Assembly: GCA_017547165.1 (NCBI GenBank)
Contig: JAFYQK010000024.1
Location: 1-64,000 of the forward strand
Reading direction: 5' to 3'
Length of the DNA stretch: 64,000 nucleotides
From: Bacteroidaceae bacterium
Lineage (GTDB): Bacteria > Bacteroidota > Bacteroidia > Bacteroidales > Bacteroidaceae
Shown: piece by piece, positions 1 through 64,000 of the stretch
How the letters are laid out: each line of letters opens with the position of its first letter
How positions within the stretch are numbered: position 1 is the stretch's first letter
Position numbers and translations under genes: made by a program
The notes under the pieces: generated by a model
The model's input: only the letters and a program-made list of their open reading frames with translations
Told to the model about the DNA's origin: nothing
Database searches by the model: none

Positions 1-1
1 G

Positions 2-253
2 TTGCATTGCCAGTTGTATACAGTGATTGTTGTTGCTGCAACTCTGGTGTGGGGTACTTACATTTTCCTGAATCACGAGGCGGGTTCTGTGAGCAAGAAG
101 GCGGTGTGGATAAAGGCACATTCTATCAAGACACATCTTGGTAAAACGGAATGGTGGCAACGCTTCAGTTACTTCCTTGATGCTCCAGAATTTAATGAGC
201 ATGAGCGTGAGGATTTGAGGATAAAATTGGAGAATAAGTTCGTGAACAGATGA
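2..253 (+). CDS. C-terminal part of a small membrane protein, cut by the window edge
   Basis: The frame is open at the left edge, so only the last 83 or so codons are visible and the real start probably lies outside the window; the TTG at base 2 is not a convincing start. One hydrophobic segment (about residues 4-24) is followed by a basic, then charged tail rich in E, K and R. I do not recognise a family. The protein is likely anchored in the inner membrane with a short soluble tail. No same-strand partner follows closely; the next gene begins after a terminator. Confidence 0.45.
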   Translation: MHCQLYTVIVVAATLVWGTYIFLNHEAGSVSKKAVWIKAHSIKTHLGKTEWWQRFSYFLDAPEFNEHEREDLRIKLENKFVNR

Positions 254-592
254 ACGAATAAAATGGTAAGGTGATTACTGAAAACGCGGAGTTTGTCATA
301 ACCTTCCGGGACTTTGCTCATCGTTCCGCATATCTTAATGGGGACAAAAGAGTGATTAAAGGTCAGTGGTTAACGATGAGGGATTAGTGGATTTCATCAA
401 AAACAAATTGTGGAGGTTACGATTTTCGTGTAAAACGTTGATGACATAACATACATTGAACTTAATAAAAGCGTCTTTATAAATTTGATTCTATACGAAA
501 AGAGAGTGGATACATCATTTCATGTGATACATCCACTCTCTTTTTTATATTCGTTGGTGTTGTGGAATGGTATGTTTTAGGCAAATTATTAT
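254..592. other. Gene-free stretch with one terminator
   Basis: No credible reading frame on either strand. It holds the strong hairpin at 498-546 and, at its right edge, the promoter of the AraC gene. The rest shows nothing I can name. Confidence 0.5.
498..546 (+). terminator. Rho-independent terminator
   Basis: Fourteen-base arms (498-511 and 531-544, core AGAGAGTGGAT) close a loop of about 19 bases, and the right arm runs straight into a T tract. It reads on the plus strand and so ends the transcript coming from the left edge, insulating the AraC gene. Confidence 0.8.
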
Positions 593-600
593 TATATTTG
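593..600 (+). promoter_or_regulatory. -7 element of the AraC-family gene promoter
   Basis: TATATTTG fits the Bacteroidetes -7 consensus TAnnTTTG exactly and lies 24 bases before the ATG. No clear TTTG sits at the -33 position (TATG is nearest), so activity may need an activator. Confidence 0.5.
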
Positions 601-623
601 CATAGTTATTAAGAACTGGAGAT

Positions 624-1499
624 ATGGATAACATATACGATTTCAATAGTTTGTTTGCTGCCAGAACATTGCATCCTCAGGTTTCGGTGATAGATTTAAG
701 CTGTGCAGACTTTACATTCTTTAAAAATAAACAACATGATCTCTACATATTGGTGTTTATAGAGAACATTAAGGGGGAGATTACAAAGGATGATACGGAG
801 GTTGTTTTTGAATGTTCCTCGATAATTACTTTTAGACCAGGACAGGCGCTGGACCTGAAGATTGAAAAGGATGCGCAGCCTTTGGGGTGGATTCTGGCTT
901 TTAAACCTGAACTGCTAGAGAAGACTGGATTGGGACGTGATTTCTATATGTTTACGTATTTCAACTCGGACTACGACATGGCTATATCTCTGAATCCAAT
1001 TGAATTCAGGGTGATAAGAAATTGTTTTGCCAACCTGTATGCTGAACTGAATACTCCGCAGGACCATCTGTCGGGACAGATGATTCGCTTAGGTATTGGT
1101 ACGTTGCTGAGTTATGTGAAAAGGTATTTCGAGAAGTACCATACTGCTCATAGCGACAGAGAACAGACGTTTTGCGAAAGACTGGAACGTTTGCTTGAGA
1201 AAAACCTGAGATGCGGACAATTGGCGCTCCAGGGGTTGCCTACAGTGGCGTGGTGTGCCATGCAGTTTAACCTTAGTCCTAACTATTTTGGGGATTTAAT
1301 TAAAAAAGAGGTGCATATAACTGCTCAGGACTATATAAAAAGTTTGTTGATAAACCATGCGAAGGTGCTGCTGAGGCAAACAAACATGACAATTAACGAA
1401 ATTGCCGAGGAATTAGGTTTCAGATATCCTAACCACTTTACGCGTATGTTTCATAAGGCGACTGGTCAGACGCCTCTGAAATACAGAAAGGGTATTTAG
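624..1499 (+). CDS. AraC-family transcriptional regulator
   Basis: A 291-residue cytoplasmic DNA-binding protein. Residues 1-180 form a beta-rich, cupin-like ligand or dimerisation domain. Residues 190-291 hold the two helix-turn-helix motifs of the AraC family, including a region near the end reading NEIAEELGFRYPNHFTRMF and the usual GQTPLKYR close. GGAG precedes the ATG by a few bases. The gene stands alone between a terminator and a convergent PAP2 gene whose last bases overlap its own stop by 4 bp. Its targets and effector cannot be told from the sequence. In Bacteroidales many such short AraC proteins control neighbouring efflux or metabolism genes, but none lies next to this one. Confidence 0.9.
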   Translation: MDNIYDFNSLFAARTLHPQVSVIDLSCADFTFFKNKQHDLYILVFIENIKGEITKDDTEVVFECSSIITFRPGQALDLKIEKDAQPLGWILAFKPELLEKTGLGRDFYMFTYFNSDYDMAISLNPIEFRVIRNCFANLYAELNTPQDHLSGQMIRLGIGTLLSYVKRYFEKYHTAHSDREQTFCERLERLLEKNLRCGQLALQGLPTVAWCAMQFNLSPNYFGDLIKKEVHITAQDYIKSLLINHAKVLLRQTNMTINEIAEELGFRYPNHFTRMFHKATGQTPLKYRKGI

Positions 1500-2161
1500 A
1501 AAAAGGTGTAGATAAGGGTCAGGGCCATAGACGTAAGCACTATATAGATATCGTCTACCTGATAGCCTGAGGAGGTGTAGGCATTGCTATAATACTGCTG
1601 TTGTACTTTAAAACACTTGCCTATTACAAAAAAGTACAGAGTATATACGACAATGCCGACAAATATGCCGAGCAGTGAGCCTGCAACAACATCGAGGGGA
1701 TAGTGGACACCAAGGTAAATTCGACTGAATCCTACAATAGATGCCCATAACATGAGGCATAGGCTGGTGGTTCGATGACGGAGAACGAATGCAAGAAAAA
1801 CGGCTATTGCAAAGGTGTTGGCGGCATGGGAACTGACAAAGCCATAAAGACCGGCACGGCCTGATATGCAGCGTACCTGAAACATGATGGAGGGTTCGTG
1901 GGTGGGACGAAGACGTGCCACAAGGGGTTTTATTAGCGATGAACTTATCTGATCGGCAAGTAGAACACACAGTGCCATGCCTATGAGGACAAGGATGGCT
2001 TCGCGGAATGGTCTGTCCTTTAAAACTACAAGAACAACGACAATAAGCATTAATGACCACGTGAGGGTGTCACTGAATTTCAGCATTATGCCGTCTAAGA
2101 AGATGTTATTTAATTGATTTATTGCGAGCAGGAGTTCAGTGTCGAAGGAGGGAAAATTCAT
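1496..2161 (-). CDS. PAP2-family membrane phosphatase
   Basis: A 221-residue inner-membrane protein with five or six hydrophobic helices. The three PAP2 signatures are present: KPLVARLRP (K...RP), SSHAANT in place of the common PSGH, and SRIYLGVHYPLDV with catalytic R, H and D. Such enzymes dephosphorylate lipid phosphates on the outer face, for example undecaprenyl pyrophosphate, phosphatidylglycerol phosphate or lipid A. The small size and lack of extra domains fit an undecaprenyl-PP or PGP phosphatase, but substrate cannot be decided. It follows batE on the same strand after about 80 bp that hold a hairpin repeat, so it may be a tail gene of the bat operon or separately transcribed. Confidence 0.9.
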   Translation of the reverse strand: MNFPSFDTELLLAINQLNNIFLDGIMLKFSDTLTWSLMLIVVVLVVLKDRPFREAILVLIGMALCVLLADQISSSLIKPLVARLRPTHEPSIMFQVRCISGRAGLYGFVSSHAANTFAIAVFLAFVLRHRTTSLCLMLWASIVGFSRIYLGVHYPLDVVAGSLLGIFVGIVVYTLYFFVIGKCFKVQQQYYSNAYTSSGYQVDDIYIVLTSMALTLIYTFF

Positions 2162-2194
2162 CGCTTGGGGTGATTTAGTAAACGAGGGGGATGG

Positions 2195-2249
2195 TTAAAC
2201 CACAATCGGTCGATAGACTGTTATGCACTAATGAACGATTGGGGTTAAA
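2195..2249. repeat. TTAA-flanked hairpin repeat, compact copy
   Basis: A 55-bp imperfect palindrome: TTAAACCACAATCGG at the left is complemented by CGATTGGGGTTAA at the right. The inner stretch GTTATGCACTAATGA closely matches 52301-52316. The right arm covers the stop codon of batE. It belongs to the same family as the split copy at 52277-52526 and could act as an intercistronic hairpin between batE and the PAP2 gene. Confidence 0.6.
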
Positions 2250-3018
2250 TGGTTTCGTAGGTGGTCTTTTCAATCCATCCTACCTTACCATCGGCAATCT
2301 GAATCTCTGCCCAATCGCGCATGCTGTTGTCGCGTATCTCTACACGGGTGCCTTCGTGAATGACAAAGAGGTCGGTGCCTGACTGGGTGGGTGTGCTGCG
2401 GACTGTTACAGCAGGTGCCATGATGATGGCAGAGGTTTTGTTGGTGTTTTGATTGCGAAGGTTCAATGCCAATACATTAAACAGGATGCAGAGCATGAGT
2501 GTCAGTATGGCGCCAAAGAATCCTGTCTTTCGCAATGCCACAGATGATGAATATATGTATAGGCTCACCAGAAGCAGAGTGAGAACAAAGGCGATGATTG
2601 CACCATAGGCCCATTGGGTGACTGAACGACTGTGCATAAGTGTGTTCCATGCAGAGACAAAGAACATCTCGTGACGGGGTATGATGCGGTCGATGGTCTT
2701 GCTTCGTGCCATAGCGAGGTTAAAACGGATATCCTCGTCGGATGGGTCTAACAGTGATGCGCGTTCGAACCACAGAACCGCCTTTGCCATACTATCCATT
2801 CGGTAATATGTGCAGGCAAGGTTATAATAGACAGAGACGCTTTCGCCTTGTGTTGCCAATTGGAGATAAATCTGCTGGGCTTGTGAGAATTTCTCATTGG
2901 CATATGCAGAGTCGGCTTGCTGCTTGAGGATGCTGAGTGAGTCTGCAGGAAGGTTTGAGGCTGTGGCGGGCATTGATGCCAGACATAGCATTAGAAATAC
3001 GTAATATATTACCTTCAT
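2245..3018 (-). CDS. batE: BatE: TPR and SH3b membrane protein
   Basis: Last Bat gene of the operon, 257 residues. A signal peptide (to about residue 20, cleavage after ATA) is followed by TPR repeats (about 25-110) with the typical YYNLACTYYRMDSMAKAVLWF pattern. Two membrane helices follow (about 137-157 and 168-187), then a bacterial SH3-like domain from 200 to 257. The TPR part is predicted in the periplasm. Bat proteins are thought to form an envelope complex linked to aerotolerance in Bacteroides; the exact role is unresolved. It starts 10 bp after batD, so translation is probably coupled. The stop codon lies inside the right arm of a dispersed hairpin repeat. Confidence 0.88.
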   Translation of the reverse strand: MKVIYYVFLMLCLASMPATASNLPADSLSILKQQADSAYANEKFSQAQQIYLQLATQGESVSVYYNLACTYYRMDSMAKAVLWFERASLLDPSDEDIRFNLAMARSKTIDRIIPRHEMFFVSAWNTLMHSRSVTQWAYGAIIAFVLTLLLVSLYIYSSSVALRKTGFFGAILTLMLCILFNVLALNLRNQNTNKTSAIIMAPAVTVRSTPTQSGTDLFVIHEGTRVEIRDNSMRDWAEIQIADGKVGWIEKTTYETI

Positions 3019-3028
3019 ATTCTATCGG

Positions 3029-4849
3029 CTATAAATTCTTGTCAAGATTGTTAATAACGTTGGTGGCGGATGTGTAGGTTTTGTCCATATTAGCAATAGG
3101 GTCGCCTGGTGCAAATCTTGCGAACTCGCACGATTCGATGACTTCCATGTATTGATGGATTAATGTTGGGTCAACTCCACGTGATGAGAGTGTTTCGGAG
3201 ACATTCTCCTTTGAGAGATGGGTCATTGGTATGTTGAGTTTGTCACTGACATAGTTGAGCAGTGCTCTCAGGAGTTCTTCGTAGAAGGGGCCTACTTCTT
3301 GCTTCTTGAGTAGTTTGTGGGCTTGTTTCAATCGCTTGCTTGCTTCTTTGCCTGCACGCTTGCCGCGCTTTCTTATCAAATCGGCATTGGACTTGGCATA
3401 ACGATGGAAAGCAATAAGGAGGACTATAAAGAGGAGTGTCAAACCTACATATACAAGCACATAAGCGGTGCTTGCAAAAAAGCTGTCGATGCTCTCTTCG
3501 ATATCGGGATTACCATTCTTTATATAATGTATGTCTGAAGATAGTATGCGCAAGTCCTCTTTCTCCTGCATAGGAGTACCTGCCACTTGCTGTCCCTTAG
3601 CGACGGCGAGTTGGAATGTGTCGGAGGTGAGGGTGACATATTTCTTTGACTCGGGATTGAAATAGACAAATTCCACGGGGGGGATAGTATAGTTTCCTCC
3701 ATGGCGTGGTACTATAACATAGTCGAAGGTGATGCTTCCCTTGGCTCCTGATGTGGTGTTGGTAGTCTTGGCTGTTTCCTTGGGGGTATATAATTCAAAA
3801 TCCTTGGGTGCATTGACAACCGGGGCTTTCATGAGTTTCATGTTTCCCTGTCCGGAGACAACGAGTTTGAGGGTGGCAGCATCGTTGGTATTGAGCTGCT
3901 GGGGAGAGAGGGTGGCGTCCATAGTGAACTTACCTACTGCTCCGGAGAAATTGTTTGGAGATGGTGTGGGGAGTGACTGTACGTCGATCTCTACCTTGGG
4001 AGTGCTGATGGTTTTGTTTACAATCTGGGTGAGTGATCCACCACCAAAGAAAAAATCAAATGGGTCGGCAGAATGATTGGTTACAACAACCTCGGCATCA
4101 AAGGAGATGCTGGGGATTGTGAGTTTTCCGCTTTTTTGAGGGAAGAGGACATACTGGCGCCAAATGGCGGTGCCATAGTTACGCCCATTGTAGTTTTCGT
4201 ATTTTAGTGACAGCTGTGCCTTGTTGTTGAGTTCCTGACAATGAAATCCATCTAACTCTGGCATATCACCAGAGAGCTGACGAATATTAACAAGGGTATA
4301 GAGTTTGTAGGTAAGTACAACGGCTTCCTGCTCAAAAACCTTTGTCTTATTGGCAGAGGCGGTGATGAAAAGGTCGCGTGCATTGACAGAACCTGTAGCG
4401 GATGGGCGATTTCCGGTTGAAGAGGAGTTTGATGAAGAATTTGATGAGGTGCTGCCTTGAGAACCACCAGACGATGGGAGGACAGTGATGGTGGCAGTAT
4501 TACTGCGAATGGTCTTGTCTGATAACTTGACAGTGGCTGAGGGCAGTTTGTGCTCACCTTCCTCCTTGGCAAGAAGGGTGTAGGTAAAGGTAACAGAGCT
4601 TGTGTGGGTGGTCTTTCCGTTTATCATCTGGAAAGAGCTCTGACTGCTGGTAGAGGGACCATAGAGATACTCAAAGCCTGTGAATTCACCTACCTGGATA
4701 TCTTCCACATCCTGAGTATCGACAATATACCTGACGTTTATCTTTTGACCGACCTCGCATGCATCCTGAACCTGAATACGAACGGATTGTGCATATGATG
4801 CGGAGATAGTGATTGCCAGTATAGACAAAACTAAAAATATCCTCTTCAC
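3029..4849 (-). CDS. batD: BatD oxygen-tolerance family protein
   Basis: 606 residues. A signal peptide (residues 1-20, SYAQ) is followed by several immunoglobulin-like beta domains typical of BatD. A Ser/Gly/Thr-rich linker lies at about 127-150. One membrane helix lies at about 455-477, and the rest is a basic, helical cytoplasmic tail. Most of the protein is therefore periplasmic and anchored near its C-terminus. The family partners with the VWA proteins BatA and BatB encoded upstream. Spacing is 66 bp after batC and 10 bp before batE. A second, shorter BatD-like protein lies earlier in the same operon (7778-8899). Confidence 0.92.
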   Translation of the reverse strand: MKRIFLVLSILAITISASYAQSVRIQVQDACEVGQKINVRYIVDTQDVEDIQVGEFTGFEYLYGPSTSSQSSFQMINGKTTHTSSVTFTYTLLAKEEGEHKLPSATVKLSDKTIRSNTATITVLPSSGGSQGSTSSNSSSNSSSTGNRPSATGSVNARDLFITASANKTKVFEQEAVVLTYKLYTLVNIRQLSGDMPELDGFHCQELNNKAQLSLKYENYNGRNYGTAIWRQYVLFPQKSGKLTIPSISFDAEVVVTNHSADPFDFFFGGGSLTQIVNKTISTPKVEIDVQSLPTPSPNNFSGAVGKFTMDATLSPQQLNTNDAATLKLVVSGQGNMKLMKAPVVNAPKDFELYTPKETAKTTNTTSGAKGSITFDYVIVPRHGGNYTIPPVEFVYFNPESKKYVTLTSDTFQLAVAKGQQVAGTPMQEKEDLRILSSDIHYIKNGNPDIEESIDSFFASTAYVLVYVGLTLLFIVLLIAFHRYAKSNADLIRKRGKRAGKEASKRLKQAHKLLKKQEVGPFYEELLRALLNYVSDKLNIPMTHLSKENVSETLSSRGVDPTLIHQYMEVIESCEFARFAPGDPIANMDKTYTSATNVINNLDKNL

Positions 4850-4915
4850 TATATTATCTTATTTAGTTTATAAACGATTCTTATGAAATGACTCTACATG
4901 GGGGAATCAAGAGTA

Positions 4916-5665
4916 TTACCATTGCTTAAGTAAACGGCGGCGTGGTGCGTCTTGTTGCTGGCGCTGTATTTTCTCTTGAGTCTCTTTTTCGTTACGCATA
5001 GCGGCTTTAAGGATTCGCTCGGCGTTCTCTTTTGACATTGCATCCTTTTGTTCAGCAGGTTGTTGTTGCTGTTGTTGCTTATCTTCCTTGTTTTCCTGGG
5101 GTTGGGGTTGCTCCTTCTTGTCCTTTCCCTGCTGGTCCTGTTGCTTGTCCTGTTGCTTGTCCTGGTCCTTTTGTTGCTGGTCGTCAGACTTATCCTGCTG
5201 GTCGTTTTGGTTTGACTGATTCTTCAAATGCCAAAGGGCAAGGACGTAATTGTAACGGGTTTCGTTGTTGGAGGGATTGTTGCGAAGTGATTCCTTATAG
5301 CTTTCGACTGCCTCGGAATATTTTTGCGAGGCCTGAAGCAAGACTCCCATATTGTGATATATGTCGGAAAGGTTCTTCTTGTCTTTCTCGTATTTGATAG
5401 CGGCAAGGAATTCCTTCATCGCTTCCTGAGGTTTACCCTGGCGGACAAGAGCGGTACCGAGATTATAGCGTGCAATGGAATAGGTGGAGTCTATCTCAAG
5501 TGCTTTTTTATATTGAATAATGGCCTTGTCGGAGTAGTCTTTTCCGCCAACGGTGTCGCACATAAGCCTGTTGCCTCGACGTACATAGTCGCGGATGGTT
5601 TGGGCATCGGCAAAGGATGCTGATAATGAACAGATAATAAGAAGTATAAAGATGCGTTTCATCAT
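4916..5665 (-). CDS. batC: BatC: secreted TPR protein with Q/K/D-rich tail
   Basis: 249 residues. A signal peptide (about 1-21, ADAQ) precedes three TPR units (about 25-150; the patterns YNLGTALVRQGKPQEAM and YHNMGVLLQASQKYSEAV are clear). A low-complexity run rich in Q, K and D follows (about 152-212), and a basic end RRRLLKQW. The protein is presumably periplasmic and gives protein contacts between BatA/BatB and BatD. The Q-rich tract makes the DNA here repetitive (GTTGCTGTTGTTGCT type) but keeps frame. It lies 17 bp after batB in the operon. Confidence 0.88.
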   Translation of the reverse strand: MMKRIFILLIICSLSASFADAQTIRDYVRRGNRLMCDTVGGKDYSDKAIIQYKKALEIDSTYSIARYNLGTALVRQGKPQEAMKEFLAAIKYEKDKKNLSDIYHNMGVLLQASQKYSEAVESYKESLRNNPSNNETRYNYVLALWHLKNQSNQNDQQDKSDDQQQKDQDKQQDKQQDQQGKDKKEQPQPQENKEDKQQQQQQPAEQKDAMSKENAERILKAAMRNEKETQEKIQRQQQDAPRRRLLKQW

Positions 5666-5682
5666 ATCAAGTTCGAAAAATA

Positions 5683-6711
5683 TTATTTCTTTCTTGTAAA
5701 AAAGGTGAATCTTTGCAGGACGTGATTCTTGCGCTCTAAAAGCAGTACATCCAAGAGCAGGAAGAGGAGTGAGAGCAGGAGGAAACTTTGGAACTGCTCG
5801 TCGTATTCGGAAAAGATTTGGGATTCCATTTCAACCCTTCCGAGGTTGTCGACATACTGGTCAAGTTTCTTCTGTGCAGAACTGCTGTTGTCGACGTATA
5901 TGTAATTGCCGTTGCCTGCGTTGGCAATGCTACGGCACATGTCTTCGTTGAGTTTGGATATTACGGTATTACCTTCGTTATCGATGATATACTTGCCAGT
6001 ACCGGGAATGGGTATTGGTGCACCGTTGGGGGTACCTACTCCCAACATATATATGTGGATACCTTGGTCGGCAGCTTCTTTGGCAGCTTCCTCTGCCCCA
6101 CCCTCGTTGTCTTCACCATCGGTGATAAGGAATATGGCTTTGGCTACTCCCTCGCGCTTGGTAAAACTGTTAGAAGCCAGAGATATTGCGGCAGCAATGT
6201 CGGTTCCCTGCATCTCTATCATTGATGGGTTAATGGTTTCGAGAAACATCTTTGCGGAAACATAGTCGCTTGTTATCGGCAACTGGACATAAGCTTGACC
6301 GGCATAGACAATGAGTCCTATCTTGTCGTCTGTCATATTGTCAACAAGATTGGATACCATCATCTTAGCCTTTTCCAAACGATTGGGGCGTACATCCTCC
6401 GCCAACATACTATTACTAACATCAATAGCAATAATAGCCTCTATGCCAGTACGTTTACGGGTATCGATTCTTGTTCCATATTGAGGGCGTGCCAAAGCAA
6501 TGACCAAAAAAAGGAATGAGAGTTGCAGAAACCAGAACTTTAATTCTCTACGCAGAGGAGAAACGTCCTTCATCAGGGGAGTCAGCAATTCTGGATCACC
6601 ATATCGCTTCAGACTTCTTCTTTTCTTATATGTCCATAAATAGTGACATATCGCAAAAAGAGGTATTAACAACAGAAGGTATAGATATTGCGAATTTTCG
6701 AATCTGAACAT
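5683..6711 (-). CDS. batB: BatB: membrane VWA-domain protein
   Basis: 342 residues with two N-terminal membrane helices (about 8-25 and 58-75), a von Willebrand factor A domain and a C-terminal helix (about 308-327). The metal-binding MIDAS motif is intact: DVSNS at 97-101, with a later Thr and TDGEDN. The protein closely resembles BatA, its immediate upstream neighbour, and the pair probably arose by duplication and may heterodimerise. The MoxR ATPase at the head of the operon is expected to act on these VWA proteins as a chaperone-like partner. It is separated from batA by 21 bp. Confidence 0.93.
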   Translation of the reverse strand: MFRFENSQYLYLLLLIPLFAICHYLWTYKKRRSLKRYGDPELLTPLMKDVSPLRRELKFWFLQLSFLFLVIALARPQYGTRIDTRKRTGIEAIIAIDVSNSMLAEDVRPNRLEKAKMMVSNLVDNMTDDKIGLIVYAGQAYVQLPITSDYVSAKMFLETINPSMIEMQGTDIAAAISLASNSFTKREGVAKAIFLITDGEDNEGGAEEAAKEAADQGIHIYMLGVGTPNGAPIPIPGTGKYIIDNEGNTVISKLNEDMCRSIANAGNGNYIYVDNSSSAQKKLDQYVDNLGRVEMESQIFSEYDEQFQSFLLLSLLFLLLDVLLLERKNHVLQRFTFFTRKK

Positions 6712-6732
6712 AACAGGTTGCTATTTGAAATA

Positions 6733-7731
6733 TTATGGTATGCGTTTCAAAACAGTTGCTCTCAACAATATTGCCAATACAAGAGCAATAAGTGAAACAA
6801 GTGCATAGATATGGTATGCTTCGTAACGTTTTGAATATTTTCGAACATTCATTTTGGTGCGCTCCAACTTATCTATCTCTTGATATACTTCGTGCAGCTT
6901 GTTGGTGTTTGTTGCACGATATGTCTTTCCATCGGTTTTCTCGGCTATGAGAGAAAGTATCTCGGTGTCTATCTCAACCGGGTAATTGACATATTCCTTG
7001 CGACCGGCAACTATCATAGGATATGGGGCGGTGCCATTGGTTCCAACAGCCACGGTGTAGATGCGGATACCAAAACTTTTGGCAATGTCGGCTGCTGTGC
7101 CTGGAGATATGTCGCCTCGGTTGTTGGTGCCATCGGTAAGAAGAATGATGACCTTGCTCTTTGCCTTTGAGTCCTTCAGTCGGGTTACTGCATTCGCTAT
7201 ACCCATACCAATGGCAGTACCGTCTTCGAGCATTCCATGTTGAACCATATCACAATCGATACCATTGAGCAGATTAAGAAGGGCGGCATGGTCTGTTGTC
7301 ATTGGACATTGGGTGTATGCCTCACCAGCAAAAATGGTGAGACCGATATTATCATTCTCTCTGCCATTGATAAACTCAAGGGCCACATTGCGCGCTGCCT
7401 TGACACGATTGGGTTTGAGGTCTTCTGCCAACATACTTGTGGATACGTCCATACAAAGCATGATGTCAATGCCTTCAACATCAGTATTGCTCCAGGAATT
7501 AGACGTCTGGGGGCGGGCTAGTGCAAATACCATAGCCACAAAAGATGCTATGATAAGCAGGAAAGGTGCGTGAGTCAACCATACACGCCATGTCTTTTTA
7601 GAGCGCATAAAGGCTGTTGTGGAACTGACCTTTAGTGAGGGAGATGACTTACGATGGTTTAATACATACCAAACAACATATGGTATGATCAGAATAAGCA
7701 GGAGGAAATATAGCGGATGATAAAATTCCAT
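6733..7731 (-). CDS. batA: BatA: membrane VWA-domain protein
   Basis: 332 residues. Membrane helices at about 5-23 and 54-72 place the VWA domain between them and a last helix (about 308-326). The MIDAS motif DVSTS is at 95-99 and TDGTNN at 199-204, so metal binding looks intact. Family knowledge: Bat (Bacteroides aerotolerance) genes affect oxygen tolerance and envelope integrity, and MoxR-VWA pairs act in protein complex maturation. It shares the operon with batB (21 bp downstream) and follows the BatD-like gene by 46 bp. Confidence 0.93.
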   Translation of the reverse strand: MEFYHPLYFLLLILIIPYVVWYVLNHRKSSPSLKVSSTTAFMRSKKTWRVWLTHAPFLLIIASFVAMVFALARPQTSNSWSNTDVEGIDIMLCMDVSTSMLAEDLKPNRVKAARNVALEFINGRENDNIGLTIFAGEAYTQCPMTTDHAALLNLLNGIDCDMVQHGMLEDGTAIGMGIANAVTRLKDSKAKSKVIILLTDGTNNRGDISPGTAADIAKSFGIRIYTVAVGTNGTAPYPMIVAGRKEYVNYPVEIDTEILSLIAEKTDGKTYRATNTNKLHEVYQEIDKLERTKMNVRKYSKRYEAYHIYALVSLIALVLAILLRATVLKRIP

Positions 7732-7777
7732 GGATGAATTATATTATCTGTTACAGGTATTCAGGATTAAAACATAA

Positions 7778-8899
7778 TCACACAAACATGTCATACAAAC
7801 GCCATGCTATAGAGCCAATGATAAAGGTTATTGCCAATATAGCTATGATAATGACAACTCGCATTATGCCAACCTGAAGCTGGCGCTGCTTGTCGGTTTC
7901 CTTAATAATTTCTGGTTCTGGTGCCTTGTTGGGATCCTCTTCAATCTTGGTGTCATTAACATATTGCAGTGCTGACACGAGATTGGCATCATTCTCATTG
8001 ATTTGTGTGCTCCAATTTGCAAATTTCACCAAGTCTGCAGTACGGAATATCTCACGAAGTTCATCAAGACTTGTTTCATCTCCATCACGGGTAAGGCGTT
8101 CTATAATCTCAGAACTTGTCATCTCCATGGCAGAGAAGCCATAACGCTCTTGTATGTAAACTCTAAGGGCATCGGTAAGTTGGGTGTAATATTCCTTGTT
8201 GTCCTCTGCCGACCAAGTACGTTCCTGCTTGATGCGCTGGATTTCTGTAATGGCAACCTGATGGGGAGGAAGTTTCTTTTTACGGCGCACTATACGGAAT
8301 ATCGGTTTACCCTTGTGTATCATGATTGTGAGAAAAACAATCAGTGCCGCCAATGGTATAACTGTTAATACGCCATAGGCTATTTGCTTCCAATCGTCCC
8401 AACTGAAAGGTAGTTCCTGAATGTCACGAGGAGGGAAAAACCTATCTGAATTAATAGTATCAACATCAAGAGTAAACACTCTGAATGCCAGTGATTTACT
8501 TTCATATACTGAAGTATCTACTTTGACTTCTATCGGGGGAAGATAATAGAACGAGGAGTCCCATGCTGTAATGATGTAGCGTTGGGTTACCTGCAACTGT
8601 TTTCCGTCATTTAAAAATAATGTATCGGGATTGTCAACGTCGACTATCTCAACATTTGGGAGAATTTCCATTCCTTTTTTAAAGGGTGGAAGCTGCAGTT
8701 TCTGTGTTGAGGGAAACGAGACCTGAAGTTCCAATCCATCTTGCTGTCCGACATAAAATTCTACGCTATCAAGACGGGCAATAACAGAAACCTGTGCAGT
8801 AAGGGAAGAGACAACAAACAAAGCGATTGCAAAAAAAGCAACCACTCTGTTTAAAAAGAGATTATTATTGATATTTCTTTTTGCTACTTTAATAAACAT
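7778..8899 (-). CDS. BatD-like membrane protein of the bat operon
   Basis: 373 residues. Signal peptide (about 17-36), one or two beta-sandwich domains (40-160), a membrane helix (about 178-198), a basic helical cytoplasmic part (205-325) and a final membrane helix (about 345-367). The N-terminal half resembles the BatD beta domains and the helical part resembles the tail of BatD, so it is probably a short paralogue or partner. In Bacteroidales a gene of this kind regularly sits between the DUF58 gene and batA. No catalytic residues are visible. Confidence 0.75.
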   Translation of the reverse strand: MFIKVAKRNINNNLFLNRVVAFFAIALFVVSSLTAQVSVIARLDSVEFYVGQQDGLELQVSFPSTQKLQLPPFKKGMEILPNVEIVDVDNPDTLFLNDGKQLQVTQRYIITAWDSSFYYLPPIEVKVDTSVYESKSLAFRVFTLDVDTINSDRFFPPRDIQELPFSWDDWKQIAYGVLTVIPLAALIVFLTIMIHKGKPIFRIVRRKKKLPPHQVAITEIQRIKQERTWSAEDNKEYYTQLTDALRVYIQERYGFSAMEMTSSEIIERLTRDGDETSLDELREIFRTADLVKFANWSTQINENDANLVSALQYVNDTKIEEDPNKAPEPEIIKETDKQRQLQVGIMRVVIIIAILAITFIIGSIAWRLYDMFV

Positions 8900-8921
8900 C
8901 TCTATTATGAAATTTAGATTG

Positions 8922-9791
8922 TCATGATCTTTGCTTAAACAAACCCATCAATGCAGAAACATAATCCTGATCGGTACGAACACATACATTATCCACTCCA
9001 CTACGGGTAAATGTGTCTCTTAGCTGGTTTTGCTTTGTTCTCCACCATGCTGCATGTTGATTGCGTAACTTCTTGCTACTGGTGTCTATTATCATCTCGG
9101 CACCTGTTTCTGCATCACGCACCTGCATCAACCCAACATCAGGGAGTTCTGCAACACGACGGTCATAAACCTGAACAGCAACAACATCGTGCTTTCTGTT
9201 GGCTATGGTCAGAGTCTGGCGGAAATCCTTCTCATCAAGAAAGTCACTTAACAAAAATGCGGTGCACCTTCTTTTAATGGCTGAGGTCAGATATTCTACT
9301 GCATGACCTACATCGGTGAGATTGCTCTCGGGTTTGAATTCCAACAACTCTCGAATGATGTAGAGGATGTGTTTACGACCCTTCTTTGGGGGGATAAACT
9401 TTTCTATCTTGTCTGAAAAGAATATTACTCCAATCTTGTCGTTGTTCTGTATGGCAGAGAAGGCAAGTGTGGCAGCTATTTCGGTAAGCATCCTACGCTT
9501 GGTCTGTACACTGGTGCCAAACTCTAGACTGCCACTGACGTCAACACATAACATCACTGTAAGTTCTCGTTCCTCCTCGAAAACCTTGACATAGGGTTTG
9601 TTGTAACGTGCGGTCACATTCCATTCAATATCACGGATATCGTCGCCATACTGATATTCACGTACTTCAGCAAAGGCCATGCCTCTGCCTTTAAAAGCGG
9701 AATGATATTCGCCAGCGAAAATATTGTTGGAGAGTCCCTTTGTCTTTATCTCTATCTGACGGACACGACTTAACAATTCATTTGTTTCCAT
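8922..9791 (-). CDS. DUF58 protein with VWA-like fold
   Basis: 289 residues, soluble, no signal peptide. The DUF58 hallmark GDDIRDIEWNVTAR is at about 49-62, and a VWA-type MIDAS motif DVSGS lies at 84-88. It forms the usual MoxR-DUF58 pair with the upstream gene, 36 bp away; the family is thought to be remodelled by MoxR or to recruit it to the membrane Bat proteins. Cytoplasmic. Substrate unknown. Confidence 0.9.
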   Translation of the reverse strand: METNELLSRVRQIEIKTKGLSNNIFAGEYHSAFKGRGMAFAEVREYQYGDDIRDIEWNVTARYNKPYVKVFEEERELTVMLCVDVSGSLEFGTSVQTKRRMLTEIAATLAFSAIQNNDKIGVIFFSDKIEKFIPPKKGRKHILYIIRELLEFKPESNLTDVGHAVEYLTSAIKRRCTAFLLSDFLDEKDFRQTLTIANRKHDVVAVQVYDRRVAELPDVGLMQVRDAETGAEMIIDTSSKKLRNQHAAWWRTKQNQLRDTFTRSGVDNVCVRTDQDYVSALMGLFKQRS

Positions 9792-9827
9792 ACTAATCTA
9801 GTTGTGTACGATAAGACACTGTCTATA

Positions 9828-10820
9828 TTAGGGAACTTCAACCTTATTGATAATCTTGCTTACAATTTCCTCTGTGGTTACATTGTTTGCTTCTGCCTCG
9901 TATGACAAGCCAATACGATGGCGCAATACATCATGGGCAATAGCACGGACATCCTCGGGAATGACATAACCACGACGCTTGATGAATGCATAAGCTCTGG
10001 CGGCTAAGGCCAAATTGATGCTGGCACGTGGACTTGCTCCAAATTCGATGTAATCCTTTATATCCTTAAGGTTGTACTTCTCTGGGTAACGTGTAGCAAA
10101 AACAATGTCGGCAATGTATTGCTCGATCTTCTCATCAAGATAAACCTGACGTACCACAGCACGCGCCTCAAGTATCTCTTCTGTAGTCATCAATGGCTTT
10201 ACCTTAGGAGACTCGCCCTTGATGTTCTGACGGATAATGAGCTTTTCCTCATCCAACTTAGGATAGTCAATAACTACCTTAAGCATAAAACGGTCGACCT
10301 GAGCTTCAGGCAATGGGTATGTACCTTCCTGTTCTATGGGGTTTTGTGTTGCCAGAACAAGGAATGGCTTGGGCAGTTGGAAAGTCTGCTTGCCTATTGT
10401 GACCTGACGCTCCTGCATGGCTTCCAGAAGAGCACTTTGTACTTTTGCTGGAGCACGGTTAATTTCATCAGCAAGAACAAAATTTGCAAACACTGGTCCT
10501 TGCTCAACCTGGAAGGCTTCCTCTTTTTGAGAGTATATCATAGTACCTATAACGTCGGCAGGCAACAAATCTGGGGTAAACTGAATACGACTGAATTTAG
10601 CATCAACCAACGAAGCCAAAGTCTTGATAGCCTGTGTCTTTGCCAAACCAGGAACACCTTCAAGAAGAACGTGACCATCACTCAAGAGACCAATAAGCAA
10701 AGACTCTACCAAATGTTTTTGACCTACAATAACCTGAGACATTCCTGTCTGCAAATTTGTCACAAAAGCACTCTGACGCTCAATCTGTTCATTTAGAGAA
10801 CGAATATCAAAAGATTCCAT
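9828..10820 (-). CDS. MoxR-family AAA+ ATPase
   Basis: 330 residues; first gene of the bat operon. Walker A GVPGLAKT at 55-62 and Walker B LADEINRA with D118/E119 are intact, followed by sensor 1 (LATQNP) and the MoxR C-terminal lid. MoxR ATPases act as chaperones for VWA-domain partners, here most likely DUF58, BatA and BatB. A well-formed promoter lies just upstream (10847-10877), so this gene probably heads an eight-gene transcript reaching batE. Confidence 0.94.
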   Translation of the reverse strand: MESFDIRSLNEQIERQSAFVTNLQTGMSQVIVGQKHLVESLLIGLLSDGHVLLEGVPGLAKTQAIKTLASLVDAKFSRIQFTPDLLPADVIGTMIYSQKEEAFQVEQGPVFANFVLADEINRAPAKVQSALLEAMQERQVTIGKQTFQLPKPFLVLATQNPIEQEGTYPLPEAQVDRFMLKVVIDYPKLDEEKLIIRQNIKGESPKVKPLMTTEEILEARAVVRQVYLDEKIEQYIADIVFATRYPEKYNLKDIKDYIEFGASPRASINLALAARAYAFIKRRGYVIPEDVRAIAHDVLRHRIGLSYEAEANNVTTEEIVSKIINKVEVP

Positions 10821-10846
10821 TTGAAAATTACATTATATTATGCTTG

Positions 10847-10877
10847 CAAAGTTAGCAAGTTTATGTGACATACCAAA
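10847..10877 (-). promoter_or_regulatory. Promoter of the moxR-bat operon
   Basis: Read on the minus strand: TTTG at 10877-10874, 19 bp spacer, then TAACTTTG at 10854-10847. Both match the Bacteroidetes primary sigma consensus (TTTG, 19-21 bp, TAnnTTTG). The distance to the moxR ATG is about 26 bases. Confidence 0.75.
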
Positions 10878-10950
10878 GTGATAATATTTAAAAATTACTG
10901 CACACAAAATAGCGTATGTTAATATATCGTAAATAAGCAGGAGATAATGA

Positions 10951-10986
10951 AATAAAAAAATCCTCAACCATTTCTGATTGAGGATT
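10951..10986 (-). terminator. Terminator of the rpmB-rpmG-DUF4295 operon
   Basis: Nine-base arms AATCCTCAA (10959-10967) and TTGAGGATT (10978-10986) are followed on the minus strand by a T7 run. It lies 35 bases after the DUF4295 stop. Confidence 0.85.
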
Positions 10987-11020
10987 AATTCTTTATTGGT
11001 AAAGTACAAGGAGCAAGGGA

Positions 11021-11176
11021 TTAGTTCTTGAAGAAATCCTTTACGGCCTCGTTGGGAACCATACGCTCGTCGAAAGAATAGGTACCAGATGCATTCTTAA
11101 CCATCTTGATAACCTTAGTGTATGAACGGCCATCTGTCTTACCTGTCTGCAGAGTAGCCACTGTTTTCTTTGCCAT
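11021..11176 (-). CDS. DUF4295 small basic protein
   Basis: A 51-residue protein starting MAKKTVATLQTGKTD and ending AVKDFFKN. It is small, basic and follows rpmG by 28 bp. Bacteroidetes genomes carry a DUF4295 gene at just this place after rpmB-rpmG, which suggests a ribosome-associated function, still undefined. The gene is shorter than the usual 60-codon cut-off and easily missed. Confidence 0.85.
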   Translation of the reverse strand: MAKKTVATLQTGKTDGRSYTKVIKMVKNASGTYSFDERMVPNEAVKDFFKN

Positions 11177-11204
11177 AACTTAATCTAAGTGATTGGTGTG
11201 TTAA

Positions 11205-11393
11205 TTACTTAATCTCCTTATGTACAGTCATTCTCTTAAGAATGGGGTTGTACTTCTTGAGCTCCATACGCTCGGGAGTGTTCTTGCGGTTCTTGGTTGT
11301 CACGTAACGTGATGTTCCGGGCAAACCACTCTCCTTCATCTCGGTGCACTCCAGGATTACCTGGACGCGATTGCCTTTAGCTTTCTTTGCCAT
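11205..11393 (-). CDS. rpmG: 50S ribosomal protein L33
   Basis: 62 residues, basic, with the L33 pattern [10 protein letters not shown]...[22 protein letters not shown]. The usual zinc-binding cysteine pairs are lacking (a single Cys in LECTE), so this is the Zn-free form. It lies between rpmB (19 bp upstream) and the DUF4295 gene. Confidence 0.95.
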
Positions 11394-11412
11394 GTTTTAG
11401 TTCCTCCTGAAA

Positions 11413-11673
11413 TTAACCGATTACACGAATGTTTTTCCAATCACAATAACCCTGAGCCACAGCATTCTTCAATGCAGCATCAAGACCTACCTTGTTAATG
11501 TAACGCAAACCACTTGCGCTGATACGCAAAGCAATCCAGCAATCCTCCTCAACATAGTAGAACTTCTTGTGGAACAAGTTCACATCGAAAGTACGCTTTG
11601 TGCGACGCTTTGAGTGAGACACGTTGTTACCAACCATGGCTCTTTTACCGGTAATTTGACAAATCTTAGACAT
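11413..11673 (-). CDS. rpmB: 50S ribosomal protein L28
   Basis: 86 residues beginning [20 protein letters not shown], the standard L28 N-terminus, with the basic [13 protein letters not shown] segment. First gene of a three-gene operon (rpmB, rpmG, DUF4295). A -7 element lies about 55 bases upstream. The ftsY gene that often follows in Bacteroidales is not here; a terminator closes the operon instead. Confidence 0.96.
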
Positions 11674-11726
11674 TTCTAATCTTCCTTTCTTTTGTTACTT
11701 TCCAATAACATCTTCCAAACAGGGCA

Positions 11727-11758
11727 CAAAGTTATAACCTTTTTACGAATTACGCAAG
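11727..11758 (-). promoter_or_regulatory. Promoter of the rpmB operon
   Basis: Minus strand -7 element TAACTTTG (11734-11727) with CTTG about 20 bp upstream instead of TTTG. The leader to rpmB is about 45 bases and could hold autoregulatory structure, though none is obvious. Confidence 0.55.
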
Positions 11759-11759
11759 T

Positions 11760-12389
11760 ATTTCAATAGAAAAACTTTTTATATTTTTAGTCGTGCCTGT
11801 AATTTTAGTAACAACGTCATTACATTTTATAAATAAAAGAATGTATCGAATCTTACTTAGATAGCAGAACTGCAATGCGATGCAGTAAAACGAATTGTCA
11901 ATATTTTTCACCCTATATAATAGAACCTTAAATTAATGCGATTACAGAAATATATGCAAATCACCCTAAAGACAATACGACACCAACAATTAAGACTTCG
12001 CAAAAGACCAAGAAGATAAACAATTAATATACAGCATATTACAAACCATATCACTCCCCTATCCTTCTCTAAAAGTAACACAACAAAACACACGCCCTAA
12101 TCTTCTGCCTCACGCATTACAATCTTCGGGGCATAAGATTACAATCTTCCGGCCACAAGATTACAATCTTCTGCCCCGAAGATTAGGGCGTCTTTTTGAA
12201 TAGAAAAGAGCGAAATGACGATGTAAATATTTTTATATACACATTATATATATAATATACAACATAAAGACATAATATTAATGATAACGAAAAACACCTG
12301 CACAATTCCTTGAGGGTGCAGTTCTTGTTCCTCAGTTTTTTCTAAGCCTGTCCTCTTCCACAACGAGGTGGATGCCATGCGCATATAAT
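11760..12389. other. Gene-free AT-rich stretch between rpmB and the nqr operon
   Basis: About 630 bp without a credible gene. Open frames here are short, Cys/Ile/Phe-rich and without a start signal. Its one notable content is the 22-bp tandem array at 12092-12191. Confidence 0.55.
12092..12191. repeat. Tandem 22-bp repeat with internal dyad symmetry (four units)
   Basis: Four exact-length units start at 12099, 12121, 12143 and 12165. Each begins AATCTTC and ends AAGATTAC or a near variant, around a variable C/G-rich centre, so every unit is itself an inverted repeat (AATCTT...AAGATT). The array is bounded by inverted arms ACGCCCTAATCTTC (12092-12105) and GAAGATTAGGGCGT (12178-12191). It is not a CRISPR, since there are no unique spacers. 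Confidence 0.85.
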
Positions 12390-12424
12390 AAATGCGCCAT
12401 ACCGAAGAGGGTAATGGCGCATTT
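12390..12424 (-). terminator. Hairpin after nqrF, likely operon terminator
   Basis: Eleven-base arms AAATGCGCCAT and ATGGCGCATTT enclose a 13-base loop, 25 bases past the nqrF stop. The following minus-strand bases are AT-rich (ATTTATTATAT) rather than a pure T tract, so it may be inefficient or bidirectional. Confidence 0.65.
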
Positions 12425-12449
12425 GAAATGTTTATTGACCTATGGATGA

Positions 12450-13724
12450 TTATCCGCCGAAGTCGTCGAAGTGAATCATGTCCTTCTCCACACCGAGGCT
12501 GTCCAAGAGGTCGAGGACGGTCTTTGCCATCATTGGAGGACCACAGAGGTAGTACTCGCAATCCTCGGGACATTCGTGCTGCTTGAGGTAGGTGTCGCCC
12601 ATAACAGGTGCAACGAAACCAGCAGTGTACTTGATGCCTGCTGCATCGGCCTTGGGATCGGGACGGTCGAGTGCCAGGTGGAAGTGGAAGTTGTCGAACT
12701 CCTTCTCCAGTGCGAGGAAGTCATCGAGGAATGGAATCTCCTCGAGAGCGCGTGCACCATAGAAGTAGTGCATCTGACGGTCGCGGCACTGACGGGTCTT
12801 AAGCATGTGCATGATCTGTGCGCGCAGGGGAGCCATACCAGCACCACCACCTACCCAAATCATCTCACGACCAGTGTCGTAGTTGGGACGGAACTCACCA
12901 TAAGGACCGCTCATGATAACCTTATCACCGGGCTTCAAACTGAAGATGTAAGAAGAAGCGATACCGGGATTAACATCCATGAAACCGGGCCCCTGCTCCT
13001 TGGGCTTGAAGGGAGGTGTGGCAATACGCACGTTCAAGGTGATGATATCACCCTCGTCGGGGTAGTTGGCCATTGAGTATGCACGGATGGTGGGAGTGTC
13101 GTTGACACACTTCAAGTTGAACAAACCGAAGTTCTTCCATGCAGGCAGATAGGTGTCGCCAATCAGGGACTTGTCGAAGTCCTTGTCGTAGTCGATCTGG
13201 AATGCAGGAATCTTGATCTGTGCATAAGAACCAGGTTCGAAGTCCATGTGCTCGCCTGGAGGCAAAGCAACCTTGTACTCCTTGATGAAGGTAGCAACGT
13301 TACGGTTACCGATAACGGTGCACTCCCATTCCTTAACACCCATTACAGAGTCGTCAACCTTAATCTCCATGTCGCTCTTTACCTTGCACTGACAGCCAAG
13401 GCGCCAATTCTCCTTCACCTGTTTGCGAGTGAAATGGCCCTTCTCGCTATCGAGAATCTCGCCACCGCCGGCAGGAACCTGTACCTTACACTGACCACAA
13501 GAGCCCTTACCACCACAGGCGCTGGGAAGGAAGATGCCCTGCTCTGACATGGTGCTCAACAGAGAACCGCCTTGAGCAACAGATACCTTGTCCTTACCGT
13601 TGATGGTGATAGTAACATTGCCGCTGGGCGACAAGTACTTCTTGGCAATAAGCAGGATGATAACCAACACAAGGATGATTACCAAGAATACTGCTATGCT
13701 ACATAAAATCAAATTTGTATTCAT
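12450..13724 (-). CDS. nqrF: Na+-NQR subunit F (NADH dehydrogenase, FAD and 2Fe-2S)
   Basis: 424 residues. One N-terminal membrane helix (about 5-27); a plant-type ferredoxin domain with C70, C76, C79 and C111, the same spacing as characterised NqrF proteins; then a ferredoxin reductase module with the FAD motif RAYSMAN and the NADH site VGGGAGMAPLRAQ. It takes electrons from cytoplasmic NADH and passes them through FAD and 2Fe-2S into the membrane. Last gene of the nqrABCDEF operon, 22 bp after nqrE and followed by a hairpin. Confidence 0.97.
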   Translation of the reverse strand: MNTNLILCSIAVFLVIILVLVIILLIAKKYLSPSGNVTITINGKDKVSVAQGGSLLSTMSEQGIFLPSACGGKGSCGQCKVQVPAGGGEILDSEKGHFTRKQVKENWRLGCQCKVKSDMEIKVDDSVMGVKEWECTVIGNRNVATFIKEYKVALPPGEHMDFEPGSYAQIKIPAFQIDYDKDFDKSLIGDTYLPAWKNFGLFNLKCVNDTPTIRAYSMANYPDEGDIITLNVRIATPPFKPKEQGPGFMDVNPGIASSYIFSLKPGDKVIMSGPYGEFRPNYDTGREMIWVGGGAGMAPLRAQIMHMLKTRQCRDRQMHYFYGARALEEIPFLDDFLALEKEFDNFHFHLALDRPDPKADAAGIKYTAGFVAPVMGDTYLKQHECPEDCEYYLCGPPMMAKTVLDLLDSLGVEKDMIHFDDFGG

Positions 13725-13746
13725 TTGTCTAAATCCTCCTATTGTA

Positions 13747-14373
13747 TTAGATATTCAAACCACTGAAGCACATAAATGCCAATGCCATCAGACCAACGGT
13801 AATGAAGGTGATACCAAGACCCTGCAGGGGTTTGGGGACGTCAGCATAAGCCATCTTCTCGCGGATGGCAGCAAGACCTACGATGGCCAAAAGCCAACCG
13901 ATACCGCTACCAAGAGCATAGGCTATAGAGTCGGCAACAGAACCGATGTACTGAGAGTTGGTAGGCTCCATGCCGATGCGCTGCTGCATGAACAGGCTGG
14001 CACCCATGATGGCACAGTTAACGGCAATCAGAGGCAGGAAGATACCCAGAGAAGCGTACAGCGAGGGACTGAAGCGCTCCACAACCATCTCTACCAACTG
14101 CACGATACCTGCGATAACGGCAATGAAGAGGATGAATGCGAGGAAACTCAGGTCTACGCCCTCAACCAGACAGTTGGGACCGAGAACCTTGGTCTGCAAC
14201 AGATAGTCAACGGGTACAGTAACAAGCAACACGAAGGTTACTGCAATACCCAGACCAAAGGCAGTCTTTACATTCTTGGATACAGCCAAGTATGAACACA
14301 TACCCAAGAAGAAAGCGAAAATCATATTGTCCGCAAAGATACTGCGAACGAAAAGACTAATCATGTGCTCCAT
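13747..14373 (-). CDS. nqrE: Na+-NQR subunit E
   Basis: 208 residues, six membrane helices. C26 and C120, the two cysteines that with the NqrD pair hold the membrane iron centre, are at the standard positions. NqrD and NqrE are inverted-topology homologues forming the electron path across the membrane. Three bases separate it from nqrD, so translation is coupled. Confidence 0.97.
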
Positions 14374-14376
14374 AGC

Positions 14377-15012
14377 TTACTTCTCCTCCTTGTTTAATGA
14401 GCGATGAGCCCAAATGATACAACCTACGATGATCAATGACATGGCAGGCATAACCATCATACCATTGTTCATGTACCAACCACCGTTCTCAACATACCAG
14501 CTCTGAGGAATGATCTGGAAGCCAAGAAGAGTGCCGAAGCCGAAGAGCTCGCGAACGAAACCCAATACAACAAGCACCCATGCATAGCCCAAACCATTAC
14601 CGATACCATCAAGGAATGAAGGCCAGGGGGCATTCTGCATGGCAAATGCCTCGAGGCGGCCCATGAGGATACAGTTGGTGATGATAAGACCTACATATAC
14701 GCTCAACTGTACGCTAACGTCGTAGACATAAGCCTTCAGCAATTCGCTTACTATGGTTACCAGAGCGGCAACGACAACAAGCTGAACGATAATACGAATA
14801 CGGTTAGGAATAGTCTTGCGGATAAGTGAAATAATCACATTAGCAAAAGCTGTAATTACAGTTACGCTCAAACCCATAACGATGGCAGGAGCAAGCTGAG
14901 ATGTTACAGCCAAAGCCGAACAGATACCCAACACCTGAATAACAACAGGATTGTCAAGGTTCAGCGGCTTGGAGAACGCAGCGCGGTTCTCCTCGGAAAA
15001 CAATTTACTCAT
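14377..15012 (-). CDS. nqrD: Na+-NQR subunit D
   Basis: 211 residues, six membrane helices. C31 (GICSALA) and C114 (ITNCILMG) correspond to the iron-ligand cysteines of the family. It pairs with NqrE. The gene follows nqrC by 17 bp. Confidence 0.97.
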   Translation of the reverse strand: MSKLFSEENRAAFSKPLNLDNPVVIQVLGICSALAVTSQLAPAIVMGLSVTVITAFANVIISLIRKTIPNRIRIIVQLVVVAALVTIVSELLKAYVYDVSVQLSVYVGLIITNCILMGRLEAFAMQNAPWPSFLDGIGNGLGYAWVLVVLGFVRELFGFGTLLGFQIIPQSWYVENGGWYMNNGMMVMPAMSLIIVGCIIWAHRSLNKEEK

Positions 15013-15029
15013 ATTGCGTTCTCTTTTGA

Positions 15030-15857
15030 TTATTGGTTAATGAAATCAAGATAGTTGGTCAAGCCTTCACGCACCATGGCATCAATACCATTACCGGTCA
15101 GGGTGGCACCAGTGATACCGTTTACCTCGGTCTCGGCAGATGCAGAACCAGCCTTAACCACCTTGATGGCAACAGCATCGGTGCTCTCGCCTGCAAAGAG
15201 GGGCTTGCCATTGAACTGCTCCTGGAACCAGCGTTCGCCAAGACGAGCGCCAAGACCAGCAGTTTCGCTTGAGTGATAGAAGTATGTACCAAAGATGGTC
15301 TTCTTGTCGGCATTGAGGGAAACATAGCCCCATAGACTACCCCATAGACCACGGCCTGAAACGGGCAGAATGTACTTGGTCTCGCCCTCTACCTCGGTAA
15401 CGAACACGTGAAGTTCGCCTTCCTTGATAGCGCCAGCATAGGAAGAGAGGAACTTGCCCTCATAGGGAACGAGCTGACCGTCCTTCCAAAGCATGTCCTG
15501 AACACTCTCAAACTGCTTGGCAACATTGAAGCCATTGGCCTTGATGTCCATGTTCAATGAAGTAAGAATCTGACCCTTGGTGTCGTTCTCTACGTTAGCA
15601 TCCTGTGTGGGCTTCAACACAATAGAGGTGAATGCCAGCAGGAAGGCAACGAGAATTACCATTGCAGAAGCATACAGGATGGTGTATGTGTTGCTGCTGG
15701 TATCAATACCCTTCTTCTTTGCAGGAGCCTCGGCACCTGCCTCAACTATCTCTGTGAATGCATCAGCACCAGCACCGCACTTGGGGCATGAAGCAGGAGC
15801 CTTATCACCTTCGTGGATATAACCACACAACTCACATTTGAATTTCTTTGTAGCCAT
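15030..15857 (-). CDS. nqrC: Na+-NQR subunit C with extra N-terminal rubredoxin-like domain
   Basis: 275 residues. Residues 1-37 form a rubredoxin/rubrerythrin-type metal ribbon: C8-x2-C11 and C24-x2-C27 with the typical CxxCGYIHEGDKAPASCPKC pattern. A short Ala/Lys linker leads to the single membrane helix (about 57-81) and then the normal NqrC domain, with HSSETAGLGARLG and the flavinylation motif TGAT (T252 as the likely FMN-bearing residue). Known: NqrC carries covalent FMN on the outer side, with its N-terminus inside. Inferred: the added domain is cytoplasmic, on the NqrF side, and could carry one Fe (or Zn). Ordinary NqrC proteins lack this domain. The start is fixed by ATG with the ribbon in frame; there is no stop or frameshift between the parts. 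It starts 9 bp after nqrB ends. Confidence 0.95.
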   Translation of the reverse strand: MATKKFKCELCGYIHEGDKAPASCPKCGAGADAFTEIVEAGAEAPAKKKGIDTSSNTYTILYASAMVILVAFLLAFTSIVLKPTQDANVENDTKGQILTSLNMDIKANGFNVAKQFESVQDMLWKDGQLVPYEGKFLSSYAGAIKEGELHVFVTEVEGETKYILPVSGRGLWGSLWGYVSLNADKKTIFGTYFYHSSETAGLGARLGERWFQEQFNGKPLFAGESTDAVAIKVVKAGSASAETEVNGITGATLTGNGIDAMVREGLTNYLDFINQ

Positions 15858-15866
15858 ATACCTTAT

Positions 15867-17033
15867 TTATTTTTTAATTGCACGTTTTGCACGCTTGCTG
15901 ATGTTCTTCTGTACGAATACATAGTCAATCAGCGGAGCGAACAGGTTCATCAACAAGATAGCGAGCATCATGCCCTCGGGATAACCGGGGTTGAGCACAC
16001 GTACCATTACAGCTACAACACCAATGAGGAAGCCATAGATGTACTTACCACACTCGGTACGGGCGCTGGTAACGGGGTCAGTGGCCATGAACACAGCACC
16101 GAAGGCAAAACCGCCCAATACGAAGTGGTGCCACCACTCCAACTGGTTGCCGCCTACGCCCTCAAGGAGCCAGCCCATCAAACCGCCACCTACGAATACG
16201 CTCAACATAGTCTTCCAGCTGGCAATGCCAGTGAAGAGTAGAAGCAGAGCACCTAAACCAATGGCTATAACGCTGGTTTCACCAATAGAACCAGGAATCA
16301 GACCTGTGATGGCATTACAGATGGTCTCGCAGGGAATGGCATTACCAACGGTTGCCTCACCAAGGGGAGTTGCGGCAGAGAAAGTATCAGGGACATTGTA
16401 ACCCAAACCGAAGATAGTATTCTGTGCCACCCAAACGCTATCGTCGCCAGTCATTGCACTGGGATAGCTGAAGAAGAGGAATGCACGGGTAATCAGTGCA
16501 GGGTTGAAGATGTTCATACCTGTACCACCGAAAATCTCCTTTGCGAAGATTACGCTGAATGCTACGGCCAGAGCCAGGATCCAGAGAGGAGTGTTAACGG
16601 GAACAATCATAGGAATGATGATACCTGACACGAGGAAACCTTCCTGAATCTCCTCCTTCTTCCATTGAGCCACTACGAACTCAATGCCAAGACCCACGAT
16701 GTAGCTTACTACAATCTTGGGAAGAACTGCAGCCAAACCAAAGAGGAACATGCCAACGTGGTCGGTCATGTCGCCACCAGCAGCCAGTGCGTTCTGATAA
16801 CCCACATTGTACATACCGAAGAACAAAGCGGGGAGCAAGGCCAGCACCACAAAGCTCATGATGCGCTTGCTGTCGATTGCGTCGTGGATGTTTACACCAC
16901 CCTTACGGCCAGTTGTATTGGGAACGAAAGCAAATGTTTCGAGTCCGTCATACAGCGAGTGGAAAGCATGGAACTTTCCGCCCTCCTGGACATGGGGACG
17001 CATATTATCAAAAAGTTTTTTAATCGCTTTCAT
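15867..17033 (-). CDS. nqrB: Na+-NQR subunit B
   Basis: 388 residues, about ten membrane helices. The segment IFGGTGMNIFNPAL is typical of NqrB/RnfD, and SAAT at 219-222 stands where other NqrB proteins have SGAT, so T222 is the probable covalent FMN site (with Ala for Gly in the motif). It carries FMN and riboflavin and links to the Na+ path and quinone. It lies 18 bp after nqrA. Confidence 0.96.
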   Translation of the reverse strand: MKAIKKLFDNMRPHVQEGGKFHAFHSLYDGLETFAFVPNTTGRKGGVNIHDAIDSKRIMSFVVLALLPALFFGMYNVGYQNALAAGGDMTDHVGMFLFGLAAVLPKIVVSYIVGLGIEFVVAQWKKEEIQEGFLVSGIIIPMIVPVNTPLWILALAVAFSVIFAKEIFGGTGMNIFNPALITRAFLFFSYPSAMTGDDSVWVAQNTIFGLGYNVPDTFSAATPLGEATVGNAIPCETICNAITGLIPGSIGETSVIAIGLGALLLLFTGIASWKTMLSVFVGGGLMGWLLEGVGGNQLEWWHHFVLGGFAFGAVFMATDPVTSARTECGKYIYGFLIGVVAVMVRVLNPGYPEGMMLAILLMNLFAPLIDYVFVQKNISKRAKRAIKK

Positions 17034-17051
17034 ATTTTTCTATTAATGTAA

Positions 17052-18377
17052 TTAAGCATTCTCCTTCTTCAGGATATCCAATCCCTCGCGAACGATGCGC
17101 TGAAGTTCCAACTTAGAGCTGCAAACAAACTCGGCAATGGCAAAGTCCTCGGGAGCAACCTCGTAGATACCCAATGCCTCCTGACGGTCGATGTCGCCAG
17201 TGATGATGGCCTTGATGAGATATCCGGCATAGATGTCCATGGGGAATACCTTGTCGTATTCGCCGCTCATAATCATGTGGCGCTCACCACCCTTGATACG
17301 AGAGTCGAGAACATACTCCTTCTTGCTGCCGAAGAGCCAGCTGAAATAGCTACGGTGTGTACTGAACTGAGAGAAGCGTGGCATAATCCAACCAAGCATC
17401 TCGTCGGCCTCAGCACCCTCGGGGATAGCAGTAACCTCTGTTGCATGTGCAGCAAGGAAACCATCCTTGCAGGTCTTCACACCTGTCATGGGGTTACCAT
17501 TGATGACACGAACGTCGCCCTCTGCCACCTGACCAGCGAGAAGTGTAGACAACTTCTGGCCGACCTTGACCTTGTAGTACTTGGGAGCCTTCACCTCGCT
17601 ACCAGCCAGTGCGATAGTACGAGAATAGTCTACCTTACCTGTCTTCAGAATTCGACCGAACATGATAACCTCTTCTGCACCTAGTGTCCAGACCACCTCA
17701 CCCTTGTTGATGGGGTCGATGTGATTGATCTGAACGCCAACGTTACCAGCAGGAGCAGGACCGTCAAAGACATAGACTGTGCAGTCCTTTGCCTCGGTCA
17801 GAGCCTTGGCACTCTGCTTGCTGCTGACACCCAGATTAACAGGTGCAATCTTTGACAATGCTGACAAACCAGCCTGGAACTCAGCCTCCTGACCATTCAG
17901 CACATACTCGAAATCCTGTGCCAAAGGCATACTGTTGAAAGCACTCACATGGATAGCTTTGGGAGTCTCATCAGGATTAGCCACTGTGTCGTAGGGACGC
18001 TGACGGATCATGCCGAAGATACCACTCTCGAGAAGCAGAGCCTTCACATCATCGGTCTTGAAGACCTTGCTCTCAAACTTCATGTCGCACTTAACGCGAA
18101 CACTCAGCAACTTGCGACGGTCACCACGCTCTACCTGCGATACAACACCGCTGACAGGGCTGACAAAACATACCTCTGGATGCAACTTGTCTACAAACAA
18201 GGCATCGCCGGCCTTAACCACATCACCTTCCTTGACAACCACCTTGGGTTTCAGTCCTGTAAAATCCTCAGGGCAGAGCGCATACTCGCCGGGGCATTCC
18301 ACAGAAGCAGTCTCCTTGGCAGCCTTTCCCTTAAGGTTGATGTCCAGGCCTTTACGCAATTTGATTACTTTTGCCAT
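17052..18377 (-). CDS. nqrA: Na+-NQR subunit A
   Basis: 441 residues, peripheral, no membrane helix. N-terminal KLRKGLDINLKGKA and the later RVINGNPMTG segment are typical of NqrA, the RnfC-like cytoplasmic subunit near the quinone site. First gene of the six-gene operon; a TATCTTTG -7 element lies about 38 bases upstream. Confidence 0.96.
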   Translation of the reverse strand: MAKVIKLRKGLDINLKGKAAKETASVECPGEYALCPEDFTGLKPKVVVKEGDVVKAGDALFVDKLHPEVCFVSPVSGVVSQVERGDRRKLLSVRVKCDMKFESKVFKTDDVKALLLESGIFGMIRQRPYDTVANPDETPKAIHVSAFNSMPLAQDFEYVLNGQEAEFQAGLSALSKIAPVNLGVSSKQSAKALTEAKDCTVYVFDGPAPAGNVGVQINHIDPINKGEVVWTLGAEEVIMFGRILKTGKVDYSRTIALAGSEVKAPKYYKVKVGQKLSTLLAGQVAEGDVRVINGNPMTGVKTCKDGFLAAHATEVTAIPEGAEADEMLGWIMPRFSQFSTHRSYFSWLFGSKKEYVLDSRIKGGERHMIMSGEYDKVFPMDIYAGYLIKAIITGDIDRQEALGIYEVAPEDFAIAEFVCSSKLELQRIVREGLDILKKENA

Positions 18378-18414
18378 ATCTGTTAATAAAATAAAATGTT
18401 AATATAATCTCGCA

Positions 18415-18422
18415 CAAAGATA
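18415..18422 (-). promoter_or_regulatory. -7 element of the nqr operon
   Basis: TATCTTTG on the minus strand, 38 bases before nqrA, fits TAnnTTTG exactly. I see no clear TTTG at the -33 position. It is arranged back to back with the tamB promoter, about 45 bp apart. Confidence 0.55.
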
Positions 18423-18465
18423 CGCTTTTTTATCGACAATGTGTTTAAATAATAAAAAAAATACA

Positions 18466-18473
18466 TACTTTTG
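18466..18473 (+). promoter_or_regulatory. -7 element of the tamB promoter
   Basis: TACTTTTG fits TAnnTTTG and lies 17 bases before the ATG, implying a very short leader. No convincing -33 TTTG. Confidence 0.5.
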
Positions 18474-18489
18474 TAAAAGAATTTAAAGC

Positions 18490-21400
18490 ATGAGAATAGT
18501 AAAGAGAATATTACAGTGGACTATCTGCATAATCTGTGCTCTATACATAGGTTTGCTGTTAGCTATGCATCTGCCCAAAGTGCAGGAATGGGCTGGTGCA
18601 TACGCATCCTCTGCTGTTCAAAATCTTTGGGGATGGGATATAAGCATCGGAAGGATTAAAATCGGACTATGGAACAGGGTCATAGTTGACAACATACACT
18701 TGAAAGACCACAACGACTCCACGATGCTCCATGCATCCCGCATAGCAGCAAAACTGGACATCGCCCCCTTGTTGAACGGTCGTATAAGCATTGCCAATGC
18801 TCAGGTATTTGGCACAAAAATAAAACTATACCAGGAAAGCGAGGACAGCAAACCCAACTTCCAGTTTGTCATCGATACATTTCACAGCAATGACACTGTT
18901 AGCAAACCTATCAACCTGCACATCGGCAGTCTGCTTCTTCGCAGGGTAGACATTCAATGGGACCAACATTGGAAGGCAGCAAGGGACTCATCACTTATCG
19001 ATTTCTCGCACATCAATATCAGCAATCTATCCATCACCGCACATTTGAGAGAATTGAAGAAAGACTCTCTTAACGTATCTTTGCGCAAACTCTCCTTTCT
19101 GGAAAAGAGTGGTTTCTGCCTACAGAACGCCACCATTGATGCTGTTGCTGGCAACAAAGGGGGCAAGGTCAGCGACCTAAGCGTCCAACTACCCAATTCA
19201 TCTATAACAATTCCTGAAGTGGTTATGGGATGGGACAAATTACCCGACAGCAACTTTAAAAAGTGGTTTGAAAATGTCTCATGGCACTGTACCCCAACAA
19301 TTATACTCACGCCCTCGGACCTCAAAAGTTTCAGTCCCAAACTTCAGAATGCCAACACACCAATAACACTGGAAACATCCATAATGGGTAGCGAAGGATG
19401 CCTGAACATACCAGCACTAAACATATCCAACGGCGGTTCCTTCAACCTATCTACCCGAGCATTCATTCAAGATTACTTAAACACTCCCACTTACAAAATA
19501 GATATTGAAAAACTACAGACGACGTCAAGTTTTCAACAATTCGTAACAAGGGAAGCCAACGGAAGGGCGAGAGAAATATCTCCAATACTTACTTCACTTG
19601 ACACCATTGATATCACTGGTTTTGTGCAAATTAACAATAAAGAACAGAACTTTTTGTTTAAAATACATAATCACATCGGAGATATTGATATCAATGCCAC
19701 AATTGACAATTGGAACAGTTTCAAATTAAACACCTCATCAGCAAACTTGAAACTTGGAGAACTGTTCCATGAAAAGAAAACCATTTCAAAAATTTCCTTT
19801 GACATCCAATCGGCAGGAATGCTCAAAGACAGTGGCAACAACCCCCGACTTCAGGCAAGTGCAACGTTTCCCAAAATAATCCTCAACGAACAAGAATACA
19901 ACAACATCACCATCAATGCAAGTTATGAGCGCGGTCAGTTAATAGCAGACATAGAGCATGCAGACACTACAAGCAGCTTGCATTCACATATATCTTACGA
20001 AAATAATGGCAAGCACAATCTTGCCACTACTTTCTCGATAGAAAATTTCTCAACAACGCGCCTCGGTCTTAACAAGCACCTCTCAGAGGCAAATATTGAT
20101 TTCAATGCGGTTCTACAGTTCTCAGGAAATAACATTGACAACATGGAGGGCAGACTCGACATAAGTCGTTTTTCTCTATATAAACCCAATAACACCTCCC
20201 CTATCATCCCGCCACTCACTCTTCTGGCTGAGACATCTATAGGAATAGGGCAAACACGTACAATCAAGATAGACTCCCCCATCCTATCCATGAATGCAGA
20301 GGGACAGTTTCGCCTCAGCACACTACTCCCTACAATTCAGAACTCACTCTATCAGCAGATACCCAACCTTTTCAATGCTCCTTCCATAACATATACCGAT
20401 AAACTGCGCTTTGCTCTCTCCCTACAAGATACATGCCTGATAAACAACATAACAGGCAAGAACATCTCCCTGCCAAATCAGGTAGACATCATAGGCGACA
20501 TCAATGGCTGCGACTCTATCTCGTTGCAGGCCACAATACCCATGCTTCATTATGGCAAGCAAACGCTTCGCAACACAAATATCAACATACAAGCCTTGCC
20601 CAACAACATCTCTGCCGACATTAAGACTGAGAAAAAGCAAAAATCCGAATACATAAGCTGCACACTTTCAACAAACATACATGCAAACAGGATGAGAATG
20701 GTCCTGGGTATTGACAACAATAGCACACCTCACACTAAAGGAGATTTTGACATCACCGCATACTTCACTCCCAAAACAGAAAGTAGCGACCAAAATATCA
20801 AGGCATGGATAGCACCCACCAGGTTCACTATCTCTGACACACTTTGGCACATACATCCTGCAACAATAATCTGTAACGACGGCAAGATAAATATCAATGG
20901 TTTCCACATTAACTCCGTAGCCCAAGAAAACATCAGGCTTTCAGCAGCACAGGACATACAAATCAACGGATACCTTTCAAAAGAGCAGGAAGACTCTGTG
21001 CTCGTCAATCTTAGAAACATTGACGTAGGCTACATTTTGAATCTGGTAAACTTCAAACCGGTAAACTTCCAGGGTAGAGCAAGTGGTGATATTGTCGCCA
21101 GAAAGACCTTATCACGGCCATATGCCAATGCAGCGCTCACCGTAACTGGATTCCAGTTCAACTATGCCCCCCTCGGCACACTTGATGTAAGTGCCAATTG
21201 GGGAGATACTCCACATTCACTGACTCTGGATGCAGAGATCAAAGATTCAAACTACAATCATCACACGAGTATCACAGGAGGTTTCAATATCGGAGACAAG
21301 AGAAAAAAAGATGGTCTTGACTTGCGAATAAACACTTCACGTTTCAATCTGGCCTTTATAAACTACTTCACCAAAGGCATCATAGAAGAAGCAGAAGGCA

Positions 21401-23019
21401 GAGTGTCGGGTTATTGCCGAATATTTGGTCCGTTTAAAGGTATTGACCTTGAAGGAGACTTTGTCATCAACAATGCCTCTATGGCAATGCCAATATTGGG
21501 GACAAAATATTTCATACAAGGCGACAGTGTAAAACTATCACCTGGCGAAATTGATTTTAAAGCGATAGTTCATGATAAAAAATCCCCCTCATTTGAGATA
21601 GGAAGCAAAGACTATGCCAGTCTAACCAACTCAAATCCACACACAGGTATCGTGAATGGAAAGCTATGTCATACTCATTTTAAAAACATGACATACGCAT
21701 TTGATGTTGTGGCAAATAACCTTTTGGGATATGATTTTAAAGAATTTGGAAATGATTCATACTTTGCAACATGCTATGCATCTGGCAACATAAATGTAAA
21801 TGGAGGGCCTGGACTACTCAACGTGGAAGTAAATGCAACTCCAGAGGAAGGTACAGTCTTTACATATAATGTAGCTACGCCAGAGACTTTGACAAAAGCT
21901 GACTTTATAACCATAAAAGAAGGAAACGATAATGGCGAAGACACAAACCTGGCACTTGATAATAACATACAAGTAAAAGTGCCAGAAATTTACAATACCA
22001 ATATATCCTCTGACCTCTTTCTTAATTTCAACATAAATCTGACCCCTTCGGCCAGGCTGAAACTCTTGATGAACAGCAAGACTGGAGAGATGGCAGAACT
22101 TACAGGAAGTGGACGCATCATGGCCAAATATCACAACAAAGGGCGCTTCAACATTTATGGTACCTATAGAGTACATGATGGAAGTTACAACATAAGCATT
22201 CAGGATATTATTAGCAGGAATTTTAAGTTTCAGCCAAATGGCACTATCGTATTTGGTGGAGACGCTATGAAAGCAGATCTGAACCTTAAAGCGATATATA
22301 CAGTAAATGGTGTTTCTCTTGATGATTTGGCGACATCACCTTTAGGTTTTTCAAAGACAAAAGTGAACTGCGTCATGAACCTTACCGGTCGCCCAGAACA
22401 CCCATTGATAACCTTTGACTTTGAACTCCCCGACGCAAGCGAAGACGAACGTCAGATGATACGTTCTATTGTAAGTACTGAAGAAGAACGAAACATCCAG
22501 GCAATATACTTATTAGGATTAGGCAGATTCTTTAACTTTGAAGGTGAAGGTGGAGTACAAAGCTCATCTGCAATGAACTCATTGGTCAGCAGCACACTCT
22601 CAACACAGCTTAACCAATTTATTTCTAATGCCGTGGGTCAAAGCAATTGGAATTTTGGCACAAACCTGAAAACAGGAGACGACGGATGGCGAAACATGGA
22701 TATAGAAGGAAATTTCCGTGGCAAACTCTTTGACAACAGACTATTGATAAATGGCAATTTCGGTTATCGTGAGAAGTACTACACCCAACGTAGTTTTATC
22801 AGCGATATCAATGTAGAATACCTGCTTACCAGAAATGGTAACGTATCAGTAAAAGCATATAACCAAGCCAATGACCGATACTTTATCCAATCTTCACTCA
22901 ACACCCAAGGCATTGGCATCCAGTTTAAGAAAGATTTCAACAAATGGAAAGAACTGTTTTATTGGTTGATACCAGATAAAAACACCAAATCGTCAAAAAG
23001 GAATATCACCACAAAGTGA
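18490..23019 (+). CDS. tamB: TamB-like translocation/assembly module protein
   Basis: 1509 residues. A single membrane helix or uncleaved signal at about 8-26, then a long run of beta-strand repeats (AsmA/TamB groove), and the C-terminal DUF490/TamB domain from about 1150, ending near SSTLSTQLNQFISNAVGQ and a final beta segment. TamB spans the periplasm from the inner membrane and is linked to outer-membrane biogenesis and phospholipid transport. The size is in the normal range for Bacteroidetes. It is monocistronic: its own -7 element upstream, a strong terminator 22 bases after the stop. Confidence 0.9.
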   Translation: MRIVKRILQWTICIICALYIGLLLAMHLPKVQEWAGAYASSAVQNLWGWDISIGRIKIGLWNRVIVDNIHLKDHNDSTMLHASRIAAKLDIAPLLNGRISIANAQVFGTKIKLYQESEDSKPNFQFVIDTFHSNDTVSKPINLHIGSLLLRRVDIQWDQHWKAARDSSLIDFSHINISNLSITAHLRELKKDSLNVSLRKLSFLEKSGFCLQNATIDAVAGNKGGKVSDLSVQLPNSSITIPEVVMGWDKLPDSNFKKWFENVSWHCTPTIILTPSDLKSFSPKLQNANTPITLETSIMGSEGCLNIPALNISNGGSFNLSTRAFIQDYLNTPTYKIDIEKLQTTSSFQQFVTREANGRAREISPILTSLDTIDITGFVQINNKEQNFLFKIHNHIGDIDINATIDNWNSFKLNTSSANLKLGELFHEKKTISKISFDIQSAGMLKDSGNNPRLQASATFPKIILNEQEYNNITINASYERGQLIADIEHADTTSSLHSHISYENNGKHNLATTFSIENFSTTRLGLNKHLSEANIDFNAVLQFSGNNIDNMEGRLDISRFSLYKPNNTSPIIPPLTLLAETSIGIGQTRTIKIDSPILSMNAEGQFRLSTLLPTIQNSLYQQIPNLFNAPSITYTDKLRFALSLQDTCLINNITGKNISLPNQVDIIGDINGCDSISLQATIPMLHYGKQTLRNTNINIQALPNNISADIKTEKKQKSEYISCTLSTNIHANRMRMVLGIDNNSTPHTKGDFDITAYFTPKTESSDQNIKAWIAPTRFTISDTLWHIHPATIICNDGKININGFHINSVAQENIRLSAAQDIQINGYLSKEQEDSVLVNLRNIDVGYILNLVNFKPVNFQGRASGDIVARKTLSRPYANAALTVTGFQFNYAPLGTLDVSANWGDTPHSLTLDAEIKDSNYNHHTSITGGFNIGDKRKKDGLDLRINTSRFNLAFINYFTKGIIEEAEGRVSGYCRIFGPFKGIDLEGDFVINNASMAMPILGTKYFIQGDSVKLSPGEIDFKAIVHDKKSPSFEIGSKDYASLTNSNPHTGIVNGKLCHTHFKNMTYAFDVVANNLLGYDFKEFGNDSYFATCYASGNINVNGGPGLLNVEVNATPEEGTVFTYNVATPETLTKADFITIKEGNDNGEDTNLALDNNIQVKVPEIYNTNISSDLFLNFNINLTPSARLKLLMNSKTGEMAELTGSGRIMAKYHNKGRFNIYGTYRVHDGSYNISIQDIISRNFKFQPNGTIVFGGDAMKADLNLKAIYTVNGVSLDDLATSPLGFSKTKVNCVMNLTGRPEHPLITFDFELPDASEDERQMIRSIVSTEEERNIQAIYLLGLGRFFNFEGEGGVQSSSAMNSLVSSTLSTQLNQFISNAVGQSNWNFGTNLKTGDDGWRNMDIEGNFRGKLFDNRLLINGNFGYREKYYTQRSFISDINVEYLLTRNGNVSVKAYNQANDRYFIQSSLNTQGIGIQFKKDFNKWKELFYWLIPDKNTKSSKRNITTK

Positions 23020-23040
23020 ACCTAAAAGAACAAAAAGATT

Positions 23041-23083
23041 GTAGTGCCCCTCAAAGTTGTTTCCGAACATTGAGGGGCACTAC
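23041..23083 (+). terminator. Terminator of tamB
   Basis: Thirteen-base perfect arms GTAGTGCCCCTCA and TGAGGGGCACTAC, loop of 17 bases. The arms are strong but only short AT-rich DNA follows, so it could serve both strands. Confidence 0.75.
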
Positions 23084-23119
23084 ATATATATCTACAAGTC
23101 AGGCATTGATACCCATTGT

Positions 23120-23593
23120 TTAACGATAGGACCGTACTTCTATTCCATCAATTATAAATGTATCTAATGGCTGTTCAAAATGCACATAAGTACTATCAAT
23201 ATCAATAATTTGTGCATCAACGATTTTATCACAATCCCAATAAGGAGTGTTAAAACGTTTATATTTGTAGATAGTAATTGAAAAGTATACCACTGAATCG
23301 GAGTTTTCTTCGTTATTTCGACTTGAAAAGTTGCATAGCAATCAGAAGTAAACAATGATTAAGATGGATAAGAAAGAACAGATTTTGCATTACTATCGCT
23401 TATAACATATTTTTATTGCATCTATGAAATTAAGATACTTACTCTCTGAGATAGAGTAATCGTTACTTGTATTATCTAACTCTACATTTTTTTTCTCTAT
23501 TTCGGAAGAGTTTTCCTCGGAAATAACATCTATTTGTCTTTCAATTATAACATCCGAAGTATTCTCCTCAGATTCTATATTTGTATCTAAATA
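23120..23593 (-). pseudogene. Remnants of a small gene, probably decayed
   Basis: Two minus-strand pieces look coding but do not join. 23393-23593 is an open stretch of 66 codons without a start, rich in Glu, Asp, Ser and Asn (segments IESEENTSDVIIERQ, ISEENSSEIEKK). 23120-23341 reads YFSITIYKYKRFNTPYWDC...FEQPLDTFIIDGIEVRSYR. Between them the frame is broken and the region is very AT-rich. I recognise no family. It could be one former gene disrupted by indels, or two chance frames; the second half alone might be a 73-residue protein. Confidence 0.3.
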
Positions 23594-23691
23594 TTAGTAA
23601 TGTGTTTTAGCTATTAAAACAACAGGCAATGATGTCTGTATTTTTTACCTCATTAAACAGCATGTGGCAATAATAAGCAGATAAAGAATAA

Positions 23692-23730
23692 AATCCAACA
23701 AGAACACAATTTGCATGTTCTTATTGGATT
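23692..23730 (-). terminator. Hairpin after the UvrD helicase gene
   Basis: Arms AATCCAACAAGAAC and GTTCTTATTGGATT pair except near one base; the minus strand continues with T-rich TTATTCTTTATC. Position, 28 bases after the helicase stop, fits a terminator. Confidence 0.6.
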
Positions 23731-23757
23731 ATTTGATAGGTAAAGAATATTGTTGGA

Positions 23758-26085
23758 CTAAATTACCTTGAACTTGGCAAAACGGAGCAGTAGTTGTTTG
23801 GTACCTACATTCTCGAACAATACTGTGGCCTTAGTGTCAATACCATTTCCTTCAATAGCGGTGATGATTCCATGGCCAAAACGCTCGTGAAGTATTTTAG
23901 TTCCTACTGACAAATTGCTGGTATTAGCTGCAGGATGGGAAGCAGCAAGTTGTGGAGAGGAATGTAGAGATGGGGTAACACGCACAAAACGTCGTGCATC
24001 TGCACCTGTGGGAGTTGCAGAAGTGGATGAGACAGAGGGACGAGCAGATGGTGGAGTTGTAATAATGGAAGCGGAGGGTCTAACATTATTAATTGCAGAT
24101 GTAAGTATAGCGTTTCCAGAAGAAATACCTGATATTCTGATATACAGAGGATCTATCTCGCGCAAAAAACGTGAAGGTTTGCACATTTCGGTCTTGCCAT
24201 AACGGAACCTGCTCTTTGCATTAGTGATGACGAGATACTCCTCGGCTCGAGTAATGGCAACATAGAAAAGGCGGCGTTCTTCCTCAAGCTGACGAGGACT
24301 GTCGGAACTCATTGATGACGGAAACAATTCTTCCTCCATACCTACAATGAATACCACCCTGAATTCAAGTCCCTTGGCTGAATGTACCGTCATCAAGGTA
24401 ATTCGGTCTTCGCCTTGGACCGACTCATTTTCGTCGACATCACTCATGAGTGAAACCTCTTGAAGATAACTTGAAAGGAGTGCATCTTGTCCTTGCTCAG
24501 TGCGCTCGCTTACAAAAACAGCAATGCCATCGACAAGTTCCTGGAGATTCTCCTGGCGTGATATATCCTCGGGTTCCCTACCCTTGTTAATCTCTGCTCG
24601 CATACCACTTAATGTCACAATATCAAGAGCAATATTGTGTGCGTTGTCTACAAGTTGCCTTTCGTGGAGAGACGAAATCATTTGAGAAAAGGTGGAGAGC
24701 TTGGTACGAGTTGAGGCACTCACATCAAGCAGGTGTGGAGCGGACAAAATATCCCATGGGGTTAAGTCGTGTTGCTGGGCAGCCTTATAAATCTTGTCGA
24801 GAGTTGTTTGCCCAATTCCTCTTGTCGGATAGTTGATGACACGGCGAAGAGCCTCTTCGTCTCTTGGATTAACAATGAGACGCAAATACGCAATGACATC
24901 CTTTATCTCCTTGCGCTGATAAAAGGAGGTTCCGCCATAAACTCTATATGGTATGGCATTTTTGCGCATAACTTCCTCAAAACTTCTACTTTGAGCATTG
25001 GTACGATAAAGAATGGCAATTTGATTATAGGGTATTTGTTCATTTCTATAGAACTCACGAACACAGCGCATTACCGCATTAGCCTCATCAATATCACTAT
25101 AAGTTTGAAGAAGGCGTATGGGTTCGCCAACGTCATTTTTAGAAAATACCTCTTTGCGAATCTGGCCTCTGTTATGTGCTATGAGAGAATTAGCGGCGGA
25201 AACAATTGTCTGTGTCGAACGATAATTCTGCTCCAACTTGAAAAGTTTGGCACCTTGATATCGTTCTTGAAACCGGAGTATGTTATCGATATTGGCTCCA
25301 CGAAAAGAGTATATGCTTTGCGCATCATCGCCAACAACGCTGACGCGCTGACGATGTTGAGTCAGCAGCCAAACAATCTGGTGCTGGGCATAGTTAGTAT
25401 CCTGATACTCATCGACAAGAACAAAGTGGAAACGGTCTTCCCACCTTTGTGCTATATCGGGATATTCGCTAAATAGAATCCAGGTATACAGAAGGAGATC
25501 GTCGAAATCCATGGTATTTGCCTGGCGACAACGATTCCAATAGCGCATGTATATCTCGCCTATTGCAGGCATCTTGGCATGAAGGTCGGACTCGAAATTT
25601 CTTCTGTCGGCCTGATATGCCGATGGAAGGATCAGAGAATTCTTGGCAAGACTGATACGGGCAGCCACCGAACCTGGTTTGTACGCCTTGTCATCCAACT
25701 GCATCTCCTTGATGATAGTCTTAATAAGACTCTTGCAATCAGAAGCATCGTAAATGGTGAAATCCGGACTGAAACCAAGAGTAACACTCTCTCTTCGTAA
25801 AATTCGGGAGAAAATGCTATGGAATGTACCCATCCATAATTGTGATGCGATCTCTTCGCCAAGTATCTTGGCTATACGCTGACGCATCTCCTTAGCAGCC
25901 TTGTTGGTAAAGGTTAGTGCAAGTATATTGTATGGTTGCATACCTTGCTGAAGAAGATATGCTATCTTGTATGTCAGCACACGAGTCTTTCCGGAACCTG
26001 CTCCGGCAATAACCAAAGAAGGTGAATCGCAACACAAGACTGCCTGTTGCTGGCTTTCGTTAAGATCCTCTAATCTCATCATCAA
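23758..26085 (-). CDS. UvrD/PcrA-type DNA helicase (superfamily 1)
   Basis: 775 residues. Walker A AGAGSGKT at 27-34, motif II VDEYQDT, motif III VVGDDAQSIYSFRGA, motif V TVHSAKGLEF and motif VI FYVAITRAEE are all present. The C-terminal end (about 725-775) is a Tudor-like domain, GTKILHERFGHGIITAIEG, as in PcrA that binds RNA polymerase. It unwinds DNA 3' to 5' in repair and in clearing stalled replication or transcription complexes. The start is one of several adjacent Met codons (MMMRLEDL). Confidence 0.95.
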   Translation of the reverse strand: MMMRLEDLNESQQQAVLCCDSPSLVIAGAGSGKTRVLTYKIAYLLQQGMQPYNILALTFTNKAAKEMRQRIAKILGEEIASQLWMGTFHSIFSRILRRESVTLGFSPDFTIYDASDCKSLIKTIIKEMQLDDKAYKPGSVAARISLAKNSLILPSAYQADRRNFESDLHAKMPAIGEIYMRYWNRCRQANTMDFDDLLLYTWILFSEYPDIAQRWEDRFHFVLVDEYQDTNYAQHQIVWLLTQHRQRVSVVGDDAQSIYSFRGANIDNILRFQERYQGAKLFKLEQNYRSTQTIVSAANSLIAHNRGQIRKEVFSKNDVGEPIRLLQTYSDIDEANAVMRCVREFYRNEQIPYNQIAILYRTNAQSRSFEEVMRKNAIPYRVYGGTSFYQRKEIKDVIAYLRLIVNPRDEEALRRVINYPTRGIGQTTLDKIYKAAQQHDLTPWDILSAPHLLDVSASTRTKLSTFSQMISSLHERQLVDNAHNIALDIVTLSGMRAEINKGREPEDISRQENLQELVDGIAVFVSERTEQGQDALLSSYLQEVSLMSDVDENESVQGEDRITLMTVHSAKGLEFRVVFIVGMEEELFPSSMSSDSPRQLEEERRLFYVAITRAEEYLVITNAKSRFRYGKTEMCKPSRFLREIDPLYIRISGISSGNAILTSAINNVRPSASIITTPPSARPSVSSTSATPTGADARRFVRVTPSLHSSPQLAASHPAANTSNLSVGTKILHERFGHGIITAIEGNGIDTKATVLFENVGTKQLLLRFAKFKVI

Positions 26086-26133
26086 AATTCTATTCGAATG
26101 AGTGCTATATATTATATATAAGGTATGGAGAGA

Positions 26134-26571
26134 CTACCTATCATTGACAAAAAGAGATAGTATAAGCGCTAATATTATAACCCATGGCCAACGTGAAATT
26201 CCATATGTGAAGAGCGACAAAACATCGCGTAATGAACTGAGCGAACCGGATACCAGTCCGAAAACCAAAGATATAAAAATAACTTCAAGGCAAAGACTTT
26301 GGCACAAGCCTGTCAGCCATGGCGATGGATACAGTGTACCAGTAACACCAAGCAGTGGACTATAGGGCAATATCGCAGAAAGCAACAACAATACATTTAC
26401 TATGATAGCAACTACTCCTGCAGCCACAATTGCGTCAATATCTCTAAGAACAAAAAGTCTGCTCTTGATGATACTGCCAACAGCAACAACAATAAGGATT
26501 GAGTAGACCAGTATTTCCGAAGCAGCCCGTTCAGTCCCATGAAGCCAAATATATCTTAATATTTCGTCCAT
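26134..26571 (-). CDS. Small inner-membrane protein, unknown function
   Basis: 145 residues with four hydrophobic stretches (about 18-36, 45-70, 88-110, 122-141). No family recognised, no polar catalytic pattern. It starts 7 bp after the response regulator, so it belongs to the same transcript as the kinase and regulator. It may be an accessory membrane component of that system or simply a passenger. Confidence 0.65.
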   Translation of the reverse strand: MDEILRYIWLHGTERAASEILVYSILIVVAVGSIIKSRLFVLRDIDAIVAAGVVAIIVNVLLLLSAILPYSPLLGVTGTLYPSPWLTGLCQSLCLEVIFISLVFGLVSGSLSSLRDVLSLFTYGISRWPWVIILALILSLFVNDR

Positions 26572-26578
26572 CTGCGTG

Positions 26579-27301
26579 TTAGTCTTCGTCGGGTTTCAAG
26601 TTTTCTAAATCAATAATATGCAGTTGCAATGCCTTTGTTACCAATCGGGTTGCATTGACACCAGTGCGTTCGTTACCAGGAAACAATCGATTTATAAGGT
26701 CTGTCTGTCTTTTCTCCAAACTTTTAGCACCGAAAGGCATTCCCTTCAGATTTGCTATCATTTCTTTTGTATAACCAAGTGCAAGGTGACGAAGATATCT
26801 TTCGTCGTACTCGTCGATGTCATAATCTATCAAGGCGTCGCTCTGATGTACCTCGTTCATAACACTCTTTCTAAAACGTACGAGAATCTTCTCAAGAATC
26901 GGTTCATTGAAGACCATACGTCTTCCATGCATCACCAATTGTACATCGTCTCGCTGCAAAAGATTACCAGTTTTTAAAATTATGCCGTCTGCACCTGCAG
27001 ACAATGCCTCAATCCAAAGCCGCTCGTTTAGAATTTCTCCAGTAAAGATCAGTATTTTTAAACTGCTGTATCTTTCACGCAATTGTCGGCAAATATCAAT
27101 TCCAACAGTTGTGCTTCCACCAAGACCAAGGTCAAGGAGAATGAAATCAGGAACATTCAAGCGCATAAGTTTCCACAATTCGGACTCATTACTTGCTGTA
27201 CCGATAATTTCAGCTTCGGGTATCTCGTATTTAAAAATATGTTCGGTTCCTTTCAGTTCCAACTGAACATCTTCGACGATAATAACTTTGAATTTTTCCA
27301 T
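26579..27301 (-). CDS. Response regulator, REC plus helical DNA-binding-like domain
   Basis: 240 residues. Receiver domain 1-120 with acidic pocket E10/D11, phospho-acceptor D57 (ILLDLGLGG), T88 (IFTGE) and K110. The C-terminal part (about 165-225) reads RYLRHLALGYTKEMIANLKG and then a basic helix, resembling a LuxR/GerE-type helix-turn-helix but divergent. Its start overlaps the end of the kinase gene by 49 bp, which implies tight coupling. It is the expected partner of the double-sensor kinase. Confidence 0.85.
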   Translation of the reverse strand: MEKFKVIIVEDVQLELKGTEHIFKYEIPEAEIIGTASNESELWKLMRLNVPDFILLDLGLGGSTTVGIDICRQLRERYSSLKILIFTGEILNERLWIEALSAGADGIILKTGNLLQRDDVQLVMHGRRMVFNEPILEKILVRFRKSVMNEVHQSDALIDYDIDEYDERYLRHLALGYTKEMIANLKGMPFGAKSLEKRQTDLINRLFPGNERTGVNATRLVTKALQLHIIDLENLKPDED

Positions 27302-30300
27302 AGTGTAATGATTATTTCATTGTTCTCAACATATAGTCTCAAACCTGGATAACCTGATGCTGCATCGTGCATTCGTATAATTTCACGCGCAACAAAAGCA
27401 TCAAGATTTGCTCCTTCGAAAGTGAACAGATTATCCGGTATTTCAGAATGTAAAGATTTTATTCTCACTTCAAGTAACTTACCTTTATCTTGTATGGAGG
27501 TTTCTACTGGTACGTCTGATATAGCTGTCTTTATCCTACATTTAAGTTCGTCAAGGATTGCATCATCAAAAGCCACCCTGAAGGCTGTTTGTCGATGGGC
27601 TTGCTCTAAAAGAATTGTATATATCTGGTGATAATAGGTAATTAACTGTGAGAGTTCTGATTGTGATGTATTACCTTGAATAGCAAGTTGTCGCAATCTT
27701 GCTGGATAGTACATAGTTTCATGCTTTATGGTTGACAAACTGTTGTCAAGAATCTTATTTTGAACATGGAGACGATCCAACTCGAACTGCAAGCGGTTCA
27801 GCAGTTCGGTTTGCTCAGTTAATAATTCTTCTTGTCTCTTATGTTCGTGTCTACGACGTGAAGAACGGCGAATATATAGTCCAAGCATCAATACTGAAAA
27901 TAAGAGAAGTATAATTGTGAATAAGAAACTCCAACTTGTTTCCGTCTTCAGCATATGAAGTCGCTTTGCATATACAGGAAGACTTGGATCGGCAGTAATT
28001 GTTCGATACAAGCGCAAGTATTGCAAATTGTGATAACGATAGGCTTCCCAGTCCTTTATGGATTGATAGGCTAAGGCCAACTCGTTCTCTATTTGCATTC
28101 GCAAATGAATACTATCATGAGGAGCTGAAAGCAATGCTTCTTCGCCAAGTACGATACTCTCAGAAAATTTCTGTGAAGCGTTGGATTCCTGCAGAAGTTC
28201 GTATTTTAATAACGATAAGTTATAGTCACTCCCAACATTTGCAGATATGTGCATTGAAAACAGCAATATCATCAATGAGAGTACACGGGGCAACCTGAAC
28301 CAGAACCTACTACCCTCGCCTATTTTACTTTCCACTCCAAAATCACATACACGGAATCTGTTAGAGAGTTTCTTCATTTCTCCGATAATCCCCTTACAGT
28401 TCATCAGTCCAAAGCCGAATCCCGTTCTGTTTTCTGAATCTAAGCCTTTATCATTAACTATAGGATTTATCCTAAATATCTTTTCATTATTGATCCGCTC
28501 TACATTTTCTGCGCTAAGACCACATCCCGTATCTTTGACTGAAATCTCGACAAACTCCTCGTCAGCAGTCAGCATAATTTCAATTGTTCCTCCATCTGCT
28601 GTGAATTTCCTGGCATTATCGCAAAGAGTGTTAATCATAAACAACGTTAAAGCACGATCGGCCTTTACTGCGTAATCAACATCAGGAATAATCAATGTTA
28701 AACCTTTGTTTGAATATATTGACTTGTTCCTTCCGATTATGTCAAGTATAGATTGCAATGAAAAGGTAGAAATGTTCATAGCAACTTTACCTTGCCTTAC
28801 CTGAATCCATTGTGTCAGTATATCATTAATACGCTGTATCTCAGAAGAAAGTTCCACAATGTATTCCGAATCATTTGTCTTTAAGAGTCTGTTAATGTAA
28901 GGAACAACATTCTCAGCCAGACTTATCTTGGCACGACGTTCTATATTGGATACTCTCTCCTTCGACAGTTCCAACTTTCTGGCGGAAATATTATCGACAA
29001 CATTCTGAAGAGTTTCTTCAGCAATCTTATCCTGCCTTTTATTATACTTTCGTATTTTTTTTGACAAGAACCATAAGGATATGGTTAAGAATAAAACTAT
29101 AATGGCAATTATGGATAGATTTGCATACAGCTTCTTATTATAGTTATGAAGCTCTGCTTTACGAGCGTCTTCCTCAAGGTCCTGACGCATAGCATTCAAT
29201 AAATCGTGATACCGTTTTCGGTACTTCAATGCCATAGTATGCTCACCTAGGGCGCTATATGTCAACGAAAGTTTCTCGAAAATGTGTGCTTCCCAATATG
29301 AAACCCTTTTAGGGTCGATGGAATGCTGCATTTCTATGATTGCAACAGCTTCTTCAAGACTTTGTAGTGCCTCAGGATATCTTTCGTGCTTAAAAAACAG
29401 TTCTGCCCTTGTGCGTAAGACATTTGCTGTCTGAAACAAGTCAGCATAGTTTTTGAATATATTCAGTGATTGCTCGATAAGAAGCAATGGCATGGAGTTT
29501 TCTGCAATGGGATTCTGGATATTTTTGCAATACTGACCAAGAAGAAATTCAATACTGCCACCTCGTTGTTTTGAAATCCATTCCATACGTTTGGGATTGT
29601 CCAACATGAGAGAGATGGCCTGCAGGCTATTAGCCATAAAATACTTATTATCAACCCTATTTGCAGCAGTAAGGACATGCATCAGATTGTCAAACTCGTT
29701 TATGCTGACATGTGCGCTGTCTCCCTTTATAATGTTACTTGCTCCAAGCATATACATATAGTTCAACCATTGGGCAGTATCCTTTGGAGTCACCATCATA
29801 TTATCCAACATTCTTAACTCTGCTAAGGACGCAGAATCTTGCTGGGAATAGAAATAATATGTTGATGAAATTAAGTGTACTTCAGAACGGGCGAAATATA
29901 ATCTTTCTTGAAAATGTGGACTTAACATAAAAGCTTCTTCGTCAATACGATTTAATCGACGCTGCGCACTATGCCATGCATTATGAAAGGTTCTTAATTC
30001 ACCTGTACGCTGAGATATCTTCATCCTCATCACATCTGCACACAGTAACTCGACTTGATTATTAGTGATGGAATCAATTTTATCAAGCATGGATTCTGCT
30101 TCAGTGAAACGCATTTGCTGATACAGGACAAATGAAATGTGATTCAAAGCCTCTGCTTTAGAATCGGGATATTTCTCTGAATGATTATATGCAATCTGGG
30201 CACACTTTAAAGAGGAATCAATATCAGTATAACGAAGAAGGTATGCACGACGGTTATTGATATCATGCATTGTTTTATCATGAGTCGTACATGAAATGAA

Positions 30301-30351
30301 CAACATCATGAATAGTATATATATATATAATAAGGTAAATCCTCTAAGCAT
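27253..30351 (-). CDS. Double-sensor hybrid-like histidine kinase (DUF5112/DUF5113 type)
   Basis: 1032 residues from the ATG at 30351, which has GGAGGG just before it; a longer frame to 30384 starts at TTG and is less likely. Order: lipoprotein-like signal with Cys near 21; helical TPR sensor region (30-400); membrane helix (about 411-429); a DHp-like coiled coil without a visible phospho-His; HATPase domain with N box NTLCDNARKF (574-583), G1 DTGCGL (607-612) and G2 GFGFGL (644-649). A second signal/membrane helix then follows (690-706), a second TPR region, another membrane helix (806-827), a coiled coil with IKHETMYYP (H877, an H-box-like site) and a last domain. This looks like two sensor kinases fused. 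From memory such proteins are annotated with DUF5112 and DUF5113. Confidence 0.85.
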   Translation of the reverse strand: MLRGFTLLYIYILFMMLFISCTTHDKTMHDINNRRAYLLRYTDIDSSLKCAQIAYNHSEKYPDSKAEALNHISFVLYQQMRFTEAESMLDKIDSITNNQVELLCADVMRMKISQRTGELRTFHNAWHSAQRRLNRIDEEAFMLSPHFQERLYFARSEVHLISSTYYFYSQQDSASLAELRMLDNMMVTPKDTAQWLNYMYMLGASNIIKGDSAHVSINEFDNLMHVLTAANRVDNKYFMANSLQAISLMLDNPKRMEWISKQRGGSIEFLLGQYCKNIQNPIAENSMPLLLIEQSLNIFKNYADLFQTANVLRTRAELFFKHERYPEALQSLEEAVAIIEMQHSIDPKRVSYWEAHIFEKLSLTYSALGEHTMALKYRKRYHDLLNAMRQDLEEDARKAELHNYNKKLYANLSIIAIIVLFLTISLWFLSKKIRKYNKRQDKIAEETLQNVVDNISARKLELSKERVSNIERRAKISLAENVVPYINRLLKTNDSEYIVELSSEIQRINDILTQWIQVRQGKVAMNISTFSLQSILDIIGRNKSIYSNKGLTLIIPDVDYAVKADRALTLFMINTLCDNARKFTADGGTIEIMLTADEEFVEISVKDTGCGLSAENVERINNEKIFRINPIVNDKGLDSENRTGFGFGLMNCKGIIGEMKKLSNRFRVCDFGVESKIGEGSRFWFRLPRVLSLMILLFSMHISANVGSDYNLSLLKYELLQESNASQKFSESIVLGEEALLSAPHDSIHLRMQIENELALAYQSIKDWEAYRYHNLQYLRLYRTITADPSLPVYAKRLHMLKTETSWSFLFTIILLLFSVLMLGLYIRRSSRRRHEHKRQEELLTEQTELLNRLQFELDRLHVQNKILDNSLSTIKHETMYYPARLRQLAIQGNTSQSELSQLITYYHQIYTILLEQAHRQTAFRVAFDDAILDELKCRIKTAISDVPVETSIQDKGKLLEVRIKSLHSEIPDNLFTFEGANLDAFVAREIIRMHDAASGYPGLRLYVENNEIIITLWKNSKLLSSKMFSWN

Positions 30352-30380
30352 ATCCCTCCAAAATAAAACTGTACTAATTA

Positions 30381-31625
30381 TCAATAAGTTCCTAAATGCT
30401 TATGCAAAGGATTAGCATTATTGATATCTTGTCTATGATTTGTACTGCTGCCATTAGTATCCAAATGAATATTTTGTTGTTCTAAGAGTGAATCCATTTC
30501 TTCAAATTTATCTCCCATATTCAAATTCAAATAAATTCTGTATAATGGCATTGCCCAACGAACAACGTCATGAGGAACAAGTAGGCGAAGCTTTTCAAAA
30601 GGCTCCAATGCCCGTCGAAATAAAATTTTTCTCTTTGCTGCGGAAGCTTCGTTGGCAGAGATATTAAGCAATGAAATTCCTTTATTATAAAGTGCATCAA
30701 CATTTAAAGTATCTCTCTTAAGGCATTCTTCACTCATAGTTAAACAATTTTCAAAATCATCGGCACTAAGAGCAAACATACTTTTTGCATGCCAATACAT
30801 AGCTTGGTCTGAATTGCACCTAAGCAAAGAGTCAGTCTTTGCTATACCCTTCTCTATCTCGCCATGTTGAATATAATAATCCATCAGGTTGAGAAAGAAA
30901 TAGTTTTTCTCAGGATAAAGTTCAACACATTCCTCAAGAATAGACAACCAACTAACTGTATCTTCTAAAGAAAGATAACTTCGTGCTTCGTATTCTTTTA
31001 ATGCAGACTTTTCTTTTTCTGTAGAAAAAAGCATTGCAGTTGGCAAATGCTCAAGAACATGATATGGATTATTTTCATTCATTCCACAAACAGAAGCCCA
31101 ATAAGCTACACGACTTTGGACACTATCCTGTTCTGAAATTGAGGTTTGCAAATACATATCAAAATATTTATAAGCCTCAGCCCAAAGAGATTTTTTTAAA
31201 TGAAATAGTCCTCCCCCTAATAGATTCTTTCTATGAATTTTGCGTAGTCTAATATTCTTCTCCTCGAATTTTTCTTCAACATCAAAAGAATCACTTAAAA
31301 GAGAATATTTATATATCTTAAAAATAGAATTATAGAGTTTAAGGGTATCTAAATTCTGCTTCAGATAAGCTTTAGTATTGTAACTGTTATTAAGACTATG
31401 CTGTAATTGTGCACAAAGATTATAGCCTTCAGCCTTAACTTTATACGTCGTGGTTTGAGCATTTAAACTATCAAGGAGTATACGCTCAATATTCTCCTGA
31501 TTTGAGGCAGACTTAATTGATGCAGCCACCTCTTTAAACCTTTTCTTTAGCGAAATATTTTTCTGTGCATAAAGAGAGGGTATTAAGAAAAAAGAAAATA
31601 TTATGATAGAAACAAACCGAATCAT
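30381..31625 (-). CDS. Secreted TPR protein
   Basis: 414 residues: signal peptide (1-20, SLYAQ) and TPR-like helices from about 25 to 380 with a clear unit near DALYNKGISLLNISANEASAA. It ends 29 bp before the kinase start and probably shares its transcript. It resembles the next upstream TPR protein in layout. A role as periplasmic sensor partner for the kinase is a guess based on position only. Confidence 0.65.
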   Translation of the reverse strand: MIRFVSIIIFSFFLIPSLYAQKNISLKKRFKEVAASIKSASNQENIERILLDSLNAQTTTYKVKAEGYNLCAQLQHSLNNSYNTKAYLKQNLDTLKLYNSIFKIYKYSLLSDSFDVEEKFEEKNIRLRKIHRKNLLGGGLFHLKKSLWAEAYKYFDMYLQTSISEQDSVQSRVAYWASVCGMNENNPYHVLEHLPTAMLFSTEKEKSALKEYEARSYLSLEDTVSWLSILEECVELYPEKNYFFLNLMDYYIQHGEIEKGIAKTDSLLRCNSDQAMYWHAKSMFALSADDFENCLTMSEECLKRDTLNVDALYNKGISLLNISANEASAAKRKILFRRALEPFEKLRLLVPHDVVRWAMPLYRIYLNLNMGDKFEEMDSLLEQQNIHLDTNGSSTNHRQDINNANPLHKHLGTY

Positions 31626-31635
31626 CTCTATTTAG

Positions 31636-31662
31636 ATAACAATTGTATTATATGATTGTTAT
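31636..31662. promoter_or_regulatory. Palindrome before the TPR-kinase transcript
   Basis: Perfect 8-base inverted repeat ATAACAAT / ATTGTTAT with an 11-base spacer, 10 bases upstream of the TPR gene start. It could be an operator or just AT-rich symmetry. Confidence 0.3.
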
Positions 31663-31684
31663 ACTCTAAAATTTAATAAGTAAT

Positions 31685-31725
31685 AAGCTACCGCAATAAC
31701 AATTTTGCTTGTTATGCGGCAGCTT
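31685..31725 (-). terminator. Terminator after the upstream TPR gene
   Basis: Long imperfect arms (AAGCT.CCGCA.TAACAA and TTGTTATGCGG.AGCTT) around a short loop, 22 bases after the stop of the gene at 31748. The minus strand then reads ATTACTTATTAAATTTT. It suggests the two TPR genes are at least partly separate transcripts. Confidence 0.65.
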
Positions 31726-31747
31726 TAACTATATATGCTTCAACTTA

Positions 31748-33136
31748 TTAGTTGATATAAGCTTCCATTTCAGCAGCCTTATCCTTTTGGCCGGTATTAG
31801 AATAGATAACCTTTAGAGGATTAGCCCATTTTGAAGGATCCTTTGTCTCAAAATCGCGATATCTTTCGAAGTAAGGAGCTGCTTTGCTGAAATAACCCTT
31901 TACCTCTGCCTCAGCAGCGTTTATCTCTGCCTGTGATTTCATCTTCTTTCCACTGATAGCACGTGCCTTTTGAAGAGCAATTTGATAACAGCAATAGCCA
32001 CAGTTGTAAATACCATCGGCATAATTGGGATCTATTTCAATAGACTTCTCAAAATACTTAATTGCATTTTCAAAATCATTCTTAACGTAGTAAGAGAATC
32101 CACGGCAATAATTTGCAATCTTATTACTTGGATACTTCTCTACCAATTCAGATGTGAACTTATCTGCGGCATCTGCACCAAGTGAATTATAATGAGCCAT
32201 CAGCTGCTGCATAGCAACCTCACCTATTTCACCATCAGGATCATATGCAATAACCTTATTAAGTTCAGCTATCCATTCTTCGGTTTTACCCTGTTCTTTA
32301 AGCATTTGTGGTTTTGCACGAAGAACGAAGGTTTTGCTATCTTTATTATCAAACTCGAGAGCAAGATCGTAATATTTATCCATCAGTTCAATATTCTTCT
32401 CATTGTATGCTGTGTAGAAAATATTGAAAGCAAACTGAGATGCAGGATATTCAGGGTTCTTTACCAATTCGTGATCGGCAATCTCGGGATACTTTATAGG
32501 GAAATTAATATAAGCATCCAATGCCTTTTCTGCAGCGGGCAAATCCTTCGCTTCAATACAGAACTGGCAAAGATATGCAAAATATGCGTGGGTCTTGGGG
32601 AATTTTGTACTTACATCAGCAAGAAAAACCTTTAATATTTCATCTTTAGGATTACCATACTTTAATTCACCATGACAGGCCTCGGCCAAGGCAAATACAG
32701 AAAGAGTAAGATTTTCGCGAGAATATTCTTCCTTCTTGGATGCAGCAACTAATTCCTTATTTAGAATCATTGACGCCATGTTGTCCATAGCACGGTAAGC
32801 TTCAAACATCTTGTTTTCCTTGATGTAATCAGTTGCCAACGCTTCATTGAGAGCATTAATACCTAAAACTGACAGTTCCTGGATTTTCGCCTCATTCTCA
32901 ATGATCAATCTATCATTAGAACTTTCACCCTTCTGTTTCTCTGCCAAAATAGCCTGATAAAGAGTCTGAACTTGGGCGGAGTAAGAAAGACCTTCACTCA
33001 GTTTTTTGTTAGCTTGCTTGGTCGCTTCCTTCAATGCTGCCTTGGCGGCTTTTTCTGCTTCCTTATCCACACCTGTTTGTGCGAAGATATTACCAGTAAG
33101 TAATGACAAGATAAAAGCAAATAAAATCTTTTTCAT
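31748..33136 (-). CDS. Secreted TPR protein
   Basis: 462 residues. Signal peptide (1-19, IFAQ), then helical repeats; the best TPR units lie near 325-385 (RGFSYYVKNDFENAIKYFEK and PNYADGIYNCGYCCYQIAL). Likely periplasmic. Basic and Lys/Ala-rich at the start of the mature protein. It lies between gyrA and the signalling genes on the same strand. Confidence 0.7.
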   Translation of the reverse strand: MKKILFAFILSLLTGNIFAQTGVDKEAEKAAKAALKEATKQANKKLSEGLSYSAQVQTLYQAILAEKQKGESSNDRLIIENEAKIQELSVLGINALNEALATDYIKENKMFEAYRAMDNMASMILNKELVAASKKEEYSRENLTLSVFALAEACHGELKYGNPKDEILKVFLADVSTKFPKTHAYFAYLCQFCIEAKDLPAAEKALDAYINFPIKYPEIADHELVKNPEYPASQFAFNIFYTAYNEKNIELMDKYYDLALEFDNKDSKTFVLRAKPQMLKEQGKTEEWIAELNKVIAYDPDGEIGEVAMQQLMAHYNSLGADAADKFTSELVEKYPSNKIANYCRGFSYYVKNDFENAIKYFEKSIEIDPNYADGIYNCGYCCYQIALQKARAISGKKMKSQAEINAAEAEVKGYFSKAAPYFERYRDFETKDPSKWANPLKVIYSNTGQKDKAAEMEAYIN

Positions 33137-33165
33137 AGTTATATAATTTAGTGGTTTTACTTTTT

Positions 33166-33196
33166 ATGTTGCCAAACCTTTTGTGGTTGGCAACAT
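33166..33196. other. Hairpin between gyrA and the TPR gene
   Basis: Ten-base arms ATGTTGCCAA and TTGGCAACAT, extended by a few pairs inside, sit 11 bases after the gyrA stop. No T tract follows on the minus strand, so it may be an mRNA 3' end stabiliser or weak terminator. Confidence 0.45.
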
Positions 33197-33206
33197 TATC
33201 TATCAA

Positions 33207-35726
33207 CTATTCCTCTGAAGCAGAGCCTTGCTCGATATTGGGAGTCTCTTCGTTTTCGGAAGTTCCATTCTCCTCATCTTCAGCACGTGGAACAACACAA
33301 ACATGGGCTATACTATCACCACGCTTTTTGAGCTCAATAACTTTGGTTCCCTGAGTGGCACGATTCTTTGTTTCCTTTATATCATCAACATGCAGACGGA
33401 TGACAGTTCCAGACTTGTTGATAATCATAAGGTCATCCTCTTCTGTGACAACTTGCAAAGTGACAAGTTTACTATCTTCCGGCAAGTTCATTGCCTTGAC
33501 TCCCTTTGCGTGGCGGTTGGTCTTACGGTATGCTTCAACAGAAGTGTATTTACCCCAACCCTTATCACTCATAACAAGGATACTCTCATTTTCGGGATCA
33601 TTGATGACTGCCATACCGATAACCTCGTCAGCACCGTCATCATCCAGAACTATACTCTGCACACCGGTACTTACACGTCCCATTGTGCGAACATCGGTTT
33701 CATTAAAACGCACAGCTCTACCATTGCGGTTTGCTACAATGATTTCATCTGTACCATTTGTAAGATTTACTGCTATTACGCGGTCCTCTTCACGAATATT
33801 AATGGCATTGACACCATTGGTGCGTGGACGGCTATATTCTGTAAGACAGGTTTTTTTGACAATACCATCCTTTGTTGCAAAGACAACATAATGTGATTGG
33901 CAAAAATCGGGATCTTGTAACTTACGAATCAACAAGCAGGCCTGAACCTTATCTCCTGGTTCAATCTGCAACATGTTCTGTATGGCACGACCCTTGTTCT
34001 GCTTTGTTCCTTCTGGAATATCATAAACCTTTAACCAATAGCAACGACCACGATCAGTAAAGAACATCATCGTGTTATGCATTGTTCCTGTATAGATGTG
34101 CTCAATGAAATCATTGTCACGGGTGGCAGAGCCCTTTGAACCAATACCACCACGTCCCTGAGCACGGAATTCCGCAAGAGGTGTACGCTTAATGTAGCCC
34201 ATATGGCTGATTGTTACAACAACCTCATCATTTGGATAGAAATCTTCTGCATTGAATTCCTCCGCACTTGGCATAATTTGTGTTTTTCTCTCATCGGCAA
34301 ACTTTTCCTTAACTTCGGCAAGTTCGTCTTTAATGACCTTACGACACAAATTATCATCAGTAAGAATCTGGTTATAATATGCAATTTTTGCCTGCAGTTC
34401 ATCGAACTCGTTATGCAAATCTTCCTGGCGAAGACCTGTTAACTGACTCAAGCGCATATCAACAATTGCCTTTGACTGAAGTTCATCAAGATTGAAACGA
34501 GCCTCAAGGTTACGCTGTGCATCTTGGGGAGTCTTGCTAGCACGTATGATTCTAACAACCTCATCAATATTGTCACTTGCGATAATCAGACCTTCTAAAA
34601 TATGCGCACGTTCTTCTGCCTTACGGAGATCATACTTAGTGCGACGTATCACAACTTCATGACGATGAGCGACAAAATTACTGATACAGTCCTTCAAAGT
34701 AAGCAAACGGGGTCGTCCCTTAACTAAAGCGATTGCATTGACGCTAAAACTTGTTTGCAGTGGGGTCATCTTGAATAACTTATTCAACACAACTCTTGCA
34801 TTCGCATCACGTTTGACGTCAACAACAATACGCATACCCTCTCTGTCACTCTCATCATTGGCATTGCTGATTCCATCTAGTTTACCTTCCTTCATCAAGT
34901 CAGCAATAGTCTCAATAAGTTGAGCCTTATTCACGCCATATGGTATCTCTGTAATAACAATCTGGTCGTGCTGATCGTGTGCCTCAATATCAGCCTTGGC
35001 ACGCATTATAATACGACCACGACCTGTCTCGTATGCATCTTTGATTCCCTGTATACCCATAATGTAGGCACCAGTAGGAAAGTCTGGACCCTTTACGTAT
35101 TGCATCAAGCCATCAACATCCATATCAGGATCGTCAACATAAGCAACACAAGCATCAATAACCTCACCTAAATTATGAGTTGGAATATTTGTTGCCATAC
35201 CCACTGCAATACCAGTTGCACCATTAACGAGTAAATTGGGTATTCTCGTAGGCATTACCGTAGGTTCCTGAAGAGTATCATCGAAGTTGTTGGTCATATT
35301 GACTGTATCCTTCTCTAAATCCTCCATCATAGCTTCTCCCATTAACGACAGGCGCGCCTCTGTATAACGCATGGCAGCGGCACCGTCACCATCAACAGAA
35401 CCAAAGTTTCCTTGTCCGTCAATAAGAGTATAACGCATATTCCAATCCTGTGCCATACGTACCAAAGCACCATACACAGAACTATCACCATGAGGATGAT
35501 ATTTACCTAACACCTCACCTACAATACGTGCGCTCTTTTTGTAAGGCTTGTTATGAGTATTACCCAATCCTTCCATACCAAAAAGAATACGACGATGCAC
35601 GGGCTTAAAGCCATCACGCACATCGGGCAGAGCACGCGCTACGATGACACTCATAGAGTAGTCAATGTAACTTTTCCTCATCTCTGACTCAATGTCAACT
35701 TTGATGATTCTTTCTTGATCTTCCAT
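33207..35726 (-). CDS. gyrA: DNA gyrase subunit A
   Basis: 839 residues. The active-site Tyr is Y121 (AAAMRYTEARL). The quinolone-determining region reads HPHGDSSVYGALVRMAQ, so the Ser equivalent to E. coli S83 (here S82) is kept but the acidic residue equivalent to D87 is Gly (G86). The GyrA-box region is QGRGGIG rather than QRGKGG. The C-terminus is a six-bladed wrapping domain plus an acidic tail rich in Glu and Asn. It introduces negative supercoils together with GyrB. Confidence 0.97.
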   Translation of the reverse strand: MEDQERIIKVDIESEMRKSYIDYSMSVIVARALPDVRDGFKPVHRRILFGMEGLGNTHNKPYKKSARIVGEVLGKYHPHGDSSVYGALVRMAQDWNMRYTLIDGQGNFGSVDGDGAAAMRYTEARLSLMGEAMMEDLEKDTVNMTNNFDDTLQEPTVMPTRIPNLLVNGATGIAVGMATNIPTHNLGEVIDACVAYVDDPDMDVDGLMQYVKGPDFPTGAYIMGIQGIKDAYETGRGRIIMRAKADIEAHDQHDQIVITEIPYGVNKAQLIETIADLMKEGKLDGISNANDESDREGMRIVVDVKRDANARVVLNKLFKMTPLQTSFSVNAIALVKGRPRLLTLKDCISNFVAHRHEVVIRRTKYDLRKAEERAHILEGLIIASDNIDEVVRIIRASKTPQDAQRNLEARFNLDELQSKAIVDMRLSQLTGLRQEDLHNEFDELQAKIAYYNQILTDDNLCRKVIKDELAEVKEKFADERKTQIMPSAEEFNAEDFYPNDEVVVTISHMGYIKRTPLAEFRAQGRGGIGSKGSATRDNDFIEHIYTGTMHNTMMFFTDRGRCYWLKVYDIPEGTKQNKGRAIQNMLQIEPGDKVQACLLIRKLQDPDFCQSHYVVFATKDGIVKKTCLTEYSRPRTNGVNAINIREEDRVIAVNLTNGTDEIIVANRNGRAVRFNETDVRTMGRVSTGVQSIVLDDDGADEVIGMAVINDPENESILVMSDKGWGKYTSVEAYRKTNRHAKGVKAMNLPEDSKLVTLQVVTEEDDLMIINKSGTVIRLHVDDIKETKNRATQGTKVIELKKRGDSIAHVCVVPRAEDEENGTSENEETPNIEQGSASEE

Positions 35727-35778
35727 TTATAAAAATTTTATGTATTTCCTTACCAAAGGGTTACCCTTTATTTATGCG

Positions 35779-35786
35779 CAAATATA
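35779..35786 (-). promoter_or_regulatory. -7 element of the gyrA promoter
   Basis: TATATTTG on the minus strand, 52 bases before the gyrA ATG. CTTG lies about 20 bp further upstream where TTTG is expected. A small hairpin (AAAGGG/CCCTTT near 35755-35768) sits in the leader. Confidence 0.5.
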
Positions 35787-35878
35787 CGGTTTTTTTATGA
35801 TTTACGCAAGAAAGAAAAACAGAAAGGTAAAGCAAGAAAGAAACTAAAAGATAAAACAACAAAAAAACATATAAAAAG

Positions 35879-35908
35879 AAAATAGGAATACTTGCGTATC
35901 CCTATTTT
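35879..35908 (-). terminator. Terminator after tRNA-Cys
   Basis: AAAATAGGAATA and TATCCCTATTTT pair with one mismatch around a short loop, six bases past the tRNA 3' end; the minus strand continues with TTCTTTTTATATG. Confidence 0.7.
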
Positions 35909-35914
35909 AGCAAG

Positions 35915-35986
35915 AGGTGCCTGGCGGATTCGAACCGCCGTAGACGGTTTTGCAGACCGTAGACTAAGCCACTCATCCAAGGCACC
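35915..35986 (-). tRNA. tRNA-Cys (anticodon GCA)
   Basis: 72 nt. Acceptor stem GGTGCCT/AGGCACC, anticodon arm ACGGT-CTGCAAA-ACCGT with GCA, T arm GGCGG-TTCGAAT-CCGCC, and U as discriminator base, as expected for tRNA-Cys. CCA is not encoded. Confidence 0.95.
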
Positions 35987-36088
35987 TTGTTCCTTGTTTG
36001 CGAGTGCAAAGATATAACAATTTTATTTATCTTCCAAGCTTTTCTTCTATTTTTTTGAAACTTTTCTCTTTTTTGATAGATTAAAATT

Positions 36089-36481
36089 TCAATCATTAAC
36101 CTCTGCTAATTGCCAAAAGCGAAGTGAGGCTTTAATTTCCGGATTATGTTTATGAGTAGCAATTATAAAAAATTCTCTTGGTTTATCTGAATTATTTGCA
36201 GATACATATATTTCGTGCTTGAGATCTACTATAGCAAATCCCTCTTTATCATATTGCACCTCACCATTTCTAAAAAAAGAACAAACGCCTTCTGGTGAAC
36301 AAGATAGTTGATAAGAATAAGACGAGGAGACTTCAACTACAATCTCTCCCCCCTTCGCATCAATTATTTCGTTTTGAGGTGAAACATATGACATTGATAT
36401 CGTTTCCAAAGAATACTCATTACTACAACCTTGGACACACAATACCATCAAGGGTAAAATAAACAAAATTAATTTTCTCAT
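36089..36481 (-). CDS. Small surface or periplasmic lipoprotein, Ig/BACON-like
   Basis: 130 residues. Lipobox VQGC with Cys at 19, then a compact beta domain. Segments such as IIDAKGGEIVVEVSSSYSYQLSC and the pattern of alternating strands recall BACON-type folds, which in Bacteroidetes often bind carbohydrates or mucin. It starts 35 bp after lptD on the same strand but the function link is unclear. Confidence 0.6.
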   Translation of the reverse strand: MRKLILFILPLMVLCVQGCSNEYSLETISMSYVSPQNEIIDAKGGEIVVEVSSSYSYQLSCSPEGVCSFFRNGEVQYDKEGFAIVDLKHEIYVSANNSDKPREFFIIATHKHNPEIKASLRFWQLAEVND

Positions 36482-36516
36482 ATTATTTATACATTACAAA
36501 TTTATTAAAGATTCTA

Positions 36517-39489
36517 TTAATACCATTCTATATTGGAACTATATGAACTTTGTTTGCGCCAACGGAGAACATCCTTCAATGCGGACGCGTCTGCCTGGAA
36601 GTTAAAGTTAAAGCATCTATATGGCATCAACACCATGGAGCAAGACATTTGGAAACAATGCAAGTCACGGGTAAGCGAAGCCGTTGTCATTGAGAGTTTT
36701 TTATAATTGAAATCATACCCCGACGAGAAAGTTATATTCCATCCTTGTGCAATACGTAAGTTTCCTGAGAAGTTTAGCGAGTGGGTAAATTTGTATGGAT
36801 AACGCATTGTTTTCGGATTAATTTTAGCAGAAGTATTCTCACGCATTATCACACCATAACTTACAGAGAAGCTCCAAGGCATTTGAAATTTAAGATAACC
36901 ATCTTCGTCTACTCGTCTATCATTTTCATTCTGCTTTGCACCACCTTGCCCTTTTCGTCTTTCTGGGTCAACATTCTGCATTTCTGGATCATGGTTATCT
37001 TCATCCTCATAGTCGTCATCGTCTTCACCATTGTTTTCCTTATCTTCCTTAAAATCCAACCCCAACAACTTAGCTCTAAGTTTTTTGAAGGTCTGATTAT
37101 TGAAGGTGTATGAGAAGTTTTGACTCATACCTTGGAATCGTCCAAAGCGACCATAGCTCCACTCTGTTTTCTCACCAACATAGACATTACCGTTCTTATC
37201 AAACTCGTATGCATAAGTGGCAAAAACAGCATTAAGACTAAAAGTATAACTTTTTGTAAGCTTTAAGCGAATTCTAGTATTCAAATCACTCCATGGACGA
37301 GATTTGGCCGCCATATTATAACTCAGCGATGCACCAAGTTCATCTATCAAACTTATTTTCTTAAAACCTGTAGTATCCTTTTTGGAATGAACCTTCATTT
37401 CCAAATTGTTAGATACATCCATTGAAATATTGCCTGACATACCTCGAGATGGGGTGCCATACAAACCATTAGAGAAATGAGAATAAACAACAGGATCACC
37501 TATAGGCTGACCATTACGGTCGGTCCGTTGATATGAACCATAGTAGCCATAACTATCAGATCCAAAATCTGGAGCATAAGAAAAACTTACACTTGGCGTT
37601 ATGACATGTCTGATTGCCTGAATCTTTTTGCCTCCAGCCCATTTTGCAGGTTTATAAAATCCGTACAATTTTGTATTGAGCGACATGCTCATATTGTAAT
37701 TATACACATTATAAAAACCTATCACAGTATCTCTTTCTACCTTTTGCTCATCCTGATTCCATTTCTGATTGATCTTTTGCAGATACATACGATCTGTAAA
37801 ATTAAAAGAGGTAGTGAGGTTTATGTATTTAAAGAGTTGGAAACTTGCAGAGATGGGAATCTGGTGCTTCATACCATTACGCCAATCCTTCAAGAGATTA
37901 CTCTTAAACAACAAGTAATCTTTAGTAGTGATACTGTTTTGTAACGTTCCAGTATATGAGAATGCTATTTTCTCATACCACCGTTCCTTACCAACAGCAT
38001 GTTTTCTCTTGAAAGGAAACATACGCGCCAATGTAATATTAAGTGTTGGCAATGTCACAGACAACGTACTGTCACGAACACTTTGTGATAAGTTAAATGT
38101 TCCCGAAAGTGTCAATCCAATATTTTGGAACGTCTTACTATAACTAACAGAACTGGTTCTGGTACTTTGCGTATAGCTCTCAGGGTCGTATCGAGAAGTC
38201 AAATTATTCTTATCGTAAGAAGTTGAAGCGTAATTTATACTTGCCGAAAAACTTTGGGAAGGATTTGCCTTTGGATCCTGTCTATGAGTCCATGTTATTT
38301 TTAAATCAGAAACATTGGGCGTAGACTTGTCATCATACACTGTTTTTTGATAACTAATATAAAAATTACCTGAATACTTATATCTTTTTTTATAGTTTGT
38401 AGAAGCAGATATTCCCCATGAACCTTTTGTATAAATATCTGCAAGAATCTTTAAATCCAGATAATCATTTATCGCAAAATAATATCCTCCTTCACGGAGA
38501 TAAAAACCACGCTCTGTCTCATCTCCATACGAAGGCATAATAAAACCACTTTGATAACTATGACTAAATGGAAAGAAACCGTAAGGAATTGCCAGAGGTA
38601 AAGGTACATCCTCTACTACGAGATGAGCTGGTCCGAAAACAATATTCTGACCAGGGCGAACCTTAGCTCTAGACATTTTTAGATAAAAATGCGGATGCTG
38701 CGCATCACAGGTGGTATATTTTCCTCCATTTATATATAGCAGACCAGTACTATCTCGTTTACTATCCTTGGTTATCATAAAGCCTTCACCTTGTTTTGTG
38801 TAAACATTGGTAATGAAAGCTTTTCTTGTTTTAAAATTATAAGAGATACGGTCTGGTTCATACTCTTCTTCACCTTGAATGAAAAGTGGTTTTCCCACAA
38901 CTTCTCCCAAAGTATCCTTGCGACCTGCAGCATGAACAAGACTGCTGTCAAGAGATATTGTTATCTCATCTGCATTAAGTTTAAGGTTTTGATATTCAAC
39001 AACACTTGCACCATATAAATTAGCCCTACTTTCCTGCATATCAAAAGTTATACTATCTGACGCAGAATAGGTGACCGGAGCATCTAGTGCATTTTTACTA
39101 GTTGGCATAGTATCTGTTTGGGTAGTATCCTTTACCCATACAGTTGTGTCCGCATGAATAGTATACCCCTTCATATTATCCAATGCCCAAGCTCTACGAA
39201 GAGAATCATTAACATGTATCGAATCTGTCTTCTGTTGAAGCGAATCAACAGAAACACCAGAAAAAGAGCGCAAAGATATTGAATCTGTGAAATTAACAGG
39301 CAAAACGCTTTTCACTACAGAATCTGATAATGATTTTATAACTTGTTTCCTTACAGAACCTGTATCCTCAAAATTTTCTGTATATGCTACTAAAAAATCA
39401 GCACAAAAAGAATTTACAGGCACAACAATGCCTGTTAGAAAAATTATTGTAGCGGTGAAAAAAAATATCTTTACTGTATTACTTCTCAA
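36517..39489 (-). CDS. lptD: LptD-like LPS assembly outer-membrane protein
   Basis: 990 residues: N-terminal signal (about 1-30), an OstA/LptA-like beta-jellyroll region (about 130-300, with ADEITISLDSSLVHAAGRKD), and a long C-terminal beta-barrel ending in aromatic WY. An acidic D/E/N-rich insert lies at about 830-860, predicted outside the barrel. It would insert LPS into the outer leaflet with LptE. The start is uncertain: the open frame begins at TTG, and the only nearby ATG (39507-39509) opens a nine-codon frame that overlaps in another phase. Confidence 0.85.
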   Translation of the reverse strand: MRSNTVKIFFFTATIIFLTGIVVPVNSFCADFLVAYTENFEDTGSVRKQVIKSLSDSVVKSVLPVNFTDSISLRSFSGVSVDSLQQKTDSIHVNDSLRRAWALDNMKGYTIHADTTVWVKDTTQTDTMPTSKNALDAPVTYSASDSITFDMQESRANLYGASVVEYQNLKLNADEITISLDSSLVHAAGRKDTLGEVVGKPLFIQGEEEYEPDRISYNFKTRKAFITNVYTKQGEGFMITKDSKRDSTGLLYINGGKYTTCDAQHPHFYLKMSRAKVRPGQNIVFGPAHLVVEDVPLPLAIPYGFFPFSHSYQSGFIMPSYGDETERGFYLREGGYYFAINDYLDLKILADIYTKGSWGISASTNYKKRYKYSGNFYISYQKTVYDDKSTPNVSDLKITWTHRQDPKANPSQSFSASINYASTSYDKNNLTSRYDPESYTQSTRTSSVSYSKTFQNIGLTLSGTFNLSQSVRDSTLSVTLPTLNITLARMFPFKRKHAVGKERWYEKIAFSYTGTLQNSITTKDYLLFKSNLLKDWRNGMKHQIPISASFQLFKYINLTTSFNFTDRMYLQKINQKWNQDEQKVERDTVIGFYNVYNYNMSMSLNTKLYGFYKPAKWAGGKKIQAIRHVITPSVSFSYAPDFGSDSYGYYGSYQRTDRNGQPIGDPVVYSHFSNGLYGTPSRGMSGNISMDVSNNLEMKVHSKKDTTGFKKISLIDELGASLSYNMAAKSRPWSDLNTRIRLKLTKSYTFSLNAVFATYAYEFDKNGNVYVGEKTEWSYGRFGRFQGMSQNFSYTFNNQTFKKLRAKLLGLDFKEDKENNGEDDDDYEDEDNHDPEMQNVDPERRKGQGGAKQNENDRRVDEDGYLKFQMPWSFSVSYGVIMRENTSAKINPKTMRYPYKFTHSLNFSGNLRIAQGWNITFSSGYDFNYKKLSMTTASLTRDLHCFQMSCSMVLMPYRCFNFNFQADASALKDVLRWRKQSSYSSNIEWY

Positions 39490-39519
39490 AGCCTAATATT
39501 GCTTTCATTTTTAGCGCGA

Positions 39520-39551
39520 CAAAGATACAACAATTCCCTAAAATGAGCAAA
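39520..39551 (-). promoter_or_regulatory. Promoter of the lptD gene
   Basis: Minus strand TTTG (39551-39548), 20 bp, then TATCTTTG (39527-39520): a complete Bacteroidetes promoter about 30 bases before the proposed lptD start. Confidence 0.7.
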
Positions 39552-39575
39552 AACAATAAAGCATTAAAGCAACAT

Positions 39576-40112
39576 TTAACAAAAAAGTTCAACCCATCTA
39601 TCCCACTTCTCTAAATCTGCATCTGGAAATCTGCTAAGCATTTCACGAACCTGCATTGGGGTTTTCTCACGTTCCGGATGACTTTTTGAATAAAATTTAT
39701 CTGCAAAACACACTATCTCTTCTTCAATTGTTTCAGGTAAAAAATCACATAATGGCAATGGTAATCCCTGCTTTTCTATAGTTTTTTTTGTCAATCCTGT
39801 GCCTGTATGTCTTTCTGCAACTCTTGCATGTTTAAACAGACCTTCCGCACGAAGCAGTTCCCCTCCATGAAGACCGTGACAAATATATGGACTATGTCCA
39901 TTGCAACCGATTCCTGGAGCATCTGTATAAATGATACCTATATCATGAAGCATGGCTGCCTCATAAACAAATTGTCGGTCTGCTTTGAGTTCTGGATGCT
40001 TTTCAACAACCTCTATAGCCCGGAGTGCAACCCGACGAGAATGACAAAGCAATAACTGCTTCAGTTCATCCTGTCCATTATAATACTTATTGATAATTTC
40101 CTCTACCATCAT
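39576..40112 (-). CDS. HD-domain phosphohydrolase
   Basis: About 178 residues from the Met at 40112, which has an AAAGG stretch upstream; other in-frame Met codons at 40130 and 40109 are possible. HD signature: CHSRRVALRA, AMLHDIGI, then further His residues (GHSPYICHG, AERHTGTG). Such small HD proteins are metal-dependent phosphohydrolases on nucleotides or related substrates. Its 5' end overlaps the C10 protease gene by about 26 bp. Confidence 0.8.
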   Translation of the reverse strand: MMVEEIINKYYNGQDELKQLLLCHSRRVALRAIEVVEKHPELKADRQFVYEAAMLHDIGIIYTDAPGIGCNGHSPYICHGLHGGELLRAEGLFKHARVAERHTGTGLTKKTIEKQGLPLPLCDFLPETIEEEIVCFADKFYSKSHPEREKTPMQVREMLSRFPDADLEKWDRWVELFC

Positions 40113-41670
40113 AAAAGACCTTTTTACCATCAACGATATATATTCCCCTTTCCGGCTTAGCTATCTTTCTTCCATGCAAATCATAATATAACGGATGAGA
40201 TAACTTTTCTATTTCATGCAAATAAATATCATTTATACCAGTAGACTGTTCTGGAATTTTAAAAGTGATGCTACATATTGACGTACTCCACCCACCAATA
40301 TGCAGTGTATATTCTTTTTCTGGAGACAAATGATGAAAATAAAATGTATCAACATATTCTTCTCCAGCAGAAAGATTCAATACTCTATAGTCCATTGAAC
40401 ATGACAAAGACGAATTCTCAGGATACAATCGATAGTACAATAATCTACCCGACACACCACTTGGTGCTTCATTTTTCATTGTAATTTGCATAACAGCAGT
40501 TCCATCGGGACTTGTATTACATTTATAATCAGTAATAACAATATTGTCTATAACACCTGGTTTAATATCAACCCTCTCTTGATAACTGATAGTACTTCCA
40601 TCAAAAGTTATACCTACGAGAGCCTCTCCAACAGGAGCAGAGTAATGACAAGATATCGTTTGTGTTCTAGTTTCTCCAGGCAGTAGTTTGACAGAACTGA
40701 TTGTTGCGGTTTTAGCCTGTTCAACAAGAGCAGTATCTTTAGGTAAATTTAATAACAGCAAATACGAATGATATAAAGTATCGAATGAAAGATTGGTAAG
40801 AGTGACATCTGTAAGAACATACTCACGACTAGTTATATCACGATGAAATGAGATATCCTCAACCTTCACTGCTTGAGCAAAATTTTCCACTGTATCTAAT
40901 TCAAGATAGTCATCAACACTATCTGGGTGCAATACCAACATATATTGATTAGCATGAAAACCTGCCATTCGTCCCCAGTCCGTTGCATCGTAATGAGGTT
41001 GCAACTCACATAAATGCTCCAGACTATAATATCCATTCATTCGCTCATTCTCCCCCCAGTTACAGTGATAAAGGCCATCTTTATTCACTCCATCTATATT
41101 AAAGGCATGACCATTCATAAAATTATTATATCCAACATATGCTACTGGTCTGCCACAAAGCAATTCATTTTGCAAAATTCTATGCCAAGAGTCAAAACTA
41201 TAAAGACTTCGGTCCAGCATCTTTACTGTTTTGTAACCAAACACCCTTCTTAATGGTTCTTCTGCATTCCACATACTCGCAGCACTTGCATCTGGTGTAT
41301 ATTTCATTCTAACCATCATACCGCACCACAAGCTCAAATCCGCGACATCATCCCAATCAATTACAGATCCAGAGGGAATAGACTCCAAGGAATAATTAGG
41401 AGTTGTCCACCCCGCTATACTGTCTTGCAAACAATATGGATAACGATAGTAACTAAGCAGTTGTTCTATAGCTGTTGCGACACAGCCAACAAGACAACGT
41501 TCTGAACTTACAGAATCGCCATAATTATAATATGGACATGAATTATTATATGGTGCCGATTGTACCCTTATCGTATGCAACAACGGTTCAACAGGAACTA
41601 CAGGTTTCGGTTGTGCAAACGAAAGCAAACAAAAAAAAGTGGCTATTATGGCACTGAAAGTATGCTTCAT
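40087..41670 (-). CDS. C10-family cysteine protease with type IX secretion tail
   Basis: 528 residues from the ATG at 41670 (in-frame ATG at 41679 is an alternative). Signal peptide MKHTFSAIIATFFCLLSFAQ. Peptidase C10 (streptopain) core: catalytic Cys in LVGCVATA (C63) and His in NGHAFNIDG (H188), then YHCNWGENERMNGYYSL. Unlike the classic family, no long pro-region precedes the core. Two or three beta domains follow, and the last 50 residues (YYDLHGRKIAKPERGIYIVDGKK) match type IX sorting domains. Exported, likely surface-attached. It overlaps the HD gene and nearly abuts tsaD. Confidence 0.85.
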   Translation of the reverse strand: MKHTFSAIIATFFCLLSFAQPKPVVPVEPLLHTIRVQSAPYNNSCPYYNYGDSVSSERCLVGCVATAIEQLLSYYRYPYCLQDSIAGWTTPNYSLESIPSGSVIDWDDVADLSLWCGMMVRMKYTPDASAASMWNAEEPLRRVFGYKTVKMLDRSLYSFDSWHRILQNELLCGRPVAYVGYNNFMNGHAFNIDGVNKDGLYHCNWGENERMNGYYSLEHLCELQPHYDATDWGRMAGFHANQYMLVLHPDSVDDYLELDTVENFAQAVKVEDISFHRDITSREYVLTDVTLTNLSFDTLYHSYLLLLNLPKDTALVEQAKTATISSVKLLPGETRTQTISCHYSAPVGEALVGITFDGSTISYQERVDIKPGVIDNIVITDYKCNTSPDGTAVMQITMKNEAPSGVSGRLLYYRLYPENSSLSCSMDYRVLNLSAGEEYVDTFYFHHLSPEKEYTLHIGGWSTSICSITFKIPEQSTGINDIYLHEIEKLSHPLYYDLHGRKIAKPERGIYIVDGKKVFYDGRGNYQ

Positions 41671-41681
41671 GGATATCATTA

Positions 41682-42695
41682 TCAAATATCTACTCTGGAG
41701 TATGCAGGCTTATCCATTGTACAGAATTCTTTTTCCTGGTACTTGAAACATCCGACCATAGCAATCATAGCAGCATTATCTGTTGTATAACCAAACTTGG
41801 GAATATATACAGTCCATCCATATCTTCTTGCATGATCCTCAAATGCTTGGCGCAAGCCTGTATTGGCACTTACACCACCAGCTAACGCAACATGTTTTAT
41901 TTTCAAATCCTTCGCAGCCTTACGTAGTTTCTTCATCAATATATCCACTATAGTATATTCAAGAGATGCGGCAAGGTCTTCCTTATGCCTCTCGATAAAA
42001 TCAGGATCTTCGGCTACCCATTCTCTCAAGTTATATAGGAAAGAGGTTTTTAATCCAGAAAAAGAATAGTCGTAACCTGCAATTTGTGGGCGGGCAAATT
42101 CAAAAGCTTTTGGATTGCCATTGCGCGCCAAACGATCTATAATGGGTCCTCCGGGATATCCCATTCCCATCACTTTTGAACATTTGTCTATAGCCTCACC
42201 TGCCGCATCATCAATAGTTTTTCCTATAATCTCCATGTCTTTATAAGACCTGACAAGAATAATTTGACTATTACCTCCACTTACGAGTAAACACAAAAAT
42301 GGAAATGGAGGTGCAGTATGCTCATCTCCTTCCTCACGTACAAAATGAGCCAAAACATGACCTTGAAGGTGATTTACTTCAATCATAGGTATATTCAGAC
42401 TTGCAGCAAGTCCTTTTGCAAAACTGACTCCGACCAAAAGGGAACCCATTAAACCTGGACCGCGAGTGAAAGCTATGGCAGAAAGTTCTTCCTGTGTCAC
42501 TCCTGCTTTCTTCAATGCATGGTCTACCACTGGTACTATATTCTGCTGATGTGCACGACTTGCCAGTTCTGGTACAACACCACCATATGCCTCATGAACA
42601 GCTTGGGAAGCCGTAACGTTAGAGAGCAATATACCATCCTTGATAATTGCTGCACTGGTATCATCACAAGACGATTCTATTCCGAGGATAATCAT
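41682..42695 (-). CDS. tsaD: tRNA t6A37 threonylcarbamoyltransferase TsaD
   Basis: 337 residues. Starts MIILGIESSCDDTSAA; metal-binding HLQGHVLAH; VSGGNSQIIL; ALAGGVSANTGLR. Transfers threonylcarbamoyl to A37 of ANN-decoding tRNAs, with TsaB and TsaE. Essential and cytoplasmic. Full length. Confidence 0.97.
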   Translation of the reverse strand: MIILGIESSCDDTSAAIIKDGILLSNVTASQAVHEAYGGVVPELASRAHQQNIVPVVDHALKKAGVTQEELSAIAFTRGPGLMGSLLVGVSFAKGLAASLNIPMIEVNHLQGHVLAHFVREEGDEHTAPPFPFLCLLVSGGNSQIILVRSYKDMEIIGKTIDDAAGEAIDKCSKVMGMGYPGGPIIDRLARNGNPKAFEFARPQIAGYDYSFSGLKTSFLYNLREWVAEDPDFIERHKEDLAASLEYTIVDILMKKLRKAAKDLKIKHVALAGGVSANTGLRQAFEDHARRYGWTVYIPKFGYTTDNAAMIAMVGCFKYQEKEFCTMDKPAYSRVDI

Positions 42696-42740
42696 GAATA
42701 TTTATTGTGTATATAATTTCGGGTAATGTTAGATAACTTA

Positions 42741-43613
42741 TCAATGGGTAATAATCTCCACACCATTATCTGTCATAAGGTATGTATGTTCCCACTGAGC
42801 ACTTGGAAGTTCATCGTCTGAAATTACTTCCCATCCATAAGGATCTTCATCATCAATGAATACTTTCCATGTACCCATGTTTATCATTGGTTCTATTGTA
42901 AAAGTCATACCAGGCACCAAAAGCATACCAGTCCCTTTGTGTCCATAGTGTTCAACTTCAGGTTCTTCATGAAACTTACAGCCTACACCATGACCACATA
43001 AATCTCTTACGACACTAAAACCATTTGAATGTGCATGTTTCTGAATAGCATTACCCACATCTCCAACAAAGACAAAAGGTTCAGCACAGACTTGCTCTCC
43101 TACTTTAAGACATTCCCAGGCTACATCAACAAGTTTTTGCTTTTTTTCTGTTGTTCTTCCTATAACAAACATACGACTTGCATCTGCATAGTATCCATTA
43201 AGAATGGTGGTACAGTCAACATTAATAATATCTCCTTCCTCTAAAATAACATCGTCAGATGGAATACCATGACAAACAACTTCATTTATACTTGTACAAC
43301 ACGATTTTGGAAAACCTTCATAATTCAATGGAGCTGGAATACCACCATGTTTAACTGTAAATTCATGTACGAGACGATCTATTTCTCCCGTGCTCATACC
43401 TTCCTCTATTCGTTCTGCGACATAATCAAGTACTGCCGTATTCAAAGCACCTGCCCTACGTATACCTTCAATCTGTTCTGGTGTTTTAATCAACTGACGT
43501 GAAGGACATAGTTTACCTCTATTCTGGAAATCCAAAATACGCAAATCCAACTCTGTAGGAGTAATTCCAGGCAGAAGTTTCCAGTTCTCTTTTATCTTTA
43601 TTTTTTTTGCCAC
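42741..43613 (-). CDS. map: Methionine aminopeptidase, type I
   Basis: About 290 residues from GTG at 43613 (VAKKIKIKENW); the longer frame to 43691 adds a hydrophobic, low-quality N-terminus and is unlikely. Metal ligands: D in INVDCTTI, D in YYADASRMF, H in CGHGVG, E in TIEPMI and E in QWEHTYL. An N-terminal extension of about 35 residues precedes the catalytic fold. Removes initiator Met from new proteins. Confidence 0.93.
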   Translation of the reverse strand: MAKKIKIKENWKLLPGITPTELDLRILDFQNRGKLCPSRQLIKTPEQIEGIRRAGALNTAVLDYVAERIEEGMSTGEIDRLVHEFTVKHGGIPAPLNYEGFPKSCCTSINEVVCHGIPSDDVILEEGDIINVDCTTILNGYYADASRMFVIGRTTEKKQKLVDVAWECLKVGEQVCAEPFVFVGDVGNAIQKHAHSNGFSVVRDLCGHGVGCKFHEEPEVEHYGHKGTGMLLVPGMTFTIEPMINMGTWKVFIDDEDPYGWEVISDDELPSAQWEHTYLMTDNGVEIITH

Positions 43614-43729
43614 TGTTCTTAATGAGTAATTAGTTTCGCATGCAAATTTACAATTAAGTGCGCGAAAAAACAAATATAACCATTTAAACAATAGCCAAAC
43701 TTATTTCCTTAGCAAGGAAAACAATCCGT

Positions 43730-44242
43730 TTACAATAGTTTTTCCATCCACACTATATCATACCACCGTAAGAATTTCCATCCACAATGGTGGAAGTGTG
43801 CAACCTTACTAAAACCCATTTTATTATGGAACAGTACGCTGTCGTTAGTCAAATATGGATCTTCTTTATCGTTGGTGTATGCAATGCAAGCGCACATACT
43901 TTGGAATCCACGCTTACGAAGTTCACTTTCAAGAGCATTGTATAACATTCTGCCTATACCGCAATGCCTTTCATTACGCTTAACGTAAACACTGGTCTCC
44001 ACACTCCATTGGAATGCTTCTCGTTCTTTAAACTCGGTGGCATAAGCATATCCAACAATTATCCCTCCTTTTTCAGCAACCAAATACGGATATCTCTGGA
44101 TAGTATCGTAAACACGGTGCGCAAATTCATCATCAGTAGGTATAACATACTCAAATGAGATGGCTGTTTCTTCTACGTATGGAGCATATATATTAAGCAA
44201 ATATGGAATATCCGCCATTGTTACATCGCGTATCTCTATCAT
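43730..44242 (-). CDS. GNAT acetyltransferase, phosphinothricin-acetyltransferase type
   Basis: 170 residues. N-terminal IRDVTMADIPYLLNIYAPYVEETAISFE is typical of the pat/bar group; acetyl-CoA site about RNERHCGIGRMLY. These enzymes acetylate small amines such as phosphinothricin or methionine sulfoximine; true substrate here unknown. Confidence 0.85.
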   Translation of the reverse strand: MIEIRDVTMADIPYLLNIYAPYVEETAISFEYVIPTDDEFAHRVYDTIQRYPYLVAEKGGIIVGYAYATEFKEREAFQWSVETSVYVKRNERHCGIGRMLYNALESELRKRGFQSMCACIAYTNDKEDPYLTNDSVLFHNKMGFSKVAHFHHCGWKFLRWYDIVWMEKLL

Positions 44243-44299
44243 ATACGGAACTACTCTGTCTTGTTCAAATTTGCCTTATCATGCTCGCTTATAAAATTT

Positions 44300-45610
44300 C
44301 TACAAAGGATGGTCATGCTTGAACATCTGCATTCTTTCCTCCAGTACGGTGTAAAGTTCATCGCGCATACGACTGGTACATGCCCTGACACCAGGTTCGA
44401 GTGAGCCAGTAGTATCAAGATTGATACTAGAGACACCATAAGAGATAAGTTCACGGACAAGTTCGCCTCCCGTCATGCCGGGATATGAGAGCGAGAAGAA
44501 GAAGCCGTCGGCTATCTCTTCCGTCACGTCACGCGGATAGGTTATGGTGAAGCCATTGTCGCAGAAAATCTTCTTCATGCGCTGTGCCCTCTCGGCATAG
44601 GCCTTGGTGTCCTGCACGAAGTTTATCTTTCCCTCGCATGAGAGGCGAAGCATCTCTGCATAGGCATACTGCGTACTGGCTGTGCAACCAGATGTTATCA
44701 TATACTGGATGCTAGCAATGAACGTGGGACCAAAGACACCGCTATCTTGATAACGCTTTGCCAAGGCAGAGAACTGGCGATCAAAGAGTTTATCGCTAAT
44801 GCACACCAGTGCTATACGACCACCGGCATAAGAGAATATCTTTGATGCTGAAAGCATAAGCAGATAGTTGTCGGTATAGCGTGCCACGGTCCTCACGAAA
44901 GGAGGCTGATAGGGCAAGGAGAGGTCACGACGGTTGTCCATGGCAAAGTATGCCAGGTCCTCCATCACTATGATGTCGTGCTCTGTGGATATCTCGCCAA
45001 TAATACGAAGTTCTGTTTCCTCCAACGATATCCATGCAGGATTGTTGGGATTGGAGTAGATTATCGCTGCTACATCACCATCCCTTACTTCTTCAAGTAG
45101 TTTAGCACGTAGGGCCTCACCACGATATGGATATATATCGAAACTCTTCCAAGCGATGCCCAATATGCGCAATTGAGACTTCTGTATGGGAAAACCGGGA
45201 TCGATGAACAAAATCTTATTCTTTTTCTCATCCCTTTGACAACATGCTATGAATGCACCGAAACTACCTGCCACGGAACCCACGGTAGGGATACAAGCAC
45301 GTGCAGATATGTCGATGTCCATAAAGGCCTTTACAAATTGGCTTGCAGCATCCTTCAACTCAGGTACACCAGCCGCAGCAGGATATTGGTTGTTGGCACC
45401 TGCATCCAGAGCCTTTTTCTCTGCCTCTATGCCGAAAGTGTTGCATGGCAAACCAGGACTGCCTTGATCCATACGTATGAACGGCAAACCCGTCTTTTGC
45501 TCAAGGTATTGGGCAACGAGTAATGTCTCGCCTATCGTTGCATGGGACAAGTCGGCAACGTGGTTCACACGTGCCGCCTCCTGTACCAATTCGTCTGTGA
45601 ATATCTTCAT
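44300..45610 (-). CDS. PLP-dependent aminotransferase, class I/II
   Basis: 436 residues. PLP Lys in the motif SASKIFSYAGGR; DQGSPGLP near the N-terminus, and SNPNNPAW for the aspartate-type fold. Last gene of the aromatic cluster, 20 bp after the first-listed phenylacetate-CoA ligase gene, so it probably converts arylpyruvates to and from Phe, Tyr or Trp. Cytoplasmic. Confidence 0.88.
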   Translation of the reverse strand: MKIFTDELVQEAARVNHVADLSHATIGETLLVAQYLEQKTGLPFIRMDQGSPGLPCNTFGIEAEKKALDAGANNQYPAAAGVPELKDAASQFVKAFMDIDISARACIPTVGSVAGSFGAFIACCQRDEKKNKILFIDPGFPIQKSQLRILGIAWKSFDIYPYRGEALRAKLLEEVRDGDVAAIIYSNPNNPAWISLEETELRIIGEISTEHDIIVMEDLAYFAMDNRRDLSLPYQPPFVRTVARYTDNYLLMLSASKIFSYAGGRIALVCISDKLFDRQFSALAKRYQDSGVFGPTFIASIQYMITSGCTASTQYAYAEMLRLSCEGKINFVQDTKAYAERAQRMKKIFCDNGFTITYPRDVTEEIADGFFFSLSYPGMTGGELVRELISYGVSSINLDTTGSLEPGVRACTSRMRDELYTVLEERMQMFKHDHPL

Positions 45611-45630
45611 TTGTTAAACTATGCAATATT

Positions 45631-46950
45631 TTACTTACCCTTCTCCCAATCAGAGAAATCACGTTTGTCAAGCACATGCTTTGCTTTGCCTTGAGAACGT
45701 TCGATGGTTCCGGGTGGTTGGATATGAATGTTTGGTTTGATGCCGGTAACGGAAACCAGACGGTCGTAGAGATACTTTATGAACGGCATCTGCTTTGCTG
45801 GATTTGGCGAGAAGAGGTCGGGACGTAATTCCACGTCCAAATCGAAGGTATCCTCGTTGTGCTTGCGATCCACGGTAATGAAATATTGTGGAGAGAAAGC
45901 AGGGAACTCTGTCAGTATAGCCTCTATCTGACTGGGGAATACATTTACACCACGAATGATGAGCATATCATCGCTACGACCCAGAATCTTTCCCAAACGT
46001 ACAGAGGTACGACCGCAACGGCACTTCTCATAGATAAGGTGCGTAAGGTCACGGGTTCTATATCTAAGAATTGGCATAGCCTCCTTGCATAGTGATGTGA
46101 AGACAAGTTCTCCACGCTCGCCAGGTGCTACGGGTTCCAGTGTGTCAGGATTGATGATTTCGGGATAGAACATATCCTCCATCACATGAGTTCCGTCCTG
46201 GTACTGACACTCGCCACCCACACCAGGACCACTCATCTCCGTAAGGCCGTAGATGTCTATTGCCTTGATGCCGAACTTGGCTTCCAATTCACGGCGTATG
46301 CCCCATGTCCAGGGCTCTGCTCCGAAGAAGCCAACACGTAGTTTCAGGTCTTCCTTCTTGATGCCGCACTTCTCCATCACTTCTGCCAGGTGTAAAGCAT
46401 ACGAGGGAGTACAACAAAGGGCTGTAGTACCAAAATCCTTCATAAGCATTACTTGTTTCTCTGAGTTGCCGGAAGAAGTGGGCAACTGAATAGCTCCAAG
46501 TTTATTTGCACCATCATGTGCTCCCAGTCCACCAGTAAAGAGTCCATAACCATAGGAAACCTGCACCACATCGCCAGGACCAACATCTCCTACAGCCAGA
46601 ACACGTGCCACACACTCTGCCCAATTGTTAAGGTCGTTCTGTGTGTAGGTGCCAACTACGGGCTTGCCTGTGGTACCAGATGAGGCATGTATGCGTTTTA
46701 TCTCACTCATTGGCACTGCTTGCAAGCCATAGGGATACTCGTCACGCAAATCATGTTTGGTGGTAAAGGGAAGTTTGGTTATATCATCTATTGATTTGAT
46801 ATCCTCTGGACGGATACCCTTCTGGTCCATTTTCCTTCTGTAGAAAGGTACGTTCTCATAGCAACGCTTCACCGTTGCAATTAGACGTTCGCTCTGCAAT
46901 GCACGCATCTTATCGCGCGACATGCATTCTATTTCTGGGTTGAATATCAT
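45631..46950 (-). CDS. Phenylacetate-CoA ligase (AMP-forming), paralogue 1
   Basis: 439 residues, PaaK family. P-loop HASSGTTGKP, and YGLTEMSGPGVGGECQ for the A5 region. Activates phenylacetate or a related arylacetate to its CoA ester using ATP, giving AMP and PPi. It ends 20 bp before the aminotransferase and starts 6 bp after the ACT gene. Paralogue 2 lies two genes upstream. Confidence 0.92.
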   Translation of the reverse strand: MIFNPEIECMSRDKMRALQSERLIATVKRCYENVPFYRRKMDQKGIRPEDIKSIDDITKLPFTTKHDLRDEYPYGLQAVPMSEIKRIHASSGTTGKPVVGTYTQNDLNNWAECVARVLAVGDVGPGDVVQVSYGYGLFTGGLGAHDGANKLGAIQLPTSSGNSEKQVMLMKDFGTTALCCTPSYALHLAEVMEKCGIKKEDLKLRVGFFGAEPWTWGIRRELEAKFGIKAIDIYGLTEMSGPGVGGECQYQDGTHVMEDMFYPEIINPDTLEPVAPGERGELVFTSLCKEAMPILRYRTRDLTHLIYEKCRCGRTSVRLGKILGRSDDMLIIRGVNVFPSQIEAILTEFPAFSPQYFITVDRKHNEDTFDLDVELRPDLFSPNPAKQMPFIKYLYDRLVSVTGIKPNIHIQPPGTIERSQGKAKHVLDKRDFSDWEKGK

Positions 46951-46956
46951 AATTGT

Positions 46957-47385
46957 TTAGATTATAAAGTCATCCTCGTTTAGGAGGTCCATATCTTTCT
47001 TTGCAATAACCTCCAAGGCTTTGTCACTTTCATCCGTACGCATCACTAGCACTCCCCTGCCCTTCCAAAGGAAGGAATACATGTATAGGATGTTCACCTC
47101 AGCCTCAGACAAGGCGCTGATAGCAAGGGCCGCATGTCCGGGTTCGTCCTCGATGGCAATGGCCAGCACATCGGTCAGTTGCACGTTGATGCCATGCTCC
47201 TTCAGTATGGTGTATGCCTCACATGGAGCCGAGCACAACACACGATATATGCCGTAGTCCTGAGTATCCGCTATCGTGGATGCTATTATCTGTATCCTAG
47301 CCTTGCTGAACAATTCCAGCACCTTTATCAATGTGCCGCTCTTATTCTCGATAAATATGGATAGTTGCTTTAATGTATTATTCAT
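46957..47385 (-). CDS. ACT-domain protein
   Basis: 142 residues, two tandem ACT-like halves (NNTLKQLSIFIENKSGTL and then DVLAIAIEDEPGHAALA). ACT domains bind amino acids, so this is a likely sensor of an aromatic amino acid. Sandwiched between two CoA-ligase genes with 6 bp and 21 bp spacing, a recurrent arrangement in anaerobes with PaaK and IOR genes. Confidence 0.9.
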   Translation of the reverse strand: MNNTLKQLSIFIENKSGTLIKVLELFSKARIQIIASTIADTQDYGIYRVLCSAPCEAYTILKEHGINVQLTDVLAIAIEDEPGHAALAISALSEAEVNILYMYSFLWKGRGVLVMRTDESDKALEVIAKKDMDLLNEDDFII

Positions 47386-47406
47386 AAATGTCTATAGATG
47401 TGTTTG

Positions 47407-48738
47407 TTATTGATACACGGTACGTTTGTCCACTACACGCACGGCCTTGCCTTCTGAAACAGGCAATGTGCCCTTGGGCAGAAGTTTAACATGCGGAGTG
47501 AGCAATATCTCGTCCTTCAAGGCACGCTGGATACGGTTGGTCAAGTTCTGTAAGCGACGATAGTCGTCGGTGAATAATTCCTCCAGTTCTACCTCCACGG
47601 TCATATTGTCGTTGTCCTCGTCAGTAGTAAGCGTGATAAGATAGTTGTTGGCCAGTTCGGGGAAGGTCATCAATATCTTCTCTATCTGTATGGGGAAGAT
47701 ATTCACGCCACGCAACACCATCATGTCGTCGCTACGTCCACGCATGCGGTCAATACGCACATGGTTTCGTCCGCATGGACATGTTCTGCCAAGCACTCTG
47801 GTAAGGTCGCGTGTACGGTATCGCAACAAAGGCATTGCCTCTCGGCAAAGACTTGTCAACACTAGTTCACCAACCTCTCCGTCAGGCACAGGTTCCAGTG
47901 TTTCAGGATCAACAATTTCCACAATATAGTAGTCCTCCCAGAAATGCAGACCATTCTGTTCCTGGCATTCAAAACCAACACCAGGACCACACATCTCGGA
48001 CATGCCAAAGGAGTTGTAGGCCTTCACTCCCATCATCTCCTCTATCCTTCTGCGTTGCTCCTCGGAATGGGGTTCAGCACCAATGGCAAGAACCTTAAGT
48101 TTTGTATCCTTGCGAGGGTTCACTCCCATACTTTGCATCACTTCATACAAACGTGTCACATAAGATGGTACGGCATGCAAGGCTGTAGTGCCAAAGTCAG
48201 TAATGAACTTTATCTGACGTATGGAATTGCCAGCCGCGGCAGGTATAGTGAGCATGCCCAGACGCTCTGCACCGTATTGGAAGCCAAGACCACCAGTGAA
48301 CATACCATATCCGCTGGAGTTTTGGAACACATCATCGGGACGCAATCCCACCATCCAAAGGTTACGTGCCACCTGTGCCGCCCATTCCTCAAGATCCTTC
48401 TGCGTGTGCAGTATTACTGTAGGTGTTCCTGTAGTACCGCTTGAAGAGTGAAGTCGTGTGCACTCACGCAATGGAACACTTGCCATGCCAAAGGGATATG
48501 TGTCGCGCAAATCCTGCTTTGTGGTAAAGGGGATGCGCCTTATGTCGTCCAAAGTTTTAATGTCCTCTGGCTTAAGCCCTATCTCCTCGAAACGATTCTT
48601 ATAGAATGGTGAGTTCATGCAATGGCGCACAGTGGCTTGCAGGCGCTCAAGTTGGAGAACCTCTATCTCCGTACGTGACATAGTCTCCATCTTCTCGTTG
48701 AAGTAGGGACAAGTGTCTTTAGGGAAACTATTGTTCAT
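47407..48738 (-). CDS. Phenylacetate-CoA ligase (AMP-forming), paralogue 2
   Basis: 443 residues. P-loop SSSGTTGTP and FGMSEMCGPGVGFECQ. Clearly related to the other ligase but divergent enough to prefer another acid (for example 4-hydroxyphenylacetate or indoleacetate). It follows iorB by 15 bp. Confidence 0.92.
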   Translation of the reverse strand: MNNSFPKDTCPYFNEKMETMSRTEIEVLQLERLQATVRHCMNSPFYKNRFEEIGLKPEDIKTLDDIRRIPFTTKQDLRDTYPFGMASVPLRECTRLHSSSGTTGTPTVILHTQKDLEEWAAQVARNLWMVGLRPDDVFQNSSGYGMFTGGLGFQYGAERLGMLTIPAAAGNSIRQIKFITDFGTTALHAVPSYVTRLYEVMQSMGVNPRKDTKLKVLAIGAEPHSEEQRRRIEEMMGVKAYNSFGMSEMCGPGVGFECQEQNGLHFWEDYYIVEIVDPETLEPVPDGEVGELVLTSLCREAMPLLRYRTRDLTRVLGRTCPCGRNHVRIDRMRGRSDDMMVLRGVNIFPIQIEKILMTFPELANNYLITLTTDEDNDNMTVEVELEELFTDDYRRLQNLTNRIQRALKDEILLTPHVKLLPKGTLPVSEGKAVRVVDKRTVYQ

Positions 48739-48753
48739 ATTCGCATGTCTTTA

Positions 48754-49329
48754 TTAGTCAGTACTACCAAATCCAGCATTGAATGACTTGAGATTTGCTT
48801 CAACCACGGTATCTCCTTTGCGCGCAAATACTGTTCGTATGGCATCCCTGAGTTGCTGGGCTGAGAGTATTTCAAAATGACGGGCAGCCATGCCAAGAAG
48901 TACCATATTTGCTCCTCTGGGATTACCGGCATCTTTGGCAACGGCATCTATGTCCAACATATCTACTGATGGAAGTTTGTCCAATTCTGCTTGAACGTAA
49001 GGCATCTCGGGGTAATTGGGAATGTTCACAAATGCCTTGCTACCTGTTACTATCTTTCCATTGGTGGAGAGATATGGAAGATATCGCAGACTCTCCATAG
49101 GTTCCATGCTAATAATCATGTCAGCACTACCTTGTGCTATCAAGTCACTATAGATGGGGGTACTGGAAAGTCGCAGATGACTCTGCACATCACCTCCGCG
49201 CTGGCTCATGCCATGCACTTCGGCCTGTTTCAGATTCAAACCTGCCTTTGTGGCAGCTTCGCCAATGATTGTTGCGATAGAGAGAATTCCCTGTCCTCCA
49301 ACACCGCATAGTATTATATCTTTCTTCAT
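48754..49329 (-). CDS. iorB: Indolepyruvate:ferredoxin oxidoreductase beta subunit
   Basis: 191 residues from ATG at 49329 (MKKDIILCGVGGQGILSIA); an open frame reaches 49395 but the longer start has no support and would use GVGGQG too late. The gamma-domain signature GVGGQGILS is intact. Forms the IOR complex with iorA. Catalyses oxidative decarboxylation of arylpyruvates to arylacetyl-CoA with reduced ferredoxin, or the reverse. Confidence 0.93.
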   Translation of the reverse strand: MKKDIILCGVGGQGILSIATIIGEAATKAGLNLKQAEVHGMSQRGGDVQSHLRLSSTPIYSDLIAQGSADMIISMEPMESLRYLPYLSTNGKIVTGSKAFVNIPNYPEMPYVQAELDKLPSVDMLDIDAVAKDAGNPRGANMVLLGMAARHFEILSAQQLRDAIRTVFARKGDTVVEANLKSFNAGFGSTD

Positions 49330-49363
49330 AATGTAATTTTCGATTTTATGAGTGGTAAGGAGT

Positions 49364-50956
49364 TTAAGAATTTTCTTTTGCCTTGCGTGCCTCACGTGCT
49401 TTGCGCGCAGCTGTCTGTATGCACTCTCTTCGTGGAATGATCACTGACACGCCGGGGTAATCAATCTCTTCCTTCATGATGCGTGTAATCTCCTCCATGT
49501 TCTTTGGCAGAGGAACTACGACACGAACGTGTTCTGGTTCAACACCAAGGGCCACACATATAGCCTCATACTTGCTGGTACCGGCAGAGTCCTGTCCACC
49601 AGTCATACCTGAAGTAAGATTATCGGATATTACCACCGTAATGTTGCTCTTGTCATTTACCGCATCCAGAAGTCCAGTCATACCGCTATGTGTGAAAGTA
49701 GAGTCTCCGATAATAGCCACCGAGGGAAAGAAACCAGCATCAGCAGCACCCTTGGCCATAGTGATTGAGGCTCCCATGTCAACACAACTTGCCAATGCCT
49801 TGAATGGAGGCAAAGCTCCAAGGGTATAGCACCCTATATCGCCAAAGACACGATAATCGGGATATGTTGCCAATACCTGGTTCAAAGCTGTATAAACATC
49901 TCGATGACCACACCCTTGACACAACTGAGGAGGACGAGGCGCTACCACATCGGATGCGGTATATGTTATTTTGCGTTCCACACCAAGTGCCTTGGCAACA
50001 TTGTCGGGAGTTAGTTCACCGGTTCTGGGCAAATCACCAGTCAATCGTCCCTTCAACTCAAATTCTGTACCGAGCAATGACTTTACCTGTTGCTCCACCA
50101 CCGGCTGTCCGTCTTCAACTACAAGCAAACTGGAATACTCCAGGGCCATCTGGCGCACAGCATTCTCGGGCAAAGGATATTGACTCACCTTTAACACATT
50201 GGCCTCATCGCCAAGAGCCTCTTTCACGTAATTGTATCCAATACCACAGGCAATGATACCAAGACGTCCACTACCCTTCTCTATCTTATTGTATATAGAT
50301 GATTCTGAAGCCTGAAGCATATCAGCCTGCTTCTCAATCAATGCTGCATATCTTGTTCGTGCTATGCCTGGAAGCAGCACCCAACGATCTTGGCATATTC
50401 CCTTGTTATGCATGTCCATTGGTTGGCGCACCTCTACACCAGCTCTACTATGAGCCAAACGAGTAACAATGCGCAGAACAACAGGTTCGCACAATTGCTC
50501 CGACAATTCAAATGCACTATACATCATGTCGTATGCCTCTTGCTGATTGCTGGGCTCCATTATGGGAACCATAGCAAAAGCACCGTAGAAACGGCTATCC
50601 TGCTCGTTCTGACTGGAATGCATCGAGGGGTCATCGGCAACAACAACCACCAATCCACCGTGAACACCAGTTATGGCGGAGTTGACAAAAGCGTCTGCTG
50701 CTACATTCATACCAACATGTTTCATGCATACAAGAGCACGCTTGCCGGCATAAGACATACCAAGGGCAGCTTCCATTGCGGTCTTCTCGTTGGTACACCA
50801 ACGACTATGTAAACCACGTTCACGAGCAAGAGGGTCAGATTGTATGAATTCAGTTATTTCGGTGGATGGAGTACCAGGATAGGCATACACGCCACTCAAA
50901 CCGGCATGTATGGCGCCAAGTGCAATGGCCTCATCTCCAAGAAGTAGTCTTTTCAT
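49364..50956 (-). CDS. iorA: Indolepyruvate:ferredoxin oxidoreductase alpha subunit, without ferredoxin domain
   Basis: 530 residues. Pyruvate:ferredoxin-type domain I at the N-terminus (GAIHAGLSGVYAYPGTPSTE), then the TPP domain with QLCQGCGHRDVY, GDIGCYTLG and GGQDSAG. It stops soon after VIIPRRECIQTA with a basic tail. The C-terminal domain with two 4Fe-4S clusters found in the classic archaeal alpha subunit is missing. It lies 34 bp before iorB. Confidence 0.92.
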   Translation of the reverse strand: MKRLLLGDEAIALGAIHAGLSGVYAYPGTPSTEITEFIQSDPLARERGLHSRWCTNEKTAMEAALGMSYAGKRALVCMKHVGMNVAADAFVNSAITGVHGGLVVVVADDPSMHSSQNEQDSRFYGAFAMVPIMEPSNQQEAYDMMYSAFELSEQLCEPVVLRIVTRLAHSRAGVEVRQPMDMHNKGICQDRWVLLPGIARTRYAALIEKQADMLQASESSIYNKIEKGSGRLGIIACGIGYNYVKEALGDEANVLKVSQYPLPENAVRQMALEYSSLLVVEDGQPVVEQQVKSLLGTEFELKGRLTGDLPRTGELTPDNVAKALGVERKITYTASDVVAPRPPQLCQGCGHRDVYTALNQVLATYPDYRVFGDIGCYTLGALPPFKALASCVDMGASITMAKGAADAGFFPSVAIIGDSTFTHSGMTGLLDAVNDKSNITVVISDNLTSGMTGGQDSAGTSKYEAICVALGVEPEHVRVVVPLPKNMEEITRIMKEEIDYPGVSVIIPRRECIQTAARKAREARKAKENS

Positions 50957-51003
50957 AGTTTTATATTGAATTTATTGTATAAATGTGTTGTGTAAAAATG
51001 TGC

Positions 51004-51798
51004 TCAATTGTCCTTCACCATCTGGAATGGATCAGCATCATTAAGAACGGGGAATTTCTCACGGAAAGCCTTCAAGTCTTCAAGATTCAACTGAGCGGTG
51101 ACATTATCCTCTATGTCCATTTGGCACTGGGCTAAAACCTTACCATAGGGGGCGATGACTTCTGTGCCTCCGCAGTAGATGCAAGAAGGATCAGTGCCAG
51201 TACGGTTAACGGCGATAACATAGCACTGGTTCTCTATGGCGCGTGCCTTGTGTAAGGCGAGCCAGGCCTGAACTCTGGGTTGGGGCCAACTGGCCACATA
51301 AATGATGGCATCGTATGGTTCTTCAGCATTGTTGCGGGCAAAAACAGGGAAACGCAGGTCGTAACAAATCTGCAGAAGGAAGCGCACACCGCGAAATTCT
51401 GCAACAACACGCTCCTGACCGGCAGTGTAGAGGTGATGTTCGCCACCATAGGTGAAAAGATGGTGCTTATCGTAGAATGTTATCTTGCCATCAGGTTGTA
51501 CAAAATATAATCGATTTCGGTATGTCAAATCCTCTTCCCTTACGGCCAAGCTGCCTACAATGGCGGCATCAAGTTCTGTCGACATAACTTTCATCCACTC
51601 AAGCGACAAACATGTACCTTCAATGATATCCTCAGCGATACCTTCTGGTTGGGTAGCAAATCCGGTAGCAAACATCTCGGGCAGAACATAGATGTCGGCC
51701 TGAGGCATGTTACGCATAATCTGAGCTGCATGCTGACGGTTGGTATCATGATTGGCCCAGGAGATATCGGTCTGTATAAGGTTAACTTTTAAACTCAT
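51004..51798 (-). CDS. Nitrilase-family omega-amidase-like hydrolase
   Basis: 264 residues. Catalytic triad E41 (LPEMFATGF), K111 (YDKHHLF) and C145 (LLQICYDLRFP). Closest in pattern to YafV/omega-amidase, which hydrolyses 2-oxoglutaramate or 2-oxosuccinamate formed by transamination with Gln or Asn. Placed at the head of the aromatic cluster, 47 bp before iorA, so it may pull a glutamine-dependent transamination forward. That role is inferred. Confidence 0.88.
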   Translation of the reverse strand: MSLKVNLIQTDISWANHDTNRQHAAQIMRNMPQADIYVLPEMFATGFATQPEGIAEDIIEGTCLSLEWMKVMSTELDAAIVGSLAVREEDLTYRNRLYFVQPDGKITFYDKHHLFTYGGEHHLYTAGQERVVAEFRGVRFLLQICYDLRFPVFARNNAEEPYDAIIYVASWPQPRVQAWLALHKARAIENQCYVIAVNRTGTDPSCIYCGGTEVIAPYGKVLAQCQMDIEDNVTAQLNLEDLKAFREKFPVLNDADPFQMVKDN

Positions 51799-52140
51799 TT
51801 TCTTGCTTTTTGTTATATAATCTGCATTTTCTTAATACAAAATGACACAATTTGGGGATAAAGTTATACACTTTTTATGAAATAAATACTATTTGCATCT
51901 AAAAAAGCAAAAAAAATCCTTTCAACGTAATATTGATTGGATTTTATTTTGTCACTATAACACTAAAATAAATTATGTTTGCCAATTTAAGCAAAAATAT
52001 TCGTGCTACTTATTAAATTTTGACAACATAAAGTCGTACAAAGTTTCCACGGACAGAGAGAAGGAGAGATGATAGAAAAGAATAGGCAATTGCTGGAGAG
52101 GGAAAGAGAGTAACCAATTAGCAACACAGATATAAACATT

Positions 52141-52175
52141 AATCGCCCCGAGGATATCACATCTTCGGGGCGATT
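52141..52175. terminator. Strong GC hairpin, possible terminator
   Basis: Arms AATCGCCCCGAGGAT (52141-52155) and ATCTTCGGGGCGATT (52161-52175) pair with one G-T position. A short TTTG rather than a long T tract follows. The run ATCTTCGGGGC is shared with the array at 12.1 kb. Confidence 0.55.
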
Positions 52176-52276
52176 TGTGCCTGCTCCATAATTATCACAA
52201 TCGGGAGGGCAAAATATGCTAATTCATCACAAATATGTTTTATGTTTTTATTTAACTTTGACGAATTCACTATATC

Positions 52277-52526
52277 TTAAACCCAAATCGGTTCATTAGA
52301 CAATTACGCACTAATGAGGCAATCTTTTTGTCATCTGTTTCGTTACTTCTCGGTTACAATGGAACCTTTTCGTTAAGCCAGAAGAGCAAGGATATGTTTA
52401 CATAGTCATTGCCTTGGCGAGAAAAGGTCGGATACAATTCAACCACATTGCGCCCTCAAAGCAGCAAAACATCTGTGCAAAATAAGGATATTATCATCAT
52501 AACGCTAATGACCGATTTGGGTTAAA
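52277..52526. mobile_element. MITE-like inverted-repeat element of about 250 bp
   Basis: Left end TTAAACCCAAATCGGTTCATTAG (shown here by its key parts ACCCAAATCGG and CATTAG) and right end CTAATGACCGATTTGGGTTAA are inverted repeats, each bounded by TTAA. No reading frame inside. The left half (52277-52316) matches the compact copy at 2195-2249, and the right half begins near 52494, so the compact copy may be the uninterrupted form with about 180 bp inserted here, or these are two half-elements. Confidence 0.5.
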
Positions 52527-52599
52527 TTCTAAGCATGCCTATACAAAGGCAATAAGAGCGAATAATATCAGCATGAAGAACACTATTTATTTTATATCT

Positions 52600-52687
52600 C
52601 CAATATTGGGGAGTATTGTACCTAATGTTGTGGAGTATTGTACTCAACATTTTGTACAAATGTACTCAATATTGAGGACATTTTTAT
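52600..52687. repeat. Tandem 22-bp repeat with internal dyad symmetry, second locus
   Basis: Four degenerate units start at 52600, 52622, 52644 and 52666. The first two share GGAGTATTGTAC exactly 22 bp apart; unit consensus is close to TCAATATTG.GGAGTATTGTAC, itself an inverted repeat (CAATATT...AGTATTG). Sequence differs from the 12.1-kb array but period, copy number and symmetry agree. Confidence 0.75.
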
Positions 52688-52764
52688 AAACACATATTCA
52701 AACCGTTTATTTGCTTGTCCATATACCTTTGGTTAACGTAACAAACACTTTTGCTATTCGCCTA

Positions 52765-55137
52765 TCACTCCGTCTTAATGCTCTCCACCGGATTGCGACG
52801 GGCAACCTTTAGGGTTTGCCATGCTATGGAGATGAGGGCAAGGAGCAGAGTCAGCACTACGGACAGAGCAAGTGCCCACCAGGTGGAGTCTATACGGTTG
52901 GGGAAGAGTTCAAGGTACATCTGCGTTGCCTTCAGGGCGAGAGGCATAGAGAGCAGAGCCGCCAAGAGCGAGAGCAGGATGAAGGGGCGTGCCAATTGCC
53001 ATGAGGCACCCGCCACCGATGCACCCATCACTTTGCGGAGGGCTATCTGCTTGCTCTGCTGCTCGGTGTAACTGATGGACATGGCAAAGAGGCCAAAGGC
53101 GGAAATCAGCACGGAGACGAACATGAAGCACAGAACTATCAGGAGCAGGCTCTCCAGTTCCTCCATGGGTTCGGCAAGGATGTCGTCCACGGTGCGGATG
53201 TAGAAGTCCTTTTCTACTCCGCATGCCTCCTTCGTTACGGCACGGCATGTTTCCTGCATCTGATTGATGCTCTCCTCCACGTCCTTCATGCCTTCTTCGG
53301 AGAGTTCCACCATCATGCTTGCGGAACGGGAGGGATTCATCATTACGGCAATGATATTGTGTCCGTCGGCCATGGAGTTGCCAACGACGGGATTAAACGA
53401 ACGATAGTCCTTGATGACACCACAAACGGGATAACTGGCCGTGCCCGATACCTGACCGCCCACAAGGGGATTGTCGGCACTTACGCTATACCTGTCGCGC
53501 GTGTCCTCTGTAACGTAATGCTTGCCGTCTTCGGGGGCACTGTACTGCTCCACTATCTCGAAACCGAGCATGCTCATGCAAGTTGTATCCATTGCGGAAT
53601 AGAAGGTCCATGAAGTCACAGTTTCATCAGTGCTGCCCTTTTCCTTCACTCCGTTTGTCTGGCATTGCCATGGCATGTTCATTGCCCAGCCGATGCGCTT
53701 TACTTGTGGCATGGCCAACAGACGGTCGCGGATGGGAGTCAGTTGTTCCACATTGAAAGAATACGTATAACACTCTATCTCCGCCAGCCCTTCCGTACGA
53801 TAACCCATGGGCAGGGTGGCAAGATGGTGCATCTGTACAAGCATGACGAGGCCTATAGCTACGAGGGTGGTGCTGATGAGGTTCTGCACCACGATGAACA
53901 CACGGCTCAGGCGCATCTTGCTCTGGAAGCGGAACGAACCCTTCACCACATCGATGGGCTTGAAGCGAGCCACTATCACCGCAGGAATCAGGCCTGCCAC
54001 CAACGACACCACCAGAAGTAGGGCTATGGCCGCCAGAATGGAGAAGAAGTCGCCAAAGAGGGGTATTTCCAAATCAATCAACTCCTCAAACCACGGGCGC
54101 ATAATCAATGCCACCATGCATCCGAACACAAAGCACCCTGCCGTAAACACCAGCGACTCCAGCAGGTTGCGCCCCACGGCCTCTGCCATGCTATCGCCCA
54201 AAAGGCGACGTGTAGCTATCTCCTTGGCACGCTTGCCAATGAGGGCCGTAGTGAGGTTGACGTAGTTGAACATGGCAGACACAAGGAGCACCAATGCCAC
54301 GCACACCAGTATCCACACCATTGTGGCATCGCTATGCCGGAAACCTGAGTTGGTGGCAATGTTGCAGAAATAGAATTCGTTCAAAGGGGTAAGCGACACT
54401 CCGCCCAGGAAACTTCCGTCCTTGGGCTCACGTGTCCAGAACATGTTCCAAACCTCCATATACTTATCCAGCAAGGCTTCCTTTACCTCCTCCACGGATG
54501 CACCCTCGTTCAGGGTGACGAAGGTGACGATGGAACCGAAGTTTTCCATCCATGCACGGCTTTGCTCCTCCACGAGCATGGAATAGAATATCTCCGAACG
54601 TGTGAAGATGTCATCCTCGTCAAAGGTCTCCATCACACCAACGATGGTCAGCGGTTCCTCCTGCCCCAACAGGGTTATAGTCTTGCCTATGGGTTCCTCG
54701 TCGGGAAAGGCTCTTTTGGCGAACTCCTCGCTCACGAGGATGTCCGTGGGCGATGCCAGCACCTTCTTGCGGTCGCATCCGCGCAGTTCATAGTCGAAAT
54801 ACTGAAAGAAAGTGCTGTCCAGGGCCATGGCATTGGTGGAGAATCCGTTCTCTCCCACCTTCACGTCCCACGGACGTATGCCGCCGACACGCGTGTAGCC
54901 CTTTATCTGCGGTATCTTGGGACAGATCTCGGGGCCAGTGCCCACCGTCAGGGCTGCCAAACTGTGCGAACCCATCACATAGAGCTTGTCCGCCATAGTT
55001 TGCGTCTTGCCCACCATATACTCTTTACGTGCATGCGAGGCAAGCAGAATGACAAAGCCCAGAGCCACGGCAAGGCCGAAGACCTGTATGGCGGTGTATA
55101 GTTTGTTGCGCTTTAGAAAAACAAAATATGATTTCAT
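52765..55137 (-). CDS. ABC transporter permease, FtsX/MacB type
   Basis: 790 residues, two FtsX-type permease modules with about eight membrane helices and two MacB-like periplasmic domains. N-terminal helix (about 14-34) then a large periplasmic domain; helices near 275-420 and 665-790. Such exporters move peptides, lipoproteins or toxic compounds outward. It follows its ATPase gene by 54 bp, in which a 14-bp duplication lies. Confidence 0.88.
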   Translation of the reverse strand: MKSYFVFLKRNKLYTAIQVFGLAVALGFVILLASHARKEYMVGKTQTMADKLYVMGSHSLAALTVGTGPEICPKIPQIKGYTRVGGIRPWDVKVGENGFSTNAMALDSTFFQYFDYELRGCDRKKVLASPTDILVSEEFAKRAFPDEEPIGKTITLLGQEEPLTIVGVMETFDEDDIFTRSEIFYSMLVEEQSRAWMENFGSIVTFVTLNEGASVEEVKEALLDKYMEVWNMFWTREPKDGSFLGGVSLTPLNEFYFCNIATNSGFRHSDATMVWILVCVALVLLVSAMFNYVNLTTALIGKRAKEIATRRLLGDSMAEAVGRNLLESLVFTAGCFVFGCMVALIMRPWFEELIDLEIPLFGDFFSILAAIALLLVVSLVAGLIPAVIVARFKPIDVVKGSFRFQSKMRLSRVFIVVQNLISTTLVAIGLVMLVQMHHLATLPMGYRTEGLAEIECYTYSFNVEQLTPIRDRLLAMPQVKRIGWAMNMPWQCQTNGVKEKGSTDETVTSWTFYSAMDTTCMSMLGFEIVEQYSAPEDGKHYVTEDTRDRYSVSADNPLVGGQVSGTASYPVCGVIKDYRSFNPVVGNSMADGHNIIAVMMNPSRSASMMVELSEEGMKDVEESINQMQETCRAVTKEACGVEKDFYIRTVDDILAEPMEELESLLLIVLCFMFVSVLISAFGLFAMSISYTEQQSKQIALRKVMGASVAGASWQLARPFILLSLLAALLSMPLALKATQMYLELFPNRIDSTWWALALSVVLTLLLALISIAWQTLKVARRNPVESIKTE

Positions 55138-55145
55138 CTTATATT

Positions 55146-55173
55146 AGATTACAGAGTACAGATTACAAAGTAC
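55146..55173. repeat. 14-bp tandem duplication
   Basis: AGATTACAGAGTAC followed by AGATTACAAAGTAC, one mismatch, in the gap between the ATPase and permease genes. Confidence 0.7.
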
Positions 55174-55191
55174 AAATTCGCTAATCGTTCA

Positions 55192-55872
55192 CTAAAGAAT
55201 GTCCATAACATTCTCCACCACCTGACCGTCGAAGAGGTTTACTATGCGATGGGCATAGGTGGCATCGTGACGCGAGTGTGTCACCATCACTATGGTTGTT
55301 CCCTCGGCATTGAGCTGACGGAGCAGTTCCATTGTCTCCTTGCCATTCTTTGAGTCGAGATTACCCGTTGGCTCGTCGGCAAGAATCAGCTTGGGCTTAC
55401 CCACCACGGCACGCGCTATAGCAACACGCTGCTGCTGACCACCCGAGAGTTGCTGGGGATAGTGCTTGGCACGATGGCTCATGTTCACCCTACGCAGAAT
55501 ATCCAGAACCCTCTGCTTGCGCTCGCTCTTGGGCACATCAAGGTATTTCAGTTGCAATTCCACATTCTCCTCCACGGTGAGTTCGTCAATTAGGTTGAAA
55601 CTCTGAAACACGAAGCCTATGCGTCCCTTGCGCAGACGAGTGCGCTCGCGCTCCTTCATACCTGCCACTTCCTCGTTGCAGAGCCAATACTTGCCACCAT
55701 CTGCATTGTCCAAGAGGCCTAATATATTTAATAATGTGGACTTGCCACAACCCGAAGGTCCCATGATGGCAACAAACTCGCCTTCGTTGACCTCCATACT
55801 GACACCGTTCAGCGCAACGGTCTCCACCTCGGTGGTACGGAATGACTTTACAAGATTTTCTATTTTAATCAT
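55192..55872 (-). CDS. ABC transporter ATPase, LolD/MacB type
   Basis: 226 residues. Walker A GPSGCGKST at about 38-46, signature LSGGQQQRVAIARA, Walker B LILADEPTGNLDS. Partner of the permease gene downstream. A TATCTTTG -7 element lies about 100 bases upstream on the minus strand (55983-55976), divergent from the two-component system. Confidence 0.92.
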   Translation of the reverse strand: MIKIENLVKSFRTTEVETVALNGVSMEVNEGEFVAIMGPSGCGKSTLLNILGLLDNADGGKYWLCNEEVAGMKERERTRLRKGRIGFVFQSFNLIDELTVEENVELQLKYLDVPKSERKQRVLDILRRVNMSHRAKHYPQQLSGGQQQRVAIARAVVGKPKLILADEPTGNLDSKNGKETMELLRQLNAEGTTIVMVTHSRHDATYAHRIVNLFDGQVVENVMDIL

Positions 55873-55975
55873 AGTTTTAGGGATTTGTTTAGGGTTTAGA
55901 GAGGAGGGAAGAAGAGGGAATAGGAGTTTACTAGTTTCTCGTTTTCGTCTTAGTTTTCGTCATCGCTCTCCACCG

Positions 55976-55983
55976 CAAAGATA
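55976..55983 (-). promoter_or_regulatory. -7 element of the ABC transporter operon
   Basis: TATCTTTG on the minus strand; no clear TTTG at -33. The divergent regulator gene lies about 190 bp away, so this promoter could be its target. Confidence 0.4.
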
Positions 55984-56133
55984 TGGCATAAATGTTGTTT
56001 GCTGATAGAGAAATTAGCGTGAAATGAGCGATTGTAAAGAAATTACACACTACTCTGTATGAAAATCATACACTTTCCAATAGGGGTATCATCTTGTTGG
56101 GGCAAAGAGGTGAAAACATTCACAACTTTTCCT

Positions 56134-56141
56134 TAACTTTG
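56134..56141 (+). promoter_or_regulatory. -7 element of the two-component operon
   Basis: TAACTTTG, 28 bases before the response regulator ATG; no clear -33 TTTG. Confidence 0.45.
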
Positions 56142-56169
56142 CACCATACACATATAGACACACACACTT

Positions 56170-56691
56170 ATGAAAGACTATGGCACCATATTGGTGGTGG
56201 ACGACAATCCCGCCATACTCACCGCGGCAAAACTATGTCTGCAAGGCGTGTTCAAGAAGGTTATGACACTACCCTCGCCCAACAACCTGCTTGCTACCAT
56301 GAATCAGGAGAGCATAGATATTGTTCTGCTGGATATGAACTTCACTATGGGAGTAAATTCGGGGCAGGACGGGTTGCTATGGCTACGAAGCATACATAAG
56401 TTGCACCCCGATGTACCCGTGGTGCTCATCACCGCCTATGCCGATATAAAGTTGGCGGTGAGGGGACTGAAGAGCGGTGCGGCCGACTTTGTGACCAAGC
56501 CCTGGGACAACGAAGAACTGATACGCGTGCTGAAAGATGCTATAGACAAGAGCAAGGAGGTAGTACCACTGGAGGAGGTGGAGATGGCGCACATCCACCG
56601 TGTCCTGGAGAAATGCCACGGCAATATCAGCAAGGCAGCAGAGATGCTGGGCATCACACGACAAACCCTTTATGCCAAGATAAAGAAATGA
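56170..56691 (+). CDS. Response regulator, receiver plus Fis-type HTH, no AAA+ domain
   Basis: 173 residues. Receiver with D11/D12, phospho-acceptor D55, T88 and K110. A short linker leads directly to a Fis-type helix-turn-helix (about 133-173: VLEKCHGNISKAAEMLGITRQTLYAKI). NtrC-type regulators have a central sigma-54 ATPase of about 240 residues between such parts; here it is absent, as in the RegA/ActR group. The histidine kinase gene overlaps its stop by 4 bp (ATGA). Confidence 0.88.
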   Translation: MKDYGTILVVDDNPAILTAAKLCLQGVFKKVMTLPSPNNLLATMNQESIDIVLLDMNFTMGVNSGQDGLLWLRSIHKLHPDVPVVLITAYADIKLAVRGLKSGAADFVTKPWDNEELIRVLKDAIDKSKEVVPLEEVEMAHIHRVLEKCHGNISKAAEMLGITRQTLYAKIKK

Positions 56692-57545
56692 CAACATATC
56701 ACATACACATCATCTGCACGGCATTGGTGGTGCTGATTGTTATAGTGGGCATAGTATGGTTCTACCGCCATCAGTGCCTACTTCGCGAACGAGCACATCT
56801 GATGCACGAGGCCATAAGAAACCGCGACTTCAGTTTCCGTCTGCCCGTAAAGGGATTGTTCTTTGGAGAGCGTGCCCTGCAGGAGACGGTGAACAACTTG
56901 AGTCAGGACATCAACACACTGGTGGCACAGAACGAGATAGAGTCGTGGCAAAAGTTGACCCGTGTGCTCACGCACGAGATAATGAATGCCGCGGCACCCA
57001 TCTGCAGCATCAGCCAGACATTCCTTTCGGCACCCGACATCAAGGGCAGCGTCTACGAGGAAGGCATCAAGGCCATATACCAGACAAGCAAGGGTATGTC
57101 CAACTTTGTGGAGAACTTCCGTAAGATAACGATGATTCAGGAACCTATCATAACCGAGGTGAACCTGCGCACACTCTTCGAGTCGCTTAAGTGTATGTAC
57201 TCCGATGCCAATTGGAATATAGAGGACAGCACCGACCGCAATATTATGGCGGATGAGGATATGCTACGACAGGTGCTCATAAACATAGTGAAGAATGCCA
57301 TCGAGGCTGGTGCCGACAAGATAGATGTACGCTATGGCACCGCCCTGCAAATAAGCAACAACGGCACTCCCATACCTGCCGATGTGGCACGCGAGATATT
57401 CATTCCCTTCTTTACCACAAAGAGCCACGGTTCGGGCATAGGTCTGTCACTCTCGCGCCAGATGCTCATAAAGCAAGGCATGAACCTGCAACTGGCCGAA
57501 CGTCCCATTGCCGGCTATCACACCACATTCGTCATCAGTATTTAA
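56688..57545 (+). CDS. Sensor histidine kinase
   Basis: 285 residues from the ATG that overlaps the regulator stop (ATGA); the longer open frame from 56613 lies inside the regulator. One membrane helix (about 5-27), short linker, H box TRVLTHEIMNAAAP with H96, N box NIVKNAIEAG, G boxes SNNGTPIP and GSGIGLSL. No sensory domain, so signals may be sensed through the membrane segment or the adjacent ABC exporter. Convergent with the YgbA_NO gene, sharing 11 bp. Confidence 0.9.
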   Translation: MTTYHIHIICTALVVLIVIVGIVWFYRHQCLLRERAHLMHEAIRNRDFSFRLPVKGLFFGERALQETVNNLSQDINTLVAQNEIESWQKLTRVLTHEIMNAAAPICSISQTFLSAPDIKGSVYEEGIKAIYQTSKGMSNFVENFRKITMIQEPIITEVNLRTLFESLKCMYSDANWNIEDSTDRNIMADEDMLRQVLINIVKNAIEAGADKIDVRYGTALQISNNGTPIPADVAREIFIPFFTTKSHGSGIGLSLSRQMLIKQGMNLQLAERPIAGYHTTFVISI

Positions 57546-58035
57546 TTTTGGACATAAGGAAGTCCCACAAGTGCCTTATGGCAAAAACAGGATTGTGCAA
57601 GAGCATGCGAGGACCGGAATAGCGCATAACCTGACGTATCTGTTGGCGCATAGCAGGCTTATAGCAATGCACTGGGCAACGAGTGCAACTGGGTTTATCC
57701 TCGCCAAACTTGCAATGCTCCAGACGCTTGTGGGCATAATCCAACAAGGCCTGGCACTGAGGGCAGAGAGGGGGAACGGGGAGAGGTGAGTGTGGAACGG
57801 TGAGCGGATGAGCGGATGAGCGTTTGGCAGGAATAGGAGAAATCGGAGTAATCGGAGTAATCGGAGTACTCTGAGAACTCAGAGAACTCAGAGTATTCAG
57901 ATTATTCAGATTACTCGGATTACTCGGACAATTCTGACTCTCCCTATAGTTTTCAGTTTTTGTATGCTTCTTCCCCTTGCAATAGAGGCGTATCATGGCC
58001 TCTACCGTCTGCTTTTCTGTCTCTATCTTGCTCAT
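57535..58035 (-). CDS. YgbA_NO (nitrous oxide-stimulated promoter) family protein with repeat insert
   Basis: About 166 residues from Met at 58035 (MSKIETEKQTVEAMIRLYC); the open frame continues to 58086. Family core: LYC near 18, then CPQC, CKFGEDKPSCTRCPVHCYKPAMR and MRYSGPRMLLHNP. The cysteine set suggests a metal or Fe-S site; in enterobacteria the family responds to nitric oxide. A Ser/Pro/Thr/Asn-rich insert of about 65 residues separates the N-terminal helix from the cysteine core and is coded by a 9-bp microsatellite. Confidence 0.8.
   Translation of the reverse strand: MSKIETEKQTVEAMIRLYCKGKKHTKTENYRESQNCPSNPSNLNNLNTLSSLSSQSTPITPITPISPIPAKRSSAHPLTVPHSPLPVPPLCPQCQALLDYAHKRLEHCKFGEDKPSCTRCPVHCYKPAMRQQIRQVMRYSGPRMLLHNPVFAIRHLWDFLMSKIKY
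57832..57939. repeat. 9-bp microsatellite, 12 units, inside a coding region
   Basis: Twelve consecutive 9-bp units of the type A(A/C)TC(G/A)GA(G/T)T, the best being AATCGGAGT three times in a row, spanning exactly 108 bp. Length changes by whole units keep the frame, giving protein repeats such as TPI and SSL/NNL triplets. Confidence 0.9.
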
Positions 58036-58167
58036 AATGTGTTTTCCGGTTTCCATCCACCCCCTCCCCCCTTCGGGGTACTCCACCCTGTCTCAGGGGG
58101 AGAAAGTGGGTGATAGCATTAGCAGTTTTCCTTTTTATTCGCTTCGACTCATCAAGCTAAAGCAAGT

Positions 58168-58203
58168 CCGTTTTCACCTTTCCGTTTTCACCTTTCCGTT
58201 TTT
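58168..58203. repeat. 14-bp tandem repeat at the receptor gene 3' end
   Basis: CCGTTTTCACCTTT twice (58168-58181 and 58182-58195) plus a partial third copy. Read on the minus strand it codes the last residues NGKVKTER of the TonB receptor. Confidence 0.85.
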
Positions 58204-60168
58204 CCAGAGTCTTTCCACATCCACACTGATGCCAGCCATAAGGTTTATGCCCAGGGTGACGGGAGAATTGAAATAGTATACCTCGGGAGCATAGTTGAAG
58301 ACATTGTCCAAAGCGATGTTCAGGCTTACGGCCTTGCCAAGGCGGTTCTGCAACTGAAGTTTCCAGATGGTATAGGCAGGGTTGTGCACATGTCGGGTGG
58401 CAAAGGGATAGTCCATCTGCATAGTTTCATAATCCACGGACGAGAGCACACGACCCAGCACGGAGAAGGTGGTGCCATAGAATGAGGTCCATTGCTTGTC
58501 CCAATCAAGACGAAGGTTGAACGAGTGAGGACGGGCAGGACAATATGGTGTCATACCGCCTTGTGAGAGCCATTCGCGTGTGAAGACATAGTTAGCACGA
58601 GCCTTCAGGCTATGTCCGCCATCCAATGTCCATCGTGCCTGGGCAAGAAAGTCAATGCCAAGCACCTGCGCACTGGGCAGGTTCATATACTGGATGTAGT
58701 ATTCGCCCATAGAGCCCTGTTGTGGTGCGGTGGAGGTTATCCTGTCGCTGATGTCGTTGTATGATACTGAAGCAGAGAGGTTGTAGTTCTTCCAGGCATA
58801 TTCGGCAGACAGATTGACATTGTGCGAGCGCTCCGCCACGAGGTTCTCATTACCTTTTATATATATATCGCCCACCATATTGAAGTAGGAATACTTCTCC
58901 TTTAGCGTAGGCGCACGGAAACCTCCGGCATAACCGCCACGCAAGGTCAAGGCATCGAGTTTGTAGCACAGGGCCAGTTTGCCGGTCAGTTGCGAAGAAG
59001 CCTTGCCATCGGAAAGACAATCCCATCGCAAGGCACCAATCACCTCCCAACGCTTGCCAAGGAAGCAATCGTACTGGGCAAAGAGGTCGCCCGTGTGCTG
59101 CACCCTCCCCACTCCATCGGCAAACTGATATGTGCGGAGATAATCGCGCATATAATCGCCACCAACGGTGAGAATGTCCTTGGTGCGCAGAGTACGGTTG
59201 TACATCGTGCGAACGGACATCTGCAAATTGCGATAGTCGAGCACATCGGTTCCCCAGAGATGGAGGAAGTCCGACTTGTCGTACTGGTCGTATGAGGCAG
59301 ACACATCAAGGAAATCCTTCTTTGAAATGGTGTACTCTGCCTTGAGGCCTCCAGAGAAGTCACGGCATCGCTCGTAGACATCGATGTCGGTGGTCATCTC
59401 CTTGAAGAAATAACCTGCACGGGCGGTAAGTTTCAGGTTGTCAATGGGTGTGTACTGAAGTTTGTCCTTCACACTGAGAGTGGTACCACCATACACGCGT
59501 CGGAACTCGCAATCGTCGGCATAGTCCATGCACACGGTATAGTTGTCCACCGAGGTGTATTGCATATCCAGCATATTGCCAACCCTACCCTGCTTCAAGC
59601 CGAAAACACCACCATAGCGTTGCTCGCGATGGTCGGCAAGACGCGCATTGAGGTTGAGCGACCAAGGTTCTTGGGCACTACGCGTGATGATGTTTATCAC
59701 ACCACCCACGGCGCCGGCACCATAGAGGGCTGATTGCGCACCGCGAACTATCTCTATGCGCTCCACATTGTTCATGTCTATGCGCGAGAAGTCGACATTC
59801 TCCATTGTCTCGCCAGCCAGACGCTCGCCATCCACAAGAATGAGCACACTCTGTCCGGCAAAGCCACCAACGTTCATGTTCAGTTTCTGGTTCATGGAGT
59901 ATGTAAACTCCACACCAGGCAGTTCCTGTTGAAGAAGGTCGCGCAGGTCTGTGGCATCGGTTTGTGCAATGTCCTTCCTGCTGATGACACGCGTGAGCAC
60001 AGGAGTGTCCTTGAGCGAGCGAGGTGTGCGTGTGGCGGTGATGACCAGTTCGCCCATATCCACATAACTGGTTGTATCTATGCTCATAGTATGTGCGTGA
60101 GCACCAAGAGAAATGGCACACACAAGCACTATGGCAAGACAGTGGCGATATATACTGGTCAGTTTCAT
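58174..60168 (-). CDS. hmuR: TonB-dependent heme receptor, HmuR-like
   Basis: 664 residues. Signal peptide (1-25), plug domain with LRDLLQQELPGVEF and ALYGAGAVGGVINIITR, then a 22-strand barrel. FRAP (GGFRAPTLKE) and NENL stand where heme receptors have YRAP and NPDL. It lies downstream of a HmuY-like gene, supporting heme or hemoprotein uptake. The C-terminus continues past a typical barrel end (LMAGISVDVERLW) into NGKVKTER, coded by a 14-bp repeat; receptors normally end with an aromatic residue. Confidence 0.88.
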   Translation of the reverse strand: MKLTSIYRHCLAIVLVCAISLGAHAHTMSIDTTSYVDMGELVITATRTPRSLKDTPVLTRVISRKDIAQTDATDLRDLLQQELPGVEFTYSMNQKLNMNVGGFAGQSVLILVDGERLAGETMENVDFSRIDMNNVERIEIVRGAQSALYGAGAVGGVINIITRSAQEPWSLNLNARLADHREQRYGGVFGLKQGRVGNMLDMQYTSVDNYTVCMDYADDCEFRRVYGGTTLSVKDKLQYTPIDNLKLTARAGYFFKEMTTDIDVYERCRDFSGGLKAEYTISKKDFLDVSASYDQYDKSDFLHLWGTDVLDYRNLQMSVRTMYNRTLRTKDILTVGGDYMRDYLRTYQFADGVGRVQHTGDLFAQYDCFLGKRWEVIGALRWDCLSDGKASSQLTGKLALCYKLDALTLRGGYAGGFRAPTLKEKYSYFNMVGDIYIKGNENLVAERSHNVNLSAEYAWKNYNLSASVSYNDISDRITSTAPQQGSMGEYYIQYMNLPSAQVLGIDFLAQARWTLDGGHSLKARANYVFTREWLSQGGMTPYCPARPHSFNLRLDWDKQWTSFYGTTFSVLGRVLSSVDYETMQMDYPFATRHVHNPAYTIWKLQLQNRLGKAVSLNIALDNVFNYAPEVYYFNSPVTLGINLMAGISVDVERLWKNGKVKTER

Positions 60169-60223
60169 TGACTATGTTTTTATGTCTGCATGTTCAATAG
60201 GCAAAACAGAGGTCGTCAGTTTT

Positions 60224-60251
60224 CCGTTTTCACCTTTCCGTTTTCACCTTT
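60224..60251. repeat. 14-bp tandem repeat just after the HmuY-like gene
   Basis: CCGTTTTCACCTTT twice, identical to the pair at 58168-58195, ending exactly at the stop of the HmuY-like gene. Confidence 0.85.
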
Positions 60252-61009
60252 CAATACGGATATACAACATCTATGGTGAGGAAACCCTTCGTTCCGGCCT
60301 CGCTCATATAACTTCTCAAGCGTAGGGCAGCCACGGTATCGTCGTCCATACGAAGGAGATAGACACGATTGGATGCCTCGTACTTTGGTGGTGGCGTGGA
60401 GAAATCCATCCTTACCCACTCCGTCAGCACAAGGTTGACATCGGAGGTCTGGTACCATATCTTGTGATCGAACATGGAGGAGAAGTCCACTATGCACTGA
60501 TGCATGGTCCATTGGTCGGACACGAAAGCCTCATCGGCAAAGGTTTGTGAAGAGGATGGCAGGTCGGCAATGCTATGATAATCGGTACGAAGCACCGCAC
60601 CGCCATTGGTGCGCACATCAAAATGATGTATGGCCATATCCCATGCCTCGGGTTCGGGTTGGGTGTCCACCGGTCTCAACTCCAATTGCTCATAGCGCGA
60701 ACCATAAACACTATATTTTGCCCACTGACTTTTGCCATCCCACTCGCCTGTGAGTGAAGTGGGTATAGGCATAGTGGTGATGGTGCGACGGTGCAGGTCG
60801 AGATATATCCACTCGTCATAATCCCTGGCATCGAGCACTATGGAGAAACGGTTGGGAGTATCGCCCTGATTGAAACCTAATTGCAGGGACTCATCGCTTG
60901 GCGGCTCATCGTAGATACCATCAAACAAACCATTGCACCCTGTCAGAAGGCACGAAGCCAGACAGAGTGCAAGGGTATGCTTAAACTTGTATCCGAGTGC
61001 TTGCAACAT
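60251..61009 (-). CDS. hmuY: HmuY-like heme-binding lipoprotein
   Basis: 252 residues. Lipobox LTGC, then a HmuY-type beta fold: EWIYLDLHRRTITTM, AWDMAIHHFDVRTNGGA, and a C-terminal YLLRMDDDTVAALRLRSY...TIDVVYPY. HmuY captures heme on the cell surface and hands it to HmuR. The start shares an A with the stop of the upstream gene (TAATG), so translation is coupled. Which His or Met binds iron cannot be fixed by eye. Confidence 0.85.
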   Translation of the reverse strand: MLQALGYKFKHTLALCLASCLLTGCNGLFDGIYDEPPSDESLQLGFNQGDTPNRFSIVLDARDYDEWIYLDLHRRTITTMPIPTSLTGEWDGKSQWAKYSVYGSRYEQLELRPVDTQPEPEAWDMAIHHFDVRTNGGAVLRTDYHSIADLPSSSQTFADEAFVSDQWTMHQCIVDFSSMFDHKIWYQTSDVNLVLTEWVRMDFSTPPPKYEASNRVYLLRMDDDTVAALRLRSYMSEAGTKGFLTIDVVYPY

Positions 61010-61485
61010 TAGTCGATAGATTCAAACTCCTGCTTGATAGAATAAGGCATGCTGCCGTAGCTATATTCCACGGTCAACTCAACATCTCCGTCCCCGTCAA
61101 TCTCACCACTAATGGTTCCTTCTACATACTTGCCATTTTCCTGACGGAAATTATGTTTGGGAAAGAAAACTCCCTTCTCGCCATCAGCTAGTACAGGTAC
61201 ATTTTCAATAACAAAAGCGGTGATTTTCATTTCCTGACCATTGAAATTATATACCGTTGATGGCAAGGTTACATCTACATAATCGTCTGCAACAGCATCA
61301 ATACTGATACGAACTTCATCATTAAGTGGAGTGAAAGGAAAAATTGGAGGCAGATTTACCATATTGGTAACACGGCGAACAGTATAGTTTCCGTCTGCCC
61401 AGCCAGCAACAGAATCTTCAGACGAACAAGAAGCAAATACTATTACACAAAGAAGAGCCATGCTCAACTGAAATAACTTTTTCAT
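61009..61485 (-). CDS. Calycin-like lipoprotein
   Basis: 158 residues. Lipobox FASC with Cys at about 20, then a beta-barrel pattern ending GTISGEIDGDGDVELTVEYSYGSMPYSIKQEF, matching the calycin-like domain family seen next to HmuY genes in Bacteroidales. Likely surface-exposed and binding a small hydrophobic ligand or heme. It resembles the next gene upstream, especially in Y.YGSMP[YF]. Confidence 0.75.
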   Translation of the reverse strand: MKKLFQLSMALLCVIVFASCSSEDSVAGWADGNYTVRRVTNMVNLPPIFPFTPLNDEVRISIDAVADDYVDVTLPSTVYNFNGQEMKITAFVIENVPVLADGEKGVFFPKHNFRQENGKYVEGTISGEIDGDGDVELTVEYSYGSMPYSIKQEFESID

Positions 61486-61610
61486 TCCTTTTATATTTTT
61501 GTTTGTTTATTGTTTATTTTTGCATTACGAGGCCTTTGTCAAGACAATACGACGTCAAGGCTTATATGATACGACGAATGAGGCGAGACGATACTATGAC
61601 TTTTTCTGCC

Positions 61611-62159
61611 CTACTGACGAAACTCGGTAACTATCTCAAAAGGCATGGTTCCAGGTTTGTAGGTCATCACGAAGGATAATGTGCCGTCTTTAGTGATAGT
61701 CCCCTCAAGCGAACCGCGTGTGCGATAAATTCCTGCTTGGATGTCAAAATCCACCTTATTGAAATATCCTCCTCCCGAGGGAAATGCTGCATACTCGACA
61801 TCTTCAAGAGTCATATTGCCAATCTCAATGGATTTGCCAAGGATACCAACAACAAACGGGTCGTCCACATTGAAAGCCTTGGTAAGTATCCTCACATAAC
61901 CCGAGTGCTCTATATGGAAGTTCTCTATACGAACCGTTGTTTGCGTCACAACAGGTCCCTGAAGATGCTCCTGTACTAAGGGAACGGTGGTATGAAACTC
62001 ACCGGAGAAATCCTGAGCATAGGTTTCCCAAGTTGGCACATCAACATCTGCCTCGGGCATATGGACATTGTCCTGCGTGCAAGATAGCATAGTGCATGCG
62101 AGCACCATACACGCCATAGCAGCACATTGACCGAAAAACCTCGCAAAACGTTCTCGCAT
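61611..62159 (-). CDS. Calycin-like lipoprotein, first gene of the heme operon
   Basis: 182 residues from the ATG at 62159; a GTG at 62168 is an alternative. Lipobox MLSC, then a beta-rich domain ending YKPGTMPFEIVTEFRQ. A paralogue of the next gene. A complete promoter lies 26 to 57 bases upstream. The 125-bp gap to the next gene holds no clear terminator. Confidence 0.75.
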   Translation of the reverse strand: MRERFARFFGQCAAMACMVLACTMLSCTQDNVHMPEADVDVPTWETYAQDFSGEFHTTVPLVQEHLQGPVVTQTTVRIENFHIEHSGYVRILTKAFNVDDPFVVGILGKSIEIGNMTLEDVEYAAFPSGGGYFNKVDFDIQAGIYRTRGSLEGTITKDGTLSFVMTYKPGTMPFEIVTEFRQ

Positions 62160-62184
62160 TCTTGTCACATTTAATTTTCATGCG

Positions 62185-62215
62185 CAAAGATATATTGTTT
62201 TTTCTTCTCATCAAA
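62185..62215 (-). promoter_or_regulatory. Promoter of the heme-uptake operon
   Basis: Minus strand TTTG (62215-62212), 19 bp, TATCTTTG (62192-62185): a full Bacteroidetes promoter. No obvious Fur-box palindrome overlaps it. Confidence 0.75.
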
Positions 62216-62361
62216 ACAAGAAGGCACATTTCATAATAAATGAGGATACATACAATGCCAACCTATACGCAAACCCAAGAAATAAAGACAATCGGCCTTC
62301 AATTTAATTCACTATCGGTTTATTTAGTACCAAAAAGACATTCATATTGAACAAAAAGATG

Positions 62362-62369
62362 TAAATTTG
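62362..62369 (+). promoter_or_regulatory. -7 element before the steroid-reductase-like gene
   Basis: TAAATTTG, 60 bases before the ATG; TTGA is nearest to the -33 position. Confidence 0.45.
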
Positions 62370-62429
62370 CAGGTTGAAAACTTACACACGTCCAATTAAA
62401 CACATTGTCAATAAAAAACTTATAAGCAA

Positions 62430-63197
62430 ATGAACATAGATGTTTCTACCTATCACCTCGTTCTCTGGATAATGGCATTCATGGGACTATTCGTATTCAT
62501 CACACTATATTTCGTTGATGCCGGGTATGGTAAATTCCGCAGTAACAAATGGGGGTATAGCATCAACAACAAAATAGGTTGGGTGCTAATGGAATGTCCT
62601 GCTCTTATCCCTGTATGCTACACCGTAATATCCCAGGAAACAAGCAATTTGGCTCTGCTCTTCATGAGTTTATATGCCTTGCACTATATCTACCGTAGTT
62701 TCATTTTCCCCAGCCTCTTGAAAGGCAAGAGCAAGATGCCTCTGGCCATTACCGCTATGGGAGCTATGTTTAACCTGATGAACAGCAGTCTGTTGTGTGC
62801 CAGCGTAGTATTATTTCCTACCGACGCATACACCGACATCTGTTCGTATGCAACAAATTGGAACTTCTGGGTAGGCATTGCGGTATTTTTCTTGGGTATG
62901 TACACCCACATGAAGGCCGACCACACCATACGCCATCTTCGCAAGCCTGGCGACACCAACCACTACCTGCCCAAAGGTGGCATGTTCGACTATGTCACCA
63001 GTGCCAACTACTTTGGCGAACTGCTCGAGTGGACAGGCTTTGCCATTCTGCTATGCAACCCTGCGGCATGGATGTTCGTGTGGTGGACAGCTGCCAACCT
63101 GGTACCTCGCGCTCATGCTATCAACAAGAAGTACCGCGCCGAATTCGGCAACGAACAGGTGGGCAAGCGCAAGCGTGTGATACCTTTTATATATTAA
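62430..63197 (+). CDS. Steroid 5-alpha-reductase (SRD5A) family membrane enzyme
   Basis: 255 residues, about six or seven membrane helices. The C-terminal half is strikingly like the animal enzymes: DHTIRHLRKPGDT, then LPKGGMFDYVTSANYFGE and LLEWTGFAI, then KKYRAEF...RVIPFIY. E55 (in LMECPALIP) and Y86 (in LHYIYRSF) fall where human SRD5A2 has its steroid-contacting Glu57 and Tyr91. The family reduces the 4,5 double bond of 3-keto-4-ene steroids with NADPH. Full length for the family. An Old Yellow Enzyme gene follows at 91 bp on the same strand. Confidence 0.9.
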   Translation: MNIDVSTYHLVLWIMAFMGLFVFITLYFVDAGYGKFRSNKWGYSINNKIGWVLMECPALIPVCYTVISQETSNLALLFMSLYALHYIYRSFIFPSLLKGKSKMPLAITAMGAMFNLMNSSLLCASVVLFPTDAYTDICSYATNWNFWVGIAVFFLGMYTHMKADHTIRHLRKPGDTNHYLPKGGMFDYVTSANYFGELLEWTGFAILLCNPAAWMFVWWTAANLVPRAHAINKKYRAEFGNEQVGKRKRVIPFIY

Positions 63198-63288
63198 CTG
63201 GAAAATCTATATAGTCTATAAAATATAAACAACTATAACATATAGATAATCCATAGCATCTATAAAATCTAAAAAACAACCCCAAAAT

Positions 63289-64000
63289 ATGGAAAACAAG
63301 ATATTCGAACCCGCCAAAATAGGTCCTCTCACACTGAGAAACCGCACCATACGCAGTGCTGCCTTCGAGAGCATGTGTCCCGGACACGAACCAAGCCAAC
63401 AGCTCTTCGACTATCACACCAGCGTGGCGCGTGGTGGTGTTGGTATGACCACAATAGCATATGCAGCCGTTACGGAGAGCGGACTGAGTTTCGACCGTCA
63501 GTTGGTAATGTGTCCCGAGATAGTTCCCGGCCTGAAGAAACTTACCGATGCCATACACGAGGCTGGTGCCGCGGCTGGTATCCAGTTGGGACATTGTGGC
63601 AACATGAGCCACAAGGACATCTGCGGTTGCATCCCTGTGGGTGCTTGTACTGGTTTCAACCTCTATTCTCCCACCATCGTACGCGGTCTGCGCAAGGAGG
63701 AGTTGCCCGAATTGGCAAAGAAGTTCGGCAATGCCGTAAACCTTGCTCGCGAGGCTGGTTTCGATAGCGTGGAAATACATTGCGGACATGGTTATCTCAT
63801 TGACCAGTTCCTTAACCCCTACTTCAACCATCGCAAGGACGAATACGGAGGTTCGCTCGAAAACCGTATGCGTTTCATGACCTTGTGTATCGAAGAGGTT
63901 ATGAAAGCTGCCAAGGACGATATGGCCGTTATAGTGAAGATGAACATGCGCGACGGTTTGAAGAAACCCGGCACCACCATCGACGAGAGCATACAGATAG
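63289..64000 (+). CDS. Old Yellow Enzyme family NAD(P)H:flavin oxidoreductase, cut by window end
   Basis: At least 237 codons, running off the right edge. FMN-binding TIM barrel: IGPLTLRNRTIRSAAFES, QLGHCGN, and VEIHCGHGYLIDQFLNP with H164 and H167, followed by EYGGSLENRMRF. This subgroup includes enoate reductases such as BaiCD/BaiH, which act on steroid and bile acid 3-keto-4-enes, and 2,4-dienoyl-CoA reductase. The remaining C-terminal part (possibly Fe-S and pyridine nucleotide domains) is outside the window, so electron source is unknown. Tandem placement with the 5-alpha-reductase suggests a shared steroid substrate. Confidence 0.88.
   Translation, partial: MENKIFEPAKIGPLTLRNRTIRSAAFESMCPGHEPSQQLFDYHTSVARGGVGMTTIAYAAVTESGLSFDRQLVMCPEIVPGLKKLTDAIHEAGAAAGIQLGHCGNMSHKDICGCIPVGACTGFNLYSPTIVRGLRKEELPELAKKFGNAVNLAREAGFDSVEIHCGHGYLIDQFLNPYFNHRKDEYGGSLENRMRFMTLCIEEVMKAAKDDMAVIVKMNMRDGLKKPGTTIDESIQI

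Follow-up and report, generated by a model that had tools for sequence, protein, structure and literature searches.

Does the tandem of a steroid 5-alpha-reductase (SRD5A) homologue and an Old Yellow Enzyme (OYE) in an uncultured Bacteroidales genus form a unit that converts steroids, and if so, by which route? The window, that is, the whole stretch of DNA analysed, comprises 64,000 nucleotides (contig C23, positions 1–64000, of a 2.26-Mb genome that is 84.5% complete), and the contig extends to 67222. A preliminary description had noted both genes on the same strand, and both are indeed present (PF02544, E = 1.4e-32, 113.2 bits, above the curated cut-off of 22.6; PF00724, E = 3.7e-55), each being the single match to its family in the 84.5% complete genome. 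The OYE gene runs on to 64530. Past position 64000, where it had been proposed to look for a hydroxysteroid dehydrogenase, we found a co-directional gene for a short-chain dehydrogenase (SDR), a candidate for such an enzyme, so that three genes stand in a row on the plus strand with intergenic gaps of 91 and 61 bases. The features are as follows.

61611–62168, minus strand: divergent neighbour outside the cassette, 185 amino acids, no Pfam match, with a start that reads as lipoprotein-like.
62362–62369, plus strand: TAAATTTG, 60 bases 5′ of the SRD5A start, a match to TAnnTTTG, the -7 promoter element of Bacteroidota.
62430–63197, plus strand: SRD5A homologue (AR), 255 amino acids; open reading frame, PF02544, sequence and fold matches to 7c83 and 7bw1, E55 and Y86.
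63289–64000 in the window, ending at 64530 (L002, 1290–2531), plus strand: OYE-type FMN oxidoreductase with Fe-S-like cysteines, 413 amino acids; PF00724.
64592–65440, beyond the window (L002, 2593–3441), plus strand: SDR, hydroxysteroid dehydrogenase candidate, 282 amino acids; PF00106, E = 1.3e-32.

The promoter-like match carries little weight, as the L002 stretch holds two TAnnTTTG matches against 2.79 expected, a chance-level number; a scan requiring a -33 element as well returned one site only, on the opposite strand. Upstream, the genes on the opposite strand encode, by Pfam, a small protein without a match, a calycin-like protein, an HmuY-like protein and a TonB-dependent receptor. Together with a gene for a YgbA_NO-domain protein, the last three occupy 57535–61485 (minus strand) beside the trio, and the TonB-receptor stretch can be aligned to two related loci, L023 and L024. 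The gene 3′ of the SDR, broken off by the contig end, presumably encodes a ClpB-like protein.

Profile, fold and tree all class the first protein as an SRD5A homologue; its status as a steroid 5-alpha-reductase is putative. Among solved structures, phmmer retrieved PbSRD5A (7c83, E = 5.5e-40) and human SRD5A2 (7bw1, E = 1e-25); the only further chain, the enoyl-CoA reductase art-1, lay far behind (E = 7.8e-05). An AlphaFold model of the window protein (pLDDT 77, 10-row alignment) adopts the seven-helix SRD5A fold, and a Foldseek search with this model found 7c83 (E = 1.6e-12, TM 0.79) and 7bw1 (E = 2.0e-09, TM 0.74), the next match standing at 0.18. Grouping with enoyl-CoA reductases, named at the outset as an outcome that would speak against a steroid enzyme, was looked for and is ruled out by both sequence and fold.

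We compared 73 loci of its SRD5A lineage (hereafter the cassette lineage) with 41 that belong to another SRD5A lineage of the Bacteroidales, the second lineage. The contig of the window supplied one locus; the others came from 11 named contigs, 33 places in the genus (L074 was dropped as a copy) and 70 of 94 order-wide places, the other places being either already in the set (8) or outside the comparison (16). The two groups were named after their neighbours had been seen, and a tree of 113 rows then gave the same split (71 rows, SH-aLRT 99). Within the cassette lineage, the window belongs to a subclade of six members (the window, L023–L026 and L067).

Han et al. report Q56, E57 and Y91 and the NADPH residues N160, D164, R171, N193, E197, R227, H231 and Y235 as the SRD5A active-site set (PMC7815742). 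E55 and Y86 of the window protein align with Glu57 and Tyr91 of human SRD5A2, as the preliminary description had stated, and this pair is invariant in 6/6 subclade, 65/65 other cassette-lineage and 39/39 other-lineage rows. The window protein resembles PbSRD5A and human SRD5A2 in this pair, in fold and in six of the eight NADPH residues (D164, R171, N193, E197, R227 and Y235), and differs from them by Gln56→Met, Asn160→His and His231→Ile. It thus lacks both the full QEY signature and the full set of eight NADPH residues; at 31% fold-alignment identity to PbSRD5A and 27% to SRD5A2, the claim that the animal signature is kept almost word for word is too strong. Two of the three differences are widespread: all 110 Bacteroidales rows have Met at the Gln56 position, and the His231 position, Ile in the window, is Ile, Leu or Val in 71/71 cassette-lineage rows (His in 30 of 39 other-lineage rows). 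Position 160, an NADPH contact in human numbering, is His in 6/6 subclade rows. The other cassette-lineage rows have Asn (64 of 65) or, in a single case, Asp, and all 39 other-lineage rows have Asn. N160D and H231R are reported from human 5-alpha-reductase deficiency (PMC9966410). The absence from the subclade SRD5A of Asn160, His231 and Gln56, important in studied SRD5As, is a point against a cassette function.

The second protein had been placed near the bile acid and steroid reductases. BaiCD, a bile acid Fe-S flavoenzyme, is indeed the best of the NCBIfam models listed (NF041087, E = 3e-59); however, the score of 200.7 bits falls far below the cut-off of 825 and covers only positions 2–258 of 642, as the OYE lacks the FAD/NAD(P)H half. 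What the two have in common is the N-terminal FMN barrel, whereas the OYE has only 413 amino acids and carries Lys217 at the position of YqjM Arg215. Full BaiCD identity was therefore rejected, on profile and size and not on a tree with BaiCD, given the failed NF041087 cut-off and the two-domain architecture of that enzyme. A 2,4-dienoyl-CoA reductase was rejected as well, since 1ps9 (671 amino acids, E = 1.4e-27) ranks behind YqjM (E = 1.2e-37) and its C-terminal FAD/NADPH half is missing here. The lack of an NAD(P)H/FAD domain was counted against the cassette reading.

In a tree of 53 Bacteroidales OYEs, which included neither BaiCD nor dienoyl-CoA reductase, the 39 cassette-type proteins, some of them without an adjoining SRD5A, form one group against the 14 others (SH-aLRT 100). 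Residues H164, H167, Y169, C369, C375 and C386 are kept in 39/39 cassette-type OYEs, as is Lys217, which is Arg in 14/14 of the other Bacteroidales OYEs. The conserved cysteines thus number three, compared with four in the four-Cys relatives. A structure model of the OYE was set aside (pLDDT 65, below 50 in the cysteine region). Seven stretches (L118–L124) hold a cassette-type OYE with no SRD5A in the part examined, and five of them (L119, L120, L122, L123 and L124) have an SDR match.

The third protein carries the classical SDR motifs NNAG (N88–G91), S137, Y165 and K169, and is a candidate 3-beta-hydroxysteroid dehydrogenase (3-beta-HSDH) only, 3-beta-specificity not being readable from sequence. 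In the window, Asp stands in place of the second Gly of its TGxxxGxG cofactor motif. Asp is found there in 5/6 subclade rows and also in L049, and 21 of the 26 rows outside the subclade have Gly; as L049 shares it, this replacement is ruled out as a change specific to the subclade. Loci of other families carry two SDR genes after the OYE (L044, 8600–10257; L045, 4245–5893; L171, L185, L190 and L196), perhaps encoding two dehydrogenases of different stereospecificity.

These three families have been described together before. Strains of Parabacteroides merdae, Odoribacter laneus and Bacteroides dorei are reported to convert 3-oxo-delta4-LCA to isoalloLCA, and disruption of 5AR in P. merdae to prevent formation of alloLCA derivatives; the P. 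merdae 5AR shares a cluster with genes for a predicted 3-beta-HSDH and for an NADH:flavin oxidoreductase of BaiCD/BaiH-like type, for which a 5-beta-reductase role is hypothesised (PMC10382948). The three activities are agreed on by PMC9645264, PMC10672800 and PMC12697870, and a sequential route is given for Bacteroidota in which a 5-beta enzyme turns 3-oxo-5-beta compounds into 3-oxo-delta4 compounds, 5AR turns these into 3-oxo-5-alpha compounds, and 3-beta-HSDH yields the 3-beta-hydroxy products (PMC9645264, PMC10672800, PMC10382948).

The window's 5AR-, NADH:flavin oxidoreductase- and SDR-type genes are clustered on one strand and belong to the same three families as those described for P. 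merdae (PMC10382948). P. merdae itself is not among our loci by name; Parabacteroides sp. PH5-46 (L027) is, and it has the same trio in the same order, with identities of 52, 66 and 50% for SRD5A, OYE and SDR. Since families and order recur in Parabacteroides and the P. merdae cluster is on record, the window's trio is a member of this known cluster, and most likely a cassette of the "5AR, 5BR, 3-beta-HSDH" kind of Bacteroidota that isomerises the A/B ring junction of steroids or bile acids. It differs from the P. merdae cluster in its host, an uncultured Bacteroidales genus, in an SRD5A with His160 and other subclade-only changes, and in being known here from sequence.

Our data show the gene content and order of the cassette, its families, the fold of the SRD5A and the conservation; we infer the substrates, the direction and the stereochemistry of each step as follows. 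The OYE would interconvert the 3-oxo-5-beta and 3-oxo-delta4 forms of bile acids or steroids, the membrane-bound SRD5A would use NADPH for an alpha-face reduction of the delta4 bond, and the SDR would turn the 3-ketone into a 3-beta alcohol. The net result would be the conversion of a bent (A/B-cis) steroid into a flat (A/B-trans) 3-beta-hydroxy steroid via a delta-4 intermediate. The steroid-reducing module of the preliminary description is thus best read as a module converting steroids or bile acids, an idea that is not new and in which the substrate is a matter of inference. Its suggestion that the pair lets the bacterium choose between 5-alpha and 5-beta products, or take two double bonds, comes close but is incomplete, and is less likely than the sequential isomerisation reported for Bacteroidota. 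The 84.5% complete genome gave no match to PF02275, the bile salt hydrolase family, which is a point against the cassette reading and would mean that free substrate has to be supplied by other microbes.

The SRD5A of the window's subclade has changed unusually fast around its active site. Its stem inside the genus measures 1.06–1.07 changes per site in trees; in LG+G4 trees built without constraint from 25 loci, the subclade stem takes 0.667 of a total of 6.52 for SRD5A and 0.070 of 6.26 for the SDR, and in the free OYE tree of 25 loci the subclade is not one group. Branch lengths on a fixed topology were not used, as they failed to isolate the subclade stem, the subclade not being one group in the OYE+SDR tree. 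Of the 97 SRD5A columns that are conserved both within the genus and beyond it, 12 are altered in all six members, two of which (columns 19 and 58) are also altered in the sister group. The same test gave 4/99, 1/96, 1/98 and 1/97 in four control clades, and the same rule, with smaller comparison sets, found 2/207 columns changed in the OYE and 0/76 in the SDR.

The changes include some past the catalytic Glu55 (V58A, F59L, M62V/I, W66), beside Tyr86 (F82Y, Q88Y), and further on at Q122L/I (human Q126, counted from the alignment) and I159T/N160H. Raw identity is lowest at residues 61–140; a concentration of changes in the steroid half of the protein was not significant (8/44 versus 4/53 conserved columns, Fisher p = 0.13). 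Within the subclade, dN/dS has a median of 0.158 (14 of 15 pairs; a rough value, as dS is high), which indicates a constrained gene and not a pseudogene.

The flanking DNA of L023 and L024 is 92–98% identical, mostly 97–98%, and a block of ~2.3 kb (L024, ~3967–6290) diverges strongly, spanning lipoprotein-like genes, an intergenic stretch and the first ~95 SRD5A codons, as in mosaic alleles. SRD5A may thus acquire new N-terminal sequence through recombination around its variable neighbours. The His160 change falls outside this block.

Our tentative reading is that in this subclade the SRD5A of the cassette was remodelled near the catalytic pair and the NADPH site (including Asn160→His and the human Gln126 position) while its partners stayed nearly unchanged, which might reflect altered substrate or cofactor use. 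Taken jointly with this, and as tentatively, the OYE might be a stand-alone flavoprotein, probably Fe-S, suited as the oxidative half of an isomerisation. An explanation that overlaps with the cassette reading, and that we hold to be possible rather than likely, is that the subclade SRD5A drifted to another lipid substrate or cofactor use, or was weakened. The His160 of all six members, the long stem and the excess of changed columns over controls, OYE and SDR speak for such drift, whereas the retained Glu57/Tyr91 pair and six NADPH residues, a frame open in all six members, the low dN/dS, the two changes common to the sister group and the intact cassette partners speak against it.

Plant sterols are abundant in the herbivore gut, and a module for steroid hormones or sterols has to be weighed too, in which 3-keto-delta4 steroids derived from progesterone, androgens or phytosterols would be the substrates and the OYE a true 5-beta-reductase, the two reductases giving alternative products. 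PbSRD5A is reported to prefer progesterone (PMC7815742), and gut bacterial 5-beta-reductases, of OYE type in Clostridium innocuum, to act on 3-ketosteroid hormones (PMC12238238). The reported Bacteroidota cluster, however, works on LCA derivatives (PMC10382948), and the adjoining SDR suits sequential isomerisation better than alternative products, which makes the hormone or sterol module rather unlikely next to the bile acid or steroid isomerising cassette.

The association of the genes was then considered across Bacteroidales. In 59/73 cassette-lineage loci, an OYE gene follows the SRD5A on its strand at a distance of no more than 3 kb (no more than 300 bp in 56), versus 0/40 loci of the second lineage, whose 41st locus was too short; many loci come from one genus and hence are not independent. 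An SDR match (24–100% identity) follows within 2 kb of the OYE in 40 of these 59 loci, a count limited by locus ends. The trio stays intact while the flanking genes vary among loci, and among the named relatives carrying such loci are, besides Parabacteroides sp. PH5-46, MAGs obtained from the colon of water deer and roe deer. Across the order, PF02544 (E ≤ 1e-15) was matched in 92 of 393 sampled genomes and 48 of 207 genera. Within the genus (n = 61 genomes), 24 genomes have both SRD5A and OYE, 2 have SRD5A only, 3 OYE only and 32 neither, where SRD5A was counted at E < 1e-20 and the weak PF02544 matches of G030 and G034 were left out. Counting against the cassette are the 14/73 lineage loci with no downstream OYE, four of which have a sulfotransferase gene downstream, and the 3/24 genus genomes (G002, G029 and G043) with SRD5A and OYE on separate contigs.

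Many OYEs are detoxifying enzymes, and the 14 loci without a downstream OYE would fit a lipid-tail reductase that merely happens to lie beside one, with unrelated duties for the two; given the pair in 59/73 related loci against 0/40 in the second lineage, and only 5 discordant genomes beside the 24 in which the two co-occur, this explanation is very improbable, and chance pairing is rejected: the pairing is beyond chance.

The four genus loci with the other layout (L056, L062, L070 and L075) carry, in place of the OYE gene, a gene of sulfotransferase family F8 (Sulfotransfer_3, E = 7.8e-42, as tested on L062). The SRD5A and Sulfotransfer_3-type stretches are as follows.

L056, 4439–9362: SRD5A and Sulfotransfer_3-type sulfotransferase.
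L062, 5966–9338: the same.
L070, 6020–9599: the same.
L075, 4760–7758: the same.

In L056 and L075, an epimerase/3-beta-HSD-like protein (tested on L056) is encoded between the two. A gene that we read as CysN-like, the reading resting on a GTP_EFTU match on L062, lies upstream in three of the four loci, L075 ending at the contig edge. A large helicase-like protein is encoded between it and a presumably CysD-like gene, and L056 also has an APS kinase. The L062 sulfotransferase found no match in the window's genome. By general resemblance, these loci of the genus relatives are like the Bacteroides cholesterol sulfonation cluster BT_0411–0416 (PMC9417993), whereas the window is not. As that cluster is also reported to sulfonate isoalloLCA (PMC11271093), flattening of steroids followed by their sulfonation is a natural guess for these relatives. 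In the titles and abstract openings that searches of the open-licence literature brought up, SRD5A together with a sulfonation cluster was not found.

Flat (allo and isoallo) bile acids are reported to act on regulatory T cells (PMC10672800) and to inhibit Gram-positive gut pathogens (PMC10382948). Our analysis assigns the probable isomerising cassette to an uncultured genus of Bacteroidales that has relatives in deer colon, and splits the SRD5As of Bacteroidales into one lineage that mostly lies beside an OYE and another that does so in 0/40 examined loci. The subclade SRD5As are natural variants in which the catalytic pair was kept and surrounding residues changed; if their specificity is indeed altered, a natural SRD5A would show how this drug-target fold shifts specificity.
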